64,000 bases of DNA, from positions 124,001 to 188,000 of the forward strand of contig NC_015474.1 of NCBI RefSeq assembly GCF_000211475.1. Direction: 5' to 3'. This document shows, in pieces, positions 1 to 64,000 of this stretch. The notes under the pieces are model-generated. The model did not search any database. It was not told the origin of the DNA and worked only from the letters and a program-made list of their open reading frames with translations. The DNA is from Pyrococcus sp. NA2. GTDB lineage: Archaea; Methanobacteriota_B; Thermococci; Thermococcales; Thermococcaceae. Positions within the stretch are counted from its first letter, which is position 1. Each line of letters opens with the position of its first letter. The translations under genes and the position numbers were made by a program.

Positions 1-40
1 ACCTCCATCTTAAGTAGCCAAGTCCTCTTATATACCTTCC
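1..40 (-). promoter_or_regulatory. Promoter and ribosome site of a leftward gene starting outside the window
   Basis: Read on the minus strand, an AT-rich TATATAAG element lies near positions 28-37. It is followed about 25-30 bases later by GGAGGT at positions 2-7, which looks like a ribosome site. The start codon would lie just left of base 1, so a minus-strand gene probably diverges from the ACT-domain gene. The product cannot be seen. Confidence 0.4.
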
Positions 41-154
41 GTGGAGTGAAAGGTTTTTAGCCTATACACTTTAGGTATGGCTGGCATCATGGAAACATTT
101 TAATATTAATGAACCTGATAGTCTAACGTTGAACTTTAATGAGGGTGATGGATC

Positions 155-655
155 ATGTGGGGTAGGATAGAACACTACTTCGACGAATATCCAGTTAGAA
201 AGCTCATAGCAAAAACGTTACTCAGATATGGTTTAAGGGTGTCAGAGGACATGAAAATTAAGGCTGGGGAAATTGAAGTCCCGTACACTAAGATAGCAAA
301 GGCTCTCAACGTTGATAGAAGAGTCGTTAAGGAAACGGTTGCCATGATATTAAAAACACCCGAGCTTAGAGAGATATACATGAATTTAGAACCCACAGTT
401 CACATGAAGTTCGTCGGAAAGCACGTTGGTTATGGAGTGATAGAGATAGAACCCGAACCAAGGGCAATTGGAATCCTAGCAAAGGTTGCTCAGAAAATAG
501 CCGACAGAGGAATAAACATAGTCCAAGCAATAGCCGAAGACCCCGAGATATATCCAGAAGCCACCTTAACCATAATAACTGAAAAACCAATTCCAGGAGA
601 TCTGATAAACGAATTGTCAAAACTTGAGGGGGTTAAAAGAATATCAATATATTAG
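155..655 (+). CDS. ACT-domain regulator of amino acid metabolism
   Basis: A 166-residue protein. The first ~70 residues look like a winged-helix or HTH segment (IAKALNVDRRVVKET); residues ~85-166 look like an ACT domain that would bind a small ligand, usually an amino acid. This layout matches the archaeal family 'predicted regulator of amino acid metabolism with ACT domain' (COG2150-like). The ATG at 155 is preceded by GGGTGAT at a good distance, and an AT-rich TATA-like stretch lies near 95-107. cbiZ follows 4 bases after the stop, so the two are probably cotranscribed. The ligand and targets are not visible. Confidence 0.75.
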   Translation: MWGRIEHYFDEYPVRKLIAKTLLRYGLRVSEDMKIKAGEIEVPYTKIAKALNVDRRVVKETVAMILKTPELREIYMNLEPTVHMKFVGKHVGYGVIEIEPEPRAIGILAKVAQKIADRGINIVQAIAEDPEIYPEATLTIITEKPIPGDLINELSKLEGVKRISIY

Positions 656-659
656 GGAT

Positions 660-1244
660 ATGGCTCACTTCATTTTACAATTTGAGAAGGAAATGGTAAG
701 TCTCAGCAATGCTCCCTATAGGGGAGGCCTAACGAGAGCTAGGGGCTTTTTCTTTATGCAGGTAGACAAAAACTATAACGGAAATTATAAAGAGGATTGC
801 AAAAGGTTCGAGGAAGAACATGGACTAGATAACTTCGTAGGCTTCATGACAGCTGTTAACATTGACAAGGTTCTTGCACATGAAAAAGTTAGAGATGTTG
901 AAGCATATATAACTGCCGGAATAACGAATCCTGCAATAGCTGGAGACGAGCATGAACCAATTCCTAATCCTGGAACGATAAACATCGCAATTGTGATAAA
1001 AGATGGATTAACAATCGGTGCCATGGCAAACGCAATAATGACGGCTACAGAAGCGAAAACTTATACGCTAATGGAACTAGGATACAAGGCTACAGGAACA
1101 ACAAGTGATGGAATAGGGATTTTTGCGTACGAAGGAGATATAGAGTGGGCCGGAACTGCAACCAAAATTGGAATTGCAATTGGAAAGGCAGTCAGAAGAG
1201 CCCTAAAGGAAAGTATAAAGAGATGGGAGAAAATTAGGCCTTAA
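660..1244 (+). CDS. cbiZ: Adenosylcobinamide amidohydrolase CbiZ
   Basis: CbiZ removes the aminopropanol side chain of (adenosyl)cobinamide to give cobyric acid, letting archaea salvage incomplete corrinoids. The family features are visible: the N-terminal segment with [13 protein letters not shown], the central ITAGITNPA stretch, and the [11 protein letters not shown] segment near the C-terminus. I chose the ATG at 660, 4 bases after the upstream stop, over a TTG at 624 inside the preceding gene, because homologs begin near MAHFI. The 3' end overlaps the convergent cobT gene by 11 bases. Two cobamide genes meeting tail to tail supports a local salvage cluster. Confidence 0.85.
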
Positions 1245-2232
1245 CTAACCTTTCATAGAGCTCCTCAACTTTCCTAAATACGTCTTCAGGCGAGTAACCA
1301 GCCTTAACTGCCAACCAAGTTGCACCTCCAGCTCCAACACCCTCCTTCACGTATCCATTTTCATAGTCCTTTAACCCTTTGTACTTACTTTTAGAAAAAT
1401 CTAGATCTGCTGAATATGTCATTATCCCTATTTCCTTAGCCGTTTTAACGAAAGTTGCACTTTTATCCTCAACAACCCATCTTGTGGTCGCTATCATGAA
1501 TCTTGTTATGTCCTCTCCTAGAGCCTTAAGGACTGCTGCAACTGCAAGCATTTGGGTACCCCCAGCTAAAACTATATCTCCTCTAAAGCCCAAGGATAAT
1601 CCAAGGATAGCTGCCAAAGTGGGATCACCGAATTCCATTAATGCCCTAATTGGATCATCCTTAAGAGAACCCCTATTAATTCCAGCTCTCTTGAATCCTT
1701 CAAGTATAACCCTCTCTTTTAATTCTTGTGGATTTGAGGGAGATGCTGAGGAAGTTCTGGCATCATACCCCAAAGCCCAAAGAACAGCTTGCGCAGTTGT
1801 TGTGCCTCCGGGAGTTGATTCCCCAATTACAAGCTCTTTAACATTGAGCTTATCAAGTTCCATTCCGAGCATCTTTGAGCGTTCTATTATCTCTGAAATC
1901 CCTGGAAGAGCAGGCTCCCCCCTAAAGTCCTTACCGACTTCATTACTTATATGAACATGAGGAATCAGGGGAGCAAGATAGGTGCCTGCCCTTACAACAA
2001 GTATCGGAAAGTTTGCAAGTTCTTTAGCGGCCTTCGTTATTATGGCTGGCGTTGGATGACCTTCAGGAGTTACAGGAATCACGTCTATTATCTTCGGTTT
2101 CTCATAGAACAAGTATTCAGCGTCAGCTGGGGGAGTGAACTTTGTAAGTTCTGGCGTTGCACCAGCGATACTTATCCCAGGTATTAAAGAGATCTCCGTG
2201 TTACCTAGGACTAACAAAAACATGCTATTCAC
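1234..2232 (-). CDS. cobT: CobT-family phosphoribosyltransferase (nucleotide loop assembly)
   Basis: Resembles the archaeal CobT branch (TIGR00303/COG2038), which activates the lower ligand base with nicotinate mononucleotide during cobamide synthesis. Visible features are the glycine-rich [19 protein letters not shown] segment and the late [14 protein letters not shown] segment. About 330 residues is normal for the family. The start is uncertain: a 9-base tandem repeat GTGAATAGC gives GTG codons at 2241 and 2232 and is followed by ATG at 2223. The AGGCGGTGA motif just upstream favours GTG 2232, though ATG 2223 is possible. It converges on cbiZ with an 11-base overlap. Confidence 0.8.
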
Positions 2233-2324
2233 GCTATTCACCGCCTGGATTATATATCCATAGATTCTTAAACTTCATGGATAGCAACAGAGAGCATGTA
2301 TACAGGTTTATAATGAATATTGAA

Positions 2325-3401
2325 CTAACTGGGACGGAATTTCTCTAGCTCCCTCTTAATTATATTCCAATGACTCTCCGAGTACGCCTGGGGCGAGGTG
2401 AAGAGTACCAGACTTCCTCCCCTCTTAACCACGTGATCTTTCAAGGCTATCAGAAACTTCATTGCGTTTTCAAACCCATTCTCTATAACAAGGTATTCGA
2501 ATCCATCTATCACGACCAAGGAATGACCTCTTTCAATGTGTCTCCTTGTTAAATCTAGCAATATCCCCAAATCTGTTGGGGAGATTGCTATAACATTCTC
2601 ACCAATCCTCCCTGATGTCACCTTGGTCAACCAGAATACTGGAAATGAAAAACTATCCCTAGGATAGTGTCTCGTTATTAGAACACCATTTCCCAAGGAA
2701 TTCATCTTTTTTAATAATTCCCTAAAGAGTTGGTTATTTTCTAGGTAAAATGCTCCTGAGGGAATATCAATTTCCAGAGTCTCTGGTGGTTTAACCTCAA
2801 TGAGTACGTACTTCAGAATACCAATGATTATCATGATTCTGAATATACCTCCAGCAAAATAAAGATACTTGGCGATACTCATTTCAGATGTTATTGGATA
2901 CGTAATGTCGATTATTCCAAGAAGAATCAATCCTAGAGGAAATAATGCCGATAGACTCTTCAAATATATTTCCCTCTTAAAGAGGGCATAACCAACAAAT
3001 ATCATCGAAAAACCAAGGAAAGATATTGGAAAGGCCGTCAGGATCCTATGAGGAGCATTTAGGAGAACGCAAAGTAGTACATAAAGTAAGGCAAGTTGAG
3101 AAACCGCTACTGAAGCTCCAATTGCCTTGTAATTATTACCTTCATTAATTAAGTACAGGGCAGCGATCAAGAGTATAACACCCTGAATAGTGGCAAATGT
3201 CACAGTAAGAGGTAAGAGTTGATTTGGGTCAGGATTAAGCCCAAATCTTTGGATCAATGGCTTTTGAGACAATCCAGCCAAGAAGTCTATCCAGAATGCT
3301 ATACTAATTAACAGCATGAAATTTTCTCTTTTTCTGGCCCATCTGTAAACTGAGAGGATCCAAGTGAGAATTCTCATTATCAAATTTACTATCTCATACA
3401 C
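2325..3401 (-). CDS. Multi-pass membrane protein with C-terminal DUF835 domain
   Basis: A 358-residue protein. Residues ~25-215 hold about six hydrophobic helices (for example LLPLTVTFATIQGVILLIAA and ILRIMIIIGILKYVLIEV-like runs). The C-terminal ~150 residues carry the DUF835 pattern of Thermococcales: GAFYL, GVLITRHYP, VFWLTKV, then a hydrophobic VVIDGFEYL strand as in P-loop or RecA-like folds but without a Walker A. The domain is common in Pyrococcus; its function is unknown, and a sensory or regulatory role at the membrane is only a guess. The ATG is preceded by a GGGAAAGGGAG ribosome site. A single gene between cobT and the Dph6-like gene. Confidence 0.75.
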   Translation of the reverse strand: MYEIVNLIMRILTWILSVYRWARKRENFMLLISIAFWIDFLAGLSQKPLIQRFGLNPDPNQLLPLTVTFATIQGVILLIAALYLINEGNNYKAIGASVAVSQLALLYVLLCVLLNAPHRILTAFPISFLGFSMIFVGYALFKREIYLKSLSALFPLGLILLGIIDITYPITSEMSIAKYLYFAGGIFRIMIIIGILKYVLIEVKPPETLEIDIPSGAFYLENNQLFRELLKKMNSLGNGVLITRHYPRDSFSFPVFWLTKVTSGRIGENVIAISPTDLGILLDLTRRHIERGHSLVVIDGFEYLVIENGFENAMKFLIALKDHVVKRGGSLVLFTSPQAYSESHWNIIKRELEKFRPS

Positions 3402-3435
3402 TCCCTTTCCCCTTAGTCTGACCCTCTAACTACCC

Positions 3436-4080
3436 TTATAAAGACTTTTCCCGAAGATCAAACTTCACCCAATAGTACCTCCCGGATTCCTTAATATCAA
3501 CGATCCTTAAGGAGAAGTTCATCTCGAACAATGGACTCTCAAGAACTACTGTGTGAAACTCACCGTACTCACCTAAAGGATCAACATCGTACAGAGCTAA
3601 GAAGTTGTCCAAATCTTCCTGGCTTTCAAAAGTGTACCCGAGAGCATCTCTCGGAAGTTTTTCCTTATCAACGGCAATTATTGCCCATTTAAGTCCAACC
3701 TCTAGCATCTCTCTCGCAAGTTCTTCGCTATCCCTCCCCCAAAGTGGCTCAAGAGCTTTTACATTAGCATCCTTAGCTAAATTTTCCACCCAAATCTTGT
3801 GATCTTCAAGATGAACATCACCAGCTATGACGTAATCCACACCAAGTTTGGAGACAAAATGTGCCAAAGCTTCAGTTCCTTTAGCCATATCAAAGAATAG
3901 CAAGGATCTGTTCATGCTCATTGCGATCTTTCTAATGGCATCTACGTTCTCCCAATGAGGGGACACTCCTATGCTTGTTTTTAATATTAATAATTGATCA
4001 ACTCTTATACCCATGTTTTCAGCTAAATAAACCGCGTAAAGTCCATCTTTACCACCCGAGAAGAAAGCAACACCTCTCAA
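3436..4080 (-). CDS. Dph6-like PP-loop ATP pyrophosphatase (COG2102)
   Basis: The N-terminal FFSGGKDGLYAVY is a PP-loop that binds ATP and releases pyrophosphate. The C-terminal half has the family signatures EPLWGRDSEEL and DPLGEYGEFHT. Homologs include diphthine-ammonia ligase Dph6, which amidates diphthine on elongation factor 2; this is the likely role but paralogs exist. I place the start at TTG 4080 because GGAGGTG overlaps the alternative GTG at 4089 and is well spaced only for the TTG; either start leaves the PP-loop intact. About 214 residues, usual for the archaeal form. Confidence 0.75.
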   Translation of the reverse strand: MRGVAFFSGGKDGLYAVYLAENMGIRVDQLLILKTSIGVSPHWENVDAIRKIAMSMNRSLLFFDMAKGTEALAHFVSKLGVDYVIAGDVHLEDHKIWVENLAKDANVKALEPLWGRDSEELAREMLEVGLKWAIIAVDKEKLPRDALGYTFESQEDLDNFLALYDVDPLGEYGEFHTVVLESPLFEMNFSLRIVDIKESGRYYWVKFDLREKSL

Positions 4081-4128
4081 AACTTCCACCTCCTCAGATG
4101 AAGTTGTAAAAAGTTTTCAAAAAAATAA

Positions 4129-5079
4129 TCACCCATAATTATACCAACATGGAAAAGGCATTGCAGTATCCTGAAACGGTGGGCCTGGAATAGCATAGAT
4201 ATTATCCCCAACTGAATAGAGGAGTTTTGGTTGAATAAAGAGGGCTTTAATCTTTTCATCAACTTCTAGCGTAATCACAAAATATCTCGATTCTCCTGGG
4301 GGAATTTCAGTACTCGATACGAGGTTGGACTCGTTTATCTTGTAGGGCACTGAAGCATTATAAACAGTTATATTGACAATCCTAACAAAGCCAGAAGGTA
4401 GTTTAAAGCTTATATTAATAAATTTAATTGTGACATTTAGCGGGTTATATAGACCAAAACTGTACTCCACATTTCTCCACCCCTCCCTAAAGTCTATACT
4501 TTCAAGTGAGTATGATGTTATATTTGGTCTTAGTTTTGGAATTTCTTTTTCAACCTCAAAAGTCCAATTTCCTATATTTAACTGCAATCTCTTCTTGTAC
4601 TTGCCAGTAATAAAATAGAAGTCTAAAGTAACATCTAACCTTTTGTAATTCCAATGTCTATAGTTATTTGGAACTATTGGGCTTTCTTGCGAGAAGTTTA
4701 TTGGCAAAAGGAGTCCCAGATAACCACGATAAAATACAGGTATACGTTCACCATTATAGGAAATCGGAACAAAGGGCCAATCTGTGACCAAAGAAATTGC
4801 CACTGACTGGTTTATCCTCGATTTAGGATAACACCAGTATAGCATTATTTGGGTGGTTGTATTAGGACTTCCATATACATAGCCAACAAATGGGAGTATA
4901 AAATCCATCAAATTTGGATTTTCTATGCTACTATTAGCAGCAATGTTTACCTGGGAGCTTTCCTTTTGAAAGTTTTGTTTTTTAATTGGTACATCATCGG
5001 TATTGTGACCACTAGTCCCCCATATTAATACAATGATGAAGAATAAAAGAACAATGAACCCAATAGCAAATTTCCTCAC
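4129..5079 (-). CDS. Secreted or membrane-anchored protein of unknown function
   Basis: I do not recognise this 316-residue protein. Residues ~5-22 form a strong hydrophobic helix after MRK, so it is exported or anchored; the rest is hydrophilic with many N-x-S/T sites (NIT, NSS, NVT), as expected for a glycosylated surface protein. Beta-rich repeated segments around residues 200-290 (VTIKFINISFKL, FVITLEVDE) suggest a beta-sandwich. The GTG start at 5079 is preceded by GAGGTGAG. It lies 15 bases after the cysteine-rich secreted gene on the same strand, so the two form an operon. Base composition is AT-rich compared with the flanking enzymes. Confidence 0.65.
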   Translation of the reverse strand: MRKFAIGFIVLLFFIIVLIWGTSGHNTDDVPIKKQNFQKESSQVNIAANSSIENPNLMDFILPFVGYVYGSPNTTTQIMLYWCYPKSRINQSVAISLVTDWPFVPISYNGERIPVFYRGYLGLLLPINFSQESPIVPNNYRHWNYKRLDVTLDFYFITGKYKKRLQLNIGNWTFEVEKEIPKLRPNITSYSLESIDFREGWRNVEYSFGLYNPLNVTIKFINISFKLPSGFVRIVNITVYNASVPYKINESNLVSSTEIPPGESRYFVITLEVDEKIKALFIQPKLLYSVGDNIYAIPGPPFQDTAMPFPCWYNYG

Positions 5080-5094
5080 TTCATCTCACCTCTC

Positions 5095-5607
5095 TCATAT
5101 ACATGAAGAACGACATTCAGGAGCTGCATTCATTCTCACATAGGCATAAGCAGTTTCCCCAAGCTCCTCATGACCATCTGGATATACTATATGTTTTCTC
5201 TGAATTATCTGTTTTATTGGCTCCACGTACCTCCATTCAAGAAGAGCATCTTTCCCGATACAAGTAACAGAACATGCAGTACTCTCACAGTATGTTTTTC
5301 CTACAGTAACTCCTACCTCCGCCTCTATCACTTCAATTCCTACTTTTATGCTTCCATATACTGAAACGGACATACAATGTTCGACAGTTTTTGATACACT
5401 GCACTCAGCATCTTCATCACAATGGTTTATTGCAGCCACCTGCCAAGGACCATAGGCTACTGTATATAATTTTACTCCTTCTATTGTCCAGTATTCAGTT
5501 TTTACACCGGGGGTTATTCTAGTGACTTTTGGAATATCATTTTCCATAGCACTGACTAAGGTAGTCATTATCATTAATGTCAAGTATAAAACAAGCATTC
5601 TCTTCAT
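5095..5607 (-). CDS. Small secreted cysteine-rich protein of unknown function
   Basis: A 170-residue protein with a signal peptide (residues ~1-20, ending LVSA) followed by a mature domain of about 150 residues. It has eight cysteines, in INHC, DAEC, VEHC, TYC, STAC, VTC, PEC and SSC contexts. Eight cysteines in a secreted protein of a hyperthermophile suggest up to four disulfides. The middle segment is valine/glycine-rich and probably beta-structured. No family is recognised. It is the first gene of a two-gene operon with the secreted protein at 4129-5079. GAAGGC lies a suitable distance before the ATG. Confidence 0.65.
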   Translation of the reverse strand: MKRMLVLYLTLMIMTTLVSAMENDIPKVTRITPGVKTEYWTIEGVKLYTVAYGPWQVAAINHCDEDAECSVSKTVEHCMSVSVYGSIKVGIEVIEAEVGVTVGKTYCESTACSVTCIGKDALLEWRYVEPIKQIIQRKHIVYPDGHEELGETAYAYVRMNAAPECRSSCI

Positions 5608-5742
5608 GTTAATGCCTTCACACTATTTTTTGATAGTATTAAACAAATTCATTGTTTATAAATTTTACTATTTTAAGTATGCAAAAATGGTCTTTCTAAC
5701 CAAATCATTAACTTTTCTTCCATCATCATCGAAAGGTTCAAA

Positions 5743-5757
5743 AGACTTTTATAATTG
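5743..5757 (+). promoter_or_regulatory. TATA promoter of the tldD-tldE operon
   Basis: ACTTTTATAATT lies about 50 bases before the tldD start codon. The spacing implies a transcript starting near 5775 with a leader of about 25 bases that contains GGTGGTGA just before the ATG. The rest of the 5608-5742 gap is AT-rich with no further recognised element. Confidence 0.5.
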
Positions 5758-5800
5758 GTCACCATAATTTCACCTCGAACAACCATGAACGGTGGTGAAC

Positions 5801-7168
5801 ATGGAAACGCTTGAGAAGGCCCTCAAGTGGGCTGAGGAGAACTTGAAAGCTGAATACATAGAGCTTAGGTACGAAGATCTTAAGAAAACAACCCTTAACT
5901 TAAAGGATGGTGTATTTGTAGGCTTCACGACAAAAGTACAGAGAGGAGTTGCAATTAGGGTTCTAGCAAATGGCGCCTGGGGATTTTCATCAACGAGCAG
6001 ACTAGACAACTTAGAAAAGGCAATTGAAGAGGCATACAAATTAGCAAAAGCTGCCTCGGAAACTAAAAAGGAGAAGATAAAATTAGCAGAAATTAAGCCC
6101 GTTGAGGACTTCGTGAAAAGTAAGATGAAAGTCAAACCAAAAGATGTAAGTGTTGAAGAGAAGGTTAACCATTTACTAGAGCTTGAAAAGTTACTGAAGG
6201 AGGACAGCGCTGTAAAGAGCGTGAACATAAGATACGAAGATGGAAGTGGCCAGAAGATCCTTCTAACAAATGAGGGGACAAGAATAGAGTGGGATTACAA
6301 TTATCTCTGGCAAGGCGTCTATGTAACTGGAAAGAAGGACGGAAAACTTGCAATGGCGAGGGATAGCATAGGTGCAGTGGACTACGGCTGGGAGCTAATG
6401 ACGGAGAGAGAACCTAATGAGAAAGTCACCGAAAGACTTCTGAGAAAACTTCATAGTCAATTAAACGGAGTTGCTCCAAAGAGAGGAGAGTTTCCGGTGG
6501 TTGCAGGTCCAATAATAGTTGGGCTAATAGCTCATGAAGCCCTTGGACACTTGGCAGAGGCTGACCTAACGATGAATTCACCCTTCAAGGACCTACTCGG
6601 CAAACAGATAGCTCCCGAATACGTTACGATGAGTGAACGCCACGTTGAGGGAGGATTTGGAAACGACAAGTATGACGATGAAGGAGTTCCAGTTAGGGAC
6701 ATTCACATTATCGAGAACGGGATTCTAAAAGAGATAATGCTGAACAGAGAATACGCAGAGAAGTTTAACATGGAGCCAAATGGTCATGCCAGAGCTGAAA
6801 GCTATCAGTATCCTCCAATAATAAGGATGAGAAACACCGTATTCGAACCAGGAGACTGGAGCTTTGACGAGATGATCGAGGACATAAAGTTCGGTTACTA
6901 CCTAGTTGACTTCCGTGGTGGACAGGCCCAGCTCAACTCTGCATTCCAAGTTGGGATTCAGGAGGGGTACGTGATTAGGAATGGCGAGATAGCTGAACCA
7001 ATAAGGGACACCTCAATTACTGGAGTTGCCATAGAGGCTTTGAAGAAGATAAGTGCCGTAGGTAAAGACTTTGGCATTGAAGTTGGATTCTGTGGAAAGG
7101 GTCAGATAGCATTTGTGAGTTCTGGAGGACCTCACATGAGATTTGATGGTGGCATAATAATAGGGTGA
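5801..7168 (+). CDS. tldD: TldD, metalloprotease subunit of the TldD/TldE complex
   Basis: TldD is the catalytic half of the TldD-TldE heterodimer, a zinc protease known to process modified peptides and unfolded substrates. The HExxxH metal site is visible as HEALGH (residues 245-250), followed by the SPFKDLLGKQ region and a C-terminal GFCGKG that could supply a cysteine ligand. Length (456 residues) is normal. The ATG at 5801 follows GGTGGTGA; GTG codons at 5792 and 5795 lie within that ribosome site and are less likely. The stop is followed 10 bases later by the tldE start. Confidence 0.92.
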   Translation: METLEKALKWAEENLKAEYIELRYEDLKKTTLNLKDGVFVGFTTKVQRGVAIRVLANGAWGFSSTSRLDNLEKAIEEAYKLAKAASETKKEKIKLAEIKPVEDFVKSKMKVKPKDVSVEEKVNHLLELEKLLKEDSAVKSVNIRYEDGSGQKILLTNEGTRIEWDYNYLWQGVYVTGKKDGKLAMARDSIGAVDYGWELMTEREPNEKVTERLLRKLHSQLNGVAPKRGEFPVVAGPIIVGLIAHEALGHLAEADLTMNSPFKDLLGKQIAPEYVTMSERHVEGGFGNDKYDDEGVPVRDIHIIENGILKEIMLNREYAEKFNMEPNGHARAESYQYPPIIRMRNTVFEPGDWSFDEMIEDIKFGYYLVDFRGGQAQLNSAFQVGIQEGYVIRNGEIAEPIRDTSITGVAIEALKKISAVGKDFGIEVGFCGKGQIAFVSSGGPHMRFDGGIIIG

Positions 7169-7178
7169 GGTGTGCAAG

Positions 7179-8507
7179 ATGGAGGAGCTAATTAGGTACG
7201 GTGAAAAGTTCTTTGATGAGCTCGAGATAGTCGTTTATAGGTCAAGGGATGTCAGCCTAAACGTTGAGTTAAACGAAATTTCACTTGGAAGTACGAGAAG
7301 GAGTGTAATGACGATAGTGAGAGGAATAAAAGACAAGAGAATGGGAATTTCAATAGTTGACAGCGATGCTAAGGAGGACATAAGGAGGGCAATTGAGGAT
7401 GCAGCAAAAGTTGCAAAGCTGAACAATCCTGATGAGAATTGGAAATCCTTGCCAGAACCAGGAAAATATAGGGAGAAACCAAGAGTTAGTGAGGAATTAA
7501 GAGAAGTCTCAACGGATACCCTTGTTGAGATGGTCACAAGGGGAATAAAACTTGCTAGAGAGGAAGATCCAAACGTTACAGTAGCCGGAGGAAGTGCCGG
7601 ATCTTCCTGGGTTGAGGTCAACATAGTGAACTCTCAAGGAGTTAACATTTCCCAGGAATTCGGATACGCACATGTATTCTTCGAATTTGTTGGAAAGAAG
7701 GAAGGAGTCGTAACTCCAGGGATATTCGAGTTCGATGCCAAGGATAGCCTAGACCTAGACATTGAAGGAACAGTAAAGAGAGGATTAGAACAGGTAAAAT
7801 GGGCATACAAGGTTAAGGAGGCAAAAAATGAGGAGGCAACGGTGATATTTGGTCCCTGGGCTATATCTGGGCTACTGTATTATGCCCTCTTCCCAGCCTT
7901 CAGCGGTGAGAGGTTAATCAAGAAGACAACCCCTCTAGCTGATAAGATAGGAGAGAAAATAGCTAGTGACGTTATAACCCTCTACGATGACACTTTCCAT
8001 GAGCTTAGCATAGCAAAGGCCATTGCCGATGGAGAGGGAGTTCCAACGAGGAAAACCATGATAATTGAAAATGGAGTCTTCAAGGGATTCATATGGGACA
8101 ACTATTGGGCCAAGGTATATGGGACGGAGAGTACTGGACACGGGCAGAGGGATTGGAGGGGTGGAGGGATCAACATAGGTCTTAATTCAGCCGTAATTGA
8201 GGGAGGAAAAAGATCTAAGGAAGAGATAATAGGAGAGATAAAACACGGCTATCTAGTGGAAGGAGTCCAGGGAGCTCACTCGAGCAATCCCGACAATGGA
8301 AACTTCGCTGTAACTGCCAATCCCGCTTACCTAATAGAAGATGGTGAGATAGTTGGTTCCACAGTATTCCTGATAGCCGGCAACATCTACGAACTACTTA
8401 AACAAGCAAGCGAGGTGAGTAAGGAGCAGAGGGCAATCCCAGCAATGTTCACAACAATAACCCCCTATATTAAGTTTGAGAACGTCAGGATTGCTGGTAA
8501 GAAGTAA
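7179..8507 (+). CDS. pmbA: TldE/PmbA, partner subunit of TldD
   Basis: Same PmbA/TldD fold as the upstream gene (ENGVFKGFIWDNYWA and the late GNIYELLK segment) but without HExxxH, as expected for the non-catalytic partner that shapes the cavity of the heterodimer. The ATG at 7179 is preceded by GGTGAGGTG; a GTG at 7170 overlaps that site. The 3' end overlaps a convergent membrane-protein gene by 23 bases. The pair is a standard operon in Thermococcales. Confidence 0.9.
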   Translation: MEELIRYGEKFFDELEIVVYRSRDVSLNVELNEISLGSTRRSVMTIVRGIKDKRMGISIVDSDAKEDIRRAIEDAAKVAKLNNPDENWKSLPEPGKYREKPRVSEELREVSTDTLVEMVTRGIKLAREEDPNVTVAGGSAGSSWVEVNIVNSQGVNISQEFGYAHVFFEFVGKKEGVVTPGIFEFDAKDSLDLDIEGTVKRGLEQVKWAYKVKEAKNEEATVIFGPWAISGLLYYALFPAFSGERLIKKTTPLADKIGEKIASDVITLYDDTFHELSIAKAIADGEGVPTRKTMIIENGVFKGFIWDNYWAKVYGTESTGHGQRDWRGGGINIGLNSAVIEGGKRSKEEIIGEIKHGYLVEGVQGAHSSNPDNGNFAVTANPAYLIEDGEIVGSTVFLIAGNIYELLKQASEVSKEQRAIPAMFTTITPYIKFENVRIAGKK

Positions 8508-9048
8508 TTTCCCTTCTTTTCCAAATTATTCCAGTAATCATCCCCAGGGAATCCGAAATTACATCCCTCACCTTATTTTGAAATGTTTCGGTTATGAACG
8601 TTATTTCACCTTCGCTGAGCTTTTCCGCAATCTCCCACCCTATAGCCAACACGTAAAACATGATGATCGAATACATTAGAATTGCTTTCTTAGGTATTCT
8701 AAATTCCCTGAGAACTGTATAGAGAATGAGCCAAATTGTTAAGCCTCCAAGGAAATGGCTTATTATGTCTGCATCCCTCCACTCTTTATGGAAAAGATCT
8801 ATTGTTGTGAATGGAACGTTCACGAGGGAGACATGAATGGCTATAAAGATTGCCAATATAGCCATTACTTCCCAATTGTATATTGGTTCCAAGGCTTTTC
8901 TTATAATTCCCTTCGGTTTGTAAATACCAGGGAGCCAGAATGGGATTGAAAGCCCAAAAAGGGCAACGCTTGTTCTGTAGATATGGTCAACTCTTCCATA
9001 ATGGATTGCGGTTATGAGCCCCAAGAAAACTACAAACATTGACAACAT
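8485..9048 (-). CDS. Multi-pass membrane protein, YjdF-like
   Basis: About 187 residues with five or six hydrophobic helices. The pattern GWEIAEKLSE followed by NKVRDVISDSLGMITG resembles the conserved acidic residues of the YjdF/DUF2238 and VanZ-like membrane families, but this is a weak match by eye. I use ATG 9048, preceded by AAAAAGGTC, rather than TTG 9069 inside the preceding gene. It is the last gene of the long minus-strand run that begins with aIF1A, and it overlaps tldE at its 3' end. Function unknown. Confidence 0.6.
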   Translation of the reverse strand: MLSMFVVFLGLITAIHYGRVDHIYRTSVALFGLSIPFWLPGIYKPKGIIRKALEPIYNWEVMAILAIFIAIHVSLVNVPFTTIDLFHKEWRDADIISHFLGGLTIWLILYTVLREFRIPKKAILMYSIIMFYVLAIGWEIAEKLSEGEITFITETFQNKVRDVISDSLGMITGIIWKRREITSYQQS

Positions 9049-9058
9049 GACGACCTTT

Positions 9059-9475
9059 TTATGTTTCAAATTCCCTAACCTCCCTTTTCATATTTGCAAT
9101 TAGGTAATACAACGTTCTTATTGGAATCCCAAGCGCCTCGCTTATCTCTCTTGGACTCTTTCCATCTTTCAACATTGAGTCTATCAGCTCAAGTGTTCTA
9201 GCAGAATACTTCCTTGGTCTCCCTCTTCCCTTTTCCATCGGAACTATCTTAATTCCAATTTGATTTAGAGCATTAATTACCTTCTTCGAGACCTTCGGAT
9301 AAAGACTTGGTGGACATCCTATTATCCTAACATTTGGAGAATTCTCAAGAATCCTAACAATGACCTCTTTCGTTGGTCTCAAGTTTATGTAAACCTCCGT
9401 AACATCCTCGTTAAGTTCCTCATCAATCTTTCTTAACAACTCCTTAACATTTCTCGCCGTTATCTCAACCCTCAT
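9059..9475 (-). CDS. DUF1699-like protein with C-terminal helix-turn-helix
   Basis: The first ~80 residues match the archaeal DUF1699 pattern (VYINLRPTKEV, then RIIGCPPSLYPKVSKKV). Next come a basic linker GRGRPRKY, an AT-hook-like motif, and a resolvase-type HTH (SPREISEALGIPIRTLYYLI). It is therefore probably a DNA-binding regulator. The ATG at 9475 follows AAAGGTGA, which overlaps the stop of the upstream gene. Its place at the distal end of the topoisomerase VI operon makes autoregulation of that operon a reasonable guess, but nothing here proves it. Confidence 0.7.
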   Translation of the reverse strand: MRVEITARNVKELLRKIDEELNEDVTEVYINLRPTKEVIVRILENSPNVRIIGCPPSLYPKVSKKVINALNQIGIKIVPMEKGRGRPRKYSARTLELIDSMLKDGKSPREISEALGIPIRTLYYLIANMKREVREFET

Positions 9476-9480
9476 ATCCC

Positions 9481-10728
9481 TCACCTTTGGAGGAGCTCAA
9501 GGAACTTCTTGGCCTTCTCACTCTTAGGCATGAACTTCTCAAATTTCTCAGATTCAGGAAAGATTACCTTGTGAAGGCCTGAAACAACAAATTTCTTAAT
9601 ACCCTCCTTTAACTCCTCCACATCAATCCCCAATAACTCTGAGACTTCTTCTTCATTAAATGGAGAGATGCCGTAGAGGATAACTCCACCAAGAACGTAA
9701 TTTGGTAACCTAGTTATGTCGCTCCTTCTCTTCGAGAGCATCCTCTCAATTTCACACTTTCTTATCAAGAGGAGGCTACCAAAGCCAACCTTGAAGTCGG
9801 ATCTTTTCTTAAATGGGATATCAAATAGAGAATATTGACAATCTATACACGTTCTAAGTCCAGGATAAAGGGATGTAGTTTCTCTCTCCTTTTCCGAGGT
9901 AAGGAAGTAGTACCTGAAGAGATCAAGAGCTAAGAACTCAGCTCCTCTCTTAGAATCGTAGGTTGAGTATGCTAAGGCCAAGTTATCTACTGTATAATGG
10001 TTGTTTATCAGAACACCCATCGTCTTTATATACGTGAGAATCCTCCACCTGAATCTCTTCCCGAATCTCTTCCTGAGTTCCCCCTCTATGTCGGTGTCAA
10101 CAGGTAGATCAAGTTTCTCCTTCTTTAATTTTCCATCCTCCCAGTATTCAACCTCTATCCTATACCTCTCCTTCCTTACAACTCCTTCTTCTCTAAGCTT
10201 CCCCTTTATCATCTTAAAGCTCTCTCTAACCTCCAATCCTCTCTGTCCAAGTAGCTTAAGCACATCTCCAGAATATGCTAGATAAGGTAGTATCTCAACT
10301 CTCCCCAACCTAACATCTCTCTCCACAGCCCTTACCTTTCCAAGGTCTGATTTTTTCAGAGATTCTGGTGTTATTTCCGATTTACCCTTCTTTAGGATAT
10401 AATTAGAGTTCAAGATTGCCAAGGCTATCTTGTGAGCTGTTATTGCAGAGCGAAGTCTTTCAAGGGTTAAGACCCTATAATGCCTCTTCCTGTATATCCA
10501 GGATAAATGAGGATCTTTGCTCTTCTTCTCCTTGTATATTGGAGTTGGGCCTAACTCTCCAACTCTCCTCTCAAGTTCCTCCTCAAGCTCTCTTAGGGAC
10601 TCCATCTGGGTTTTCAATGTAAAAAATATTTTTGGAATGTCAAAATTCTCAAATAACCCAGGGATATCTATGGATATATCATCTAGAATTTTGTTTATCC
10701 TCGCTATTAACTCCTCGGTTGTCGGCAT
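9481..10728 (-). CDS. Unknown conserved protein in the topoisomerase VI operon
   Basis: A 415-residue soluble protein that I do not recognise. Residues ~35-60 are a likely coiled coil (MESLRELEEELERRVGEL). The middle is rich in Lys/Arg/Glu with an RKERYRIEVEYWEDGKLKKE beta-hairpin. A CIDCQYS pair near residue 310 could bind metal, and the C-terminus (FNEEEVSELLGIDVEELKEGIKKFV) looks like an HTH or helical-bundle module. It starts 6 bases after the top6A stop, with GTGATGAGCC as ribosome site, and ends within the ribosome site of the DUF1699-HTH gene. This tight linkage suggests a role with topoisomerase VI or in DNA handling; direct evidence is lacking. Confidence 0.65.
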   Translation of the reverse strand: MPTTEELIARINKILDDISIDIPGLFENFDIPKIFFTLKTQMESLRELEEELERRVGELGPTPIYKEKKSKDPHLSWIYRKRHYRVLTLERLRSAITAHKIALAILNSNYILKKGKSEITPESLKKSDLGKVRAVERDVRLGRVEILPYLAYSGDVLKLLGQRGLEVRESFKMIKGKLREEGVVRKERYRIEVEYWEDGKLKKEKLDLPVDTDIEGELRKRFGKRFRWRILTYIKTMGVLINNHYTVDNLALAYSTYDSKRGAEFLALDLFRYYFLTSEKERETTSLYPGLRTCIDCQYSLFDIPFKKRSDFKVGFGSLLLIRKCEIERMLSKRRSDITRLPNYVLGGVILYGISPFNEEEVSELLGIDVEELKEGIKKFVVSGLHKVIFPESEKFEKFMPKSEKAKKFLELLQR

Positions 10729-10734
10729 GGCTCA

Positions 10735-11883
10735 TCACGGAAGCAACTTACCCTCCCTAATCTTCTCTGGAAGGTATTCCTTAGCAACGAACTCAAGGGA
10801 CTTGTTTGCCAATGCCTGTTGCTCTATCCTCACGCCCCACTTAAGGGCAAGCTTGAGTTGCCTCTGCCACTCCTTGTCCTGGAACCATGGATAGTTCATC
10901 TCTTCGATTAGCCTCTTGTAGTCCCCAGTTGGCCCTCCCTTCTTGTCCGGCGGTATCCCCTTGAGCTTCTCCGTGACGTTTTCAAGCCCATATTCCTTTA
11001 TGTCATCCATTGTCATTCCAACGAACTTGGCATCTGGTGTGGCCAACTTCTCGCTGAGATAAGCTAGGTTAATTGAACCCCTCTTTATCGTGGAGTAGAT
11101 GTACCAACCGTAAGGATCACCATCCGTGAAGACTATTATTGGCAATCCTTCTTCATAGTGGAGCCTGTGGATCAGCCTTCTAACACCACGTGAAGCCTGT
11201 CCCTGGGTGGCAACTATAAGACAGTTCTCCCTCTTTGGATACTTCTCCTCTATTAGACGATCTGCCATAGCAGCTGTCTCAACCACTAGAACGTAATCAA
11301 CGTTTACCTCTGGGAACTGGATGTGCTCTACCGTACCTGGAACTGCCCAACCACCAGTTCCGAGCTTCGAAGCGTTGAATTCATCTTCTCCATCCTTGAT
11401 GACGATATCTCCGTAAATGTATCCTCTCCTATCAGCTGTGATGTGCATCTCCTCTCTGAGAACTCCAAGCATTCTCTCGAGATCTTCAATTATTGGGTCA
11501 CTCTCACTCTGGTCTTCAAAGGTGTTCTCCTTAGTCCCTGGGATCGTGTGCTTGTTTGCATAGTATGCTTCTCTTAAGCTTGCATGCTTGCCCTCACTGA
11601 CGAGCCTCTTTATGTAGGCCATCAAGATCAGGGTCTGCATGAACTTCCTTGCATGAGCAACGTTCAGGAAGTACCTCTTTGAGAGCCTGTCTCCTAGTTT
11701 GATCAATCTGGATTCTTCATCAAAGTAAACATTATTTAGCCCCCTAGTTGGAACGTCAAAGTATGGATTCTTTCCAGCTTTGACGTCCTCAAGTATTCTC
11801 ATGGCTAAATCTTCAAGCTTCTTGAGAACCTTTTGAGGATCATAAGAGAACTTCTCCTTAGGCTTCTGCCTCTTCAACTTCAA
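10735..11883 (-). CDS. top6A: DNA topoisomerase VI subunit A (Spo11 homolog)
   Basis: Top6A carries out the double-strand DNA cleavage and religation of topoisomerase VI, an A2B2 type IIB enzyme. The winged-helix domain holds the catalytic tyrosine in LREAYY (Tyr107/Tyr108). The Toprim domain gives the metal-binding acids VVETAA (Glu202) and DGDPYG (Asp254, Asp256). Length 382 residues is usual. The gene begins inside the last codons of top6B (26-base overlap), so translation is coupled and subunit ratios can be matched. Confidence 0.96.
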
Positions 11884-13552
11884 CTCCTTCCACCTCCTCG
11901 ACTTCTATCTTGCTCTCTATTAACCTAAGGAAGTACTCTCTGATCCTCTCCTCTGGCTCCCCGGTGAGAATGTGGAGAGATCTGGCTATCTCAGGTAGAT
12001 ACTTCTCGAGGGTCTTCCTTCTCTTTATCTGGTACAATCTCCTGTATTTTCCACCTAGGTAGAACGCCAACTTCCTCGCGGCATCCATTAGGGCAAGTCT
12101 TATCTCGTTGTAAATCTCCTCTATATCGGCTATGCTCTGCTTACCAGTGCTCGTGTATGGGACGTGAACACTGACAACGTTTACCAAAACAACGAGAGGT
12201 GACGTATCAAAGGAATCTATCTTGTATCTCTTCCAGTCTATGCTCCTCACGGCCGATGTTATCACACATGAACCAGCATCAAAGAGGAGGGGAACCCTAT
12301 TGGCATATCTAAGGATTTCAGAGCTTGAAATCTCTCCACCATAGGCCAACCCTACTTCAACCTGGAATGGTATTCCACCAGAGTAGACCTTTGGTGCCCT
12401 GGTAACTGCAGTCACGAATTCTGGTTTCAAGATACCCATTAATCCCTTCTTTATGTTCTCCTCACCTATTGGTCTTAGTCCATGAGTAGGTGGGGCCAGG
12501 AACTTCATGAGCTTAAATGCCTCAACTATCTCTTCAGCTTCTTGCCATGTCAGCTTCTCTGGTGGTTTCTCCATTATCTTTTCCACGTTCTCCATGACTT
12601 TCTTCCACTTTCTTCCAAAGGCTTTGAGAACAGAATCAACGTCACCATTAACCAACTTTTCATATAGCTTTTCCTTGATCTCCTTGTTCTCCTCCTTTTT
12701 AATTAGCCTCAAGGCCGTTATGTACTTAATTAGCTCATCGATCTTCTTCTCACTTATCCTAGAAAATTCAGAAATGAGGAACCTCTTAACGCTCGACTTC
12801 TTGCTTCTATGAGCCATTGTGTAGACATCGTCAACCATTACTCCTTTTGGATGGGGTTTCATCTCAACTGGAGGCTTTGGAATCTCTTCACTCGACCTTG
12901 GAAAGATTATAAGCTTTCCATCGGGCTCAACAAGTTCTATGTGAGCATGAGGATTTGCGATTGCCGTAAGCTTCAGATACCAGTAGACACCTTGCTTGGA
13001 GCGGACGTACTTGACATCCTTGACTTCCATCTCTATCCTGGTTCCCCTCCAACCCTTGGGATTTGGATGTTTGATCTTCTTCACTATCTTACCCTCATTC
13101 TTCTGGACGTCTATCTTAACCCATGCCTCGACTATATCTCCGCCAGTGGATGTTATAACCCTGGTGGGCTTTCCTGTGGTTATCTGTGCAAACATGACCG
13201 CTCCTGAAATCCCTATTCCCTGTTGCCCTCTGCTCTGTATGTTCCTGTGAGCTTTTGTTCCAGCTAACATCTTTCCAAATACATGTGGGATGTACTCCTC
13301 CGGAATTCCTGGACCATTGTCTTCAACTATGATCTTGTAGTGCTCCTTTCCAAGTTCCTCAATTTCAACCCTTATGTAGGGCAATATTCCGGCCTCTTCA
13401 CATGCATCCAGGGAATTCGTAACTGCCTCGTGTATTATAGTCGTCAATGACCTTATCTTTCCGGTATATCCAAGCATTGCAGCGTTCCTTCTGAAGAACT
13501 CACTAACACTTTGAACCTTAAACTCCTTAAACAGATCCCTAGCTTCGGCCAT
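11858..13552 (-). CDS. top6B: DNA topoisomerase VI subunit B (GHKL ATPase)
   Basis: Top6B binds and hydrolyses ATP to drive strand passage. GHKL motifs are visible: the N-box [10 protein letters not shown] with Glu42 and Asn46, VEDNGPGIP with Asp78, and the ATP lid [11 protein letters not shown] near residues 110-119. The transducer region ends with TGKQSIAD, carrying the switch lysine. 564 residues is the normal length. The acidic C-terminal tail ([15 protein letters not shown]) is encoded partly by the overlap with top6A. Upstream neighbours are a KH protein, RIO1 and aIF1A on the same strand. Confidence 0.96.
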
Positions 13553-13561
13553 GTTAACACC

Positions 13562-14224
13562 TCACAGGTTTTCATAATACATTGAACCCTCCAACTCAAG
13601 ATCCTTCTTTCTCCTCTCAAGGTATCTGTACACAGAACCGTGAGGAGAGCCCCTCGCAAGCTTTTCTATCGCCGTCTTTGCTATCTCTATCTGAATTGGG
13701 TTCCCTATTATGGCCACAGTCTTTCCATAAACGCTAACACTTGCACCGCTCATCTCTTCTATTATCTGCCTTGTCCTTCCTTTCCTCCCGATTATTCTTC
13801 CTCTGACCCTTGGCAATGCGTTCTTCTCGTTTCCGATTATTATGTCCGTTAGATTTATTATCTCCAAGTACTCTCCCTCGTTCAATAACCTAAAGGCTCT
13901 CTCAGGAGAGAATCCTCTCCCTATAGCTAGAACAATATCTCTAGCCTTCCAAACCGCTAGTGGATCTTTAGTTTCTTTTGTTGATGTTATCCAAACTTCA
14001 CCAGTCTCGCTATCAACAATTATCTTTGTTTTTGTTCTTCTCTCAATCTCTCTCTTAGTCTGACCCTTCTTTCCAATCAATACGGCTATCCTCTCCTTCG
14101 GTATCTTAACGTACTCTTCCTGCTTAAAGAACTCTTCCCACTCTTCATCATCCATTTCCTTGGCCTCTCCATCTTTGCTCACGTTCTCATACTTCTTCAT
14201 AAGCTCCTCAAATTCCTCTCCCAT
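13562..14224 (-). CDS. Dim2/Pno1-like KH-domain RNA-binding protein
   Basis: Two KH domains: the first around EEYVKIPKERIAVLIGKKGQT (degenerate, residues ~35-115), the second with RVRGRIIGRKGRTRQ and a GxxG loop (residues ~135-200). This matches archaeal Dim2/Pno1, which binds the 3' end of 16S rRNA during small-subunit maturation and is reported to bind aIF2-alpha. It starts inside the RIO1 gene (28-base overlap) with GGGTGATGAATT before the ATG. Linkage to RIO1 and aIF1A fits a small-subunit biogenesis and initiation operon. Confidence 0.9.
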   Translation of the reverse strand: MGEEFEELMKKYENVSKDGEAKEMDDEEWEEFFKQEEYVKIPKERIAVLIGKKGQTKREIERRTKTKIIVDSETGEVWITSTKETKDPLAVWKARDIVLAIGRGFSPERAFRLLNEGEYLEIINLTDIIIGNEKNALPRVRGRIIGRKGRTRQIIEEMSGASVSVYGKTVAIIGNPIQIEIAKTAIEKLARGSPHGSVYRYLERRKKDLELEGSMYYENL

Positions 14225-14997
14225 AATTCATCACCCGCAAGTTCCCTAAACTTCTCCTCTGGATCCTCAACATCAATCCCCTTTCTCCCGAAATAATTCG
14301 TGATATTCCTAATATCGCGATATAGGAGGGTTAGGCTCATTCTATTTCTCCTAACTGTTGCTTGAGACCAATCTATTATCACAGGTTCATGCCACATTAG
14401 GATGTTGTACTCGCTGAGATCACCGTGAACCATGTCACCTCTCTTCCAAAGTCTCTCTATCGACCCCATTGCAAAATCATAAAGCTCCTCAAAATCTTTC
14501 CTCTCAAGATCCTTTTCAACATCCTTAAGTCTTGGGGCAGGGAGATCATCACCAATGAACTCCATTATTAGTACATTGTTTCGGAAAGCTATTGGCTCCG
14601 GAGCTCTTACCGCGTACTTCAAGGCCCTTTGTAAGTTTTTGTATTCCCTTCTGGTCCAAACAAAGACCAACTTCCTTATATCTTTAGGAAGAGCACCGAC
14701 TCTTGGGTCTGCAGCGAGGTATTCCCATATTCTTCTGAACTCAGTTGTGTAAGTTCTGTATATCTTTACCGCTATTTTATTTCCCTGGGAGTCATAGCCA
14801 GCAAAGACGTTTGCTTCCTTACCGGTGCTTAGCACCCCATAGAGTCTCTCTATCTTTCCTCTTCTGTAGAAGTAACTAATGGTCTCAACTGTTGTTCTGT
14901 CAAATACCTCACTAAAGACCTTAAAGAGTTCACTGTCCTTCTCCTTCTTCTCAGTTAATCCGAGAACTTCTGCTATTTCCCTGTCGATCCTCTCCAT
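14197..14997 (-). CDS. rio1: RIO1-type serine/threonine protein kinase
   Basis: RIO1 is an atypical kinase/ATPase that acts on the maturing small ribosomal subunit. Visible elements: the STGKEANVFAG nucleotide loop (residues 57-67), Lys78, the catalytic loop VHGDLSEYNIL (Asp193) and the metal-binding IDWSQ (Asp209). The RIO-specific N-terminal winged-like segment is present. Length 266 residues. It follows aIF1A by 6 bases and overlaps the KH gene by 28 bases. Confidence 0.94.
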   Translation of the reverse strand: MERIDREIAEVLGLTEKKEKDSELFKVFSEVFDRTTVETISYFYRRGKIERLYGVLSTGKEANVFAGYDSQGNKIAVKIYRTYTTEFRRIWEYLAADPRVGALPKDIRKLVFVWTRREYKNLQRALKYAVRAPEPIAFRNNVLIMEFIGDDLPAPRLKDVEKDLERKDFEELYDFAMGSIERLWKRGDMVHGDLSEYNILMWHEPVIIDWSQATVRRNRMSLTLLYRDIRNITNYFGRKGIDVEDPEEKFRELAGDELWERNLRSL

Positions 14998-15003
14998 AGG
15001 GCA

Positions 15004-15345
15004 TCACTCGAGCACCAGGGAACCACCTGTAAGGAACTCCTGACTAATTTTACCCTTCCTAAGTAACCACTCCACTTGCGTCTGAGTATACCTGTAGACA
15101 ATATCCCCTCTCTTATCACTCTGAACAGGCCAAGGTTGAACAATGACCAGGTCTCCAACCTTTATCCATACTCTCCTCCTTAATTTCCCAGGGATCCTAC
15201 ATCTTCTAACCTTCCCGTCTTCACACCTTACATCCATCCATCCAGCTCCAAGAGCCTGCTCAACTACTCCGAATAGCTGGTTTCCCTCTGGTAGAGGAAC
15301 CCTTATAACTTCATCACCCTCCACCTTCCTCTCCTTCTTCGGCAT
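15004..15345 (-). CDS. eif1a: Translation initiation factor aIF1A
   Basis: An OB-fold factor that binds the A site of the small subunit during initiation. Diagnostic stretches are [35 protein letters not shown] and [12 protein letters not shown]. The ATG at 15345 (MPKKERK) is preceded by GGAGGTGAT; an in-frame GTG at 15354 lies inside that site. It is the first gene of an eight-gene minus-strand run ending at 8485. A nested inverted-repeat element lies directly upstream. Confidence 0.95.
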
Positions 15346-15363
15346 GAGCATCACCTCCTGATT

Positions 15364-15415
15364 TGCAAAAATTTTTCCATGCCCACCTATGGTGGAAACT
15401 TTAAAAATTTTTGCA
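15364..15415. promoter_or_regulatory. Nested inverted repeat overlapping the aIF1A operon promoter
   Basis: TGCAAAAATTTTT (15364-15376) and its exact complement AAAAATTTTTGCA (15403-15415) frame a central dyad CCACC-TAT-GGTGG (15383-15395). On the minus strand TTTTTAAAG (about 15400-15408) can act as TATA box, placing the transcript start near 15380, so one arm overlaps the TATA and the other lies in the leader. This geometry suits an operator for a dimeric regulator or a bidirectional DNA-bending site. The regulator is unknown. Confidence 0.55.
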
Positions 15416-15611
15416 TAGGGTGGGACACTCTAAATTATTAATTGAAGGCTGAACCAGAAACCCGAGGATGATGTTAGGCATCTAAGATAACCGAAGTCCC
15501 TATAGGAAGAAAATTCGAAGAAGATTTAAAACGTTTAAACTGATAAAACTAGAATACCACATGTCGATAATCTTAAAGTATTGGGGTAAAATCCTGAAAG
15601 GGTGCTAAGAA

Positions 15612-16601
15612 ATGCCCGAGGGTATTTGGAAGTATATCTCCTTCATCCTAGCATTAGTGTTAAGCCTTTCAATAGTGGGTAACGTTCTTCTCTACACTCA
15701 AATTGGAGAGTTAAGAAGCTACGAAAACATAAGCAACATTTCAACAATTGAGCAACCCGAAAACGTAACAGTTCTAAAGCTCCAGCTTCAAAAGCTCAAG
15801 AGCGAAGTTGAGTTCCTTAGAGGACTAATAGCGTCAATGAACGAGAGCAAGGGAAACATCAGTATAGCAATACTCCCAATTTTCGGTCCAATAGATGAGG
15901 AACTCGCGTTAAAGATAATCAAGAGAATAAGGGAAATAAGAAGCAACAGAACAATTGGAGGAGTTCTACTGTGGATCGAAAGTCCAGGAGGCTATGTTGG
16001 TCCAGTTAGGGAAATCTATGAAGAGCTAAAGAAGTTAAGTCACTTGAAACCCATAGTTGCATACACTGGGGGATATGCATATTCTGGAGCCTACTATATA
16101 GCCTGTGCAGCCCAGAAGATAATTGCGGATCCTCTGGCGGATGTAGGAAGCATAGGGGTGATATACGTCCATTTCAATGCCGAGAAGTACTATGAGAATA
16201 ACGGAATAGAAGTTGAAGTCTTCAAAACTGGCCCATACAAGGATATGGGAGCAGATTGGAGAGGACTAACGCCAGAAGAAAGAGAGATAATAAAGAATCA
16301 GATACAGACCTATTTCGATGACTTCATTAGCGTTGTGAGCGAAGGGAGAAACATGACCATTGAGGAAGTTAAGAAGTTTGCCACTGGACGCACATGGTTT
16401 GCAAAAGACGTTAATGGAACCCTTGTTGATGAGCTAGGGGACATGGATCTTGCTATTAGGGAATTACTTAAGATCATGGGAGTTAAGAAGGCCAACATCC
16501 TTGTTTATGACATTGAGAGAGAAAAGTTTGAAATAGGAGGTACATCACTACTATACATGCCCTCTCAGCAGGCTTATGGTTACATCACTTGGAGGGGATG
16601 A
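15612..16601 (+). CDS. sppA: Archaeal signal peptide peptidase SppA (S49 protease)
   Basis: SppA degrades leftover signal peptides at the membrane. One N-terminal anchor helix (residues ~7-28) is followed by a coiled stretch and the S49 protease domain. The catalytic serine lies in GGYAYSGAYY (Ser158) and the general-base lysine in KTGPYKDMG (Lys210), matching the Ser/Lys dyad of Thermococcus SppA. Length 329 residues. It heads a plus-strand set with a small unknown gene and a PerM-type transporter. About 200 bases upstream (15416-15611) hold no other gene that I can support. Confidence 0.9.
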   Translation: MPEGIWKYISFILALVLSLSIVGNVLLYTQIGELRSYENISNISTIEQPENVTVLKLQLQKLKSEVEFLRGLIASMNESKGNISIAILPIFGPIDEELALKIIKRIREIRSNRTIGGVLLWIESPGGYVGPVREIYEELKKLSHLKPIVAYTGGYAYSGAYYIACAAQKIIADPLADVGSIGVIYVHFNAEKYYENNGIEVEVFKTGPYKDMGADWRGLTPEEREIIKNQIQTYFDDFISVVSEGRNMTIEEVKKFATGRTWFAKDVNGTLVDELGDMDLAIRELLKIMGVKKANILVYDIEREKFEIGGTSLLYMPSQQAYGYITWRG

Positions 16602-16603
16602 GC

Positions 16604-17062
16604 ATGCAATGTGAGGAAAAGTTGGAGGTTTTTGAGAATGGTTTCAGAGATGGAAAGTTCAATGTGGAAGTTGAGGTGTATGGGAAGGATGGAAAAAGGG
16701 TTTTACTTGCCCTCATCTATGAGCTTTACCTTCCGGAATATGGGCCAGAGTACGTCTATCCATTTGAATGTGCGAAGGAATTTTGGAATATCTACATTGA
16801 TTCCTCAGAAATCCAGGGAGAAGAGGTTAGACTAAATCCAATCAAGTTCATGAACGAGCAGGTGAAGAGGAAGATAGAAAGCATGCTCAAGGAAATAAAT
16901 CCACCATTTGAAGTAGACATTGAGAATGCTAGAGTATACAAGGTCAAAGATGGCTATCTCGTCATTGGGAGGAACTATATACTGGATCCGAAAGGCAGAT
17001 TATTCGTTTTTAACAAGCCAAGCATTGGGGAGAAAATTCTCAAGTATATTTGGAAGTGGTGA
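16604..17062 (+). CDS. Hypothetical protein between sppA and a PerM-type transporter
   Basis: I do not recognise this 152-residue soluble protein. It is rich in Tyr, Trp and acidic residues and alternates beta strands ([23 protein letters not shown]) with one amphipathic helix ([22 protein letters not shown]-like). It lacks a signal peptide or membrane segment. ATG 16604 is well spaced from GGAGGGG, which overlaps the sppA stop; ATG 16598 is too close to it. Tight linkage to sppA suggests cotranscription only. Confidence 0.65.
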
Positions 17063-17064
17063 CC

Positions 17065-18072
17065 GTGGAAAAAGAGAGAATAGTTTGGGTTGCCATAATC
17101 CTAATAATCCTATTCCTGGTTTGGGAGACCCTTAAAGAATTGATAACTCCAATAGTTTTTGGAATAACGGCAACATACCTAGCCTATCCCTTTCACGTTA
17201 AACTTTCAAAAAGGTTTGGAAAAAGAACCTCCATCTTAATACTCCTTATAGTGGTCTCCCTTCTCTCAGTGATGTTCTTCATAGGGGTTGCTTTGTGGAT
17301 AACGGATACTCTCAAGAACCTTTATAGCTATCTGGACGCCTTCTTCTCATGGCTTGGAAGTTTAAAAGTCCCAGGATTCCTATCTTCATTATTCGATGCC
17401 ATGGCGACAAGCTTTCCGGAGAAGCTAAGAAGTATACTACTCCAGTACACCCTTTCTCTACCGAAATTTGCCCTACAGCTTATAGTTTTCTTGGCAGTAT
17501 TTTATGCCTCACTTTCAAACGCTGATTTTCTCGCAAAGGAGATATACGAGCTTATCCCCCTAAGTAACAGAGAACTTGGCGAGAAACTGATAGATAAGGT
17601 CAAAGATACCATTGATGCAATAATCAAAACTTGGTTGTTCTTTAGCATAATCAAAGGAACGTTTCTTGCACTTGGATTCTACGTATTCGGCATAAGTAAT
17701 GTTGCTGGCTCGATAGCCGCTGGAGTTCTCTGCGTCATCCTTGAACTACTTCCTGTGGTCGGTGGATGGATGATGTGGCTTGCAGGAGCAGTCCTACTAC
17801 TGAAGAGGTCTCTAGTCTTGGCAATACTATTTTCTATCTATGGAATAATGACGATATCGCCTCTACCCGATTATATAATAAAGCCGAAAAAGAAGGCAAA
17901 AGTTAGTTCCGTGGTAGCTTTAGTTGGAATATTTGGTGGATGGATAGCCTTCGGTGTCGTTGGAATAATCCTTGGGCCAATAGCCATAGGTTTACTCTTA
18001 GCTCTGATAGATGCCTGGAGAGAAATTTCAACTAGACAACCTTCCAAAGTTCATCGCTCTCAGGACGCCTAA
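17065..18072 (+). CDS. AI-2E/PerM family membrane transporter
   Basis: About 335 residues with seven or eight hydrophobic helices and the family arrangement: paired N-terminal helices, a long extracytoplasmic region (residues ~75-145), then [26 protein letters not shown], the conserved late-helix motif ending in 'LP..G'. Members export or exchange small molecules or ions (AI-2, Na+/H+ in some); the substrate cannot be told here. The start is ambiguous among GTG codons at 17056, 17059 and 17065; GGTGA precedes the last. The gene overlaps the convergent HypE-like gene by 41 bases. Confidence 0.8.
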
Positions 18073-19006
18073 GTGGCCTTTCAACGCCCCCCTCTATCAC
18101 GACTCTTTTTCTCTCAGCCAGGAATTCTCCTATTATGCTGGCCTCTATTCCATGAGATAACAACCTCTCTACAAGGACTTTTGCATGATCCCTGGGAGTT
18201 GAAATGAGAAGGGAACCTGAGCTTATTAGTGCCAAGGGATCTATGTCATAAAATTGGCATATCTTCTTGGTCTCATTTCTCACTATTATTTTACTAGCAA
18301 AGACCCTAAAGCCGAGATCATTTATGTCAGCCATCTCATGAAGGCCGTTGGCTATCCCTCCCTCCGTCGGATCGTGCATTGCAGTTGCAAGATCTCTAGC
18401 TATTAGGGCTTCCCTCACAACGCTTATCTCATTTATGAATGCCTTTGCTCTCTCTACAAAATCTTTTCCAAACACTTCCCTAAGCTCCTCCTCTCTTTCA
18501 TGGGCAATTATGGAGGTACCCTCTATTCCGGCACCTTTTGTTAATATTATTGCATCTCCAGGCCTTGGATTGGGCAGAACTAACTTTTCCCTTTCAACTT
18601 CACCAAGCATGGTTCCTATAACAATTGGCTTCTTTAAACCTGGTGTAACCTCCGTGTGGCCACCTACGATTGATATTCCCATCCCCTCGGCAACTTCCCT
18701 TATCTCACTCATCACCCTAATAACATCATCATCCTCAGAACCTTCAGGAAGTAAGATAGTTACGAGGAACCACTTAGGTTTAGCTCCAAAGGTTGCAACA
18801 TCATTAGCATTAACGTGAACAGCATAGAAGCCTATTCTTTCTTCAGCTCCAGTTATCGGATCGGTTGATGCCACTAAAATGAGATCACCGAAATCTACGG
18901 CCGTAGCATCTATCCCAATTCCAGGACCGACTAAAACTCTATCCCCTGGCTTGAGATCTTTTAATACTTTAGCCAAAAGCTCGGGTGGAATTTTACCTAC
19001 CAACAT
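18032..19006 (-). CDS. HypE-like/AIR-synthase-related protein
   Basis: A PurM/HypE-fold ATP-binding protein (COG0309 type). Visible motifs are [41 protein letters not shown] and [12 protein letters not shown]. True HypE ends in a conserved cysteine that carries the thiocyanate/cyano group on the way to [NiFe] hydrogenase. This protein ends in ELWKVV with no cysteine, so it is probably not the maturation enzyme but a paralog that phosphorylates another substrate. ATG 19006 follows AGGTG. Convergent with the PerM-type gene (41-base overlap). Confidence 0.8.
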
Positions 19007-19066
19007 TCTTAACACCTAGGTTTAAGTTTGAAAAAGCCCACTATTTAAGTTATCCGGGGTGATAAC

Positions 19067-19918
19067 GTGAGGGTTCACTATGAATGCTTAACCTGTATGG
19101 CTACTCAATGTCAGAAGATAGTTGAATTCGCAACCGAAGATCTTGAAAAGAGAAAAGAAGCCATGATCTTTGCTGCAAAGCTTTTGGCCAGGGAATATAG
19201 AAAGGATGCAATACCAGCCATAGCAGGGAGCTTAATCTTCCTTGAACTCTATGAATTCCTAAAAAATGATGATCCATTCAAGGAGTACAAGCAGAAATCC
19301 GAGAGGAATGCCAAGAAAGTCGTCGAAATACTTAGGGAGAGATTGAAGATAGATTTCAAATTGGCGGTTAAGTTAGCAATAATAGGGAACGTGATAGACT
19401 TCTCCGTTGGATTTTCACCCGATGAACTTGAGAGGGAAGTTGAGAAGATGCTCAAAGAAGAACTCTACATAGACGATAGAGAAGAACTGCTAAAGGAAAT
19501 TAAGAAAGCTAAGAATGTTTTGTACTTAACAGACAACGTTGGGGAGCATTACTTCGATGCAATATTGGTTGAAAAGATAAAGGAGGTTTCTGAGGCAAAG
19601 GTGTACATTGCAGGAAAGGAAGGGCCGATAATAAATGATGCAACGATTGAGGACTTAAGGAGAGCAGGATTTGAAAACGTTATCTCAACGGGAACGAGGA
19701 TAGTTGGTGTACCTCTCAACATGGTCAGTGAGGAATTTAGAGAGGTATTTGAGAAGGCTGACGTTATAATAGCAAAAGGCCAGGGCAACTTTGAAACGCT
19801 CAGCGAGTTAGAGGATGAGAGAATATTCTTCCTGCTGAAAGCAAAGTGTTCCGCCGTTGCAAGAGAACTTAACGTTCCTAGAGGATCCCTAATTTGTGCA
19901 AGGAACGGAAAATCATAA
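19067..19918 (+). CDS. DUF89/ARMT1-like metal-dependent phosphatase
   Basis: DUF89 proteins (COG1578) are metal-dependent phosphatases proposed to remove damaged or surplus phosphometabolites. The family start MRVHYECLTCMATQC with conserved cysteines is present. Further on are NVIDFSVG, the active-site TDNVGEHYFD and VIAKGQGNFE, with metal-binding Asp/Asn/Glu residues. Length 283 residues is typical of the short archaeal type. The GTG start is preceded by GGGGTGAT. Ends in a 6-base overlap with the convergent SPOUT gene. Confidence 0.88.
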   Translation: MRVHYECLTCMATQCQKIVEFATEDLEKRKEAMIFAAKLLAREYRKDAIPAIAGSLIFLELYEFLKNDDPFKEYKQKSERNAKKVVEILRERLKIDFKLAVKLAIIGNVIDFSVGFSPDELEREVEKMLKEELYIDDREELLKEIKKAKNVLYLTDNVGEHYFDAILVEKIKEVSEAKVYIAGKEGPIINDATIEDLRRAGFENVISTGTRIVGVPLNMVSEEFREVFEKADVIIAKGQGNFETLSELEDERIFFLLKAKCSAVARELNVPRGSLICARNGKS

Positions 19919-20539
19919 TTCTCTCTTTCCCTCAAAGAATTCAACTAATTCTTCATCTTCTTCCTCTTCAAAATATCCTAGCTCTTTCTTCTGTAACTCT
20001 ATGAGTCCAGGAGTAATGAGCAGTTTTCCGTCAACCTTCGGAACTGCATAGTGTAAAGTTATCTCACTGAATTCATCAAGCTTTATCGTTGGGTTCTCCT
20101 CGTACTCTATCTCCTCGAGTCTTTTTCCTTCAGCTATGAGCTTTGCGATTATGGATGCCCCATCTATTGAGAATTGTGGTCTTCCAATGTGCCTGACTTT
20201 GACACCTTTCATCTTTGAAGTTATTAACTTCCTAGTCCTTCCCCTTGGAATCGCATCTCCCAAAATACCTCCAACAACTATTATCGTGTCCTCCTCTATG
20301 TCTTCAGGTTTCAATTCTTCCTCAGCCTGCAAATCGAGGATTATAATCTTAGACCTATCAAAGGGAAGTTTCGTTATGCTCTCCGTAATGACGCTTCCAA
20401 TTTCGGCAAGAATTTTCCTTTCCTCCGGCTTGACGTTCGTAAATATCAGCTTATCTCCCCACCATTTGGCCACGTGTTTATACTCAAGTAATAACCACTC
20501 GCTGATCTCCTCTAGATGCTCTATCACTAAGTACGGCAT
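19913..20539 (-). CDS. SPOUT-family methyltransferase, Sfm1/COG2428-like
   Basis: VVGGILGDAIPRGRTRKLI and KVRHIGRPQFSIDGAS match the trefoil-knot region of the COG2428 family, whose yeast member Sfm1 methylates an arginine of ribosomal protein uS3. Archaeal substrates are not established. The C-terminal ~25 residues are very acidic. The start ATG 20539 has no good ribosome site but lies ~26 bases from a TATA element, so the mRNA is probably leaderless. Divergent from the PfkB gene, apparently sharing its TATA. Confidence 0.8.
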   Translation of the reverse strand: MPYLVIEHLEEISEWLLLEYKHVAKWWGDKLIFTNVKPEERKILAEIGSVITESITKLPFDRSKIIILDLQAEEELKPEDIEEDTIIVVGGILGDAIPRGRTRKLITSKMKGVKVRHIGRPQFSIDGASIIAKLIAEGKRLEEIEYEENPTIKLDEFSEITLHYAVPKVDGKLLITPGLIELQKKELGYFEEEEDEELVEFFEGKREL

Positions 20540-20560
20540 GCTCTACACTTGAAAACTACC

Positions 20561-20570
20561 CTTTTAAACT
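20561..20570. promoter_or_regulatory. Single TATA element serving two divergent leaderless genes
   Basis: The only TATA-like element between the two divergent genes is CTTTTAAACT; its TTTAAA core is palindromic and centred at 20565.5. The A of the minus-strand start codon (20539) is 26-27 bases away and that of the plus-strand start codon (20590) is 24-25 bases away. Both fit the archaeal TATA-to-start distance exactly, and neither gene has a ribosome site. Confidence 0.6.
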
Positions 20571-20589
20571 TAGCTTAGAACTAGCGTTC

Positions 20590-21345
20590 ATGAAGTTTGG
20601 CATAGTTGGAAACCTAACGATAGATGTTATAAATGGAGATAAAAGGCCCGGTGGAGGAGCCTATTATTCGGGTTTAGTGCTCTCCAAATTTGGGAAGGTG
20701 GTTATATATACAAAGATCGGAGAAGATTATCCCAGGAAATGGTTAGAGGAGATTGAGAATTTTGCCGAAGTTGTTAAGTTCAAAGCTAAGTCAACAACTA
20801 AGTTCGCTCTCCATTACAAAAACGGAGAGAGAACGATAAAGGTTCTCTCCAAGGGAGAGATGTTCAGCAGAGATGAACTGGAAAGCATAAGTGAAAGAAA
20901 CATCATAATAAATCCAGTTGCAAATGAACTAAGCCCTGAAGATGTAGAGATATTTAAAAAACCTTCTCTAGATGTCCAGGGATTCATTAGGGAGCTTAGA
21001 GACAAAGTTGAACTAAAAGAAATTGATGGTAGCTTTTTATCAAAGGCCTTCGTTGTCCATGCATCTCTAGAAGAGTATTTAAAGATTAGAAATCCGGGAA
21101 AGCCAGATGTCTTTGCCATAACAAATGGTGCGAAGGAGGGAAGGCTAATAACAAGAGAGGGAGAGCTCAAATTTAAGCCAAGACCAGTAAGCACGAATGA
21201 TCCCACTGGTGCTGGAGACTGCTTCTTGGCACTACTGACTTATGGCATTCTTAAGTTTGGAATTAGAGACGGACTTGAATTTGCTCTCAGAGAGACCGAA
21301 AAATTCCTAAGCCTTGGATTAAAGAGATATATCGAATTGCGATGA
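20590..21345 (+). CDS. PfkB-family sugar or nucleoside kinase
   Basis: Ribokinase-like fold: GNLTIDV and RPGGGAYYSG near the N-terminus and the PfkB signature DPTGAGDCF near residue 208, whose aspartate is the catalytic base. At 251 residues it is shorter than ribokinase, as for several archaeal members. The substrate is not identifiable; candidates include nucleosides and sugar alcohols. The start codon lies about 25 bases from a shared TATA element with no ribosome site, so the message is probably leaderless. The stop codon TGA is part of the C box of a guide RNA. Confidence 0.85.
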   Translation: MKFGIVGNLTIDVINGDKRPGGGAYYSGLVLSKFGKVVIYTKIGEDYPRKWLEEIENFAEVVKFKAKSTTKFALHYKNGERTIKVLSKGEMFSRDELESISERNIIINPVANELSPEDVEIFKKPSLDVQGFIRELRDKVELKEIDGSFLSKAFVVHASLEEYLKIRNPGKPDVFAITNGAKEGRLITREGELKFKPRPVSTNDPTGAGDCFLALLTYGILKFGIRDGLEFALRETEKFLSLGLKRYIELR

Positions 21346-21394
21346 TGAAGCCTCGATTGGCTGAATCGATGATGAAGAGGGACTTAGCCGAGCG
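21339..21394 (+). ncRNA. Box C/D guide sRNA overlapping the PfkB gene stop
   Basis: All four boxes are in order with archaeal spacing: C ATGATGA 21342-21348, 12-nt guide, D' CTGA 21361-21364, 4-nt spacer, C' ATGATGA 21369-21375, 12-nt guide, D CCGA 21388-21391. GC (21339-21340) and GC (21392-21393) close a short terminal stem, extended by G.U pairs. Such RNAs direct 2'-O-methylation by fibrillarin, Nop5 and L7Ae. The C box includes the TGA stop of the PfkB gene, and the RNA ends about 10 bases before the Nudix start. Confidence 0.85.
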
Positions 21395-21403
21395 GTGATC
21401 AAA

Positions 21404-21916
21404 ATGGAGAGATACGTCCTGCTCATAAAGGCACCCAAAGGTTATGATATCTCGAAATTTAAAAGAGAAGTAGAAAAGTTAGCGGACAAGGAGGGGATAG
21501 TGGCCGAGATGTATAGATGCATAGCTCTAACTGTCGATATAGTGATAATATACAATAACGGAATAGTGCTTGTGGAGAGAAAGAAGGATCCCTACAAAGG
21601 ATATCTAGCTCTACCGGGAGGATTCGTAGAGTATGGAGAGAGAGTGGAAGAAGCCGCAATAAGAGAGGCAAAAGAGGAAACAGGGCTTGATGTAAAGCTA
21701 TTGAGAGTAGTCGGGGTCTACTCAGATCCAAACAGAGACCCCAGAGGCCACACTGTTACTGTGGCATTTCTGGCAGTTGGAGAAGGTAAGTTGAAAGCTG
21801 GAGATGATGCAAAAGCTGTCACTGTTGTTCCCATAGGAGAGATTGAGAAAATAAAAGATAAATTGGCCTTTGACCATGCAAAGATAATTGAAGATGCCCT
21901 TACTTTAAGGTTCTAG
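21404..21916 (+). CDS. Nudix hydrolase, ADP-ribose pyrophosphatase type
   Basis: The Nudix box is complete from Gly72 (GGFVEYGERVEEAAIREAKEE), with the REAKEETG metal-binding core. About 35 extra N-terminal residues before the domain (YVLLIKAPKGYDISKFK) may be a dimer element. The family hydrolyses X-diphosphates such as ADP-ribose. ATG 21404 follows GCGGTGAT, which lies at the 3' end of the guide RNA, so RNA processing would cut the leader close to the ribosome site. Overlaps the convergent hypB by 17 bases. Confidence 0.9.
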   Translation: MERYVLLIKAPKGYDISKFKREVEKLADKEGIVAEMYRCIALTVDIVIIYNNGIVLVERKKDPYKGYLALPGGFVEYGERVEEAAIREAKEETGLDVKLLRVVGVYSDPNRDPRGHTVTVAFLAVGEGKLKAGDDAKAVTVVPIGEIEKIKDKLAFDHAKIIEDALTLRF

Positions 21917-22628
21917 CGATCTTCCTTATTCTTTCAGCAAATTCCGTTTTCAGCAACTTATCAACGTCCCCTATCCTATCCTCCAGGTCATTGTAGAACT
22001 TTATCCCAGCGAGGTATCTAATACCATACTTTTTAGCTATTTCTTCAACACTTTTCTCTTCGTTCAGCTTCATATTTTCTATTATGCCAAGAATTTCCCT
22101 ATTCTCGTCTTTTAAGAGTTGTATCAGCTTTTCAACAACGTTTAATGCCAATTTCGAGGGAGTTGCAACGATTATGAACCTCCCCCTTTTGAGGTACTTT
22201 AGAACGTCGAGGAAGGGATCCCCTAATCCTGGGGGCATGTCTATTACAAGATAATCCAGATCATCCCATCTTGTTATCGTCAACAGCTCTATTAGTGCGT
22301 CACTGATTTCTTTACCTCTCAAGGGGACGGCCTTATTCTCCGTGTAGTAAACTATACTCATGAACTTAATTCCATGAACCTCTGGAGGAATAACACCCTT
22401 ATCTTCTTCAGGAAATTCCTTTGGCTCAAAGCCAAGAATCACATGATCACTTGCCCCATGAAAATCTAGATCGAGTAATCCAACCTTGTAGCCAAGTTCT
22501 TTAAGTGCTAAGGCCAAGGTAGTTGATATTAGGGACTTTCCAACTCCTCCCTTTCCGCTGGCAATTGGAATTACATTCTTAACCTTTTCAAGTCTTGCAG
22601 ATATCGCGATTTCCCTTGGGTCTATCAT
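21900..22628 (-). CDS. hypB: Mrp/MinD-type ATPase acting as HypB with HypA
   Basis: Deviant Walker A SGKGGVGKS (residues ~24-32), Walker B-like DYLVIDMPPGLGDP and ATPSKLALNVV. In Thermococcales the gene beside hypA encodes an ATPase-type HypB (HypB-AT described in Thermococcus kodakarensis) that helps HypA load nickel into [NiFe] hydrogenases. This gene overlaps hypA by 4 bases (ATGA) in the same arrangement. Without that context it would be called an Mrp-like ATPase. Confidence 0.85.
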   Translation of the reverse strand: MIDPREIAISARLEKVKNVIPIASGKGGVGKSLISTTLALALKELGYKVGLLDLDFHGASDHVILGFEPKEFPEEDKGVIPPEVHGIKFMSIVYYTENKAVPLRGKEISDALIELLTITRWDDLDYLVIDMPPGLGDPFLDVLKYLKRGRFIIVATPSKLALNVVEKLIQLLKDENREILGIIENMKLNEEKSVEEIAKKYGIRYLAGIKFYNDLEDRIGDVDKLLKTEFAERIRKIARTLK

Positions 22629-23047
22629 TGCTTATCCTCCTCCTTCTCAATCTTTATTCCACCTATGTACACACCTCTACCTTTTACAACCTCAAAATCA
22701 TGACTTCCACATCTGGGACAAGAGATGAAGGCGTGAACTACTTCCGGTATGAAGTGAATGTCCTCTCTAATTCTCTCATCTAGCCTATCTTTAACCTCCT
22801 TGAGTGTCCATTCATGGCCACAATTCCTACACTTGAAAACTGCCTCCTCTTCCTCGAATATAATTTCAGCTCCTTCAGCGATCGTACCTTTAAACAGCTC
22901 CCTCATTGCGAACTCAACGATTTCACCATTCACATCCTGGAGTTCTCCCAGAACGACCTTTACGGCAAGAACTTTTGATGCGTTCTCCTTCTGGGCATAG
23001 TCTAAAACAGTTCTTACTATAGCATCGGCAAGGGCCCACTCGTGCAT
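22625..23047 (-). CDS. hypA: Hydrogenase nickel insertion protein HypA
   Basis: The N-terminus MHEWALADAI supplies the His2 and Glu3 nickel-binding motif. Zinc-binding pairs CRNCGHEW and CPRCGSHD follow with a long Thermococcales-type spacer (ERIREDIHFIPEVVHAFI). 140 residues is right for archaeal HypA. I place the start at ATG 23047, where MHE must be N-terminal; GGTGAT precedes it. Cotranscribed with the HypB-type ATPase and divergent from the D-aminopeptidase gene across a shared control region. Confidence 0.92.
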   Translation of the reverse strand: MHEWALADAIVRTVLDYAQKENASKVLAVKVVLGELQDVNGEIVEFAMRELFKGTIAEGAEIIFEEEEAVFKCRNCGHEWTLKEVKDRLDERIREDIHFIPEVVHAFISCPRCGSHDFEVVKGRGVYIGGIKIEKEEDKQ

Positions 23048-23067
23048 CCTATCACCGGTACCAACTT

Positions 23068-23099
23068 GTGCACTAGGGTTTAAAAATGAAGAGGTGCAC
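23068..23099. promoter_or_regulatory. Paired GTGCAC sites around a shared divergent TATA
   Basis: GTGCAC at 23068-23073 and 23094-23099, each palindromic, are separated by 20 bases. TTTAAAAA (23079-23086) lies at the centre. The two flanking genes, hypA (start 23047) and the D-aminopeptidase (start 23118), lie 35-36 bases away on either side, each with a ribosome site in a leader of about 10 bases. This symmetry suggests one TATA used both ways with operators covering both start regions. Confidence 0.5.
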
Positions 23100-23117
23100 A
23101 TTAAAATGGTGATCGAA

Positions 23118-23954
23118 ATGAAAGCCTTCATTTCAATAGATCTAGAGGGAATGCCATACATAGTTAGCAGGGAGCATCTCTTCGTGAAGGGAGCTCTATA
23201 CAATGAGGCCAGGAAGATTGCCACAAGGATAGTTAAGGTGGCCGCGGAAGAGTTGCACAATCTAGGATTTGAGGAGATAGTAGTGGCTGATTCTCATGGT
23301 CCAATGGTGAACGTGATTCCAGAGGAACTTCCAGAGTTTGTATCTCTAGTTAGAGGCTTTCCAAGACCTCTCAGCATGGTAGCTTTTGGCGAGGAAACTG
23401 ACTTGGCAATGTTCCTTGGTTACCATGCAAAGGCAGGTACTGGTTATGCAACCTTTGATCACACATACAGTGGGGCCACGATAGATAGGGTGGTGGTGAA
23501 CGGCATTGAAGTCAGTGAGTTCCTTCTGAACGCAATGCTGCTTGGTGAGTGGGGAGTTCCAGTTGGCCTACTCGCAGGGGATGAGGCTCTAAGAGAAGAT
23601 ACAAAGTACACCCCATGGATAGAGTTCGTACCTTTCAAGAAAGCATCAGGAAGATACTCAGCAATAAGCCCATCAATGAAGAGAATCGAAGAGGAACTCA
23701 GGGAGGGAATAAGGAAGGCTGTAGATAAGCTTAAGAGGGGAAGCTTAAAGCCCTTGACAGTTGAAAAACCAGTTACCGTTGAAGTTAGATTCTTAAATAG
23801 TGCCTATGCCGAGATTGCCGAGCTTTTGCCTTTTGTTGAGAGAACTGGTGGGAAAGAAGTAAGATTCAGGGTTGATTCAATGGAAGATGCCTATAAGACC
23901 TTTGAAGTTCTTGTATTTGCTGCCGCAGGAGTTTCCTACATTACATCTAGATAG
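23118..23954 (+). CDS. dppA: D-aminopeptidase DppA (M55 family)
   Basis: Zinc peptidase of the DppA family that releases D-amino acids from short peptides. Ligand residues match the known pattern: SIDLEG (Asp8, Glu10), ADSHGP (His60) and LGYHAKAG (His103), with a further Glu near residue 131. Length 278 residues. I choose ATG 23118 (MKAFISIDLEG) after GGTGATC; earlier in-frame starts at 23094 and 23106 fall in or before the promoter. Divergent from hypA. Confidence 0.9.
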   Translation: MKAFISIDLEGMPYIVSREHLFVKGALYNEARKIATRIVKVAAEELHNLGFEEIVVADSHGPMVNVIPEELPEFVSLVRGFPRPLSMVAFGEETDLAMFLGYHAKAGTGYATFDHTYSGATIDRVVVNGIEVSEFLLNAMLLGEWGVPVGLLAGDEALREDTKYTPWIEFVPFKKASGRYSAISPSMKRIEEELREGIRKAVDKLKRGSLKPLTVEKPVTVEVRFLNSAYAEIAELLPFVERTGGKEVRFRVDSMEDAYKTFEVLVFAAAGVSYITSR

Positions 23955-24010
23955 CTACACCTATCCAAACTTATTTTTGTTCTTCTTTTCCTCGCCTTTA
24001 AGGTGATTCT

Positions 24011-25336
24011 ATGAAGGTAGTTCTTCCAGATGGTAAAATACCTAAAAAATGGTACAATATTCTTCCAGACCTCCCAGAACCCGTTCCTCCACCACTTGAT
24101 CCTGAGACAAATGAACCGGTAAGTCCAGAGAAACTGAAGAGGATCTTTGCTGAGGAGCTTGTGAAACAGGAAATGAGTTCAGAAAGATACATCGAGATAC
24201 CAAAGGAGTTGAGGGAATTGTATTCGAAGGTCGGAAGACCAACTCCACTCTTCAGAGCTACAAATCTAGAGAGAGTTCTAGACACTCCAGCAAGGATATA
24301 CTTCAAATATGAAGGGGCAACCGTAACTGGAAGTCATAAAATAAATACTGCATTAGCTCAGGCATATTATGCAAAGAAGCAGGGGATAGAGAGACTAGTT
24401 ACTGAGACCGGGGCTGGACAATGGGGGACTGCCTTAAGCCTCGCTGGAGCCTTAATAGGGTTAAAGATTAGGGTTTACATGGCTAGGGCTAGTTACAATC
24501 AGAAGCCATACAGGAAAACTTTGATGATGGTTTACGGAGCCGAAGTCTTCCCAAGTCCCAGCGAGAACACTGAGGTTGGAAGGAGGTATCTAAGGGAAGA
24601 TCCAAATCATCCAGGGAGTTTGGGAATAGCCATAAGTGAAGCCATAGAGGATGTATTAAAGGATGATAAGGCTAGATACTCACTAGGAAGTGTTCTAAAT
24701 CACGTCCTGATGCATCAAACGGTTATAGGGCTTGAAGCTAAGGAGCAGATGAAGGAATTCGAAGATCCAGATATCATAGTTGGATGCGTTGGTGGTGGAA
24801 GCAATTTTGCTGGACTTGCATATCCATTCGTTAAGGATGTTTTAGAGGGGAAGAACGAGTATGAATTCATAGCCGTAGAACCGAAGGCAGCTCCGACCAT
24901 GACCAGGGGAGTCTACACTTATGACTACGGGGACTCCGCAGGACTTACGCCAAAGATTAAAATGCATACGCTTGGACATGAATATTACGTTCCTCCAATC
25001 CATGCTGGTGGATTGAGATACCACGGCCTTGCTCCAACACTCAGCATATTGATAAACCATGATATAGTCAAGCCAGTTGCTTACCACCAGAGAGAAGTCT
25101 TTGAAGCAGCAGTTTTATTTGCAAAAGTTGAAGGGATAGTTCCAGCTCCAGAGAGTGCACATGCCGTGAAGGCGGTAATAGATAAGGCCTTAGAGGCTAA
25201 AAGGAAGGGGAAAGAGGTTGTAATACTTTTTAACTTGAGTGGACACGGATTGTTGGATTTAAAGGGATACGAAGATTACCTTGAAGGGAGACTAGAAGAT
25301 TATGAGCCTCAAGAAATCCCAGTGCTTAGATCTTGA
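24011..25336 (+). CDS. trpB2: Tryptophan synthase beta chain, TrpB2 type
   Basis: Long-form TrpB2 (441 residues) with the extended N-terminus ([20 protein letters not shown]) that separates it from TrpB1. The PLP lysine is in TGSHKINTA (Lys110), the catalytic acid in TETGAGQWG (Glu132), and the phosphate cradle in GCVGGGSNF. TrpB2 makes tryptophan from indole and serine (or phosphoserine in some archaea) and does not pair with TrpA in the usual way. No other trp gene lies nearby. AAGGTGAT precedes the ATG. Overlaps aRF1 tail to tail by 11 bases. Confidence 0.93.
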
Positions 25337-26570
25337 ACCTTAATATTGCGCCAAGACCTCCGAAGGCCCTATAAAACTGCTGACCTTCCTCCGTGTCAAG
25401 GGAAATTATCTCAACATTTGATCCTGCCTCTTCCGCCATTTTTATCAACTCCTCGGCAACGTCCCATTTCTCTATGCTTATATTTTGGCTGTTACACTTT
25501 GGACATCTCGTCATCTTCTTCTTGTAAACCTCGAACTCTTCCTCACTCATGGTCTTTAGCTCTTCCCATCCGCAGTGATTGCACTTGGCCCTTACCCTAA
25601 CTTTATCGTAACCTTCGCTTATCAACAATGTATCAACAGCTCCAAGTTCGAGGGCTCTTCTGACCTCCCTCTCTCCATAGGTTGCTAGCCCTGTATCCTT
25701 GACTATATGCCTTAGGAAGTCATTTACAAGCTTCTTCTCTCTAATGACCTCATGATCTCTAAGGATGTCACTTGCCTTCTCAACTAGCTCTCTCAGTCCA
25801 TATTCACCATGATAGCTTATGTCAACAACTCCAATTATCTTCTTCTTTAACTCGTGATGCAGATAATCCCCTTCAACGAAATCCTCCTTAGTAGGACCGG
25901 GTCCGCCTACTATTATTCCCTTTAACTCTCCTTTCTCAAGTAAAGGTAAGAATACTCTATTTGCATGTTCTCCAATTCTCTTCATGAATTCGTGAGTCTC
26001 CTGCTCTCTTATCCTCTCATAACGCCTTGCCGACTGACCACCAGCCCTAGTTTTCCCTGGAACATTGGAAGTTAGCTCATCCAAGACCTCAATTCTCTTT
26101 CCCCTAAGGAGACCTATTGTTGCCTCGTTCTTTTCTACAGTTATCAAACCATAGGCATCCTTAACTCGAAGCATCTCCTCGAGTGGTTCAGTAACAAATG
26201 TTTGATCACATCGATAAAGTCTAACGTTTAGGGGTTCTGGAGGAACGATTGCCCAAAGCCTTATATCGGTGTTCCCCTCAATCTCACTTACATTACCCAC
26301 AAATAAGGCTAGTCCATTCTCGGGAGTCTGTCGATAAAGCTTTAGATGTTGCATTGCCCTTTCCAAAGCTCCGAGAACATTTTTCCTCGTGGTCTTGGAT
26401 TTTATGTTCTGGGCGGTGCTATACTCCTCTCTAAGCTGTTGCATGACTTTGCTCAAGTCGTAACCCGCTGGAATGTAAAGAGAGATTAGCTCAGTCCCTC
26501 TCCCCCTTATCCTCTTAAGCTCCTCGATCTTCTTTTTAAGCTCGTAGAGTTGAGCATCGTGACGGGTCAT
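25326..26570 (-). CDS. prf1: Peptide chain release factor aRF1
   Basis: Class I release factor that reads all three stop codons. Visible: NIKS (55-58) and YRCDQTF in the decoding domain, the GGQ tripeptide (177-179) in the peptidyl-tRNA hydrolysis domain, and a C-terminal zinc ribbon with CNHCGWEE and CPKCNSQ. 414 residues is normal. A TATA-like GATTTTTAAAC (minus strand) about 30 bases before the ATG gives a short leader. Confidence 0.96.
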
Positions 26571-26611
26571 TTTTATCCACCTCTCTCGTCCAAAGGTTTA
26601 AAAATCGGCGA

Positions 26612-26622
26612 ATTTATAAAGG
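26612..26622 (+). promoter_or_regulatory. TATA promoter deciding the glycosyltransferase start
   Basis: ATTTATAAAGG lies about 27 bases before GTG 26643. Transcription would start near 26640, which excludes the in-frame upstream codons that overlap the aRF1 gene and supports GTG 26643 as the true start, with GAGGG at 26631-26635. Confidence 0.5.
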
Positions 26623-26642
26623 TTTGGCATGAGGGAAATATT

Positions 26643-27509
26643 GTGAGGGTCGAAACCGTAAGGGTTGCATCGAGGGATGACAAAGAGCTAATAAATTTCC
26701 TTGACTCCCTCGGGATTAGAATAAGCGAAAATTCTCCAATTTTAGTTGGAAGATATTACATAGAGGTTTTTGGGATCAGGTACGATGCAAAATCTTTTGA
26801 TGACTTAAGGAGGATTCTCAAAAAGTTAAGTAGGATTTACATAGTCATGCCAGCATACAATGAGGAAAAAACAATAGGTGAAGTCCTGGACTCTCTACTA
26901 AGAGTTTTCAAGCCGGAGAATATAATAGTTGTCGACGATGGGAGTAGAGACAGGACGAGGGAAATAGCGAAGTCTAGAGGTGTTCATGTCGTTAGTCACT
27001 TGATAAATAGAGGATTAGGAGGAGCCCTTGGAACGGGAATTCAGTACGCTCTATTAAAGGGAGCCGAGATAATAGTGACGTTTGACGCAGATGGACAGCA
27101 TTTGGTAGAAGATGCCCTTAAAGTTCTCAAACCAGTGGTAGAAGGAAAAGCCGGGTTAGCGATTGGAAGTAGGTTTAGGGGGAACATTTCAGAGATGCCA
27201 CTCGTGAAGAGAATTGGAAACATACTCTTAAATATGATAACTGCGATATTTGCACTCAAATACGTCAGTGACAGCCAGAGTGGTCTAAGAGCGTTTTCCA
27301 GAGAGTGCGCTTCAAAAGTGAAGATAACCTGCGATGGCTATGCCGTTTCGAGTGAGATAATTGTAGAAGCCTCGAGAAAGAAGTGCAAAATAGTTGAAAT
27401 TCCAATAAGGGCTGTATATACGGAGTACTCCAAGAAAAAGGGAACTAATGTTGTTGAAGGTGTTAGAATAGCGATTAACTTAATGCTTGACCTACTATTT
27501 AGGAGGTGA
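26643..27509 (+). CDS. Family 2 glycosyltransferase, dolichol-phosphate mannosyltransferase-like
   Basis: An N-terminal ~65-residue extension is followed by a GT-A domain: IYIVMPAYNEEKTIGEVLDS-type nucleotide-binding start, VVDDGSRDRT, and the metal-binding TFDADGQH, then SRFRG and DSQSGLRAFS acceptor-side motifs. These match the DPM1-like branch that builds polyprenyl-phosphate sugars. No transmembrane helices are present, but the adjoining DUF2304 gene (4 bases later) encodes a membrane protein that often accompanies such enzymes. The GTG start was chosen from the TATA position. Confidence 0.88.
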   Translation: MRVETVRVASRDDKELINFLDSLGIRISENSPILVGRYYIEVFGIRYDAKSFDDLRRILKKLSRIYIVMPAYNEEKTIGEVLDSLLRVFKPENIIVVDDGSRDRTREIAKSRGVHVVSHLINRGLGGALGTGIQYALLKGAEIIVTFDADGQHLVEDALKVLKPVVEGKAGLAIGSRFRGNISEMPLVKRIGNILLNMITAIFALKYVSDSQSGLRAFSRECASKVKITCDGYAVSSEIIVEASRKKCKIVEIPIRAVYTEYSKKKGTNVVEGVRIAINLMLDLLFRR

Positions 27510-27513
27510 TCCC

Positions 27514-27870
27514 ATGTATACCATACAGTATATCTCAATTGCCGTGATTCTCGGGCTCGTAGCTTATGCCTTCTCAAGATACAAAAAGGGGAAGCTGGAG
27601 CTATCCGATCTCATGGCATGGGAAGCCTTCCTCATTGTCTTCCTTATCATAGCTCTCTTTCCAATTAGAATATCCCAAGAGATTAAAGAACTCTTTGGAC
27701 TTGGGAGGGGACTAGACGCACTCTTTATCCTAATGATAGGTCTAACGTACATCTTACTGTTTAAACTTTACTTGGATATTGACAAAATTGAAAGAGAGAT
27801 CACTAAGTTAAACAGAGAGATGGCAATAAGGCTTAAAGAAATAGAGGATAAGATAGAACGAAAACCTTAA
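27514..27870 (+). CDS. DUF2304 membrane protein
   Basis: 118 residues: three hydrophobic helices (TIQYISIAVILGLVAYAF, AWEAFLIVFLIIALF and a third near LDALFILMIGLTYILLF), then a charged coiled tail (IDKIEREITKLNREMAIRLKEI). This is the DUF2304 layout, a frequent neighbour of glycosyltransferases in cell-surface glycan clusters. GGAGGTGAT precedes ATG 27514. Probably cotranscribed with the glycosyltransferase and a membrane partner for it. Confidence 0.8.
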   Translation: MYTIQYISIAVILGLVAYAFSRYKKGKLELSDLMAWEAFLIVFLIIALFPIRISQEIKELFGLGRGLDALFILMIGLTYILLFKLYLDIDKIEREITKLNREMAIRLKEIEDKIERKP

Positions 27871-27905
27871 TTGTTCCGACATACTAATTCCGAGGGGGTT
27901 AATGT

Positions 27906-28274
27906 ATGGAACCAACTGAATTTAGACTTGATAAGAAGGGCATAAAGGCTGTTTTACCATCACTTGAAGCGGAGATCATGGAGTACATGTGGGAGATAAA
28001 AGAGGGTACTGCCGGAGAGGTCTACGAATATTTAAAGACAAAACATCCCGAAATCAGGAGATCAACCGTGAGTATAATAATGAACAGGCTCTGTGAGAAG
28101 GGACTTTTAACAAGAAGGATGGAAAGGGGAAGAGGTGGAATTCGATACGTTTACATGATAACCACAACAAGAGAAGAGTTTGAGAGGAAAATTGTCGAAA
28201 AGATAATAGACACCCTCTTAGCAAACTTCAGAGAGGCAACTTACGCTTACATATCAAAGAAGATTAGAAAGTGA
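27906..28274 (+). CDS. BlaI/MecI-type winged-helix repressor
   Basis: A winged-helix protein of 122 residues with the BlaI-like order: LEAEIMEYMWEIKEGTAGEVYEYL, then the recognition helix RRSTVSIIMNRLCEKGLL and the RGRGGIRYVY wing. Members repress target genes and are cleaved by a membrane metalloprotease in the bacterial beta-lactam system. It lies 6 bases before a gene for a membrane metalloprotease, so a repressor/protease switch is plausible. The regulated genes are not evident. Confidence 0.85.
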   Translation: MEPTEFRLDKKGIKAVLPSLEAEIMEYMWEIKEGTAGEVYEYLKTKHPEIRRSTVSIIMNRLCEKGLLTRRMERGRGGIRYVYMITTTREEFERKIVEKIIDTLLANFREATYAYISKKIRK

Positions 28275-28280
28275 AGAGGA

Positions 28281-29066
28281 ATGTTGATACCCCTATTTGT
28301 GTTCCAAGTGCTCTTGCTAATAGATGTTTTAGGTGTTAAGGGGTTATTTATCAGTCTAATCCTAATTCTCGGATTGTTTCTCTTGTATAGAGTATCATTA
28401 AAGATTAAGTTACCAACCCACAGATTCTCAAAGGTGACATGGGAAGATATGCCCTGGTTATATGATGGAATAGCTAGAATGGCAAATAGGGCAAGAATTT
28501 CAATGCCAACAATTTACATAGAGGATAATCCCATACCAACGGCCTATTCCTTCCAGAACTCAATAGTACTATCAGCAGGCTTGTTTGACATCTTAAGTGA
28601 AGATGAGATACTTGCCGTAGCAGCCCACGAGATTGGACATATAAAAAATGGGGATACAGTCTTATTTCCCCTGCTTAGGTATGGAAGATATGTAATGGGA
28701 ATAATGACGGGAATAATACTCCTTGTATCAAGGAGTTCAACAATAAAGGTACTCTCAATCCTATCTTTCCTAGGCTATGTGCTAATGCTCTTAAGATTTC
28801 TCAGGAAGAGAGAGTTCTTAGCGGATAGGATAGCACTGCAGATAGCTGAAGTGCCTTATGCCCTAAAGACAGCTCTTGAAGAACTTAAATTTTACGAAGA
28901 AATGAACAAAATGCCTGTACCAACGATAAAACCGTCCCTAAACAGAAAAGAAAACCACGAACAACAGATATTCCTTCTTCCAAGTACCCATCCAAGCTAT
29001 GATGAGAGGATAGCTAGGATAATTGCAATAGTTGAAATGTACAGGAGACTTGAATTCTTGAACTAA
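28281..29066 (+). CDS. Membrane zinc metalloprotease (M48/M56 type)
   Basis: 261 residues. An N-terminal pair of helices is followed by the zinc site AAHEIGH (His116, His120), further helices, and a third-ligand motif KREFLADRIAL. The fold is HtpX/M48-like, and the BlaI-type gene directly upstream recalls BlaR1/M56 pairs. No external sensor domain is visible, so the signal may be membrane stress or a small ligand. Translation is probably coupled to the repressor gene (6-base gap). Confidence 0.85.
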   Translation: MLIPLFVFQVLLLIDVLGVKGLFISLILILGLFLLYRVSLKIKLPTHRFSKVTWEDMPWLYDGIARMANRARISMPTIYIEDNPIPTAYSFQNSIVLSAGLFDILSEDEILAVAAHEIGHIKNGDTVLFPLLRYGRYVMGIMTGIILLVSRSSTIKVLSILSFLGYVLMLLRFLRKREFLADRIALQIAEVPYALKTALEELKFYEEMNKMPVPTIKPSLNRKENHEQQIFLLPSTHPSYDERIARIIAIVEMYRRLEFLN

Positions 29067-29104
29067 AGGAGAACTTATAAGTCAAGGCTTAGATAGGGTA
29101 ATCC

Positions 29105-29653
29105 ATGAAGATAGAGATAGTCCTTGATAAGGAGAAGGCTGAAAAAATTAAGAAGATAAGGCCAACGAAAGATGAATACTTCATGTTGATAGCAAAGCTC
29201 GTATCCTTAAGGGCAACATGCCCAAGACTTAGAGTTGGAGCGGTTGCAGTCAAGGACGGATATATTCTAGCGACAGGTTACAATGGGGCTCCAAGGAATA
29301 TGGACCATTGTATAGATGTTGGATGTATAATGGTTGATGGCCATTGTCATAGGGCAGTCCATGCAGAACAAAATGTCATCGCAATGGCAGCTAGAAAGGG
29401 AATAAGCCTCGAAGGAGCCACCTTATATGTCACTCACTTTCCCTGTGACACCTGCTTAAAGTTGCTAATAAACGCCGGAATAAAGGAGATAGTATATGAG
29501 GAGATGTACCCCAATGAGGTAACTGAGATGCTTCTAAAGGAAGCCCAGGAAAAAGGATTAATAAAGATAAGACAGTTTAAATTGTCCAAGGAGAGAGTTA
29601 AGGAGTTTTTGGAAGAGTTATTTCCAGAATTTTGTGGAGAGAACAAAGATTAA
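29105..29653 (+). CDS. Deoxycytidylate (dCMP) deaminase family protein
   Basis: Zinc-dependent deaminase: HAEQNVIAM and PCDTCLKLL supply the ligands and the catalytic glutamate. The N-terminal MLIAKLVSLRATCPRLRVGAV is typical of dCMP deaminase, as is the inserted DVGCIMVDGHCHR region with extra His/Cys for a second zinc. It gives dUMP for dTMP synthesis. 182 residues is usual. The stop overlaps the convergent cis-prenyltransferase gene by 4 bases. Confidence 0.88.
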   Translation: MKIEIVLDKEKAEKIKKIRPTKDEYFMLIAKLVSLRATCPRLRVGAVAVKDGYILATGYNGAPRNMDHCIDVGCIMVDGHCHRAVHAEQNVIAMAARKGISLEGATLYVTHFPCDTCLKLLINAGIKEIVYEEMYPNEVTEMLLKEAQEKGLIKIRQFKLSKERVKEFLEELFPEFCGENKD

Positions 29654-30444
29654 CGACCAAACCTCCTTTCTCTTTTCTGATATTCCCTTATTATTCTCAA
29701 GAAATCGATCTTTCTGAATTCTGGAAAGTAGACGTCAACAAAGAAAAGCTCGCTATATGCTATTTGATAGAGGAGAAAGTTGCTTATTCTAACCTCTCCA
29801 CCCGTTCTTATCACTATATCTGGATCAGGCATGTTTGGAACGTACAAGTACTTCTTCAGTAACTCCTCATCTATGTCCTCAACCTTGATCTTTCCCTCCA
29901 TTACGTCCCTCACTATGTCTTTAACCGCATCAACTATCTCACTCCTCCCTCCGTAAGCTAAGGCAACATTGAGAATGTAATTGTTATACTTTCTTGTAAC
30001 CCTTTCAGCCTCCTCTGCAGCATCCCTAACGCTTTTTGGCAATAGTTCCTTCCTCCCTATGACGTTTACCCTTATTCCATACTCATGAACCCTTTTGTCA
30101 CTCACAAGTTCCCTGAATTTCCTCTCAAAGAGTTCCATTAACTTCTCAACTTCTTCCTTTGATCTCTTGAAGTTCTCTGTGGAAAATGCGTAAACAGTCA
30201 GTATCCTTATGCCCAATTCATGGCACCATTCAAGTATTTCCTCAAGCTTCTTGGATCCAAAGAAATGTCCATACCAAGGCGGTTTGTCATACTTTCTGGC
30301 CCATCTTCTGTTTCCATCCATTATTATTGCAACATGTTTAGGCAAAACGCCTGATCTAACCTTTTCAATTAAGTATCTTTCATAGAGGTCATAAGCAGGT
30401 TTAAAAAATATTTTTGGAACGTGAGAGATTATCCTATATATCAT
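29650..30444 (-). CDS. uppS: Polyprenyl diphosphate synthase (UppS type, cis-prenyltransferase)
   Basis: Makes the long Z-prenyl chain that becomes dolichyl phosphate, the carrier for protein N-glycosylation. Conserved regions: HVAIIMDGNRRWA with the catalytic aspartate, VYAFSTENFKRS, NVALAYGGRSEI and DIVIRTGGEVRISNFLLYQ. 264 residues is typical of the archaeal enzyme. It follows the hexapeptide gene with a 4-base ATGA overlap on the minus strand. Confidence 0.93.
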   Translation of the reverse strand: MIYRIISHVPKIFFKPAYDLYERYLIEKVRSGVLPKHVAIIMDGNRRWARKYDKPPWYGHFFGSKKLEEILEWCHELGIRILTVYAFSTENFKRSKEEVEKLMELFERKFRELVSDKRVHEYGIRVNVIGRKELLPKSVRDAAEEAERVTRKYNNYILNVALAYGGRSEIVDAVKDIVRDVMEGKIKVEDIDEELLKKYLYVPNMPDPDIVIRTGGEVRISNFLLYQIAYSELFFVDVYFPEFRKIDFLRIIREYQKRERRFGR

Positions 30445-30962
30445 ATCTTCTTTCTCCCCTTAATATGCTTCTCAGCTAATTCAACGTAAATTTCAGCATT
30501 CTTCTTGGTCCACTCAATTTCCTCCTCAGTTAATTGTCTAACTACCTTTCCTGGCACTCCAAGGACTAGGCTGTAATCGGGTATCTCCTTGTTGGGTGGA
30601 ACGACAGCTCCAGCACCTATTATCACGTGATCCCCTATCTTTGCTCCATCGAGAATAACCGAGTTTATACCTATTATCACGTAGTTTCCAATTTTTGCTC
30701 CATGGACAACGGCATTGTGACCTATTGTTACGTATTCTCCTATTTCAGTTGGATAACCATGGGAAGTGTGTATGCTGACGTTGTCCTGAACGTTTGAATA
30801 TTTACCAACGTATATCCTCTCAACATCTCCCCTAAGAACGGCTGAAGGCCAAACACTCGTCTTCTCCTCAAGAACTACATCCCCTATTATAACGGCGTTA
30901 TCATCTATGAAAGCCGTCTCATGTATCTTTGGCCTTTTACCGTTGAACTCATAGACTGGCAT
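30441..30962 (-). CDS. Gamma-carbonic-anhydrase-like hexapeptide-repeat protein
   Basis: A left-handed beta-helix of hexapeptide repeats (VIIGDV, SVWPSAV, VTIGHNAVVHGAKIG, VIIGAGAVV) with metal-binding histidines in IHTSHG and IGHNAVVH, as in the gamma-carbonic anhydrase/YrdA group. Pyrococcus homologs bind zinc and calcium, but carbonic anhydrase activity is not certain. 173 residues. Cotranscribed with uppS; a functional connection to prenyl synthesis is not known. Confidence 0.88.
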   Translation of the reverse strand: MPVYEFNGKRPKIHETAFIDDNAVIIGDVVLEEKTSVWPSAVLRGDVERIYVGKYSNVQDNVSIHTSHGYPTEIGEYVTIGHNAVVHGAKIGNYVIIGINSVILDGAKIGDHVIIGAGAVVPPNKEIPDYSLVLGVPGKVVRQLTEEEIEWTKKNAEIYVELAEKHIKGRKKI

Positions 30963-31024
30963 TTAACCTCACCCAAAGCCTACTATTTCGCGTGACTTTT
31001 AAAGATTTTTAACAAAATAGTTAA

Positions 31025-31082
31025 AGGCAATGAGGAAAATTTCGCTAGCTGAGAGATGATGAATACCCTCGCGGCCGAGCCT
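31025..31082 (+). ncRNA. Box C/D guide sRNA with predicted 23S rRNA target
   Basis: Stem AAAGGC (31023-31028)/GCCTTT (31079-31084) encloses C ATGAGGA 31030-31036 (one variant base), 12-nt guide, D' CTGA 31049-31052, 3-nt spacer, C' ATGATGA 31056-31062, 12-nt guide, D CCGA 31075-31078. TTTTAAAG about 25 bases upstream could be its TATA box. The D' guide AATTTCGCTA is complementary to TAGCGAAATT, which I recall as the universally conserved helix 71 region of 23S rRNA; the N+5 rule would place 2'-O-methylation on its C. Runs opposite to both flanking genes. Confidence 0.82.
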
Positions 31083-31508
31083 TTATTTTAGTCTCTCCAA
31101 GATTATTGCAGGACAGACCTTTGTAACACCATCAATTTTTCCGATTTTGTTTGAAACTATCTCGGCAAGATCCTCTCCATCCTTGGCCCATATAACAGCC
31201 ATTATCATGTGATCCCCGCTGGAGAGGTAAAGCTCCCTCACAAATTCAAACTCCCTTAACTTCTCAGCAACCTCAAACAACTTTTCAGGCCTAGTGTCAA
31301 CACCCGTTATTGTAACCAGGGAGTAACCTAACTTCTTTGGGTTGACTTTTATCGTGTAACCCTCAATTATTCCCTTTTCCTCGAGAGCCTTTACCCTCTT
31401 TCTAACAGCAGTCTCGCTAATTCCCAACTTCTTAGCTATCTCCGTGAAAGGAGTTCTGGCATCCTTTGTCAATATTTCAAGTATTATCTTATCCCTCTCG
31501 TCTATCAT
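31083..31508 (-). CDS. lrpA: Lrp/AsnC-family transcription regulator LrpA
   Basis: N-terminal HTH ([21 protein letters not shown]) and C-terminal RAM ligand/oligomer domain ([22 protein letters not shown]). The sequence agrees closely with what I recall of Pyrococcus furiosus LrpA, an octamer-forming regulator that represses its own promoter. I set the start at ATG 31508 (MIDERDK), with AGGTGG upstream; the longer in-frame extension runs through the promoter. It follows gdhA on the same strand with its own TATA near 31543-31554. Confidence 0.92.
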
Positions 31509-31542
31509 TTTCGAACCACCTAGGTATAAGATCTGCACTATA

Positions 31543-31554
31543 CTATAAAAACTA
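31543..31554 (-). promoter_or_regulatory. lrpA promoter TATA
   Basis: On the minus strand AGTTTTTATAGT lies about 40 bases before the lrpA start codon, giving a leader of roughly 12-15 bases that contains AGGTGG. LrpA of Pyrococcus is known to bind near its own transcription start, and the ATAGTATAG stretch just downstream of the TATA is a candidate contact. Confidence 0.5.
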
Positions 31555-31613
31555 TTCCCCAGGAAGAAGTGCACAACCAAAACCAAAATTAGACTAAGAA
31601 AAGAAGGAGAGGG

Positions 31614-32876
31614 TCAGTGCTTAACCCAACCACGGTCAAGCATTGCCTGGTAGACTCTCTGGACTGCAACGACGTAAGCTGCATCCCTCATGTGGATGTT
31701 CTTCTCCTTTGCTGTGTTGTATACGTCATAGAATGCCTTTGTCATCTTCTTGTCAAGCTTCTCCCTGACCTCCTCGAGCGTCCAGTAGTAGCCTGTTATG
31801 TTCTGAACCCACTCGAAGTAGCTAACTGTAACTCCACCTGCGTTACATAGGAAGTCTGGGATCTGGAGGATTCCCTTCTCGAAGAGAATCTCGTCAGCTT
31901 CTGGTGTGACTGGACCGTTTGCAACCTCTGCAACGATCTTGGCCTTGATGTTGTCGGCGTTCTTCTTGGTTATAACCTCCTCAATTGCAGCTGGTGCGAG
32001 GACGTCGACCTCAAGCTCGAGGAGCTCCTCGTTGCTTATGTTTGTAGCTCCTGGGAAGTCCTTAACGCTTCCGTGCTCCCTCTTCCACTTGAGAACCTCG
32101 TCAGCGTTCAATCCATCGGGGTTGTAGATTCCACCCTTGCTGTCGCTAACTGCAACGACCTTCATTCCATAGTCCTCGCTCATTATCTTTGCAAGATAGT
32201 AACCAGCGTTACCGTAACCCTGTATTGCTATGGTCTTGCCCTTGAGGCCATCCCAACCGAGAACCTTTGCGGCCTCTCTAATTGTGTAACTTGCACCTCT
32301 AGCGGTAGCCTCATTCCTTCCAAGTGATCCTCCAATGCTGAGTGGCTTTCCAGTGATTATTCCGAAGGCAGGTGTCTTCCTCCTAGCTATTGTCTCGTAC
32401 TCATCCATCATCCAAGCCATGATCTGTGGGTTGGTGTAAACGTCTGGAGCTGGAATGTCCTCGTATGGGCTTATTACATCGTAAATTGCCCTAATGTATC
32501 CTCTAGCCAACCTCTCCTTCTCCCTGTCTGAGAGCTTCTTTGGATCAACGATTATTCCACCCTTACCTCCACCATAGGGTAAGTCCATTACTGCGGTCTT
32601 CCATGTCATCCAAGCTGCAAGGGCCTTAACGGTGCTAAGCGTCTCCTCGGGGTGCCACCTAATTCCACCCTTAGTTGGCCCCCTAGCCCAGTTGTATTGA
32701 ACTCTAAATCCAGTGAAAACCTTTACAGAACCATCATCCATTTCAACTGGAATTGTGACTTCAACAATCCTCTGAGGTCTCTTCAAGAATTCGAGTGCCT
32801 CTTCACTTATGTTCATGTATTGGGCCGCTCTTTCAAGTTGCTTAACGGCGATTTCAAATGGGTCTTGCTCAACCAT
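31614..32876 (-). CDS. gdhA: Glutamate dehydrogenase
   Basis: Hexameric enzyme converting glutamate to 2-oxoglutarate and ammonia with NAD(P). Visible: [14 protein letters not shown], the active-site [11 protein letters not shown] with catalytic lysine, and the dinucleotide-binding [11 protein letters not shown]. 420 residues. In Pyrococcus this is one of the most abundant proteins. ATG 32876 is preceded by GGAGGTG; GTG 32882 overlaps that site. lrpA follows on the same strand. Confidence 0.97.
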
Positions 32877-32924
32877 ATGCACACCTCCAATTTAGTTGAT
32901 TGGCGATACAAATTTGAGCAATAG

Positions 32925-32937
32925 CCTATATAAAACT
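32925..32937 (-). promoter_or_regulatory. gdhA promoter TATA
   Basis: On the minus strand GTTTTATATAGG gives a near-perfect archaeal TATA (TTTATATA, 32927-32934) about 55 bases before the gdhA start, implying a leader of about 28 bases with GGAGGTG. The Pyrococcus gdh promoter is a standard template for archaeal in vitro transcription, and this matches its form. Confidence 0.75.
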
Positions 32938-33062
32938 TTCGGTAAACAAGGGTGGAAATCCTTTTGTTCAGAAAATTCAAGGTGATTATGTTCTTTTCCT
33001 ATCAATACCCGGATATTCATAGGTATCTTCGTGAATACAACCACCACCTCTCAAATTTTTAT

Positions 33063-33078
33063 ATACATTAATGTACGT
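33063..33078. repeat. Palindrome TACATTAATGTA between gdhA and the antiporter gene
   Basis: A 12-base perfect palindrome, TACATTAATGTA, lies in the otherwise AT-rich 32940-33108 gap upstream of the gdhA promoter and downstream of the guide RNA. It could be a regulator site or chance in AT-rich DNA. I see no gene in this gap. Confidence 0.3.
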
Positions 33079-33108
33079 ATTGAGGCTTCAATGTTTAAAA
33101 TACAAAAA

Positions 33109-33167
33109 GCCCTCAGAGGGAAGTCGGTCATCACCTCTCAGCTCACTCCACTTCCAATCATCGGGCC
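33109..33167 (-). ncRNA. Box C/D guide sRNA at the 3' end of the antiporter gene
   Basis: On the minus strand: terminal stem GCCC/GGGC, C box core GATGA (33158-33162, whose TGA is the antiporter stop), guide, D' CTGA (33138-33141), 3-nt spacer, perfect C' GTGATGA (33128-33134), 11-nt guide, D CTGA (33113-33116), then T5. The terminal C box is imperfect (CC in place of RT). The D guide CCGACTTCCCT is complementary to AGGGAAGTCGG, which I recall as a strongly conserved large-subunit rRNA segment. Confidence 0.72.
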
Positions 33168-34435
33168 TTCTTTTTCTTCTCAATCCTTTCTTTTCTAACC
33201 TCAACTTTTGCCTGTCTCTGTGCCTCTACCTCTTCTTTAAATGCCCATTTGAGCAATGGCGGAGTTATTAATACCGAGACTGTAATAAATATTAAGGTTG
33301 CCGCTATGAATTTTGGAACATCATCTGGAGAGATGGCCCCACCATGAATTGCCACCATGAGATCAACGAGGGCAACTTCTGTCCTTGGAATTGAACCTAT
33401 TCCCATCTGCAGGGACATCTTAAAGTTTTGTCTGGTAAATAGGAAATCTCTGCCTCTTCCCCATGCCGTTATCCATGCCCCAAATCCTCTTCCAGCAACC
33501 TTTCCAACTATAGCTATTACCGTCATGACTAAAGCCAACTTAAAGGCTTCAATGTTCTTGAAGACAGTAAGATTCAACATCGCACCAGTATGCACGAAGA
33601 AGAGGGGAATTAAAAAACCATATCCAATACTCTTTACATCATCCATGATCCTCTTCCCCTCGGGCAACTTCGAGAGAATGAGACCTGCCATGAATGACCC
33701 TTCAATGGCCGCAGCAAACCAATCCTCAGCTAAGGCTGCAAATATGAACATTAAACCCATTACGAGAGCTAAAACACCTTTTTCAACATGTAATTTTTCT
33801 GCAAACTTAACATAATGAGTTATGAAATACCAGCCAAGGACTCCAGTTATTATAAAGAACACGACTATTTTAGCTCCAAGTTCAAGAAGGGAACCTGATC
33901 CGACAGCGAATATTATCAGGGCAATTCCGAGAAAATCATCTATAACACTCGCACTTAGGGAGGCAGCGCCAACCTCACTCCTTAAAACACCTAAATCCAT
34001 CATTATCCTAACAGTTAAACCTATGCTCGTAGCCGTTAGCAAAACGCCACCAGCAAAAGCTTCCCTGTGATCGTATCCCATCAATCTAAGAGCATAATAA
34101 GCTAATATTAAGGGAACGAATACTCCAAGAACCGTGGAAGTTACTGCTGTAACTCCAGTTCTCTTTAGCTTCTCAATATCCGTATCAAGAGCTCCTAAGA
34201 ATAGCAAAATCACTATACCTAGCTTTGCAAGGAAATCGATAACCTCACTTGAACCCATGGTTATTGGGAGATATTCACTCTTCACTAAGCCAAAATAAAC
34301 AAGGTTCCCAAGGATCATTCCCATCAGAAGTTCACCAAGAACACCGGGAAGCTCGAATCTCTCAATTATTGAATCACCAATCTTAGCGACTATTATTGCT
34401 ATTCCGATCGTGAAGAAGATCCATGTTGCCTCCAT
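33158..34435 (-). CDS. CPA2-family Na+(K+)/H+ antiporter, NapA/KefB-like
   Basis: About 12 hydrophobic helices across 425 residues, with the CPA2 core motif SVIDDFLGIALIIFAVG carrying the paired aspartates and an earlier IVILLFLGALDTDIEKLKR. It exchanges Na+ or K+ for protons across the membrane; the ion is not determined. The C-terminal ~25 residues are a highly charged cytoplasmic tail. The start lies inside the CBS gene (37-base overlap), so the two are coupled. The stop codon is part of a guide-RNA C box. Confidence 0.88.
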   Translation of the reverse strand: MEATWIFFTIGIAIIVAKIGDSIIERFELPGVLGELLMGMILGNLVYFGLVKSEYLPITMGSSEVIDFLAKLGIVILLFLGALDTDIEKLKRTGVTAVTSTVLGVFVPLILAYYALRLMGYDHREAFAGGVLLTATSIGLTVRIMMDLGVLRSEVGAASLSASVIDDFLGIALIIFAVGSGSLLELGAKIVVFFIITGVLGWYFITHYVKFAEKLHVEKGVLALVMGLMFIFAALAEDWFAAAIEGSFMAGLILSKLPEGKRIMDDVKSIGYGFLIPLFFVHTGAMLNLTVFKNIEAFKLALVMTVIAIVGKVAGRGFGAWITAWGRGRDFLFTRQNFKMSLQMGIGSIPRTEVALVDLMVAIHGGAISPDDVPKFIAATLIFITVSVLITPPLLKWAFKEEVEAQRQAKVEVRKERIEKKKKAR

Positions 34436-34917
34436 TCACCCTCACCTCCCATCCGCAAGAGTCTCAGGAACTCAGTTATTAGTAGTCTCACGCTGACTTC
34501 CCCCTTCAATCTATTTCCTTCGTCAACTAGGGCCAATATCGGTATCTCATACCTCTTCATTTTCTCTAGAGCCTCCAAGACGGTAGCGTTCTCGTCGATA
34601 GTCAACACGTTCCTCTCCATAACATCCCCAACTTTTTCAGCTCCAGTAAATATTGACTTGAATAGCGGACTTATAGTTCCGAGCCTCGCTCTTTTAGGGG
34701 GCATTAAGATGTCTAAGATATCGAAGTATCTTATGACCCCAACCAGTTTCATTTCCTCCTTATTGTTGACTATCCACACGTGATGTCTAGTCCTCAATAT
34801 TCTCAGGGCATTTACTATGGGAGCTTCCTCTTCAAGAACTGGTAAACTTGAAATTGGAGGTGTTATCTGCCTCAACTTCATCGAATGAAAGGCATTTAAA
34901 GCTCTTTCAAGATCCAT
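34399..34917 (-). CDS. Two-CBS-domain protein, likely regulator of the antiporter
   Basis: Two CBS motifs: residues ~15-75 (APIVNALRILRTRHHVWIVNN, LVGVIRYFDIL) and ~95-155 (VGDVMERNVLTIDENATVLEAL, EIPILALVDEGNRLKG). CBS pairs bind adenosine nucleotides and tune transporters and enzymes. The gene overlaps the antiporter start by 37 bases, the usual sign of a regulatory subunit made with its target. It lies 3 bases after the ThiS-like gene on the same strand. Confidence 0.85.
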   Translation of the reverse strand: MDLERALNAFHSMKLRQITPPISSLPVLEEEAPIVNALRILRTRHHVWIVNNKEEMKLVGVIRYFDILDILMPPKRARLGTISPLFKSIFTGAEKVGDVMERNVLTIDENATVLEALEKMKRYEIPILALVDEGNRLKGEVSVRLLITEFLRLLRMGGEGEWRQHGSSSRSE

Positions 34918-34920
34918 TCC

Positions 34921-35148
34921 CTATCCCCCACTTAGGACTGGCATTACCTTTACGAAATCCTCGTCCGTAACCTCCGCATCCTCCCTAGCAACTTTTCCAT
35001 TTATAACTATTATCTTATCCTTAACTTCGTCAAATCTTGGGATTATCTCTCTTAAAATGTCTCCAACCCTCTTCTTTCCAGTTATTTTTACCTCAATTTC
35101 ATCAGTACCAGCCAAATGGGAGAATACTCCCATCAGTCTTACTCTCAT
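34921..35148 (-). CDS. MoaD/ThiS-family ubiquitin-like protein
   Basis: 75 residues in a beta-grasp arrangement (RVRLMGVFSHLAG, VGDILREIIPRF, IVINGKVA) ending in the functional diglycine PVLSGG. Such proteins carry sulfur for molybdopterin, thiamin or tRNA thiolation, or serve as archaeal ubiquitin-like modifiers. ATG 35148 is preceded by GGGTGAAAGGG; the in-frame extension upstream crosses the promoter. The link to the CBS/antiporter genes is positional only. Confidence 0.85.
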   Translation of the reverse strand: MRVRLMGVFSHLAGTDEIEVKITGKKRVGDILREIIPRFDEVKDKIIVINGKVAREDAEVTDEDFVKVMPVLSGG

Positions 35149-35196
35149 CCCTTTCACCCGGAAAATATTTAAACAACTCAAGTTAAATCTGTTTTC

Positions 35197-35844
35197 ATGT
35201 TTAAGGGACACACTATATCAGTGATAATCCCAGCGTACAACGAGGAAAAGAACATTGGGAATGTTCTGAAAAGAATCCCAAAGTTTGTCGATGAGATCAT
35301 AGTTGTAGATGATGGTTCAACAGATGGGACCTCAATAATAGCTGAAAATTTTGGAGCTGAAGTCGTTAAACTTGAGAGAAATTCAGGGAAAGGGGTTGCC
35401 CTAAGGGAGGGAATTAAAATCGCAAAAGGCGAAATAGTAGTATTCCTTGACGCTGATGGTCAACATGATCCCCAAGAAATTCCAAAACTTATTGAACCAA
35501 TAGTAACAAATAGAGCTGACTTTGTTATAGGAAGGAGGGTGATAAAAGCTGGAAAGAGACCGATTATAAGAAAGATCAGTAACTTCATCACAACTACCTT
35601 GGTAAGGATTAAAACTGGCATTAAAATTGAGGACAGTCAAAGTGGGTTTAGAGCAATTAAAAGGGAGTTTTTGCCAGATATAGAAAGTCAAAGATATGAG
35701 GTTGAAACTGAAGTCCTCTTAAAAGCAATTAAGAGGGGAGCAAGAATATCTGAAGTTGAAGTGTCAACTAGATATGACGTTGAGACTGGACATTTCAGGA
35801 TTATCGACATATTCAGATTTTTACTTGCCCTGTTTAAGTACTAA
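35197..35844 (+). CDS. Family 2 glycosyltransferase, DPM1-like
   Basis: 215-residue GT-A protein: [34 protein letters not shown] and DSQSGFRAI, closely parallel to the enzyme at 26.6 kb, with no membrane helices and no N-terminal extension. Probably makes polyprenyl-phosphate hexose for surface glycans. The start codon lies 26-27 bases from the centre of ATATTTAAAC with no ribosome site, so the mRNA is likely leaderless. Confidence 0.88.
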
Positions 35845-35885
35845 GACTTTTATCTTTTAAAGAAGAAACTTGTTTGGTGGTTAAC

Positions 35886-37397
35886 ATGAGGGCGAGGGTC
35901 AGTATACTTGGCGTACGGACGGGTCATTTTACAGTCTTCATAAATCCAAAAGATGCCGAAAAGTGGAAGTTACATCCAAATGATCTCGTTAAGATAGAGA
36001 GTGGAAAAAGATCTATATATGGGAGCGTTGTTATTGGAGACTTCATTGAAGAAGGTTCAATAGGATTGTCTCAGGATATATTGGAGAGTTATCAGTTTTC
36101 AGAGGGCGAAACAGTTTTCATTTCACCGAGTGGTACTCCAGAGAGTGTTAGGTACATAAAAAAGAAAATGAGAGGCGAGAAGCTTAGGAAGGTTGAGATA
36201 GAAACAATCGTTAGGGATATTGTTGATAGGAAGCTGAGGAATACAGAGATAAGCGCCCTTGTTACTGCAATAGAAATTAATGGGCTCGATATGGATGAGA
36301 TTGCTGCTCTAACAATTGCAATGGCTGAAACTGGAGATATGCTTGACATAGATAGGAAACCTGTGATGGACGTTCACAGCATTGGGGGAGTCCCTGGAAA
36401 CAAAACTAATGTTCTCGTCGTTCCTATTGTAGCGGCTGCTGGGTTAACGATACCCAAGACAAGTTCAAGAGCCATAACGAGTGCAGCAGGAACAGCCGAT
36501 GTTGTTGAGGTACTCACAAATGTTACACTCAGTCTGGATGAGATTAAAAGGATAGTGGAGAAGATAGGAGCCTGCCTTGCATGGGGTGGCGCTTTGAACT
36601 TGGCTCCAGCCGATGATCTAACAATCCACGTGGAAAGAAGATTAAGTTTGGATCCTAGGGGTCTAATGCTCGCAAGTATAATGTCAAAGAAGTATGCCAT
36701 CGGAAGCCAATACATTTTGATTGACATCCCCACTGGAAAAGGAGCAAAGGTAGAAACTATCGAAGAAGCTAGATCTCTCGGCAAGGACTTCATAGAGCTA
36801 GGAAAGAGATTGGGACAATACGTGGAAGTTGCCATAACTTATGGAGGACAACCAATAGGATACACAGTCGGGCCAGCGCTTGAAGCCAAAGAGGCTCTTG
36901 AGACTCTCATTAACGGCAAAGGTCCAGGAAGCTTAGTAGAAAAAGCACTTGGATTAGCAGGATTATTATTAGAGATGGGTGGAGTCGCTCCAAAGGGCTT
37001 AGGCAAGAAAGTTGCCAGGGAAATCCTCGAAAGTGGAAAAGCGTATGAGAAAATGAGGGAGATAATTGAAGAACAGGGAGGAGATCCAAACATAAAACCG
37101 GAGGATATTCCTATTGGAGACAAAACTTACACGATTCAAGCCCCAACCAGTGGATATGTAACTGGGATTGACAACAGGGCGATAACTGCAATAGCCAGAG
37201 AAGCAGGGGCTCCGGAAGATAAGGGAGCAGGTGTTAGACTTCATGTGAAAGTTGGAGAGAAGGTTAAGGAAGGGGATCCATTAATAACGATACATGCTGA
37301 AAGTGAGAGCAGATTGGACAAAGCCATAGTGCTGGCAAGAAGACTTGAACCTATAAAAATAGAGGGGATGGTTCTCCAAGTGCTCGGAAATATTTAA
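35886..37397 (+). CDS. deoA: AMP phosphorylase (thymidine phosphorylase family)
   Basis: 503 residues, with the archaeal N-terminal ~85-residue domain ([21 protein letters not shown]) ahead of the DeoA-type core: [35 protein letters not shown] and [11 protein letters not shown]. This form phosphorolyses AMP to ribose-1,5-bisphosphate plus adenine, feeding ribose-1,5-bisphosphate isomerase and type III RuBisCO in Thermococcales. The extended N-terminus favours AMP phosphorylase over thymidine phosphorylase. ATG 35886 follows GGTGGTTAAC. Confidence 0.92.
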
Positions 37398-37789
37398 TGT
37401 TTCCCATGCTTCTCGTACCATCCCCATTCTTTTTTGGGTCCGAATGCCCTCACACCCTTATGTACTAGTGTAACTCTAAGAGCCTTTGCCATCTCTGGTG
37501 TAATCTCACCCTGCTTCTCCATCCAATTTATTATCTCCAAAGCTTCCTCTTCTGTTTCACATCTTCTCAAGAAATCTATGATTGTTGGGTTGTAACCTGA
37601 GAAGTCTATCTTATCCTCCTCTTCCTCTTCAAGCACCTGATACTCATCAAGCCTTATTCCCGTTATCTCTATCTTCCCCCCTGTTTCCTCTAACTCCTTA
37701 GCTAATGCTGGAAACTTCTTTCTGAACTCCTCTATATCATATTCCTGCCAAGGAAGTTCATCTATGGGCTTCTTTTTTCTCTCATTCAT
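37394..37789 (-). CDS. DUF2095-like conserved protein
   Basis: 131 residues, acidic and soluble. It matches the archaeal DUF2095 pattern: [23 protein letters not shown], a linker of glutamates, then [22 protein letters not shown]. Function unknown. TATA-like TTTTTATCC lies roughly 30 bases before the ATG on the minus strand. Its stop overlaps the AMP phosphorylase stop by 4 bases. Confidence 0.75.
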
Positions 37790-37970
37790 GTCATCTTAAA
37801 TTATGAAGCTAGGGATAAAAATACTTTTCTATAAGACATGCTACTTTCGCCCAACTAAAAATCTCGTCAAGAAACATCTCCCTACCCCCAAATTGAGGTG
37901 GTAGAAAGATATTTAACTTTAAGTTTGAAACTTGGTTAGAGGGTATTTAATTTTACAGGGGTGATAGATC

Positions 37971-38753
37971 TTGGAAGGAAGGTCAATAGTCTTTGCCTCA
38001 GGAAAGGGTGGTACAGGTAAAACCACAACCGTTGCTAACATTGGCGTTGCACTTGCTCAATTTGGAAAGGAAGTGATACTTATAGACGCAGATATAACAA
38101 TGGCAAACCTAAGTCTAATTCTAGGGATGGAAGATATTCCAGTGACGCTACATGACGTTCTAGCGGGGGAAGCAGATCTCAAGGATGCAATTTATGAAGG
38201 GCCAGCAGGTGTGAAAGTTATTCCTGGAGGACTTAGCTTGGAGAAGGTAAAGAAAGCAAGACCTGAAAGATTGAGGGAACTTATAAGGGAGATAAGCCAG
38301 ATGGGGGATTTCATTCTAATTGATGCTCCTGCAGGTTTAGAGCTGACATCGGTAACTGCCTTGTTAATTGGAAAGGAACTCATCGTTGTGACAAATCCAG
38401 AGATAGCAGCAATTACTGACTCTCTAAAGACGAAGCTCGTTGCAGAAAAGTTAGGAACTCTGCCCCTAGGAGCAATCCTTAATAGGGTAACGAGCGAGAA
38501 AACTGAACTAAGTAAAGAAGAGATCGAAGCCTTGCTTGAAGTTCCCGTATTGGGCATAGTTCCTGAAGATCCAGAAGTTAAGAGAGCCTCTGCCTATGGA
38601 GTACCTTTAGTTGTTAAGAATCCAACAAGTCCCGCTGCCATAGCTTATAAGCAGATAGCGGCCAAACTGGCTGGAATTAAGTGGAAACCACCTGAACCCG
38701 AGAGTCCCGTTAAGAGAATATTCAAAGCTTTATTTGGAGGGAGGAGAAGATGA
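37971..38753 (+). CDS. minD: MinD/ParA-family ATPase
   Basis: Deviant Walker A SGKGGTGKTT (residues ~10-19), switch I LIDADITMANLSL and Walker B FILIDAPAGLE. The C-terminal RIFKALFGGRRR is a short amphipathic, basic tail like the membrane-targeting helix of MinD. Archaeal MinD proteins position chemotaxis arrays or other structures. I take TTG 37971 as start because GGGGTGAT sits at the right distance. The next gene overlaps by 4 bases and encodes a single-helix membrane protein. The preceding gap 37790-37970 holds promoter-like AT stretches only. Confidence 0.88.
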   Translation: MEGRSIVFASGKGGTGKTTTVANIGVALAQFGKEVILIDADITMANLSLILGMEDIPVTLHDVLAGEADLKDAIYEGPAGVKVIPGGLSLEKVKKARPERLRELIREISQMGDFILIDAPAGLELTSVTALLIGKELIVVTNPEIAAITDSLKTKLVAEKLGTLPLGAILNRVTSEKTELSKEEIEALLEVPVLGIVPEDPEVKRASAYGVPLVVKNPTSPAAIAYKQIAAKLAGIKWKPPEPESPVKRIFKALFGGRRR

Positions 38754-38998
38754 ACACCGTATTACTTGTCATCCTCCTGGTATCAATTATATTGAACATT
38801 ATAATTGGAATGTTGTACCTTTCAGCAAGAAGGAATCCCTATTACGTTATTTATGACGAAGAGACAAAGAGTCAACTAAAGAGGCGTGTTATGCATCTTA
38901 AAGAGGATCTAGAATCAGAACTTGAGGAATTCGACATTACTGAATGGGAGAAACAGCTAGAAAAATCCCTTGAGGAGGAAATTAAGGGGATCAAGTAG
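38750..38998 (+). CDS. Small single-pass membrane protein coupled to minD
   Basis: 82 residues: an N-terminal helix (VLLVILLVSIILNIIIGMLYL) and a charged helical tail (KRRVMHLKEDLESELEEFDI). No family is recognised. The ATG overlaps the minD stop (ATGA), so the two are translated together; it may be a membrane anchor or partner for the ATPase. Its 3' end overlaps rnp4 by 8 bases. Confidence 0.7.
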   Translation: MNTVLLVILLVSIILNIIIGMLYLSARRNPYYVIYDEETKSQLKRRVMHLKEDLESELEEFDITEWEKQLEKSLEEEIKGIK

Positions 38999-39344
38999 AT
39001 TTTTGTCTCCTTTTTTCCTTAATTTCTCTAATATACGGATACCTCATTATATGCCCACATTCTAGACATGTTATAACAACATGTGGCATTCTTTTAGTTC
39101 TAAGTCTAACTCTTGCGTTAACTCCAGGAACTAGAAATGCATGACATTTTTTGCAATATCTCCTTTTCCATTTCCTTGGAATTTTAACTTTAGCCTTCTT
39201 TTGAACTTCGAGGGCCAATTCGACATACCTTTTTGCTAATTCTGGAGAATATTTGAAGACCCTCTCAGCTAACGTGAAAAGAGTATCTATCCTCTCAAGT
39301 GCAACTTTCCTTTTCTCCCTCTTTTCCCTGGAAATTCTTGGCAT
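38991..39344 (-). CDS. rnp4: Ribonuclease P protein component 4 (Rpp21)
   Basis: The small zinc-ribbon subunit of archaeal RNase P, which pairs with Rpp29 and stabilises the RNA specificity domain during tRNA 5' processing. Zinc ligands are CKKC (Cys64, Cys67) and CLEC (Cys93, Cys96). The N-terminal basic helices (REKREKRKVALERIDTLF) are typical. 117 residues. rtcB follows downstream on the same strand after 32 bases. Confidence 0.92.
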   Translation of the reverse strand: MPRISREKREKRKVALERIDTLFTLAERVFKYSPELAKRYVELALEVQKKAKVKIPRKWKRRYCKKCHAFLVPGVNARVRLRTKRMPHVVITCLECGHIMRYPYIREIKEKRRQKST

Positions 39345-39376
39345 TTCTTATTCCCCAAATAAAAAATAAACTAAAG

Positions 39377-42190
39377 TCAACCCTTAGCAACACCTATCGG
39401 TCTCATCCTGGCGACCAGCTTTGCTATCCCTGCCTCACTCACAACTTTGACTACATTATCAACGTTCTTGTAAGCTCCTGGAGCCTCCTCAGCTACAACC
39501 CTCATGCTTGCAGCTCTAACGTAGATTCCTCTGTTTAGGAGCTCCTGTCTAATCCTATCTCCTCTGTATTGCCTAGTTGCAGCTTTCCTACTGAGAACTC
39601 TTCCAGCTCCATGGCACGTTGAACCAAAGGTCTCCCTCATTGCTCCCTCAGTTCCAGCCAAAACGTAACTTGCCGTACCCATGCTCCCAGGAATCAGAAC
39701 CGGCTGGCCAACGTCCCTGTATATCTTTGGAACTGCTTCATGTCCAGGTGGGAATGCTCTAGTTGCACCCTTCCTGTGGACTATAACCTTAACCTTCTTT
39801 CCATTCACTTCATGTTCCTCAACTTTTCCTATATTGTGAGCAACATCATAGACTATGTCCATTCCAAGATCTCCTTCAGGATCCTGCCTAAATACCTCCT
39901 GGAAGCTCTCTCTCACCCAGTGGGTTATCATCTGTCTGTTAGCCCATGCAAAGTTTGCAGCAGCCTTCATTGCACTGAAATACTTTTGACCTTCCTCGCT
40001 CTCAAAGGGAACGCTAACCAATTCTCTATCTGGCCAGGGAATCCTGTACTTTCTAATCGCCCTCTCCATGATTCTTAGGTAATCACTTGCAACTTGATGA
40101 CCAAGTCCCCTTGAACCCGTGTGGACCATGACAACTACTTGACCTTCAAATAGGCCATAAGCCTTTGCTATCTCCTCATCATAAACCTTGTCAACAACCT
40201 GAACCTCAAGGAAGTGATTTCCTGAACCAAGAGATCCCAATTGTGGAGCTCCTCTCTGCTTTGCTCTTTGACTTACTGCATCTGGATCAGCACCCTCCAT
40301 TCTACCCCCTTCTTCAAGCCTTTCAAGGTCTCTCTCCCATCCATAGCCGTTATCAACTGCCCACTTTGCACCATCCACCAGAACGTCATCTATCTGAGTC
40401 CAGCGAAGCTTAATTCTACCCTCGCTACCCACACCACTCGGAACGTTCTTGAATAGCGTATCAACGAGTTGCTTGATCTTTGGTCTGACCTCCTTCTCGG
40501 TGAGGTTGGTTCTAATAAGCCTGACGCCACAGTTGTGGACGACGATGCCGTTGGCTATGAAGTTGTGGGCCTCGTGGTAGACGCCGATGTCGTAGAATTT
40601 AGTGTAGCTTGGCCTAACCCTCTCGACCTTAACGACCCTCTCTGCAACAAAGCCGCCTTCGTAGCCCCTCTCTCTGGCGAACTCCTCAAAGGTCGGGAAA
40701 TCCTTTGGAACCCTTGGCTCTCTGTAACCATCGTGGATGCTCCCGGTTCTCTCGTACACTTCAATTGCCTTCTCTATGGCCTTCCTGTGTTCATCCCTAA
40801 CGCGCTCCTTGAGCTTGAGGTAGGCAGCTGCGATTAAGCCCTTGGCCTTCTTCTCAAGATCGTACTCGTAGTTTATTCTCTCAACGAAGGTCTTAATGCT
40901 CTCCTCGCCCACTATCGAGAGTCTGTAAGTTACTCCTTTCCCTGACTTGACCTCGTAAATGGTCGTCTTTATGCCGAACTCAGCGAGAAGCTTTGCAACG
41001 TCACCAAAGAACTCGATGAGGCTTTCGGAAAGTTCCTCGTCCTTCGAGTGAGTGAGGTTTATCGGGAGCGGGGTGTTGCCCTTGAACTCCACTATACTTC
41101 CATCGGCCGCGAAGAGTCCTGCCAAGAAGTTTCTCTTAACCCAGAGGGGAGCCTCCATTATCCATTTGGGAACGCAGTAGGCTTTTTCGGTCTTCTTGCC
41201 CCTCGGCATTCCAAGCTTTTCGAGGAGTAGCGCGAAGCTTCTCGACGTAACCCTGAGTTCCGCAGAGACGCTCTTACCCTCATAGCCGATGCTGTAGTCC
41301 TGCTCGTGGACGTAGAGGCTTGCACTTATTCCAAGCTTCTCAAGGTCTTTTTTGAGCTCCTTAAGCGTCTCCTCCTTCCCGTAGAAAGCAAGAGTCAGCC
41401 TTCCGGCCATCTCGTCCAGATGTCCATTCCCAAAGGCAAAGCCAAGTATTCTCGCTATCGTTCCAATCTTCGGATCATCCCAGCGAAGCGGAATCAGGTT
41501 TTTCTCGCTGAGGAACTTCAGAACCTGGGGATCTTCGCCCTCGAATGCTTTCTCATCGAGGATAACGCCCTGTCTCTCCTCGTACTCCACGCCCTCGAAG
41601 GGATAAACTATCACCAGGTCCCCTTCCTTGATGTTCCCAAGGTAAACGTATCCCTGGGGCGTCAGAACTGGGTGATCCTCGCTGCCCTCTATGACCTTCC
41701 CGCTCTCCGTCACTATCCTCACGGCCATTTCGTTCTCTTCAACCTCTCTCTCGGCTACGAAGGCTATCTTCGAGGCGTCGTTGTGCCCCTCGTCGAGGTT
41801 GTAGACCTTGACTCCTTGGAGCTTGAACTTCTCGGGCAGTTCCTCAATTTTAATCCAGTAGCCATGTTCCGTTAGAACTCTTGAGCCAGGGGCAAGGCAG
41901 TTAATGTCGTATCCTATTCCTCCAGGACTTATGACACCCTCTTTAACATCAAAGGCCGCAACACCACCGATTGGAAAACCATATCCCTGGTGACCATCGG
42001 GCATGACTATTGAATATTTGTATATTCCTGGAAGCATTGCAACATTAGCAGCTTGCTCTAAGGTTCTATCACTCTTCATTTTTTCAAGAAGAACATCATC
42101 AGCATAAACTCTCCCTGGTACTCTCATTCTTTTGTCAAACTTTGGAATCTCCCACCTTATCTTATCTATCCTTTTTAGCGGGACTGTCAT
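39377..42190 (-). CDS. rtcB: RNA-splicing ligase RtcB, interrupted by an intein
   Basis: RtcB joins 2',3'-cyclic-phosphate and 5'-OH RNA ends in tRNA splicing using GTP and manganese. The precursor is 937 residues: N-extein 1-97 ending GGIGYDIN, intein 98-553, and C-extein from Cys554 (CGVRLIRT). The spliced protein is 481 residues, the normal Pyrococcus size. Cys554 becomes Cys98, the manganese-binding active-site cysteine, so the enzyme is inactive until splicing. Other active-site motifs are [17 protein letters not shown] and, near the end, RAASMRVV. A palindromic TATA (CTTTTAAAAG) lies near 42222-42231. Confidence 0.95.
40532..41899 (-). mobile_element. Intein with LAGLIDADG homing endonuclease in rtcB
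   Basis: 456 residues beginning [14 protein letters not shown] (splicing block A, Cys1) and ending [12 protein letters not shown] (blocks F/G, terminal His-Asn) before the +1 cysteine. Block B is visible as [12 protein letters not shown]. Two dodecapeptide motifs mark a homing endonuclease: [12 protein letters not shown] and [12 protein letters not shown]. The sampled intein lines are GC-richer (48-58% in the three I counted) than the extein lines (37-43% in two), consistent with separate ancestry. Confidence 0.93.
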
Positions 42191-42350
42191 GGTCGTCCCC
42201 CAGATAGAGTTTCATCGGTGGAAACTTTTAAAAGTTAAGTTCGAATACGCACCGAAAATCTGTGATACAATTTATAACTTTGTCAGGTAAATGATAATAG
42301 TAATATAGGGACAAAAACAATTGACAAAATGTGTGGCAACTTTCAGGCGA

Positions 42351-42381
42351 AAAGTTTATAACCATTTTATTTTTATAAAAC
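42351..42381 (+). promoter_or_regulatory. Tandem TATA elements upstream of inositol-phosphate synthase
   Basis: Two TATA-like runs, AAGTTTATAACC (42352-42363) and TTTTTATAAAAC (42370-42381), lie about 80-105 bases before the GTG start, giving an unusually long leader (about 50-80 bases) for this window. The leader contains a pyrimidine-rich stretch (about 42388-42420) and ends with GGAGGTGA. Two start sites or stress-dependent promoter choice are possible. The rest of the 42191-42458 gap shows no gene. Confidence 0.45.
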
Positions 42382-42458
42382 AAATGGTTCGCTTTGCCTC
42401 TTGTGCCCACCTTGCTTTACTAAAACATGATTTCTAAAACTTAAGGAGGTGAGGAGAA

Positions 42459-43610
42459 GTGGTAAGAGTAGCTATTATTGGCCAGGGATATGTTGCCAGC
42501 ATTTTTGCAGTTGGATTGGAGAGAATAAAACTCGGGGAACTAGGCTACTATGGGGTTCCACTAGCAAATGAACTTCCAATAAAAGTCGAGGACATCCAGA
42601 TAGTTGCATCATACGACGTAGATAAGAGTAAAATAGGACTGCCACTTTCAGAGGTTGTCAAGAGATACTGGGAAGGAAACATTCCAGAGAGCCTTCAGGA
42701 AGTCTTCGTTAGGAAAGGAATACATCTGAGGAGCCTAAGGAACCTACCAATAGAGGCTACTGGTCTTGAGGATGAAATGTCACTAAAAGAGGCAATAGAA
42801 CACTTAGTGAACGAATGGAAAGAGAGCAAAGTGGAGGTAATACTGAATGTCCCAACAACGGAATCGTTCGTACCATTTGGAAAGCTTGAAGATTTAGAAA
42901 AGGCGATAAAGGAAGATAACAGAGACAGGTTAACAGCAACTCAGGTTTATGCCTATGCAGCGGCACAGTATGCCAAGGAAGTTGGAGGAGCAGCATTCGT
43001 TAATGCAATTCCAACGCTGATAGCAAACGATCCAGCGTTCGTGGAATTGGCCAAGGAGAGCAATCTAGTTATCTTCGGTGATGACGGTGCAACTGGAGCA
43101 ACACCCTTAACCGCAGACGTTCTAGGACACCTAGCTCAAAGAAACAGACATGTTCTTGATATAGCCCAGTTTAACATTGGAGGTAACATGGACTTCCTTG
43201 CCCTAACAGACAAGGAGAGGAACAAGAGCAAGGAGTACACAAAGTCCAGTGTAGTTGAGGATATACTTGGATATGATGCTCCACACTACATCAAGCCTAC
43301 TGGATTCCTAGAACCACTTGGTGACAAGAAGTTCATAGCAATGCACATTGAATACGTAAGCTTCAATGGAGCCAGAGACGAGTTGATAATAACAGGAAGA
43401 ATAAACGACAGTCCAGCACTAGCTGGATTGCTTGTTGACCTTGCAAGGCTAGGAAAGATGGCAGTTGAGAAGAAGACCTTCGGAACGGTTTATGAGGTCA
43501 ATGCATTCTACATGAAGAACCCAGGACCCAAGGATGCCAGGAACATACCAAGGATAATAGCATACGAGAAGCTTAGACAATGGGCTGGCCTACCTCCAAG
43601 GTACCTCTAA
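42459..43610 (+). CDS. ino1: Myo-inositol-1-phosphate synthase
   Basis: Converts glucose-6-phosphate to inositol-1-phosphate with NAD, the first step to archaeal inositol lipids and to di-myo-inositol phosphate, a heat-stress solute of Pyrococcus. Visible: the N-terminal Rossmann motif IIGQGYVASIFAVG, the VNAIPTLIANDP segment, and the catalytic core FGDDGATGATPLTADVL and FNIGGNMDFLAL. 383 residues. The GTG start follows AAGGAGGTGA. Divergent from rtcB. Confidence 0.93.
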   Translation: MVRVAIIGQGYVASIFAVGLERIKLGELGYYGVPLANELPIKVEDIQIVASYDVDKSKIGLPLSEVVKRYWEGNIPESLQEVFVRKGIHLRSLRNLPIEATGLEDEMSLKEAIEHLVNEWKESKVEVILNVPTTESFVPFGKLEDLEKAIKEDNRDRLTATQVYAYAAAQYAKEVGGAAFVNAIPTLIANDPAFVELAKESNLVIFGDDGATGATPLTADVLGHLAQRNRHVLDIAQFNIGGNMDFLALTDKERNKSKEYTKSSVVEDILGYDAPHYIKPTGFLEPLGDKKFIAMHIEYVSFNGARDELIITGRINDSPALAGLLVDLARLGKMAVEKKTFGTVYEVNAFYMKNPGPKDARNIPRIIAYEKLRQWAGLPPRYL

Positions 43611-43677
43611 ATTCTTTTCTTCTTCACTCACTTAGCTTTTTAAATTGATTGAGCAATTCTGCTCATGGCGACCTTCC

Positions 43678-44427
43678 ATGATAGTCTATTTCATAGGAAC
43701 AGGAGGAAGTGAGGGAATTCCCGTTCATCTCTGTAATTGCAGCTCATGTAATGAAGCAAGAAAGTTTAAATTTGCCCAAAGAAAGCCATCAACTTTGGCA
43801 ATAGTCAGCAAAAGCGGAAATGTTCTGTTATTTGATGTTGGAACCGATATAAGGGAATTTCTTAATGTTCCCCTCGATGCAATATTCCTAACGCACTGGC
43901 ATCATGATCATATCTATGGTCTCTACAAGCTCAGATGGATCGCCAGAGAAACCAAGCTTTACGCCCCTAAAGGACATGCCGATGCGTTGATACTCAAAGA
44001 TCCAAAGAATCTAAGGCCAAGAATTATAAAGGCCGAAGAAAGCTTTTACTTTGGAGACCTTAAGGTTAAGAGCGTTAAGCTTAATCATCAAGTCGAGACT
44101 TTTGGATACATCGTCGAAGAGTATGGAAAGAGGGTGGCAATTCTTTATGATACGAAGGGTTTACCTAGAAGAACCGAGGCTCTCCTCGAAGAGCTAACTC
44201 CCCTAAGATTGGTGATTGTTGATGCAACGTATCCTCCTGGCTATGATGATCCCTATCACAATAATGTTGATGAAGGAGCTGAGATTGGAGTAAAGATAGC
44301 CGAAAGAACAGTTTTGAGCCACATTTCCCATAAAAACTTACCTTTTCTCGAGTTAGTTAGATATACAAAAGAGAAGTGGAAAGATAGAGTCCTCGTAGCT
44401 TACGATGGAATGGTTTTTTATGTTTAG
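43678..44427 (+). CDS. Metallo-beta-lactamase-fold hydrolase, PhnP-like
   Basis: The HxHxDH metal motif is in LTHWHHDHIYG. An N-terminal CNCSSCNEAR resembles the second zinc site of PhnP/lipoate-synthesis-like members, and late histidines occur in VLSHISHKN. Such enzymes hydrolyse cyclic phosphodiesters or similar bonds; the substrate is unknown. ATG 43678 (MIVYFIGTGGS) is the start that keeps the family N-terminus; TTTTTAAATTG near 43638 may be its TATA. 249 residues. Confidence 0.85.
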   Translation: MIVYFIGTGGSEGIPVHLCNCSSCNEARKFKFAQRKPSTLAIVSKSGNVLLFDVGTDIREFLNVPLDAIFLTHWHHDHIYGLYKLRWIARETKLYAPKGHADALILKDPKNLRPRIIKAEESFYFGDLKVKSVKLNHQVETFGYIVEEYGKRVAILYDTKGLPRRTEALLEELTPLRLVIVDATYPPGYDDPYHNNVDEGAEIGVKIAERTVLSHISHKNLPFLELVRYTKEKWKDRVLVAYDGMVFYV

Positions 44428-44449
44428 CGAAAAGGAAATAAGCAGACAA

Positions 44450-44459
44450 TCATATATAC
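44450..44459 (+). promoter_or_regulatory. TATA-like element before the GC-rich element
   Basis: TCATATATAC lies just upstream of the GC-rich stretch. At normal spacing it would start a transcript near 44480, within the structured region. Confidence 0.4.
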
Positions 44460-44461
44460 TA

Positions 44462-44550
44462 TCGCCCGACGAGTATCAGGGTTGCGATGACGTCGGGACC
44501 CCCAGGGGGCCGACAGTTCTAATGGCCCCCAAAACTTTTTAACCCCGCCG
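44462..44550 (+). ncRNA. GC-rich structured element, candidate noncoding RNA
   Basis: A GC island in AT-rich intergenic DNA, the classic sign of structured RNA in hyperthermophiles. Hairpins: CCCGACG/CGTCGGG (44464-44470/44491-44497); GGGGGCC/GGCCCCC (44505-44511/44524-44530), followed by AAAACTTTTT; and a competing GTCGG-CCCC/GGGG-CCGAC hairpin (44492-44514) that excludes both. An ACA follows CCG at 44512-44514, so an H/ACA guide RNA is possible, but I cannot build a normal pseudouridylation pocket. It could also be a switching leader for the next gene. Strand is assumed. Confidence 0.5.
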
Positions 44551-44564
44551 GCGGTTCTTTTTTC

Positions 44565-45347
44565 ATGCTTGATTCTATCATAGAAGAGATAAAGAGTTTT
44601 GCAGAGAAGGCTAAGCTAAATCAGGAAAAGATACTTGTCCTTTTTTCAGGAGGAAAAGATAGCTCACTAACGTTGTATCTTTTAAAACGTGCAGGTTTAG
44701 ATGTTGCAGCTCTAACATTCTTCCATCGATGGAGCTGGCCCGAGGTGGTTAAATGGGGCATGAGATTCACAAAGGAACTTGGAGTTGAGCACTATCTCGT
44801 GGACATTACGGAGAGTCTACTTAAGAAAGCCGTTGGAAGGAAGGGACCAATATGCATCCACTGTAAAAAGGTAATGCTCTGGAACGCTAAGTGGTTTGCA
44901 CTCAACAATGGATTCTCAATACTCGCAAAAGGAGACAACGCGAACGATAAGATAGTTGGAACGTTATTAGATCAATGTCCAGGGGACATAAGACTCTGCG
45001 AGATTCCAAAGATCGGAATCCCGATATTTAGGCCATTAATAAAATACAAAGCTACTATGGTAGAAAAATTAGCTGAAGAAGCTGGAATAAGACCTTATAG
45101 GATGTATGAACATGGAAGAAGAAAACAATGGCGAGAAGGTTGTCCTCTTCAATACATAGATGAAGAAGAGAGGATAACTCCAGAGCTTATGGAACTTGCA
45201 TACAAAGTGAATTACGAAGTTAGTAAGATTGCTAGAAAGAGAAAGATCAGGATCAGCGTCAGAGTGCCAAGCTTCGAGATAATGTGCTGGAATTGCGACA
45301 AGAAAACAATTGAAGAAGTTAAGAGAATTGTGCAGGAATTTCAGTAA
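44565..45347 (+). CDS. PP-loop superfamily ATPase (TtuA/TtcA-like)
   Basis: FSGGKDSSL (residues 27-35) is the ATP-binding PP-loop. Cysteine pairs CIHCKK, a CPLQYID segment and a late CWNCDKK could bind Fe-S or zinc, as in tRNA thiolases. The family resembles archaeal PP-loop proteins of COG1365 type; the exact substrate is unknown. The start codon is preceded by CCGCCGGCGG and a T-run; TTTTTAAC about 25-30 bases upstream may give a leaderless message. Overlaps pdaD tail to tail by 7 bases. Confidence 0.8.
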   Translation: MLDSIIEEIKSFAEKAKLNQEKILVLFSGGKDSSLTLYLLKRAGLDVAALTFFHRWSWPEVVKWGMRFTKELGVEHYLVDITESLLKKAVGRKGPICIHCKKVMLWNAKWFALNNGFSILAKGDNANDKIVGTLLDQCPGDIRLCEIPKIGIPIFRPLIKYKATMVEKLAEEAGIRPYRMYEHGRRKQWREGCPLQYIDEEERITPELMELAYKVNYEVSKIARKRKIRISVRVPSFEIMCWNCDKKTIEEVKRIVQEFQ

Positions 45348-45817
45348 GGAAACATTATCACGGCGGCAACCGCAGCAGCAGGTTTGTCCTTAACTGTTAT
45401 CTCAGCTGAGACAACTCTAAATTCGCCAAGTTTCCATCCCCTAACTTTGAATCCCTCTTCAACCATTTTCCTTACCATCTCTTCAGCCTCTTCTCTTGTG
45501 CAATACCCGGCATATTCGTAAATAAGTCCTCCCTCATTATTCTCACTTATGCCAACGCCCAAAGCGGCACTTATCGTTGATCCTGATTCATCACTCTCAA
45601 TATGAGCGTAAACGGTGGGCAATAGCATTCCAATTGGTATGTTCTTTGGCAACTCATCAAGCCACTCTATGTGGGCTGGAATCACGCTACTTAGTTTCAC
45701 TAGGTTAACGTTCCCAATTCCCATTTTTAGAAGAGCATTATCAAAGGCGTTTAACTTTGTACTTCCTTCAGCACTTGCGGCCAGCATAATGGCCTTTTTT
45801 GGAGTTGTCCAGCTCAT
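45341..45817 (-). CDS. pdaD: Pyruvoyl-dependent arginine decarboxylase
   Basis: Makes agmatine, the precursor of archaeal polyamines and of the tRNA-Ile2 modification agmatidine. The proenzyme cleaves itself between Ser43 and Ser44 in VKLSSVIPAH; the second serine becomes the pyruvoyl cofactor. 158 residues as in the Methanocaldococcus enzyme. I start at ATG 45817 (MSWTTPKKA), preceded by GAGGTGAG, rather than the upstream in-frame GTG. Confidence 0.94.
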   Translation of the reverse strand: MSWTTPKKAIMLAASAEGSTKLNAFDNALLKMGIGNVNLVKLSSVIPAHIEWLDELPKNIPIGMLLPTVYAHIESDESGSTISAALGVGISENNEGGLIYEYAGYCTREEAEEMVRKMVEEGFKVRGWKLGEFRVVSAEITVKDKPAAAVAAVIMFPY

Positions 45818-45923
45818 TTTTCTCACCTCTCGCCAATCAGTAACCAAAATAATTTATTTTTAAATGTTTCGTGATTGACCTAATCTTTTAATAATATCTC
45901 GAGAAGTTAAGGAGGGGAAGAAA

Positions 45924-46316
45924 ATGTTAAACACGATAGTTCTCATAAGAACTGATAACTTCGACAAGGCCCTTACAGCTCTCTCAGACTTGGTCAGATA
46001 CGGAGGGATGAAAATCAGGGGAAAACCAAGGATAATACCACCAGCACTTTCCGACTGGGCATTTGAACAGATAGTTGGGGAAAAGCCAAGAAAGAAGGTT
46101 AAAGCTCACGTAGTTGCTCAGGTTGACTTGCCCGCGTCAAAGGCCATTGGAAGAATAAGAGATATTCACCCCCCAGCACACATAGTGGTAATTCCAGTTG
46201 GCACCCATGTTCATAGGGAGATACTTAGGCTCTGGGGCTCTTTCAAGGAACTCAAAGGATTTCACCCACCAAAAGAAACTAAAAGGCCTCCAGAGAGTGA
46301 AGTTGAATCAGAGTGA
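45924..46316 (+). CDS. DUF356-like conserved archaeal protein
   Basis: 130 residues, soluble: VLIRTDNFDKALTALSDL, then a central RKKVKAHVVAQVDLPASKAIGRI, and a late PPAHIVVIPVGTHVHREILRLWG segment with several histidines. This resembles DUF356, known from methanogens and Thermococcales, with no assigned function. GGAGGGGAAG precedes the ATG. The 3' end overlaps the convergent DUF402 gene by 9 bases. Confidence 0.65.
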   Translation: MLNTIVLIRTDNFDKALTALSDLVRYGGMKIRGKPRIIPPALSDWAFEQIVGEKPRKKVKAHVVAQVDLPASKAIGRIRDIHPPAHIVVIPVGTHVHREILRLWGSFKELKGFHPPKETKRPPESEVESE

Positions 46317-46808
46317 GTACCTCCAAACTATGCCTGGGGGAAACTTTCCTCTCCGGATTTCATTTAGAATTCTCTCAGCTGTTCTGTAGGCCTTTAAGAA
46401 TTTCTCGCGAGAAATCAAGCCATAATTGAGTGCCATCTCCAGTTCATCCTCATCTAAAAGGAAAGCTTCCCCACTTGGGAATATGAAGATATCAAGGAAT
46501 AAGTCGAGCATTTCAATGGTGTCTCCACTTCTCCTTGTGTAATCCAGGACATCTACATAGAAACCCCTAAAGTTACCTTTCTCATCGTAAACCTTCAATA
46601 TGTCATAATCCTTCCCTACAAAGGCGAAGTAAAGCATTGTGTAACCGTTTTTAATCACCTCAATGCCATTGACTTTGAGTGGAACTAACATGCCTTCAAA
46701 CTTGGCCTTGGCTACCACAATATCACCGAGATCATCGATTAGCTCATCGTCCCTCTGAATGACGCGATTTGGTATGCGCCTGTATATTAGGTGAATTCTT
46801 CTGCCCAT
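46308..46808 (-). CDS. DUF402 domain protein
   Basis: 166 residues with the DUF402/Ntdp pattern: YFAFVGKDYDILKVYDEKGNF, FYVDVLDYTRRSGDTIEMLDLFLDIF-like core rich in acidic metal ligands, and LLDEDELEMALNYGLIS. Relatives are nucleoside tri/diphosphatases, and one Pyrococcus member (FAU-1) binds RNA; which applies here is unknown. The start is ATG 46808 or 46814. It follows glyS by 24 bases on the same strand and is probably cotranscribed. Confidence 0.8.
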   Translation of the reverse strand: MGRRIHLIYRRIPNRVIQRDDELIDDLGDIVVAKAKFEGMLVPLKVNGIEVIKNGYTMLYFAFVGKDYDILKVYDEKGNFRGFYVDVLDYTRRSGDTIEMLDLFLDIFIFPSGEAFLLDEDELEMALNYGLISREKFLKAYRTAERILNEIRRGKFPPGIVWRYSL

Positions 46809-46832
46809 GCTCATCTCAATTAAAAATAGTGA

Positions 46833-48548
46833 TTAACTTTCAAAGATAAGCTGCCTCAGCTTCTTAGGAACTTCCTCAATCTTCACCCTAATCTGTTCCC
46901 TTGTATCGCGATCCCTTATAGTCACGGTTCCATCTTCTGGCGTCTGATTGTCTATTGTTACACAATAAGGCGTCCCAATTTCATCGTATCTCATGTACCT
47001 TTTCCCTATGCTGTCCTTTTCATCATAAACAACTATGAAACCATCTCTCTGCAGTCTCCTATAGAGGTTGTAGGCTATGCTCGTCAGAGGTTCCTTTGCA
47101 ACTAATGGAAGAACCGCAACTTCTATTGGAGCCATGTCCTTCTTTATCTTTAGGTATATCCTGCCATCCTCATCTACTGTCAACGAGTTCTCGAGTAACA
47201 GATAGAAAGGTCTGTCTATTCCAAAGCTTGGTTCAAGCACATGAGGAATTATCTTTTCTCCTGTGACCTTCTCTTCAACCTCCTTTATAATGAAGTCTTC
47301 TTTAGTAAGCTCAAATCCATTTATAACTATTTTTCCCTTCCTATTTATCTCATCAACTAGCTTTCTAAGCTCTTCTTGGCTCATTTCCTTGAGCTTGTTA
47401 TTTATAATCTTGGCATTTTTCTTGAGTTTAGGACCAACGCTCTTCATGTTAAGAGAGACCTTTAGCCTTTTCACTATCTTTGGCTTATCATAGTGAATCA
47501 TCACCGTAAGGTCTGCACCACTCATCTTCATGTGTCTCTTCAAATCATAATCAGTTCTATAGGCCAGACCAACGCATTCCACCCATCCAAAGCGCTCGCT
47601 GTAAACTTCAGCGTCCCAAGTATCCGCGGAGTAGTGAGCCCTCTCTTCAGGCAACTGTTGCCTAAATCTTATCTTATCCTCCGGCAATCCTATGTCGAGA
47701 AGGATCCTCTTTATCATCACCATGTAATAGGCAAAGAATGTGTTCATCAAGTAGCCCCTCTTCACGGCCTCCTCTGCCGTGACCTCAATTTCTCCAAGAT
47801 CCTTTACCTGATGTTCAATTGGGTATAACTTTAGTATCTCATCCTTGACTTCATGAAAGTGAGGATGTTCAGCCTCTTTTGGATTGAAGAATATCTCAAC
47901 CTCTGCTTGAGTGAACTCTCTAAGTCTGATCATTCCCTGCCTTGGGGAAATTTCATTCCTATATGCTTTTCCTATCTGGAAAACTCCGAAAGGTAACTTA
48001 TTCCTAGCAAATGCGTTCAGTCTCTTGAAATTCACAAATATTCCCTGGGCCGTCTCTGGTCTTAAATAGGCTTTCTTATCCTTATAAGGGCCTATATATG
48101 TCTCGAACATTAAGTTGAAATAGAAGACATCGCTAAGCTCGCCACCACATTCTGGACATTTAAGGTTATTCTCCCTAATTATCTTAGTCATCTCTTCAGC
48201 GGATTTTCCTTCAACGTCAATTCCAAGAGCTTCTTCTATAAGGTGATCAGCCCTAAACCTGGCTCCACACTTCTTACATTCAACAATAGGATCAACGAAC
48301 TTCTCGACGTGCCCACTTGCTATAAAAACTTGCTCTGGAGTTATGTCTGGAGTCTCAATCTCAAAGAATCCCTCCCTGATGAATGCCTCTCTAATTTTCC
48401 TCTCTATTTTCCTCTTTATCGTCGCTCCCAGAGGACCATAATCATAAAATCCCCTTGAGCCACCATAAATCTCGAAGCTACCCCAAGCAAACCCTCGCCT
48501 CCTCATGAGATCCTGAAGGTACTCATACTTGTCAAATTTCCCACCCAT
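46833..48548 (-). CDS. glyS: Glycyl-tRNA synthetase
   Basis: Class II synthetase of the alpha2 archaeal/eukaryotic type. Visible: the N-terminal RRRGFAWGSFEIYGGSRGFYDYG, motif 2 region FGVFQIGKAYRNEISPRQG, a zinc-like CKKCGARF/CPECGG pair, HVLEPSFGIDR (motif 3) and the C-terminal anticodon-binding domain (VAVLPLVAKEPL). 571 residues. AGGGGTTAAAC precedes the ATG. Confidence 0.96.
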   Translation of the reverse strand: MGGKFDKYEYLQDLMRRRGFAWGSFEIYGGSRGFYDYGPLGATIKRKIERKIREAFIREGFFEIETPDITPEQVFIASGHVEKFVDPIVECKKCGARFRADHLIEEALGIDVEGKSAEEMTKIIRENNLKCPECGGELSDVFYFNLMFETYIGPYKDKKAYLRPETAQGIFVNFKRLNAFARNKLPFGVFQIGKAYRNEISPRQGMIRLREFTQAEVEIFFNPKEAEHPHFHEVKDEILKLYPIEHQVKDLGEIEVTAEEAVKRGYLMNTFFAYYMVMIKRILLDIGLPEDKIRFRQQLPEERAHYSADTWDAEVYSERFGWVECVGLAYRTDYDLKRHMKMSGADLTVMIHYDKPKIVKRLKVSLNMKSVGPKLKKNAKIINNKLKEMSQEELRKLVDEINRKGKIVINGFELTKEDFIIKEVEEKVTGEKIIPHVLEPSFGIDRPFYLLLENSLTVDEDGRIYLKIKKDMAPIEVAVLPLVAKEPLTSIAYNLYRRLQRDGFIVVYDEKDSIGKRYMRYDEIGTPYCVTIDNQTPEDGTVTIRDRDTREQIRVKIEEVPKKLRQLIFES

Positions 48549-48610
48549 GTTTAACCCCTAACTGAGGGAAGGTTAATATCTAAAAAGCTTTGTCTTTACA
48601 TCGTGGCGAA

Positions 48611-49870
48611 ATGATAAAGCTGAAACTACCAAACTCACACTTTGAGGATCTCGGGGATTCAATTAGACTAGTGTGGAGAAGAACTTTAATAGCTGATTTT
48701 AGGAAAAAAGATATAGAGTTAGCAATAAAGAGAAAGTTTAGGGTTTCAGCTAACGTTAAAGCTGAAAATGGTTACTTGCTGATAGATACTGATAACGAAG
48801 AAATTGAGAGATTCGTCGCATTTTTCATTCAAAATAACCTTGGAGGACTACTTAAGAACAGATACACAAAGAGAAAGGTTTTATATATCCACGAGGGGAT
48901 GGGGGTTCCACTACTCGGGTACAATGCCTTTGGCCTCATAGATAGGGGAACCAATCTGATCCAGGTTAGGGGATCAACTGGATGCAACATGAGTTGCATA
49001 TTCTGTTCAGTGGACGAGGGCCCCTACTCAAGAACCAGGAAGCTTGACTTTGTAGTAGACGTTGACTATCTGATGAAATGGTTTAATTGGGTAGCCGAAC
49101 AGAAGGGAAAAGGATTAGAAGCACATTTAGATGCCCAGGGAGAGCCTTTACTCTACCCATTTATAGTCGAACTTGTCCAGGCATTGAGGGATCATCCAAA
49201 CGTCTCTGTAATCTCAATGCAGAGTAACGGAGTGCTTCTCAATGATAAGTTGGTGGAAGAGTTAGCCGAGGCAGGACTGGATAGAGTTAACCTCTCAATC
49301 CACTCCCTGGATCCAGAGAAAGCTAAGATGTTAATGGGTAGGAAAGACTATGATCTAGAACATGTTCTGGAGATGGCAGAAGCTTTGGTGAATGCTGGCA
49401 TAGACGTTCTCATAGCCCCAGTGATAATCTTCGGTATAAACGATAATGAAGCTGAGGCTTTCATAGAATTTGCAAGAAAGATAGGAGCTGGAAGACGTTG
49501 GCCTGCTCTAGGTTTTCAAAACTACATCCCCTACAAATTTGGAAGAAACCCAGTTATAGCGAAGCCAGTTCCATTTAAGGAATTCTATGAGTGGCTTAGA
49601 AGGTTAGAAGAAAAAACCGGCATGAAACCTCTTATTTTAAAACCACATCACTTCGGAATGCATCCCAGACCATTTGTCCCACTTGCATTTAAGAGAGGAG
49701 AAGTCGTCAAGGCCAAAGTAATACTGCCTGGAAGAATGGAAGGCGAGATGATAGCTAAGGCAAGAAATAGGTTGATTCAGGTTATAAATACAAATGCGAA
49801 GGTTGGAGACGAAATAAAGGTCAGGATAGTAAGAACTAGACATGGAATATACGTTGCCACTCCTCAATAA
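48611..49870 (+). CDS. Radical SAM protein with C-terminal TRAM-like domain
   Basis: The radical SAM cluster motif is CNMSCIFC (Cys125, Cys129, Cys132). SAM-binding glycines and LDAQGEPLLYP follow; the C-terminal ~60 residues (KAKVILPGRMEGEMIAKARN, VGDEIKVRIVRTRHGIYVA) resemble a TRAM RNA-binding domain. The N-terminal ~110 residues are specific to this archaeal group (COG2100-like). The combination suggests RNA modification, but the substrate is unknown. I start at ATG 48611 after GTGGCGA. 419 residues. Confidence 0.85.
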   Translation: MIKLKLPNSHFEDLGDSIRLVWRRTLIADFRKKDIELAIKRKFRVSANVKAENGYLLIDTDNEEIERFVAFFIQNNLGGLLKNRYTKRKVLYIHEGMGVPLLGYNAFGLIDRGTNLIQVRGSTGCNMSCIFCSVDEGPYSRTRKLDFVVDVDYLMKWFNWVAEQKGKGLEAHLDAQGEPLLYPFIVELVQALRDHPNVSVISMQSNGVLLNDKLVEELAEAGLDRVNLSIHSLDPEKAKMLMGRKDYDLEHVLEMAEALVNAGIDVLIAPVIIFGINDNEAEAFIEFARKIGAGRRWPALGFQNYIPYKFGRNPVIAKPVPFKEFYEWLRRLEEKTGMKPLILKPHHFGMHPRPFVPLAFKRGEVVKAKVILPGRMEGEMIAKARNRLIQVINTNAKVGDEIKVRIVRTRHGIYVATPQ

Positions 49871-49913
49871 TTTTTAACCGTTTGTCTTAAACTATATTTT
49901 GGGGGTGAGAGTA

Positions 49914-50369
49914 ATGAAGAAGATAGTACTCGCGATGATATTTCTCCTCGGTACAATTTATGTACTTAGTGGTTTATTAGGCACTTTGGAGAAAGTTAAT
50001 ATCAACTTCGCACCTAACTACACCCTAACCCAAACCCTAACTCAAAAAATTAACCTCTCATTTCAAGGATCTCAAATTAGGGCTAACATGTCAAGGATAA
50101 GCATTCAGAAGGGAGTTTATAATATAACCGAACTTGACAATGAAACGATAAAAGAGTTGCTTGATCCAACAAAATGGTACATAGGAAACACTGCCTTTAG
50201 CTTTGAATATGCCAATAGAACATACCAAGAGATAATTGAAGTCGTCGAAAATTCAACTAATAAATCAATGTCAATTATCCAAAAATTTCTAGGCGTGTTC
50301 AGGGATAATGGTATTAGAGAGATCATTGCAAACATTACAGAGAAAGCTAAAAAGTTACTTGAACGTTAG
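49914..50369 (+). CDS. Small exported protein of unknown function
   Basis: 151 residues: MKK then a hydrophobic helix (IVLAMIFLLGTIYVLSGLLG), so it is secreted or anchored, followed by a domain with at least eight N-x-S/T sites and an amphipathic C-terminal helix (REIIANITEKAKKLLER). Not recognised. Start ATG 49914 is preceded by GGGGGTGAG. TTTTTAACC (about 49870) is a probable TATA. Confidence 0.6.
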   Translation: MKKIVLAMIFLLGTIYVLSGLLGTLEKVNINFAPNYTLTQTLTQKINLSFQGSQIRANMSRISIQKGVYNITELDNETIKELLDPTKWYIGNTAFSFEYANRTYQEIIEVVENSTNKSMSIIQKFLGVFRDNGIREIIANITEKAKKLLER

Positions 50370-50370
50370 C

Positions 50371-50381
50371 CTTTTAAATAC
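50371..50381 (+). promoter_or_regulatory. TATA promoter of the guide RNA and metallophosphoesterase
   Basis: CTTTTAAATAC lies about 27-30 bases before the predicted 5' end of the C/D RNA. No second TATA occurs between the RNA and the ATG at 50473, so RNA and mRNA probably share one transcript. Confidence 0.55.
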
Positions 50382-50402
50382 ATCTTCTTAATCATACACC
50401 TG

Positions 50403-50470
50403 GCGGGCTTATGATGAGCTTTCCCTACGGCCCGAGCTCATGCGATGAGGAATACAGCCAGGGCTGATTT
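50403..50470 (+). ncRNA. Box C/D guide sRNA in the leader of the metallophosphoesterase gene
   Basis: C ATGATGA 50411-50417, 14-nt guide, D' CCGA 50432-50435, C' GCGATGA 50442-50448, 15-nt guide, D CTGA 50464-50467. GC-rich in an AT-rich gap, with a TATA box about 27 bases upstream. No clear terminal stem is seen and the D'-C' spacer (6 nt) is longer than in the other three RNAs. The D box ends 5 bases before the ATG of the next gene and its GGGCTGAT may also serve as ribosome site. Confidence 0.68.
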
Positions 50471-50472
50471 CT

Positions 50473-51165
50473 ATGCCGATCGCCCTAATTTCAGACATTC
50501 ATTCAAATTATGAAGCACTAAAAGCCGTTTGGAGAGAAATTAAGGATGCCGAAAAAATTGTGTGCCTAGGTGATCTTGTAGGTTATGGAGCGAGTCCAAA
50601 TGAGGTTGTTGAGTTTATAAGGAAAAAAATGGAGAAGAAGGAAATCCTCTGCATAAGGGGAAATCATGACAACGCCATAGCCTTTGGAACAGATTGGCAC
50701 TTTAATCCCTATGCAAGACAGGCCGTTAGATGGCATCAACAAGTTATGAGCATAAAGAATCTTGAGTTCCTTAGGAGACTTCCAGTTAGATTATTTTTTA
50801 AGTATGGAGAAAGAAGTTATCACATTATTCATGGATCCCCAAGAGCTCCACTAGATGAGTACCTATTTCCTTGGTTACCTGATTCTGAGTTTGCAAACTG
50901 CCTAAGTTACATAAGAGAAGATGACCTAATAGTGGGCCATACTCATGTTCCTATGCTCAAGGTTATAGGGAATAGAAGGGTTATAAATCCAGGATCCGTA
51001 GGACAACCTAGGGATGGAGACTGGAGAGCAAGCTATGCCCTGCTATATGAGGATGGAAAATTGGAGTTTTTCAGGATTGAGTACGATGTTGAAAAAGCTG
51101 CTGAAAAGATAATTAAAGCGGGTTTGCCAGAGTTCCTAGCTTTAAGGCTCTTTGAAGGACTATGA
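50473..51165 (+). CDS. Calcineurin-like metallophosphoesterase
   Basis: Metal-binding motifs in order: ISDIHSNYEAL (DxH), CLGDLVGYGASP (GDxxG), IRGNHDNA (GNHD), HIIHGSP and VGHTHVPM (GHTH). 230 residues. The MJ0936/YfcE-type group hydrolyses phosphodiesters; the substrate is unknown. The gene sits directly behind a guide RNA and seems to share its promoter. Ends in a 6-base overlap with wecB. Confidence 0.92.
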   Translation: MPIALISDIHSNYEALKAVWREIKDAEKIVCLGDLVGYGASPNEVVEFIRKKMEKKEILCIRGNHDNAIAFGTDWHFNPYARQAVRWHQQVMSIKNLEFLRRLPVRLFFKYGERSYHIIHGSPRAPLDEYLFPWLPDSEFANCLSYIREDDLIVGHTHVPMLKVIGNRRVINPGSVGQPRDGDWRASYALLYEDGKLEFFRIEYDVEKAAEKIIKAGLPEFLALRLFEGL

Positions 51166-52293
51166 GATAAAATTCGAGGATTCTACCTTTAACTTGCCTT
51201 CCTCCCAAAGCGTCATGAGAATTTTCACAATTCTCTCCCCAGCCCTCCCGTCGCCAAATGGATTCTTCGCGGAGGACATTCTCCTGTAAAACTCTTTGTC
51301 TTCAATTAGCTTATTCACATACATCAATGCTAAATCCTTCTCGAGACCAATTAAAATGTTGCCTCCTGCCTTCAGCGTTTCGGGCCTCTCAGTGTTATAT
51401 CGAAGGGTTAAACATGGAACATTCAATATTATCGCTTCCTCCTGAATTCCTCCAGAATCTGTCATGATTATGTAAGCATTTTTCTCAAGCTTGAGGAAAT
51501 CCAGATAACCTAAGGGTTTCAACAACAGCACATTAGAAGATTTCAACCTTTCCCAGAGTCCAAATTCCTTAAGTTTCTTCTCCGTTCTTGGATGGACGGG
51601 ATAAACTACCTGCATTGGAAGGGAAGTTATTATATCAATTAGCCTCTTGAGTTTATCCTTATTGTCAACGTTTTCCTTTCGATGAGCAGTTATGAGAATG
51701 TAGCTCTTTGGGCTTAGCCCAAGTTTGCTAAGAATCTTACTCTTCCTATCGGCGATCTCAGAATTTTGAAGTACGGCATCGACTATCGTATTCCCAACTA
51801 CAAAAACATTTCTCCTTATCCCTTCCCTCTCAAGATTATTTTTAGCTTCCAGGGTGGGAGCAAATAGAACCTCGCTCGAATGATCCGTAAGGATCCTATT
51901 TATCTCTTCGGGCATCGTTCTATCAAAGCTTCTCAATCCAGCTTCAACGTGAGCAACTGGAATCAGTAACTTAACACTTGCCAAAGCTCCAGCGAGTGTT
52001 GTATTTGTATCACCCTGGACTATGCTAACATCTGGTCTCTCCTCCATCAAAACTTTCTCTATCTTCATCATGGCGATCCCAGTTTGTTCAGCCTGAGTTC
52101 CAGAACCAACTTCTAAATGGTAATCTATTTCTGGGAGCTCCAATTCCTCTAGGAAAACGCTGCTCATCTCGTAATCATAATGCTGACCTGAATGAATTAA
52201 AATTGGTCGAACGTTATTTTTTAGGAAGGCCCTTATTACAGGTGAAAGCTTTATTATCTCTGGCCTCGTTCCAAATATTATCACGGGCCTCAA
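51160..52293 (-). CDS. wecB: UDP-N-acetylglucosamine 2-epimerase
   Basis: Produces UDP-ManNAc. Family motifs: IIFGTRPEIIKLSPVI at the N-terminus, IHSGQHYDYEMS, VQGDTNTTLAGA, HVEAGLRSFDRTMPEE and, near the C-terminus, MTDSGGIQEEA. 377 residues. It overlaps wecC by 4 bases (ATGA), so the pair makes UDP-ManNAcA, a sugar used in archaeal surface glycans. Confidence 0.94.
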   Translation of the reverse strand: MRPVIIFGTRPEIIKLSPVIRAFLKNNVRPILIHSGQHYDYEMSSVFLEELELPEIDYHLEVGSGTQAEQTGIAMMKIEKVLMEERPDVSIVQGDTNTTLAGALASVKLLIPVAHVEAGLRSFDRTMPEEINRILTDHSSEVLFAPTLEAKNNLEREGIRRNVFVVGNTIVDAVLQNSEIADRKSKILSKLGLSPKSYILITAHRKENVDNKDKLKRLIDIITSLPMQVVYPVHPRTEKKLKEFGLWERLKSSNVLLLKPLGYLDFLKLEKNAYIIMTDSGGIQEEAIILNVPCLTLRYNTERPETLKAGGNILIGLEKDLALMYVNKLIEDKEFYRRMSSAKNPFGDGRAGERIVKILMTLWEEGKLKVESSNFIS

Positions 52294-53546
52294 ATGTCAC
52301 CCCTCCCAATTCCTTTGAAGATGAATCCAGATGGTGGTTTCCTAACAATGTTTCTCCCATCAATAAGGATTGGAGTTCTCAAGAATTTCTTAATTTCATC
52401 CCAATTCAAATTCTTGAACTCAGGATGATCCGTTGCTATAACTATGGCATCTGCTCCCTTAACGACTTCCTCAAGACTCTTATGCGTACCATCGACGTAA
52501 GGATCGTAGGTTCTTACCTCCGAGACAAGGTTTCTTATAATTTCAATGAATTTCAAAGCTGGAGAATTCCTAACATCATCCGTTCCACCTTTGTATGCGA
52601 GTCCCAAGACCACAATTATCGCTGAAGATGGTTCAACATTTGCCTCGTTCAAAGCTTCCAAAAGTAGATCAGCTACAAACTTTGGCATACTTTCATTAAT
52701 CCTCCTTGCCATCCTAATTAATCCAAATTCTTCCTTGGCATTTGCTAACAGGAGATAGGGGTCTTTTGGAAGGCAATGCCCCCCAACCCCTATTCCGGGT
52801 ACGTGGATATTTACCCTTGGATGTGTATTTGCCAGCTCTATGGCCTCAAACACATTAACACCATACTGATGAGCAAGGAGGGCGAACTCATTTGCCAGTG
52901 CAATATTCACATCCCTGAAAGTGTTCTCCATTAGCTTAACCATTTCAGCCGTAGTTGCCGTGGTTATGAATATCTCACCTTTGACAAAAGACCTATAGAG
53001 GTTCTCAGCCAATTTTGATGCCTTTTCACTAACACCTCCAATTATCCTTGAATTATAGACGAGCTCCTTAAATATCCTTCCAGGCATGACCCTCTCAGGA
53101 GCATGGGCAACATAGAAATCCTTTCCTTCCTTTAAATTTGTAAGATTCTCAAGCAATCTTGCCATCTTCTCCGTAGTCCCTGGAGGTACGGTACTTTCTA
53201 TAATAACTAGAGCTCCCTCTTCTAGTACTTCCGCCACAGTTCTTATAGCTCTTTCAAGGTAACTTAGATCTGGCTTCCCATCTTTAAGTGGAGTTTGTAC
53301 GCATATTATGAAAGCCTCAGAACCTCTAAGGTCTTCAACCCTTGTAGTTGCCCTAAGCTTTCCTTTAGCTAGAACACTCCTTAATCTCTCCTCTATTTCC
53401 GGCTCAATTATATGAGATGTTCCAGCGTTTATTTTATCTACAACCTCCGGTTTAATATCATACCCTATTACATCGTGACCGGAAGATGCGAACATTATAG
53501 CAGTTGGCAACCCAATGTATCCTAATCCTAGAACAGCTATTCGCAT
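52290..53546 (-). CDS. wecC: UDP-N-acetyl-D-mannosamine dehydrogenase
   Basis: NAD-dependent oxidation of UDP-ManNAc to UDP-ManNAcA. Rossmann motif VLGLGYIGLPTA, the substrate-binding EFALLAHQYG and PGIGVGGHCLPKDPYLL with the catalytic cysteine, and the late GLAYKGGTDDVRNSPA. 418 residues. First gene of the wecC-wecB operon. The 53547-53803 gap to the next gene contains a hairpin but no gene that I can see. Confidence 0.94.
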   Translation of the reverse strand: MRIAVLGLGYIGLPTAIMFASSGHDVIGYDIKPEVVDKINAGTSHIIEPEIEERLRSVLAKGKLRATTRVEDLRGSEAFIICVQTPLKDGKPDLSYLERAIRTVAEVLEEGALVIIESTVPPGTTEKMARLLENLTNLKEGKDFYVAHAPERVMPGRIFKELVYNSRIIGGVSEKASKLAENLYRSFVKGEIFITTATTAEMVKLMENTFRDVNIALANEFALLAHQYGVNVFEAIELANTHPRVNIHVPGIGVGGHCLPKDPYLLLANAKEEFGLIRMARRINESMPKFVADLLLEALNEANVEPSSAIIVVLGLAYKGGTDDVRNSPALKFIEIIRNLVSEVRTYDPYVDGTHKSLEEVVKGADAIVIATDHPEFKNLNWDEIKKFLRTPILIDGRNIVRKPPSGFIFKGIGRGDI

Positions 53547-53651
53547 AATCCCACCTGCAAAAAGTAAACTTAGGCCTAATTTTAAGGATTTCTAGAGAGA
53601 ACAGCGTGGTTCAAAAAATGGACTTATACGGGAAGATATTGAGCCATACTG

Positions 53652-53674
53652 AGATGTTAGGTGTTATCTCAAGA
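53652..53674. repeat. Inverted repeat between wecC and the DUF354 gene
   Basis: TGAGAT and ATCTCA form 6-base arms about 10 bases apart, with an outer TTGAG/CTCAA pair. It lies roughly midway in the 257-base divergent gap and could be a regulator site or a leader hairpin for the rightward gene; a TATA-like CTTATAACC lies near 53762. Confidence 0.35.
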
Positions 53675-53803
53675 TAAGTTCAGGTGAGACACGAAAAAAA
53701 CAAATTTGAAAGCATGAGAAATTTATACAAATCGAGTAAGAAACCGACCAAGTAAGAATCCTTATAACCTATATCATGGTGTAATTATTCCAGGTTGAGC
53801 AGA

Positions 53804-54916
53804 ATGAAAGTATGGATAGACATCATGAACTCACCTCATGCTCACTTTTTCAAAGGTGTCATAAGGGAATTGGAGAAGAGAGGGTTTGAAGTTCTAGTTA
53901 CAACAAGGGAGTTTGACGGGTTAACTCAGATTCTAGACATGCTCGGAATAGAGTACATAAGCATAGGAAAACATGGAGGATCAACACTTGAAGGTAAATT
54001 ATTGGCAAGTGCTGAAAGGGTATACAAGCTCTCAAAATTGATCATAGAGGAGAAGCCCGACATTGCCATATATAAGAACAATCCAGAAGCTCCTAGAATA
54101 GCCTTTGGATTGAATATCCCTTCAATAGGTTTTGTCGACAATGAAACAGCAGTCCCCCAGAATAAATTGATGTTTCCCTTCACCAGAAGACTCCTTTATC
54201 CAAAGCCCATAGATGCCTATGACTTATTAAGGTGTGGCGCTGATCCAAACGCATTAAGGCCGATAAATGCAATAGCTGAAGTTGCCAATGTCTACGGCTT
54301 CAAACCAAACGACGAAATCCTCAAGGAGCTTGGAGTTAGAAAGTACTCGTACATAGTTATGAGACCCGAACCAATAAAGGCTACCTATTTCAATGGCAAT
54401 AGAGAGAGAAGCATACTAGAGGATATAATCCCTCTACTTCCTGACATCCCAATAGTTCTATTTCCAAGGAGTGAAGAACAAAGAGAGATCTTCGAAAAGT
54501 TTGAAAACGTTATCATTCCTGAAAATGTTGTAGATACCCTTACGTTGCTCTTCTATGCAAAGGTTATGATAGGAGCAGGAGGGACAATGAACAGGGAAGC
54601 AATAGTTCTTGGCACCCCTGCAATTTCTACATACTCAGGAAAGTTACTTGCAGTAACGAAGTGGCTAATTGAGTTAGGGGTACTGTACCATTCAACTAAC
54701 CCAATAGAGGTTGCCACAAAGGCATGGGAAATGATAAGAAAGAACAACGTGTATAGAAGATCAATAAGGAACACAATTGGATTCATGGAGAATCCCGTTG
54801 ATGTTATAGTGGAGGAAGTAGAAAGCTTAGTGAATTCCAGCGATCTTAGGAGTTATGAAGGCCTCTATAAGAGCAGCTATAAAAAGGAGGAGTATGGACC
54901 ACCCCAAAAACTTTAG
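53804..54916 (+). CDS. DUF354 glycosyltransferase-like protein
   Basis: The family start MKVWIDIMNSPHAHFFKGVIREL is present, with a GT-B-like fold continuing through NNPEAPRIAFGL and MIGAGGTMNREAIVLGTPAISTYSG. DUF354 proteins resemble UDP-GlcNAc 2-epimerase-fold glycosyltransferases, and the nearby wecB-wecC pair supports surface-glycan work. ATG 53804 is preceded by AGGTTGAG. 370 residues. The last 90 bases overlap the convergent SpoIIM gene, the longest such overlap in the window. Confidence 0.85.
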   Translation: MKVWIDIMNSPHAHFFKGVIRELEKRGFEVLVTTREFDGLTQILDMLGIEYISIGKHGGSTLEGKLLASAERVYKLSKLIIEEKPDIAIYKNNPEAPRIAFGLNIPSIGFVDNETAVPQNKLMFPFTRRLLYPKPIDAYDLLRCGADPNALRPINAIAEVANVYGFKPNDEILKELGVRKYSYIVMRPEPIKATYFNGNRERSILEDIIPLLPDIPIVLFPRSEEQREIFEKFENVIIPENVVDTLTLLFYAKVMIGAGGTMNREAIVLGTPAISTYSGKLLAVTKWLIELGVLYHSTNPIEVATKAWEMIRKNNVYRRSIRNTIGFMENPVDVIVEEVESLVNSSDLRSYEGLYKSSYKKEEYGPPQKL

Positions 54917-55384
54917 CATAATATAGAAACCTCTTCTCAATCTATTACCGAAATCCCCTTCTCCCCTAACAACTTCCAGGAACCAGTTTATACCTCCAAC
55001 ACCTGCGATTATAAATGCCGGTATCTCAACGATACCATGCGGAATTATTGACAGCAGAACCTTCTCTACAGATGCTCCCCTTATTATGGCATAAGTGGTG
55101 ACCACTCCAACGATAACCCCATTAAACAACAGTACCAAGAATGGCAAGATTCCAAATATTATTCCACTGAAGGCAATTATTATGGCAACTCTCGTATTAT
55201 TCAAAAATATAAACTTAAACAGTGAGAATCCCTGAGGCAACTTTCCTCCACCAAGAAGTCTCCTCAGGATTGAATAGACATGTTCAGCAAAACTTGGATT
55301 TGCCTTGGTAATAATTCCACCAATGGCAACTCCAAAAATGAAGGTAAGGAAAAGCGCAAGAGCTACCTTTGAGTTTCTTCCCAT
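54827..55384 (-). CDS. SpoIIM/COG1300-family membrane protein
   Basis: 185 residues with five or six hydrophobic helices. The conserved SpoIIM-like core is FKFIFLNNTRVAIIIAFSGIIFGILPF, followed by FNGVIVGVVTTY and IIPHGIVEIPAFIIAG. Archaeal members are membrane proteins of unknown function, unrelated to sporulation. It follows the lipoate-ligase C-domain gene, the start codons and stop overlapping by one base, and overlaps DUF354 by 90 bases tail to tail. Confidence 0.88.
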   Translation of the reverse strand: MGRNSKVALALFLTFIFGVAIGGIITKANPSFAEHVYSILRRLLGGGKLPQGFSLFKFIFLNNTRVAIIIAFSGIIFGILPFLVLLFNGVIVGVVTTYAIIRGASVEKVLLSIIPHGIVEIPAFIIAGVGGINWFLEVVRGEGDFGNRLRRGFYIMLKFLGWSILLLFIAALIEAFITPKIAGIH

Positions 55385-55662
55385 TAATGTCCCTCCAGAG
55401 CCTTCCTAATTGCTATCTTGAAATCTTGGACTGAAATGTAGGGCATTTCGACGTCATGTCTTATTGAGAAGAATTCCTCAAGCTTTTCTTCAATCTCCTC
55501 GAGCCTGCTTCCCCGGAGCTCGTTCTCCAACTCCTCAATTACCTCCTCGGGATATATGAAGAAATCTCCTGATATCTTCACATCTTTGGCTATGCCATCC
55601 TCCTCTTCAATCTCAATTCTAATTAACCCTTTCTTTGCCTTATGTTCACCAATCAACTTCAT
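55384..55662 (-). CDS. Stand-alone lipoate-protein ligase C-terminal domain (LplB-like)
   Basis: 92 residues matching the accessory C-terminal domain of lipoate ligases (KAKKGLIRIEIEEEDGIAKDVKISGDFFIYPEE). In Thermoplasma the catalytic LplA and this domain (LplB) are separate genes and both are needed for lipoate activation. No LplA gene lies in the window. I start at ATG 55662; a TATA (ATATTTAAAG, minus strand) about 20-25 bases upstream and the lack of a ribosome site suggest a leaderless mRNA. Confidence 0.75.
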   Translation of the reverse strand: MKLIGEHKAKKGLIRIEIEEEDGIAKDVKISGDFFIYPEEVIEELENELRGSRLEEIEEKLEEFFSIRHDVEMPYISVQDFKIAIRKALEGH

Positions 55663-55788
55663 CGAACAATTGTCCTTTAAATATAAATAAAAATATTTCT
55701 CCGTTTCTAATGACCTGAAGATGAAAACTTTTGGTTTTAGAAATAGATTTTTAGTCAATTCACCAAAGCAATATTGAGGTGCCCTCAA

Positions 55789-58700
<2,912 letters not shown>

Positions 58701-58704
<4 letters not shown>

Positions 58705-59702
58705 CTGCCTACCTCCTCTATTCTAAGACCCTCCCTGCTTATTCTAGTTATCATCGGAACGCCACCAGCTATCTTTATAGCTGTAGCAACCTCCTTCTGC
58801 TTCCCAGGAGCTAGAGCGTACATGCAGCCGCCTCCTCCTGCTCCGGTTAGCTTTGCACCTAAAGCTCCAGCCGTTCTTGCTGCGTACACTAGTTCACTCA
58901 GCTTCTTAGTCGAAACTCCAAGTGCGTCTAAGAGTCCATGATTTATGTTCATCAGCTCTCCTAACTTGAGGAACTTTTCTTCTTCATCCAACTTAGATGT
59001 TATTACATCCCTTGCAATTTCAACTAATTTTCCCATGGAGTCCAGAATTGGAGCAACTATCTCTGGCATCTTTTCGTACCTCTCCCTAACCATTGCAACT
59101 AACTCTTTAGTTGAACCACTGGAGCCCGTGTAGCCCACAACTATAGGGAGCTCCATGAAGGGCAAATGCTCGAACTTTCCTTGTTTATAATATAAGAATC
59201 CCCCAATTGCAGAAACAGTTGGATCTATTCCGCTGGAAGCTCCCTGGACCAAGAGTTCAACTTTATGACCAAGCTTTGCTATCTCTTCCCTGCTAAGTTC
59301 AAGGCCCAGTAGCTTTGAAACAGCGCCTATCGTCGCAACTGCAACCGCAGCTGAACTTCCCAAACCTGCTCCAACAGGAATTTGTGAAGTTATTGAAACG
59401 CTGACTCCAACATTTTTATCAGCTTCCTCTAGAACGAGTTCAATTGCATGTCTCACGTAACTTAGAACTTCAGCAGCTTTTCCATAATCCGTTTCGAAGT
59501 ATATCTTACCTTCAGAAAATGAGACTATCAATCCAGGGGTTTTTATGTCATGGGCCTCTATTCTTATCCTTCCCTCCTCATTGAATTCAGCTTTAACGTA
59601 TGTTCTCAAATCTATTGCCGCAGCTATTGCTGGCTTTCCATACACAACGCTGTGTTCGCCAAAGAGTATAATTTTAGCGGGAGCTGATGCAAGAACCATC
59701 AT
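58701..59702 (-). CDS. mvk: Mevalonate kinase
   Basis: GHMP kinase that phosphorylates mevalonate for isoprenoid lipid synthesis. [19 protein letters not shown] at the start, the ATP loop [15 protein letters not shown] (residues ~110-123), [13 protein letters not shown], and the final [12 protein letters not shown]. The ATG at 59702 (or 59699) follows GGAGG; an ATGATG overlaps the true stop of the upstream nucleotidyltransferase reading frame. 333 residues. Confidence 0.96.
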
Positions 59703-60129
59703 CTTGAACCCTCCAAAAATTTTTCGATAACTTTAATGAACTTGTCATGAGATTAAATGGAAGACCATCATCCATTCCCCCGTATCTGCGAGCCAGACAA
59801 ATGTGACCATAGTAATGGGACTTGTATGCAATGTCACATAGGAACTTCCACTCCCTGTAGAATAGTACAACACCCTTTAGGCACTCTTTCTTGAGAAAAA
59901 TTAGCAACAAACTAGAAATCTGGACATCATAATTGTCTGAGAGTTCTCCAAGGACTCTTATTCTGAATTCAGAGACCTCACTTTTCGTGACCCCATGATA
60001 AATGCACAAATCAACATCGATATCCTTTCGAGCTTCTCCCCTTGCATGAGAACCGTAAGGGATTATGAATTCATTCTCTCCCTCTTTGTCAAGAGTAAGC
60101 ATTCTTCCTACTGGATCTTCAATTTTCAT
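59699..60129 (-). pseudogene. MNT-type nucleotidyltransferase with a frameshift near its 3' end
   Basis: The minimal nucleotidyltransferase motif is intact: PYGSHARGEARKDIDVDL (GSxxRG and DxD), as in MNT antitoxins and related proteins. The first frame runs on past the mevalonate kinase start with an unlikely tail ([12 protein letters not shown]). In another frame the same DNA encodes [16 protein letters not shown] and stops at 59699, overlapping the mevalonate kinase ATG as an operon neighbour should. A one-base deletion near 59748-59756 (AAAT to AAT would do) explains both. No HEPN partner gene lies beside it. Confidence 0.72.
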
Positions 60130-60160
60130 GGTTTTGAGTATTGCTTTGGAATAATTAAAC

Positions 60161-60598
60161 TTAACTCTCTGTAGATCTATTCACAAGCTTCATTGCCCAG
60201 GGATGTGGAACCTCAGGACGATAAGCATCGGCAAGTGCCTTTGCGTACATCACTGTCCAGAGGAAGCCAAGGAGTAGTAGAAGGGGTATGTTCTCACCAA
60301 AGTGTTTTTCCACAGTTGCAGCAGAAAAGGCAATTAATCCGGTTAAATACCTCGCAAACACCAATCTCAATGGAGCCCTTCTTCCTTCTTTCCAGCCATA
60401 TTTCTTGATGTAAAATTTCTTTTCTTCGCCATACAAGTATAGAATATACGGAGTCATTATAAGACAGTATAGTGGGCCAAATCTAAGTCCAAATTGAGGA
60501 TTAACAGTACCAAAAATCAAGGTAAGTATTTCTATAAAAATTATCCCATATAAGAAATTATGAAAAAAGCGAGCTAGATAGAGACTTTCACTCTTCAT
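60161..60598 (-). CDS. Small multi-pass membrane protein paired with a secreted protein
   Basis: 145 residues with about four hydrophobic helices (NFLYGIIFIEILTLIFG, GPLYCLIMTPYILYLY, LTGLIAFSAATV, IPLLLLLGFLWTVMYA) and a basic loop KKYGWKEGRRAP. Not recognised. ATG 60598 overlaps the stop of the secreted-protein gene (ATGA) and is preceded by GGGGGGAAC, so the two are translated together. A cognate membrane partner, immunity or export factor is conceivable. Confidence 0.65.
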   Translation of the reverse strand: MKSESLYLARFFHNFLYGIIFIEILTLIFGTVNPQFGLRFGPLYCLIMTPYILYLYGEEKKFYIKKYGWKEGRRAPLRLVFARYLTGLIAFSAATVEKHFGENIPLLLLLGFLWTVMYAKALADAYRPEVPHPWAMKLVNRSTES

Positions 60599-61428
60599 CT
60601 TTGTTCCCCCCAGATGTTTGTTGGACAAATCCCTCCTACACACGGAGGATTTGGTGGGGGATAGTTTCTTTCTGGATATGCATCATATGAAATTTTAACT
60701 TGAGCTGTGATATCCTTTTTCCAGCCTCCCCTAACCTGAATTCCAAGGAGTTCGCTTAATGTCCACGAAATGACTCCAGATAGTATTTTTGAACCTAATG
60801 TTCCAAACAAAGCCTCAGCAGCTTTTGGTGGGAAGATTATAGACGTTACAATACTCACACTAAGTTCTACAGCATCTGAACCATCCCACGTATGATAATA
60901 GAGTTCCAAAGTCGTCAACTCCATCCCCAGATATTCCTGTTTTGGGCGGACTCCAACGTAAACAATACCTCCCGGGACATCATCGTCACCCGGGACTTTA
61001 ATTTTAGCGAACGTGAACCAGTAACCCCCAATGTACTTTGGATTTAGATCCATGCTAACAATAGGCGTTCCCACTGCGAATTTATAATTCTCCCAGACCT
61101 TTATATATACGAAAGGAACGTCATTTTCAAAAAGGCGTTTCCATTCTTCATTGATCTTGATTTCCCACGGAATTTCTACTACAATGTAGTCCTTACTCCC
61201 GTCAAAAATCTCAGTTTCTCCGTCCCAATACCACCAATAAGCCAAGTAAATAGCACCTCTATAAACATAAGATGAATCTGGATCAAACATAAGATGAAGC
61301 TGATCTTTATCTCCAAAATATTGTGGTTGTATTATCTCTTCCGATGTAGGTCTTGCACTTACTACTTCGATTGTCATTCCAATTATTAACATTTCAATTA
61401 AGACTACTATCAGTTTTTTCCACTTCAC
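60595..61428 (-). CDS. Secreted protein with late hydrophobic segment, unknown function
   Basis: 277 residues with a signal peptide (~1-25, cleavage after SA) and a beta-rich domain full of Trp and Tyr (YLAYWWYWDGETEIFDG). A glycine/alanine hydrophobic stretch follows near residues 190-235 (IIFPPKAAEALFGTLGSKIL, then SGVISWTLSELLG), and a C-terminal CVGGIC pair. Not recognised. The late hydrophobic segment could insert into membranes. A deleted copy of parts of this gene lies at 62112-62205. AT-rich, foreign-looking region. Confidence 0.65.
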   Translation of the reverse strand: MKWKKLIVVLIEMLIIGMTIEVVSARPTSEEIIQPQYFGDKDQLHLMFDPDSSYVYRGAIYLAYWWYWDGETEIFDGSKDYIVVEIPWEIKINEEWKRLFENDVPFVYIKVWENYKFAVGTPIVSMDLNPKYIGGYWFTFAKIKVPGDDDVPGGIVYVGVRPKQEYLGMELTTLELYYHTWDGSDAVELSVSIVTSIIFPPKAAEALFGTLGSKILSGVISWTLSELLGIQVRGGWKKDITAQVKISYDAYPERNYPPPNPPCVGGICPTNIWGEQR

Positions 61429-61587
61429 CTCATATCACCTTCCAAATAGTTTATTCAGATGGTTATTGAAATAATTAACTTAAATTAGCTTAATAAATTT
61501 TGTCATTACTTTTTAAATAATTATTTAGAACAAACTGGAAGCATTAGATTTAAATATTTAGTAGTTCTGTTCTCAATATTTATTAGT

Positions 61588-61800
61588 ATGAGAAGAGGGG
61601 ATAAGATGAGCAAGAGTCCTGGGAATATAATAAGGCCTGAGGAGGTTGTTGAGAAAGCTGGAAGGGACACTTTCAGGTTCTACATGCTCTGGGCAACCAA
61701 CCCCTGGGAGAACCTCAGGTTTAGCTGGAAGGCGAAGATCGAGAAGGATATCGCAACGAGAACTGTTAACTTTATCAATGTTCCTTTCTTGTCATTATAA
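61588..61800 (+). pseudogene. Fragment of isoleucyl-tRNA synthetase
   Basis: About 45 residues match the catalytic region of archaeal IleRS: the KMSKSPGNI signature, PEEVVEKAGRDTFRFYMLW and ATNPWENLRFSW. The rest of the ~1,060-residue enzyme is absent and the tail (NFINVPFLSL) looks unrelated. One counted line of this segment is 55% G+C whereas the flanking DNA is very AT-rich, so it is an inserted remnant and not a working gene. Confidence 0.8.
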
Positions 61801-62111
61801 GGTTTAGACTATAAATCGTCGTTTTTAACTGTTCTTCTTTTTTATGTAATATGTAATTTATATTATATAGAAGGAAGCTTCGAAAATTTTTGATGTTACT
61901 GTAAAAACGCTCCAAAATTGAGATAAACTAAACGAGGGATAATTAGAGTTGTCAGAACAGTTGGTGAGTGAAAGAGAATTCCAGAAAGCGAAATCAAGAG
62001 GAAAGGAAAGTAATAGAACATGCGAGAGTCCCAAGTAGAGGTTCAAACGAGAAAACCGGAACATTGAAAATCCTTATGGCCTGGGATTAAACGAAAAGAG
62101 GAAAAAAGACT
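61801..62111. other. Noncoding AT-rich stretch
   Basis: Between the IleRS fragment and the duplicated remnant. Short open frames exist on both strands but none has a ribosome site, family resemblance or coding-like base use. I see no RNA motif in it. Confidence 0.5.
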
Positions 62112-62205
62112 TTCACTCTTCATCTTTGTTCCCTAGATGCTTGTTGGACGAATCCCTCCTACACACGGAGAATTTATTGAGTCTTGCACTATTACTTCGA
62201 TCCAC
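62112..62205 (-). pseudogene. Internally deleted copy of the secreted/membrane gene pair
   Basis: 62112-62180 repeats 60585-60652 with few changes (GACTTTCACTCTTCATC, TTGGACRAATCCCTCC and ACACACGGA-type segments): the start of the membrane gene and the end of the secreted gene. It then jumps to a match of 61351-61374 (GTCTTGCACTATTACTTCGA), the early part of the secreted gene. About 700 bases between the two parts are missing. It is the relic of a second copy of the pair. Confidence 0.75.
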
Positions 62206-62271
62206 CTAATGATAATTTTTGTTTGCTTGTTTCCTAAGTCAAAAGTTAAAGTGAAATGGTCGAAAATAGCA

Positions 62272-63150
62272 TCATGCTCTCCTCATAACAATCGATGCAT
62301 AACCCACTATTGCATCCGTAGATCTGCTAACTTCAAAACTCGTTGTGTAGTGTAGAAGTTCAGCCCTCTCAGCTCCAGATAACTTTGAGAATACTATTGC
62401 GGCACCTACTCCTCCAGGGCCACACATAGTATGATTCATCCTCCTTATTTCCTCAAACATTCCATCAAGATCAAACTCAAGGATCCTCCTTATAACCCTC
62501 ATATCTCCCTCTCTAACGAGATTTGGAAGCTCATCCGGTCTTCCTGTGAATGGAACGTAGCCATAGAAAGATCCGTAATGCATGAAGTCTGTACTTGCAA
62601 GAATTATAACATCTCTTCCAAGGGATCTAGAGGCCTCAAATACCGCCTTTCCTAGGGATTCGGAAATATCTTCATCCTGAATTCCTAGGGTTATCGGCAC
62701 TATCTTAACCTCAACTCCGGCTTTCTCGGCTATGTACTGGATGAATGGAAGTTGAACCTCTATTGAGTGCTCATATTTATGGGCTAGATCGTCAAGATCA
62801 GCTATCCGAGACACCTTCACTATCTCCTTGGCGAGCTTGGAATCAACTTTAACGCTACCCAAGGGAGTTACCCATTCACCACTCGGATAAACCGCTATCG
62901 GGGATCCAAGTCCAGTATGGTTCGGACCAAATATCACGAAAGTTTCTGGAATTCCATCTTCATATATTGCCTTATACGTTCTTGAGGCTGTATATCCTGA
63001 GAATATATAACCTGCATGAGGGGCAATTCCTGCAGTGATTTTCCTTTCACTTCCATGCTCTCCAAGGTCTTTGAAGAATTCCTTAAGCATTCCTATCAAA
63101 GCATCTCCTTCCGGATAAAATTGACCTGCTACAGCTGGATACCTCTTCAT
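62272..63150 (-). CDS. MEMO1-family protein
   Basis: 292 residues with the family signatures [53 protein letters not shown] and HTMCGPGG. Conserved His and Cys residues (including the MCGPGG cysteine) form a metal site like that of extradiol dioxygenases. In many archaea it lies beside mevalonate kinase and isopentenyl phosphate kinase genes. Here about 2.5 kb of foreign-looking DNA separates them, suggesting an inserted segment. Confidence 0.92.
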
Positions 63151-63181
63151 TCACTTCACCAAATATAACTACTAATACCCT

Positions 63182-64000
63182 CTAAAAATCCTTAGCCATC
63201 CCTGTTAAAATCAGAAGCGAAGATCCCCATAAGTCACCTCTCTCCTTGGCCTTCCAGTATGCAGCTAGAACAGTGGCCGATGTTTCTTCAACGAAAAATC
63301 CATGTTCCTTAAGCCAATGAGAAGCTGCAAGTGTCTCCTCTTCACCAACGCTTACACAGAATCCCCCACTCTCCTTCAAAGCTCTCCTCATCTCATTAAT
63401 CCGCGGAGGATTTGGAATTGCTATCCCATCGGCAAGTCTGTTGATCCTCTTAGACCTTTCACATAGACTTTCAAATCCCTCGGCTTGTACCGCTATTAAT
63501 GAGGGAACCTCTTCTATCTCTCCCATCTCGATTAACTCCTTAAATCCTTTCCAAAGACCTAAAAATGCCGTTCCACTACCAACTGGAACGAATACATGGG
63601 CAGGAATTCCAAGTTGCTCATAAACTTCAAAGGCAATTGTCTTCGTCCCCTCAATGAAGTAGGGATTCAGCCAATGTGAAACGTACGCTATATCATTCTC
63701 GTTGGCAAATCTAATTGCTTCTTCATGAACCATCATTCTATCCCCATCAACAAAATGTATCTTAACGTTAAGAGCACTCAAGCGAGATACCTTCTGAGGT
63801 TTCGAGTCGTAAGATATGAATACGTGAAGCTTTATTCCTTCTATCCTAGCGTAAGTTGCCATGCTTATCGCAGCATTTCCCGAGCTATCGAGTACTATCT
63901 CTCTAATTCCCTGTTCCTTAAGCTTTGCCATGGTTACGTAGGTACCCCTGTCCTTAAAAGAGCCGGTCGGTTGCAGATAATCCAACTTGAAATAGAGATC
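63182..64000 (-). CDS. Threonine-synthase-like PLP enzyme, 5' part outside the window
   Basis: Fold type II PLP enzyme; the reading frame continues through base 64000, so its start is not seen. The cofactor lysine is in QPTGSFKDRGTYV, the phosphate-binding loop in VPVGSGTAFLG, and an early DSSGNAAISMATYA. The 272 visible residues plus a missing N-terminus fit ThrC-like proteins. Threonine synthase, cysteate synthase or another beta-eliminating enzyme are all possible. It lies 31 bases after MEMO on the upstream side, same strand. Confidence 0.82.
   Translation of the reverse strand, partial: DLYFKLDYLQPTGSFKDRGTYVTMAKLKEQGIREIVLDSSGNAAISMATYARIEGIKLHVFISYDSKPQKVSRLSALNVKIHFVDGDRMMVHEEAIRFANENDIAYVSHWLNPYFIEGTKTIAFEVYEQLGIPAHVFVPVGSGTAFLGLWKGFKELIEMGEIEEVPSLIAVQAEGFESLCERSKRINRLADGIAIPNPPRINEMRRALKESGGFCVSVGEEETLAASHWLKEHGFFVEETSATVLAAYWKAKERGDLWGSSLLILTGMAKDF

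Follow-up and report, generated by a model that had tools for sequence, protein, structure and literature searches.

The GC-rich element at 44464–44531 of the window, the 64,000-nt stretch of Pyrococcus sp. NA2 DNA analyzed here, is probably the gene for sRk28, a free-standing small noncoding RNA (ncRNA) of ~70 nt. This degree of confidence applies to the reading as a whole, namely a two-hairpin RNA with its own promoter that acts in trans and has no leader role. The RNA is already known from P. abyssi (Phok et al., 2011) and T. kodakarensis (Jager et al., 2014), and the window carries its orthologue. In P. abyssi, sRk28 lies between PAB1991 and PAB1992 at 527697–527833, with a 5′-end at 527798 by primer extension (Table 1), Northern sizes of 70 and 100 nt, and growth-phase regulation (Phok et al., 2011, PMC3124441). 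Others have shown that it is present in growing cells and scarcely in stationary cells. Phok et al. found no promoter for it, suggested dependence on the upstream gene, and described it as 5′-UTR-derived and preQ1-riboswitch-like (PMC3124441). In T. kodakarensis it is an orphan, growth-phase-regulated transcript in a different context, and the gene downstream is transcribed separately (Jager et al., 2014, PMC4247193). The features considered below are as follows.

44430–44441, + strand: predicted BRE/TATA promoter of sRk28, aaaagg-aaataa (aaaaggaaataa), at about −34 to −23, from 75 aligned loci.
44464–44531, + strand: sRk28 core RNA of 68 nt, the published ~70-nt form, from the covariance-model match and the P. 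abyssi start at 527798.
44464–44563, + strand: putative longer form of sRk28 (100 nt, ending with the T6 run), from the published Northern sizes (70/100) and the distance from +1 to the T6 end.
44465–44497, + strand: hairpin 1, CCCGACG (44465–44471) with CGTCGGG (44491–44497); 98.5–99.3% of cells paired, one pair being compensatory (CG/GC/UA) in 19 sequences.
44472–44490, + strand: apical loop, with near-invariant AGTA (44472–44475) and GGGTTGCGATGA (44479–44490), conserved in 64 distinct sequences.
44492–44514, + strand: middle hairpin of the preliminary description, not conserved; two pairs broken in 36/64 and 19/64 relatives, no covariation.
44498–44504, + strand: linker ACCCCCA, near-invariant and single-stranded; its ACCC could pair with loop GGGT as a pseudoknot or an alternative hairpin.
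44505–44530, + strand: hairpin 2, GGGGGCC (44505–44511) with GGCCCCC (44524–44530); 99.6% of cells paired, one pair flipping GC/CG in 28/66.
44535–44542, + strand: CTTTTTAA, likely the TATA box of a leaderless PP-loop gene (~22-nt spacing to the ATG); its T-run may end the short RNA.
44565–45347, + strand: PP-loop ATPase gene, not QueC (24 bits against TIGR00364 QueC, cut-off 150).

A covariance model built on 64 distinct sequences matched genome G004, which we take to be P. abyssi GE5, at 527730–527798 (− strand), and BLAST gave a match there too. Because the start of this match, 527798, equals the published 5′-end of sRk28, the element is identified with that RNA. The window and the P. abyssi and T. 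kodakarensis sRk28 share their locus, 5′-end, size and hairpins and have the same neighbours at genus level; the published RNA, however, was described as promoterless and riboswitch-like, whereas here a promoter is predicted in 75/75 loci and the riboswitch reading is unsupported. Rfam searches at the gathering cut-off and at E up to 10 returned nothing relevant to the element, and no conserved open frame was found through it. In the window, the stretch from the predicted +1 through the last T of the T6 run ahead of the PP-loop ATG measures exactly 100 nt, and from start and T-run spacing we predict sRk28 sizes of 68–77 and 100 nt in this species.

A DNA search locates sRk28 as a single copy in 75 of the 94 Thermococcaceae genomes. 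All six genera are represented, and among the 74 genomes of good quality 65 carry it; the covariance-model search adds one decayed copy to this set. The model found none in 21 other genomes of the phylum, and viral contigs, plasmids and phage collections gave no match. Across the 64 distinct sequences 39 columns are fully invariant, which denotes strong constraint on the primary sequence. The loop motifs vary only by a single G>A in GGGTTGCGATGA and a single A>T in AGTA.

Pairing is conserved as well. In the MAFFT alignment 98.2% of the cells pair, compared with 93.7% in shuffles, with 46 double changes (figures that include four pseudoknot pairs); in the model-fitted alignment, which leans towards structure, the value is 99.0%. 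There, the covarying pair of hairpin 1 is CG in 46, GC in 17 and UA in 2 sequences, and that of hairpin 2 is GC in 35 and CG in 28. Of 200 dinucleotide shuffles of the 68-nt core, 199 fold less well than the core itself (z of −2.5), but the folding of the wider interval is unremarkable (z of −1.1, 27/200 shuffles), so that the real evidence lies in conservation and not in folding energy. The GGGU:ACCC contact is 100% pairable, its changes (3 sequences) being one-sided only and compatible; it is possibly the published pseudoknot. A kink-turn reading of the AGUA/GAUGA loop was rejected, since sheared G-A pairs, judged by hand, do not fit.

A preliminary description of this DNA had drawn the two outer hairpins, had named covariance across Thermococcales as a check, and had allowed a stronger middle hairpin to replace both. 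The outer hairpins are present where it placed them and are conserved, with compensatory changes in both stems (19 and 28 sequences). These changes, together with the transcripts published for P. abyssi and T. kodakarensis, bear out a conserved, structured and transcribed ncRNA. The middle hairpin did not survive the comparison: although this genome allows it to be drawn, two of its pairs fail in many relatives with no compensatory change, and its predicted probability is ~0 at 37–85 °C and 0.03 at 95 °C.

As judged from sequence, all 75 sRk28 copies have a predicted standard archaeal BRE/TATA promoter of their own. With the loci aligned on the RNA start, A is found at −33 in 67/75 and at −32 in 56/75, positions −28 to −23 are A/T-rich, A is found at −10 in 68/75, and the initiator has a pyrimidine at −1 and G at +1 in 75/75. 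In 51 loci a divergent gene, whose ~166-aa product matches no Pfam family, lies just upstream of sRk28, followed by c1 and usually by queE (named here from its protein sequence and not by family search), which occurs in 49 Thermococcaceae loci overall. A single symmetric TTATAA at ~−27 of sRk28, with no separate box nearer the divergent gene, is found in 40 of these 51 loci, and two separate boxes with longer spacing in 8. TTATAA was present in the sRk28 promoter of 40/51 loci with the divergent gene vs. 5/24 without it (Fisher p 3e-6, although the loci are related by descent and this is not an independent-sample test). We infer that one TTATAA box drives both sRk28 and the divergent gene; the shared arrangement in 40 genomes is new here.

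Clean deletions of sRk28 were observed in G055 and G046, and foreign sequence where the RNA is expected in G079 and G084; in G075 the divergent gene has only a hairpin 2 remnant next to it, and G059 has a diverged copy that retains the 12-nt loop and a TATA-like box. No sRk28 was found in G078, presumably the T. sibiricus genome. In the T. sibiricus group the RNA has been lost, and Phok et al. had already noted its absence from T. sibiricus (PMC3124441). Since sRk28 has been lost in several lineages, it is not essential: it is useful but dispensable. The TTATAA box persists in G055, G075, G079 and G084 despite the absence of the RNA, and in G084 (locus L112) an IS607-type resolvase-like reading frame occupies the expected site beside the divergent gene. 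A repeated inverted sequence, ACAAACTTCGCCTGCGCGAAGTTTGATCAAGG, lies downstream of sRk28 in several Thermococcus genomes (L014–L029).

The PP-loop gene is next to sRk28 only in Pyrococcus (8/8 loci), and the QueC of the genome is encoded elsewhere (173 bits). In other lineages the downstream gene is L37Ae, TopA (topoisomerase), DUF357, HTH-CBS, cupin, DUF2284 or another, and at locus L011 sRk28 is inverted in place with unchanged flanks. Nine PP-loop homologues of at least 70% identity in other Thermococcaceae (Thermococcus loci L031–L039) have no sRk28 nearby. The many different neighbours, the predicted promoter of its own and the absence of the RNA upstream of the Thermococcus PP-loop homologues together argue that sRk28 does not serve the PP-loop gene as leader or switch, and the switch-like leader considered in the preliminary description is abandoned on these grounds. 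The T-runs that it listed are present, at 44536–44540 and 44558–44563. A T-run like CTTTTTAA lies just 5′ of the PP-loop start codon in 8/8 Pyrococcus loci, and AAAACTTTTT fits either a T-run or the TATA box of the gene that follows. The segment before this start codon (44536–44563, CTTTTTAACCCCGCCGGCGGTTCTTTTTTC) is nearly identical in the 8 Pyrococcus loci; it may be both the sRk28 terminator and the promoter of a leaderless mRNA. Elsewhere in the window, an RtcB-like RNA ligase frame of 937 aa (39377–42190, − strand) has, as read from its translation, an intein-like insert that begins after 'YDINC', the ligase resuming at 'VHNCGVR'.

In the proposed mode of action, BRE, TATA and initiator would set the sRk28 start at 44464, giving a compact transcript of two conserved hairpins and a C-rich linker; the 100-nt species would arise where transcription reads on to the T6 run ahead of the PP-loop ATG. 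The RNA would be no leader of the neighbouring gene. It most likely acts in trans, a conclusion held with fair confidence, with the loop GGGU presumably folded against the linker ACCC. It may be bound by a protein, and/or exposed ACCCCCA and GGGUUGCGAUGA may contact a partner. With so much of the sequence conserved, a protein or tertiary partner seems more likely than one short antisense site.

Contacts between the C-rich linker and mRNAs are also conceivable, and one form that trans action might take is a base-pairing regulator in which ACCCCCA, with or without the loop, covers G-rich ribosome-binding sites on mRNAs, as C-rich bacterial sRNAs do. The linker hardly varies and is unpaired in the conserved fold, sRk28 is growth-phase regulated (PMC3124441), and there is an archaeal precedent in the trans-acting sRNA162 of M. 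mazei (PMC3510493). We nevertheless consider this form rather unlikely: no conserved target was found, conservation spans the whole loop and linker, beyond the needs of a short seed, and the loop may already occupy the linker. A search of the 94 genomes for the exact complement of the 12-nt loop revealed no conserved second site; the extra matches were sporadic and mostly in genes, and those inspected were gene-internal or chance-looking, except the sRk28-like copy in G059. Less probable still is a heat-dependent, two-state RNA that exchanges hairpin 1 for a GGGUU-CGA/UCG-GACCC hairpin near growth temperature. GGGUU and GACCC are pairable in all sequences, and from 37 to 95 °C the mean predicted probability over 75 sequences falls from 0.77 to 0.18 for hairpin 1 and rises from 0.20 to 0.48 for GGGU:ACCC pairing; energies at 95 °C, however, are extrapolated and unreliable, and ions and proteins are ignored. 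The competitor hairpin gains ground in the predictions at 85–95 °C; it shows no compensatory change, and one of its pairs is broken in 17 sequences.

The riboswitch and guide readings fare worse than trans action by an independent sRk28. The 2011 proposal, which would make sRk28 a preQ1-type riboswitch acting in cis from the 5′-UTR of the PP-loop (QueC-like) gene, is very improbable. Like preQ1 riboswitch classes I–III it is a small RNA with a possible H-type pseudoknot, which can indeed be drawn; it lies directly upstream of the PP-loop gene in 8/8 Pyrococcus loci, and in 49 loci queE lies past the divergent gene. Unlike these classes, it has no preQ1 covariance-model match in Rfam (E up to 10), no conserved cis linkage to a preQ gene, and transcription of its own: the PP-loop protein is not QueC, which is encoded elsewhere, other genes lie downstream in most genomes, PP-loop homologues occur without sRk28, and the RNA has its predicted promoter and is an orphan transcript in T. 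kodakarensis (PMC4247193). A 5′-UTR location at a gene of preQ biosynthesis or transport was not found, as the downstream genes vary and the PP-loop gene is not QueC. By genomic context, the published riboswitch label of sRk28 does not hold. A modification guide of the H/ACA or C/D type is scarcely credible. Archaeal guides (Hgc, sR families) are likewise GC-rich, stable RNAs in an AT-rich hyperthermophile genome, and they are common in these genomes, four C/D box sRNAs lying within the window (sR20, 21338–21393; sR39, 31026–31080; sR58, 33111–33165; sR19, 50407–50469). Unlike them, sRk28 is without the boxes, the pocket and complementarity to rRNA. It matches no Rfam family; RUGAUGA is found in 0/75 copies and CUGA in only 3/75; the conserved fold has no internal-loop pseudouridylation pocket, and ACA follows the stem in only 28/75. 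Its best rRNA duplex, 13 bp with G-U, falls within the shuffle range of 10–14. The preliminary description could not fit the element to H/ACA or C/D RNAs, and the missing boxes and pocket confirm that; the guide RNA that it nonetheless entertained finds neither rRNA complementarity above chance nor an H/ACA or C/D signature.

For the independent, trans-acting sRk28 we tentatively propose a wider arrangement: (i) the RNA may share one symmetric TATA box with a divergent operon (166-aa protein, c1 and queE); (ii) this one promoter element would set the output of both the RNA and a gene group next to archaeosine precursor synthesis; and (iii) the RNA would move between intergenic sites with its own promoter and would have been lost several times. 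As 40 loci have the promoter box in common with a gene near queE, some connection with 7-deazaguanine metabolism is conceivable.

In Thermococcales, sRk28 is an orphan RNA under strong conservation, and it has stood in the literature under a riboswitch label unsupported by its genomic context. Without this label, and given the mapped promoter, the covariance model and the lineages that lack it, sRk28 becomes a testable trans-acting archaeal RNA, in a genus (that of T. kodakarensis) with working genetics.
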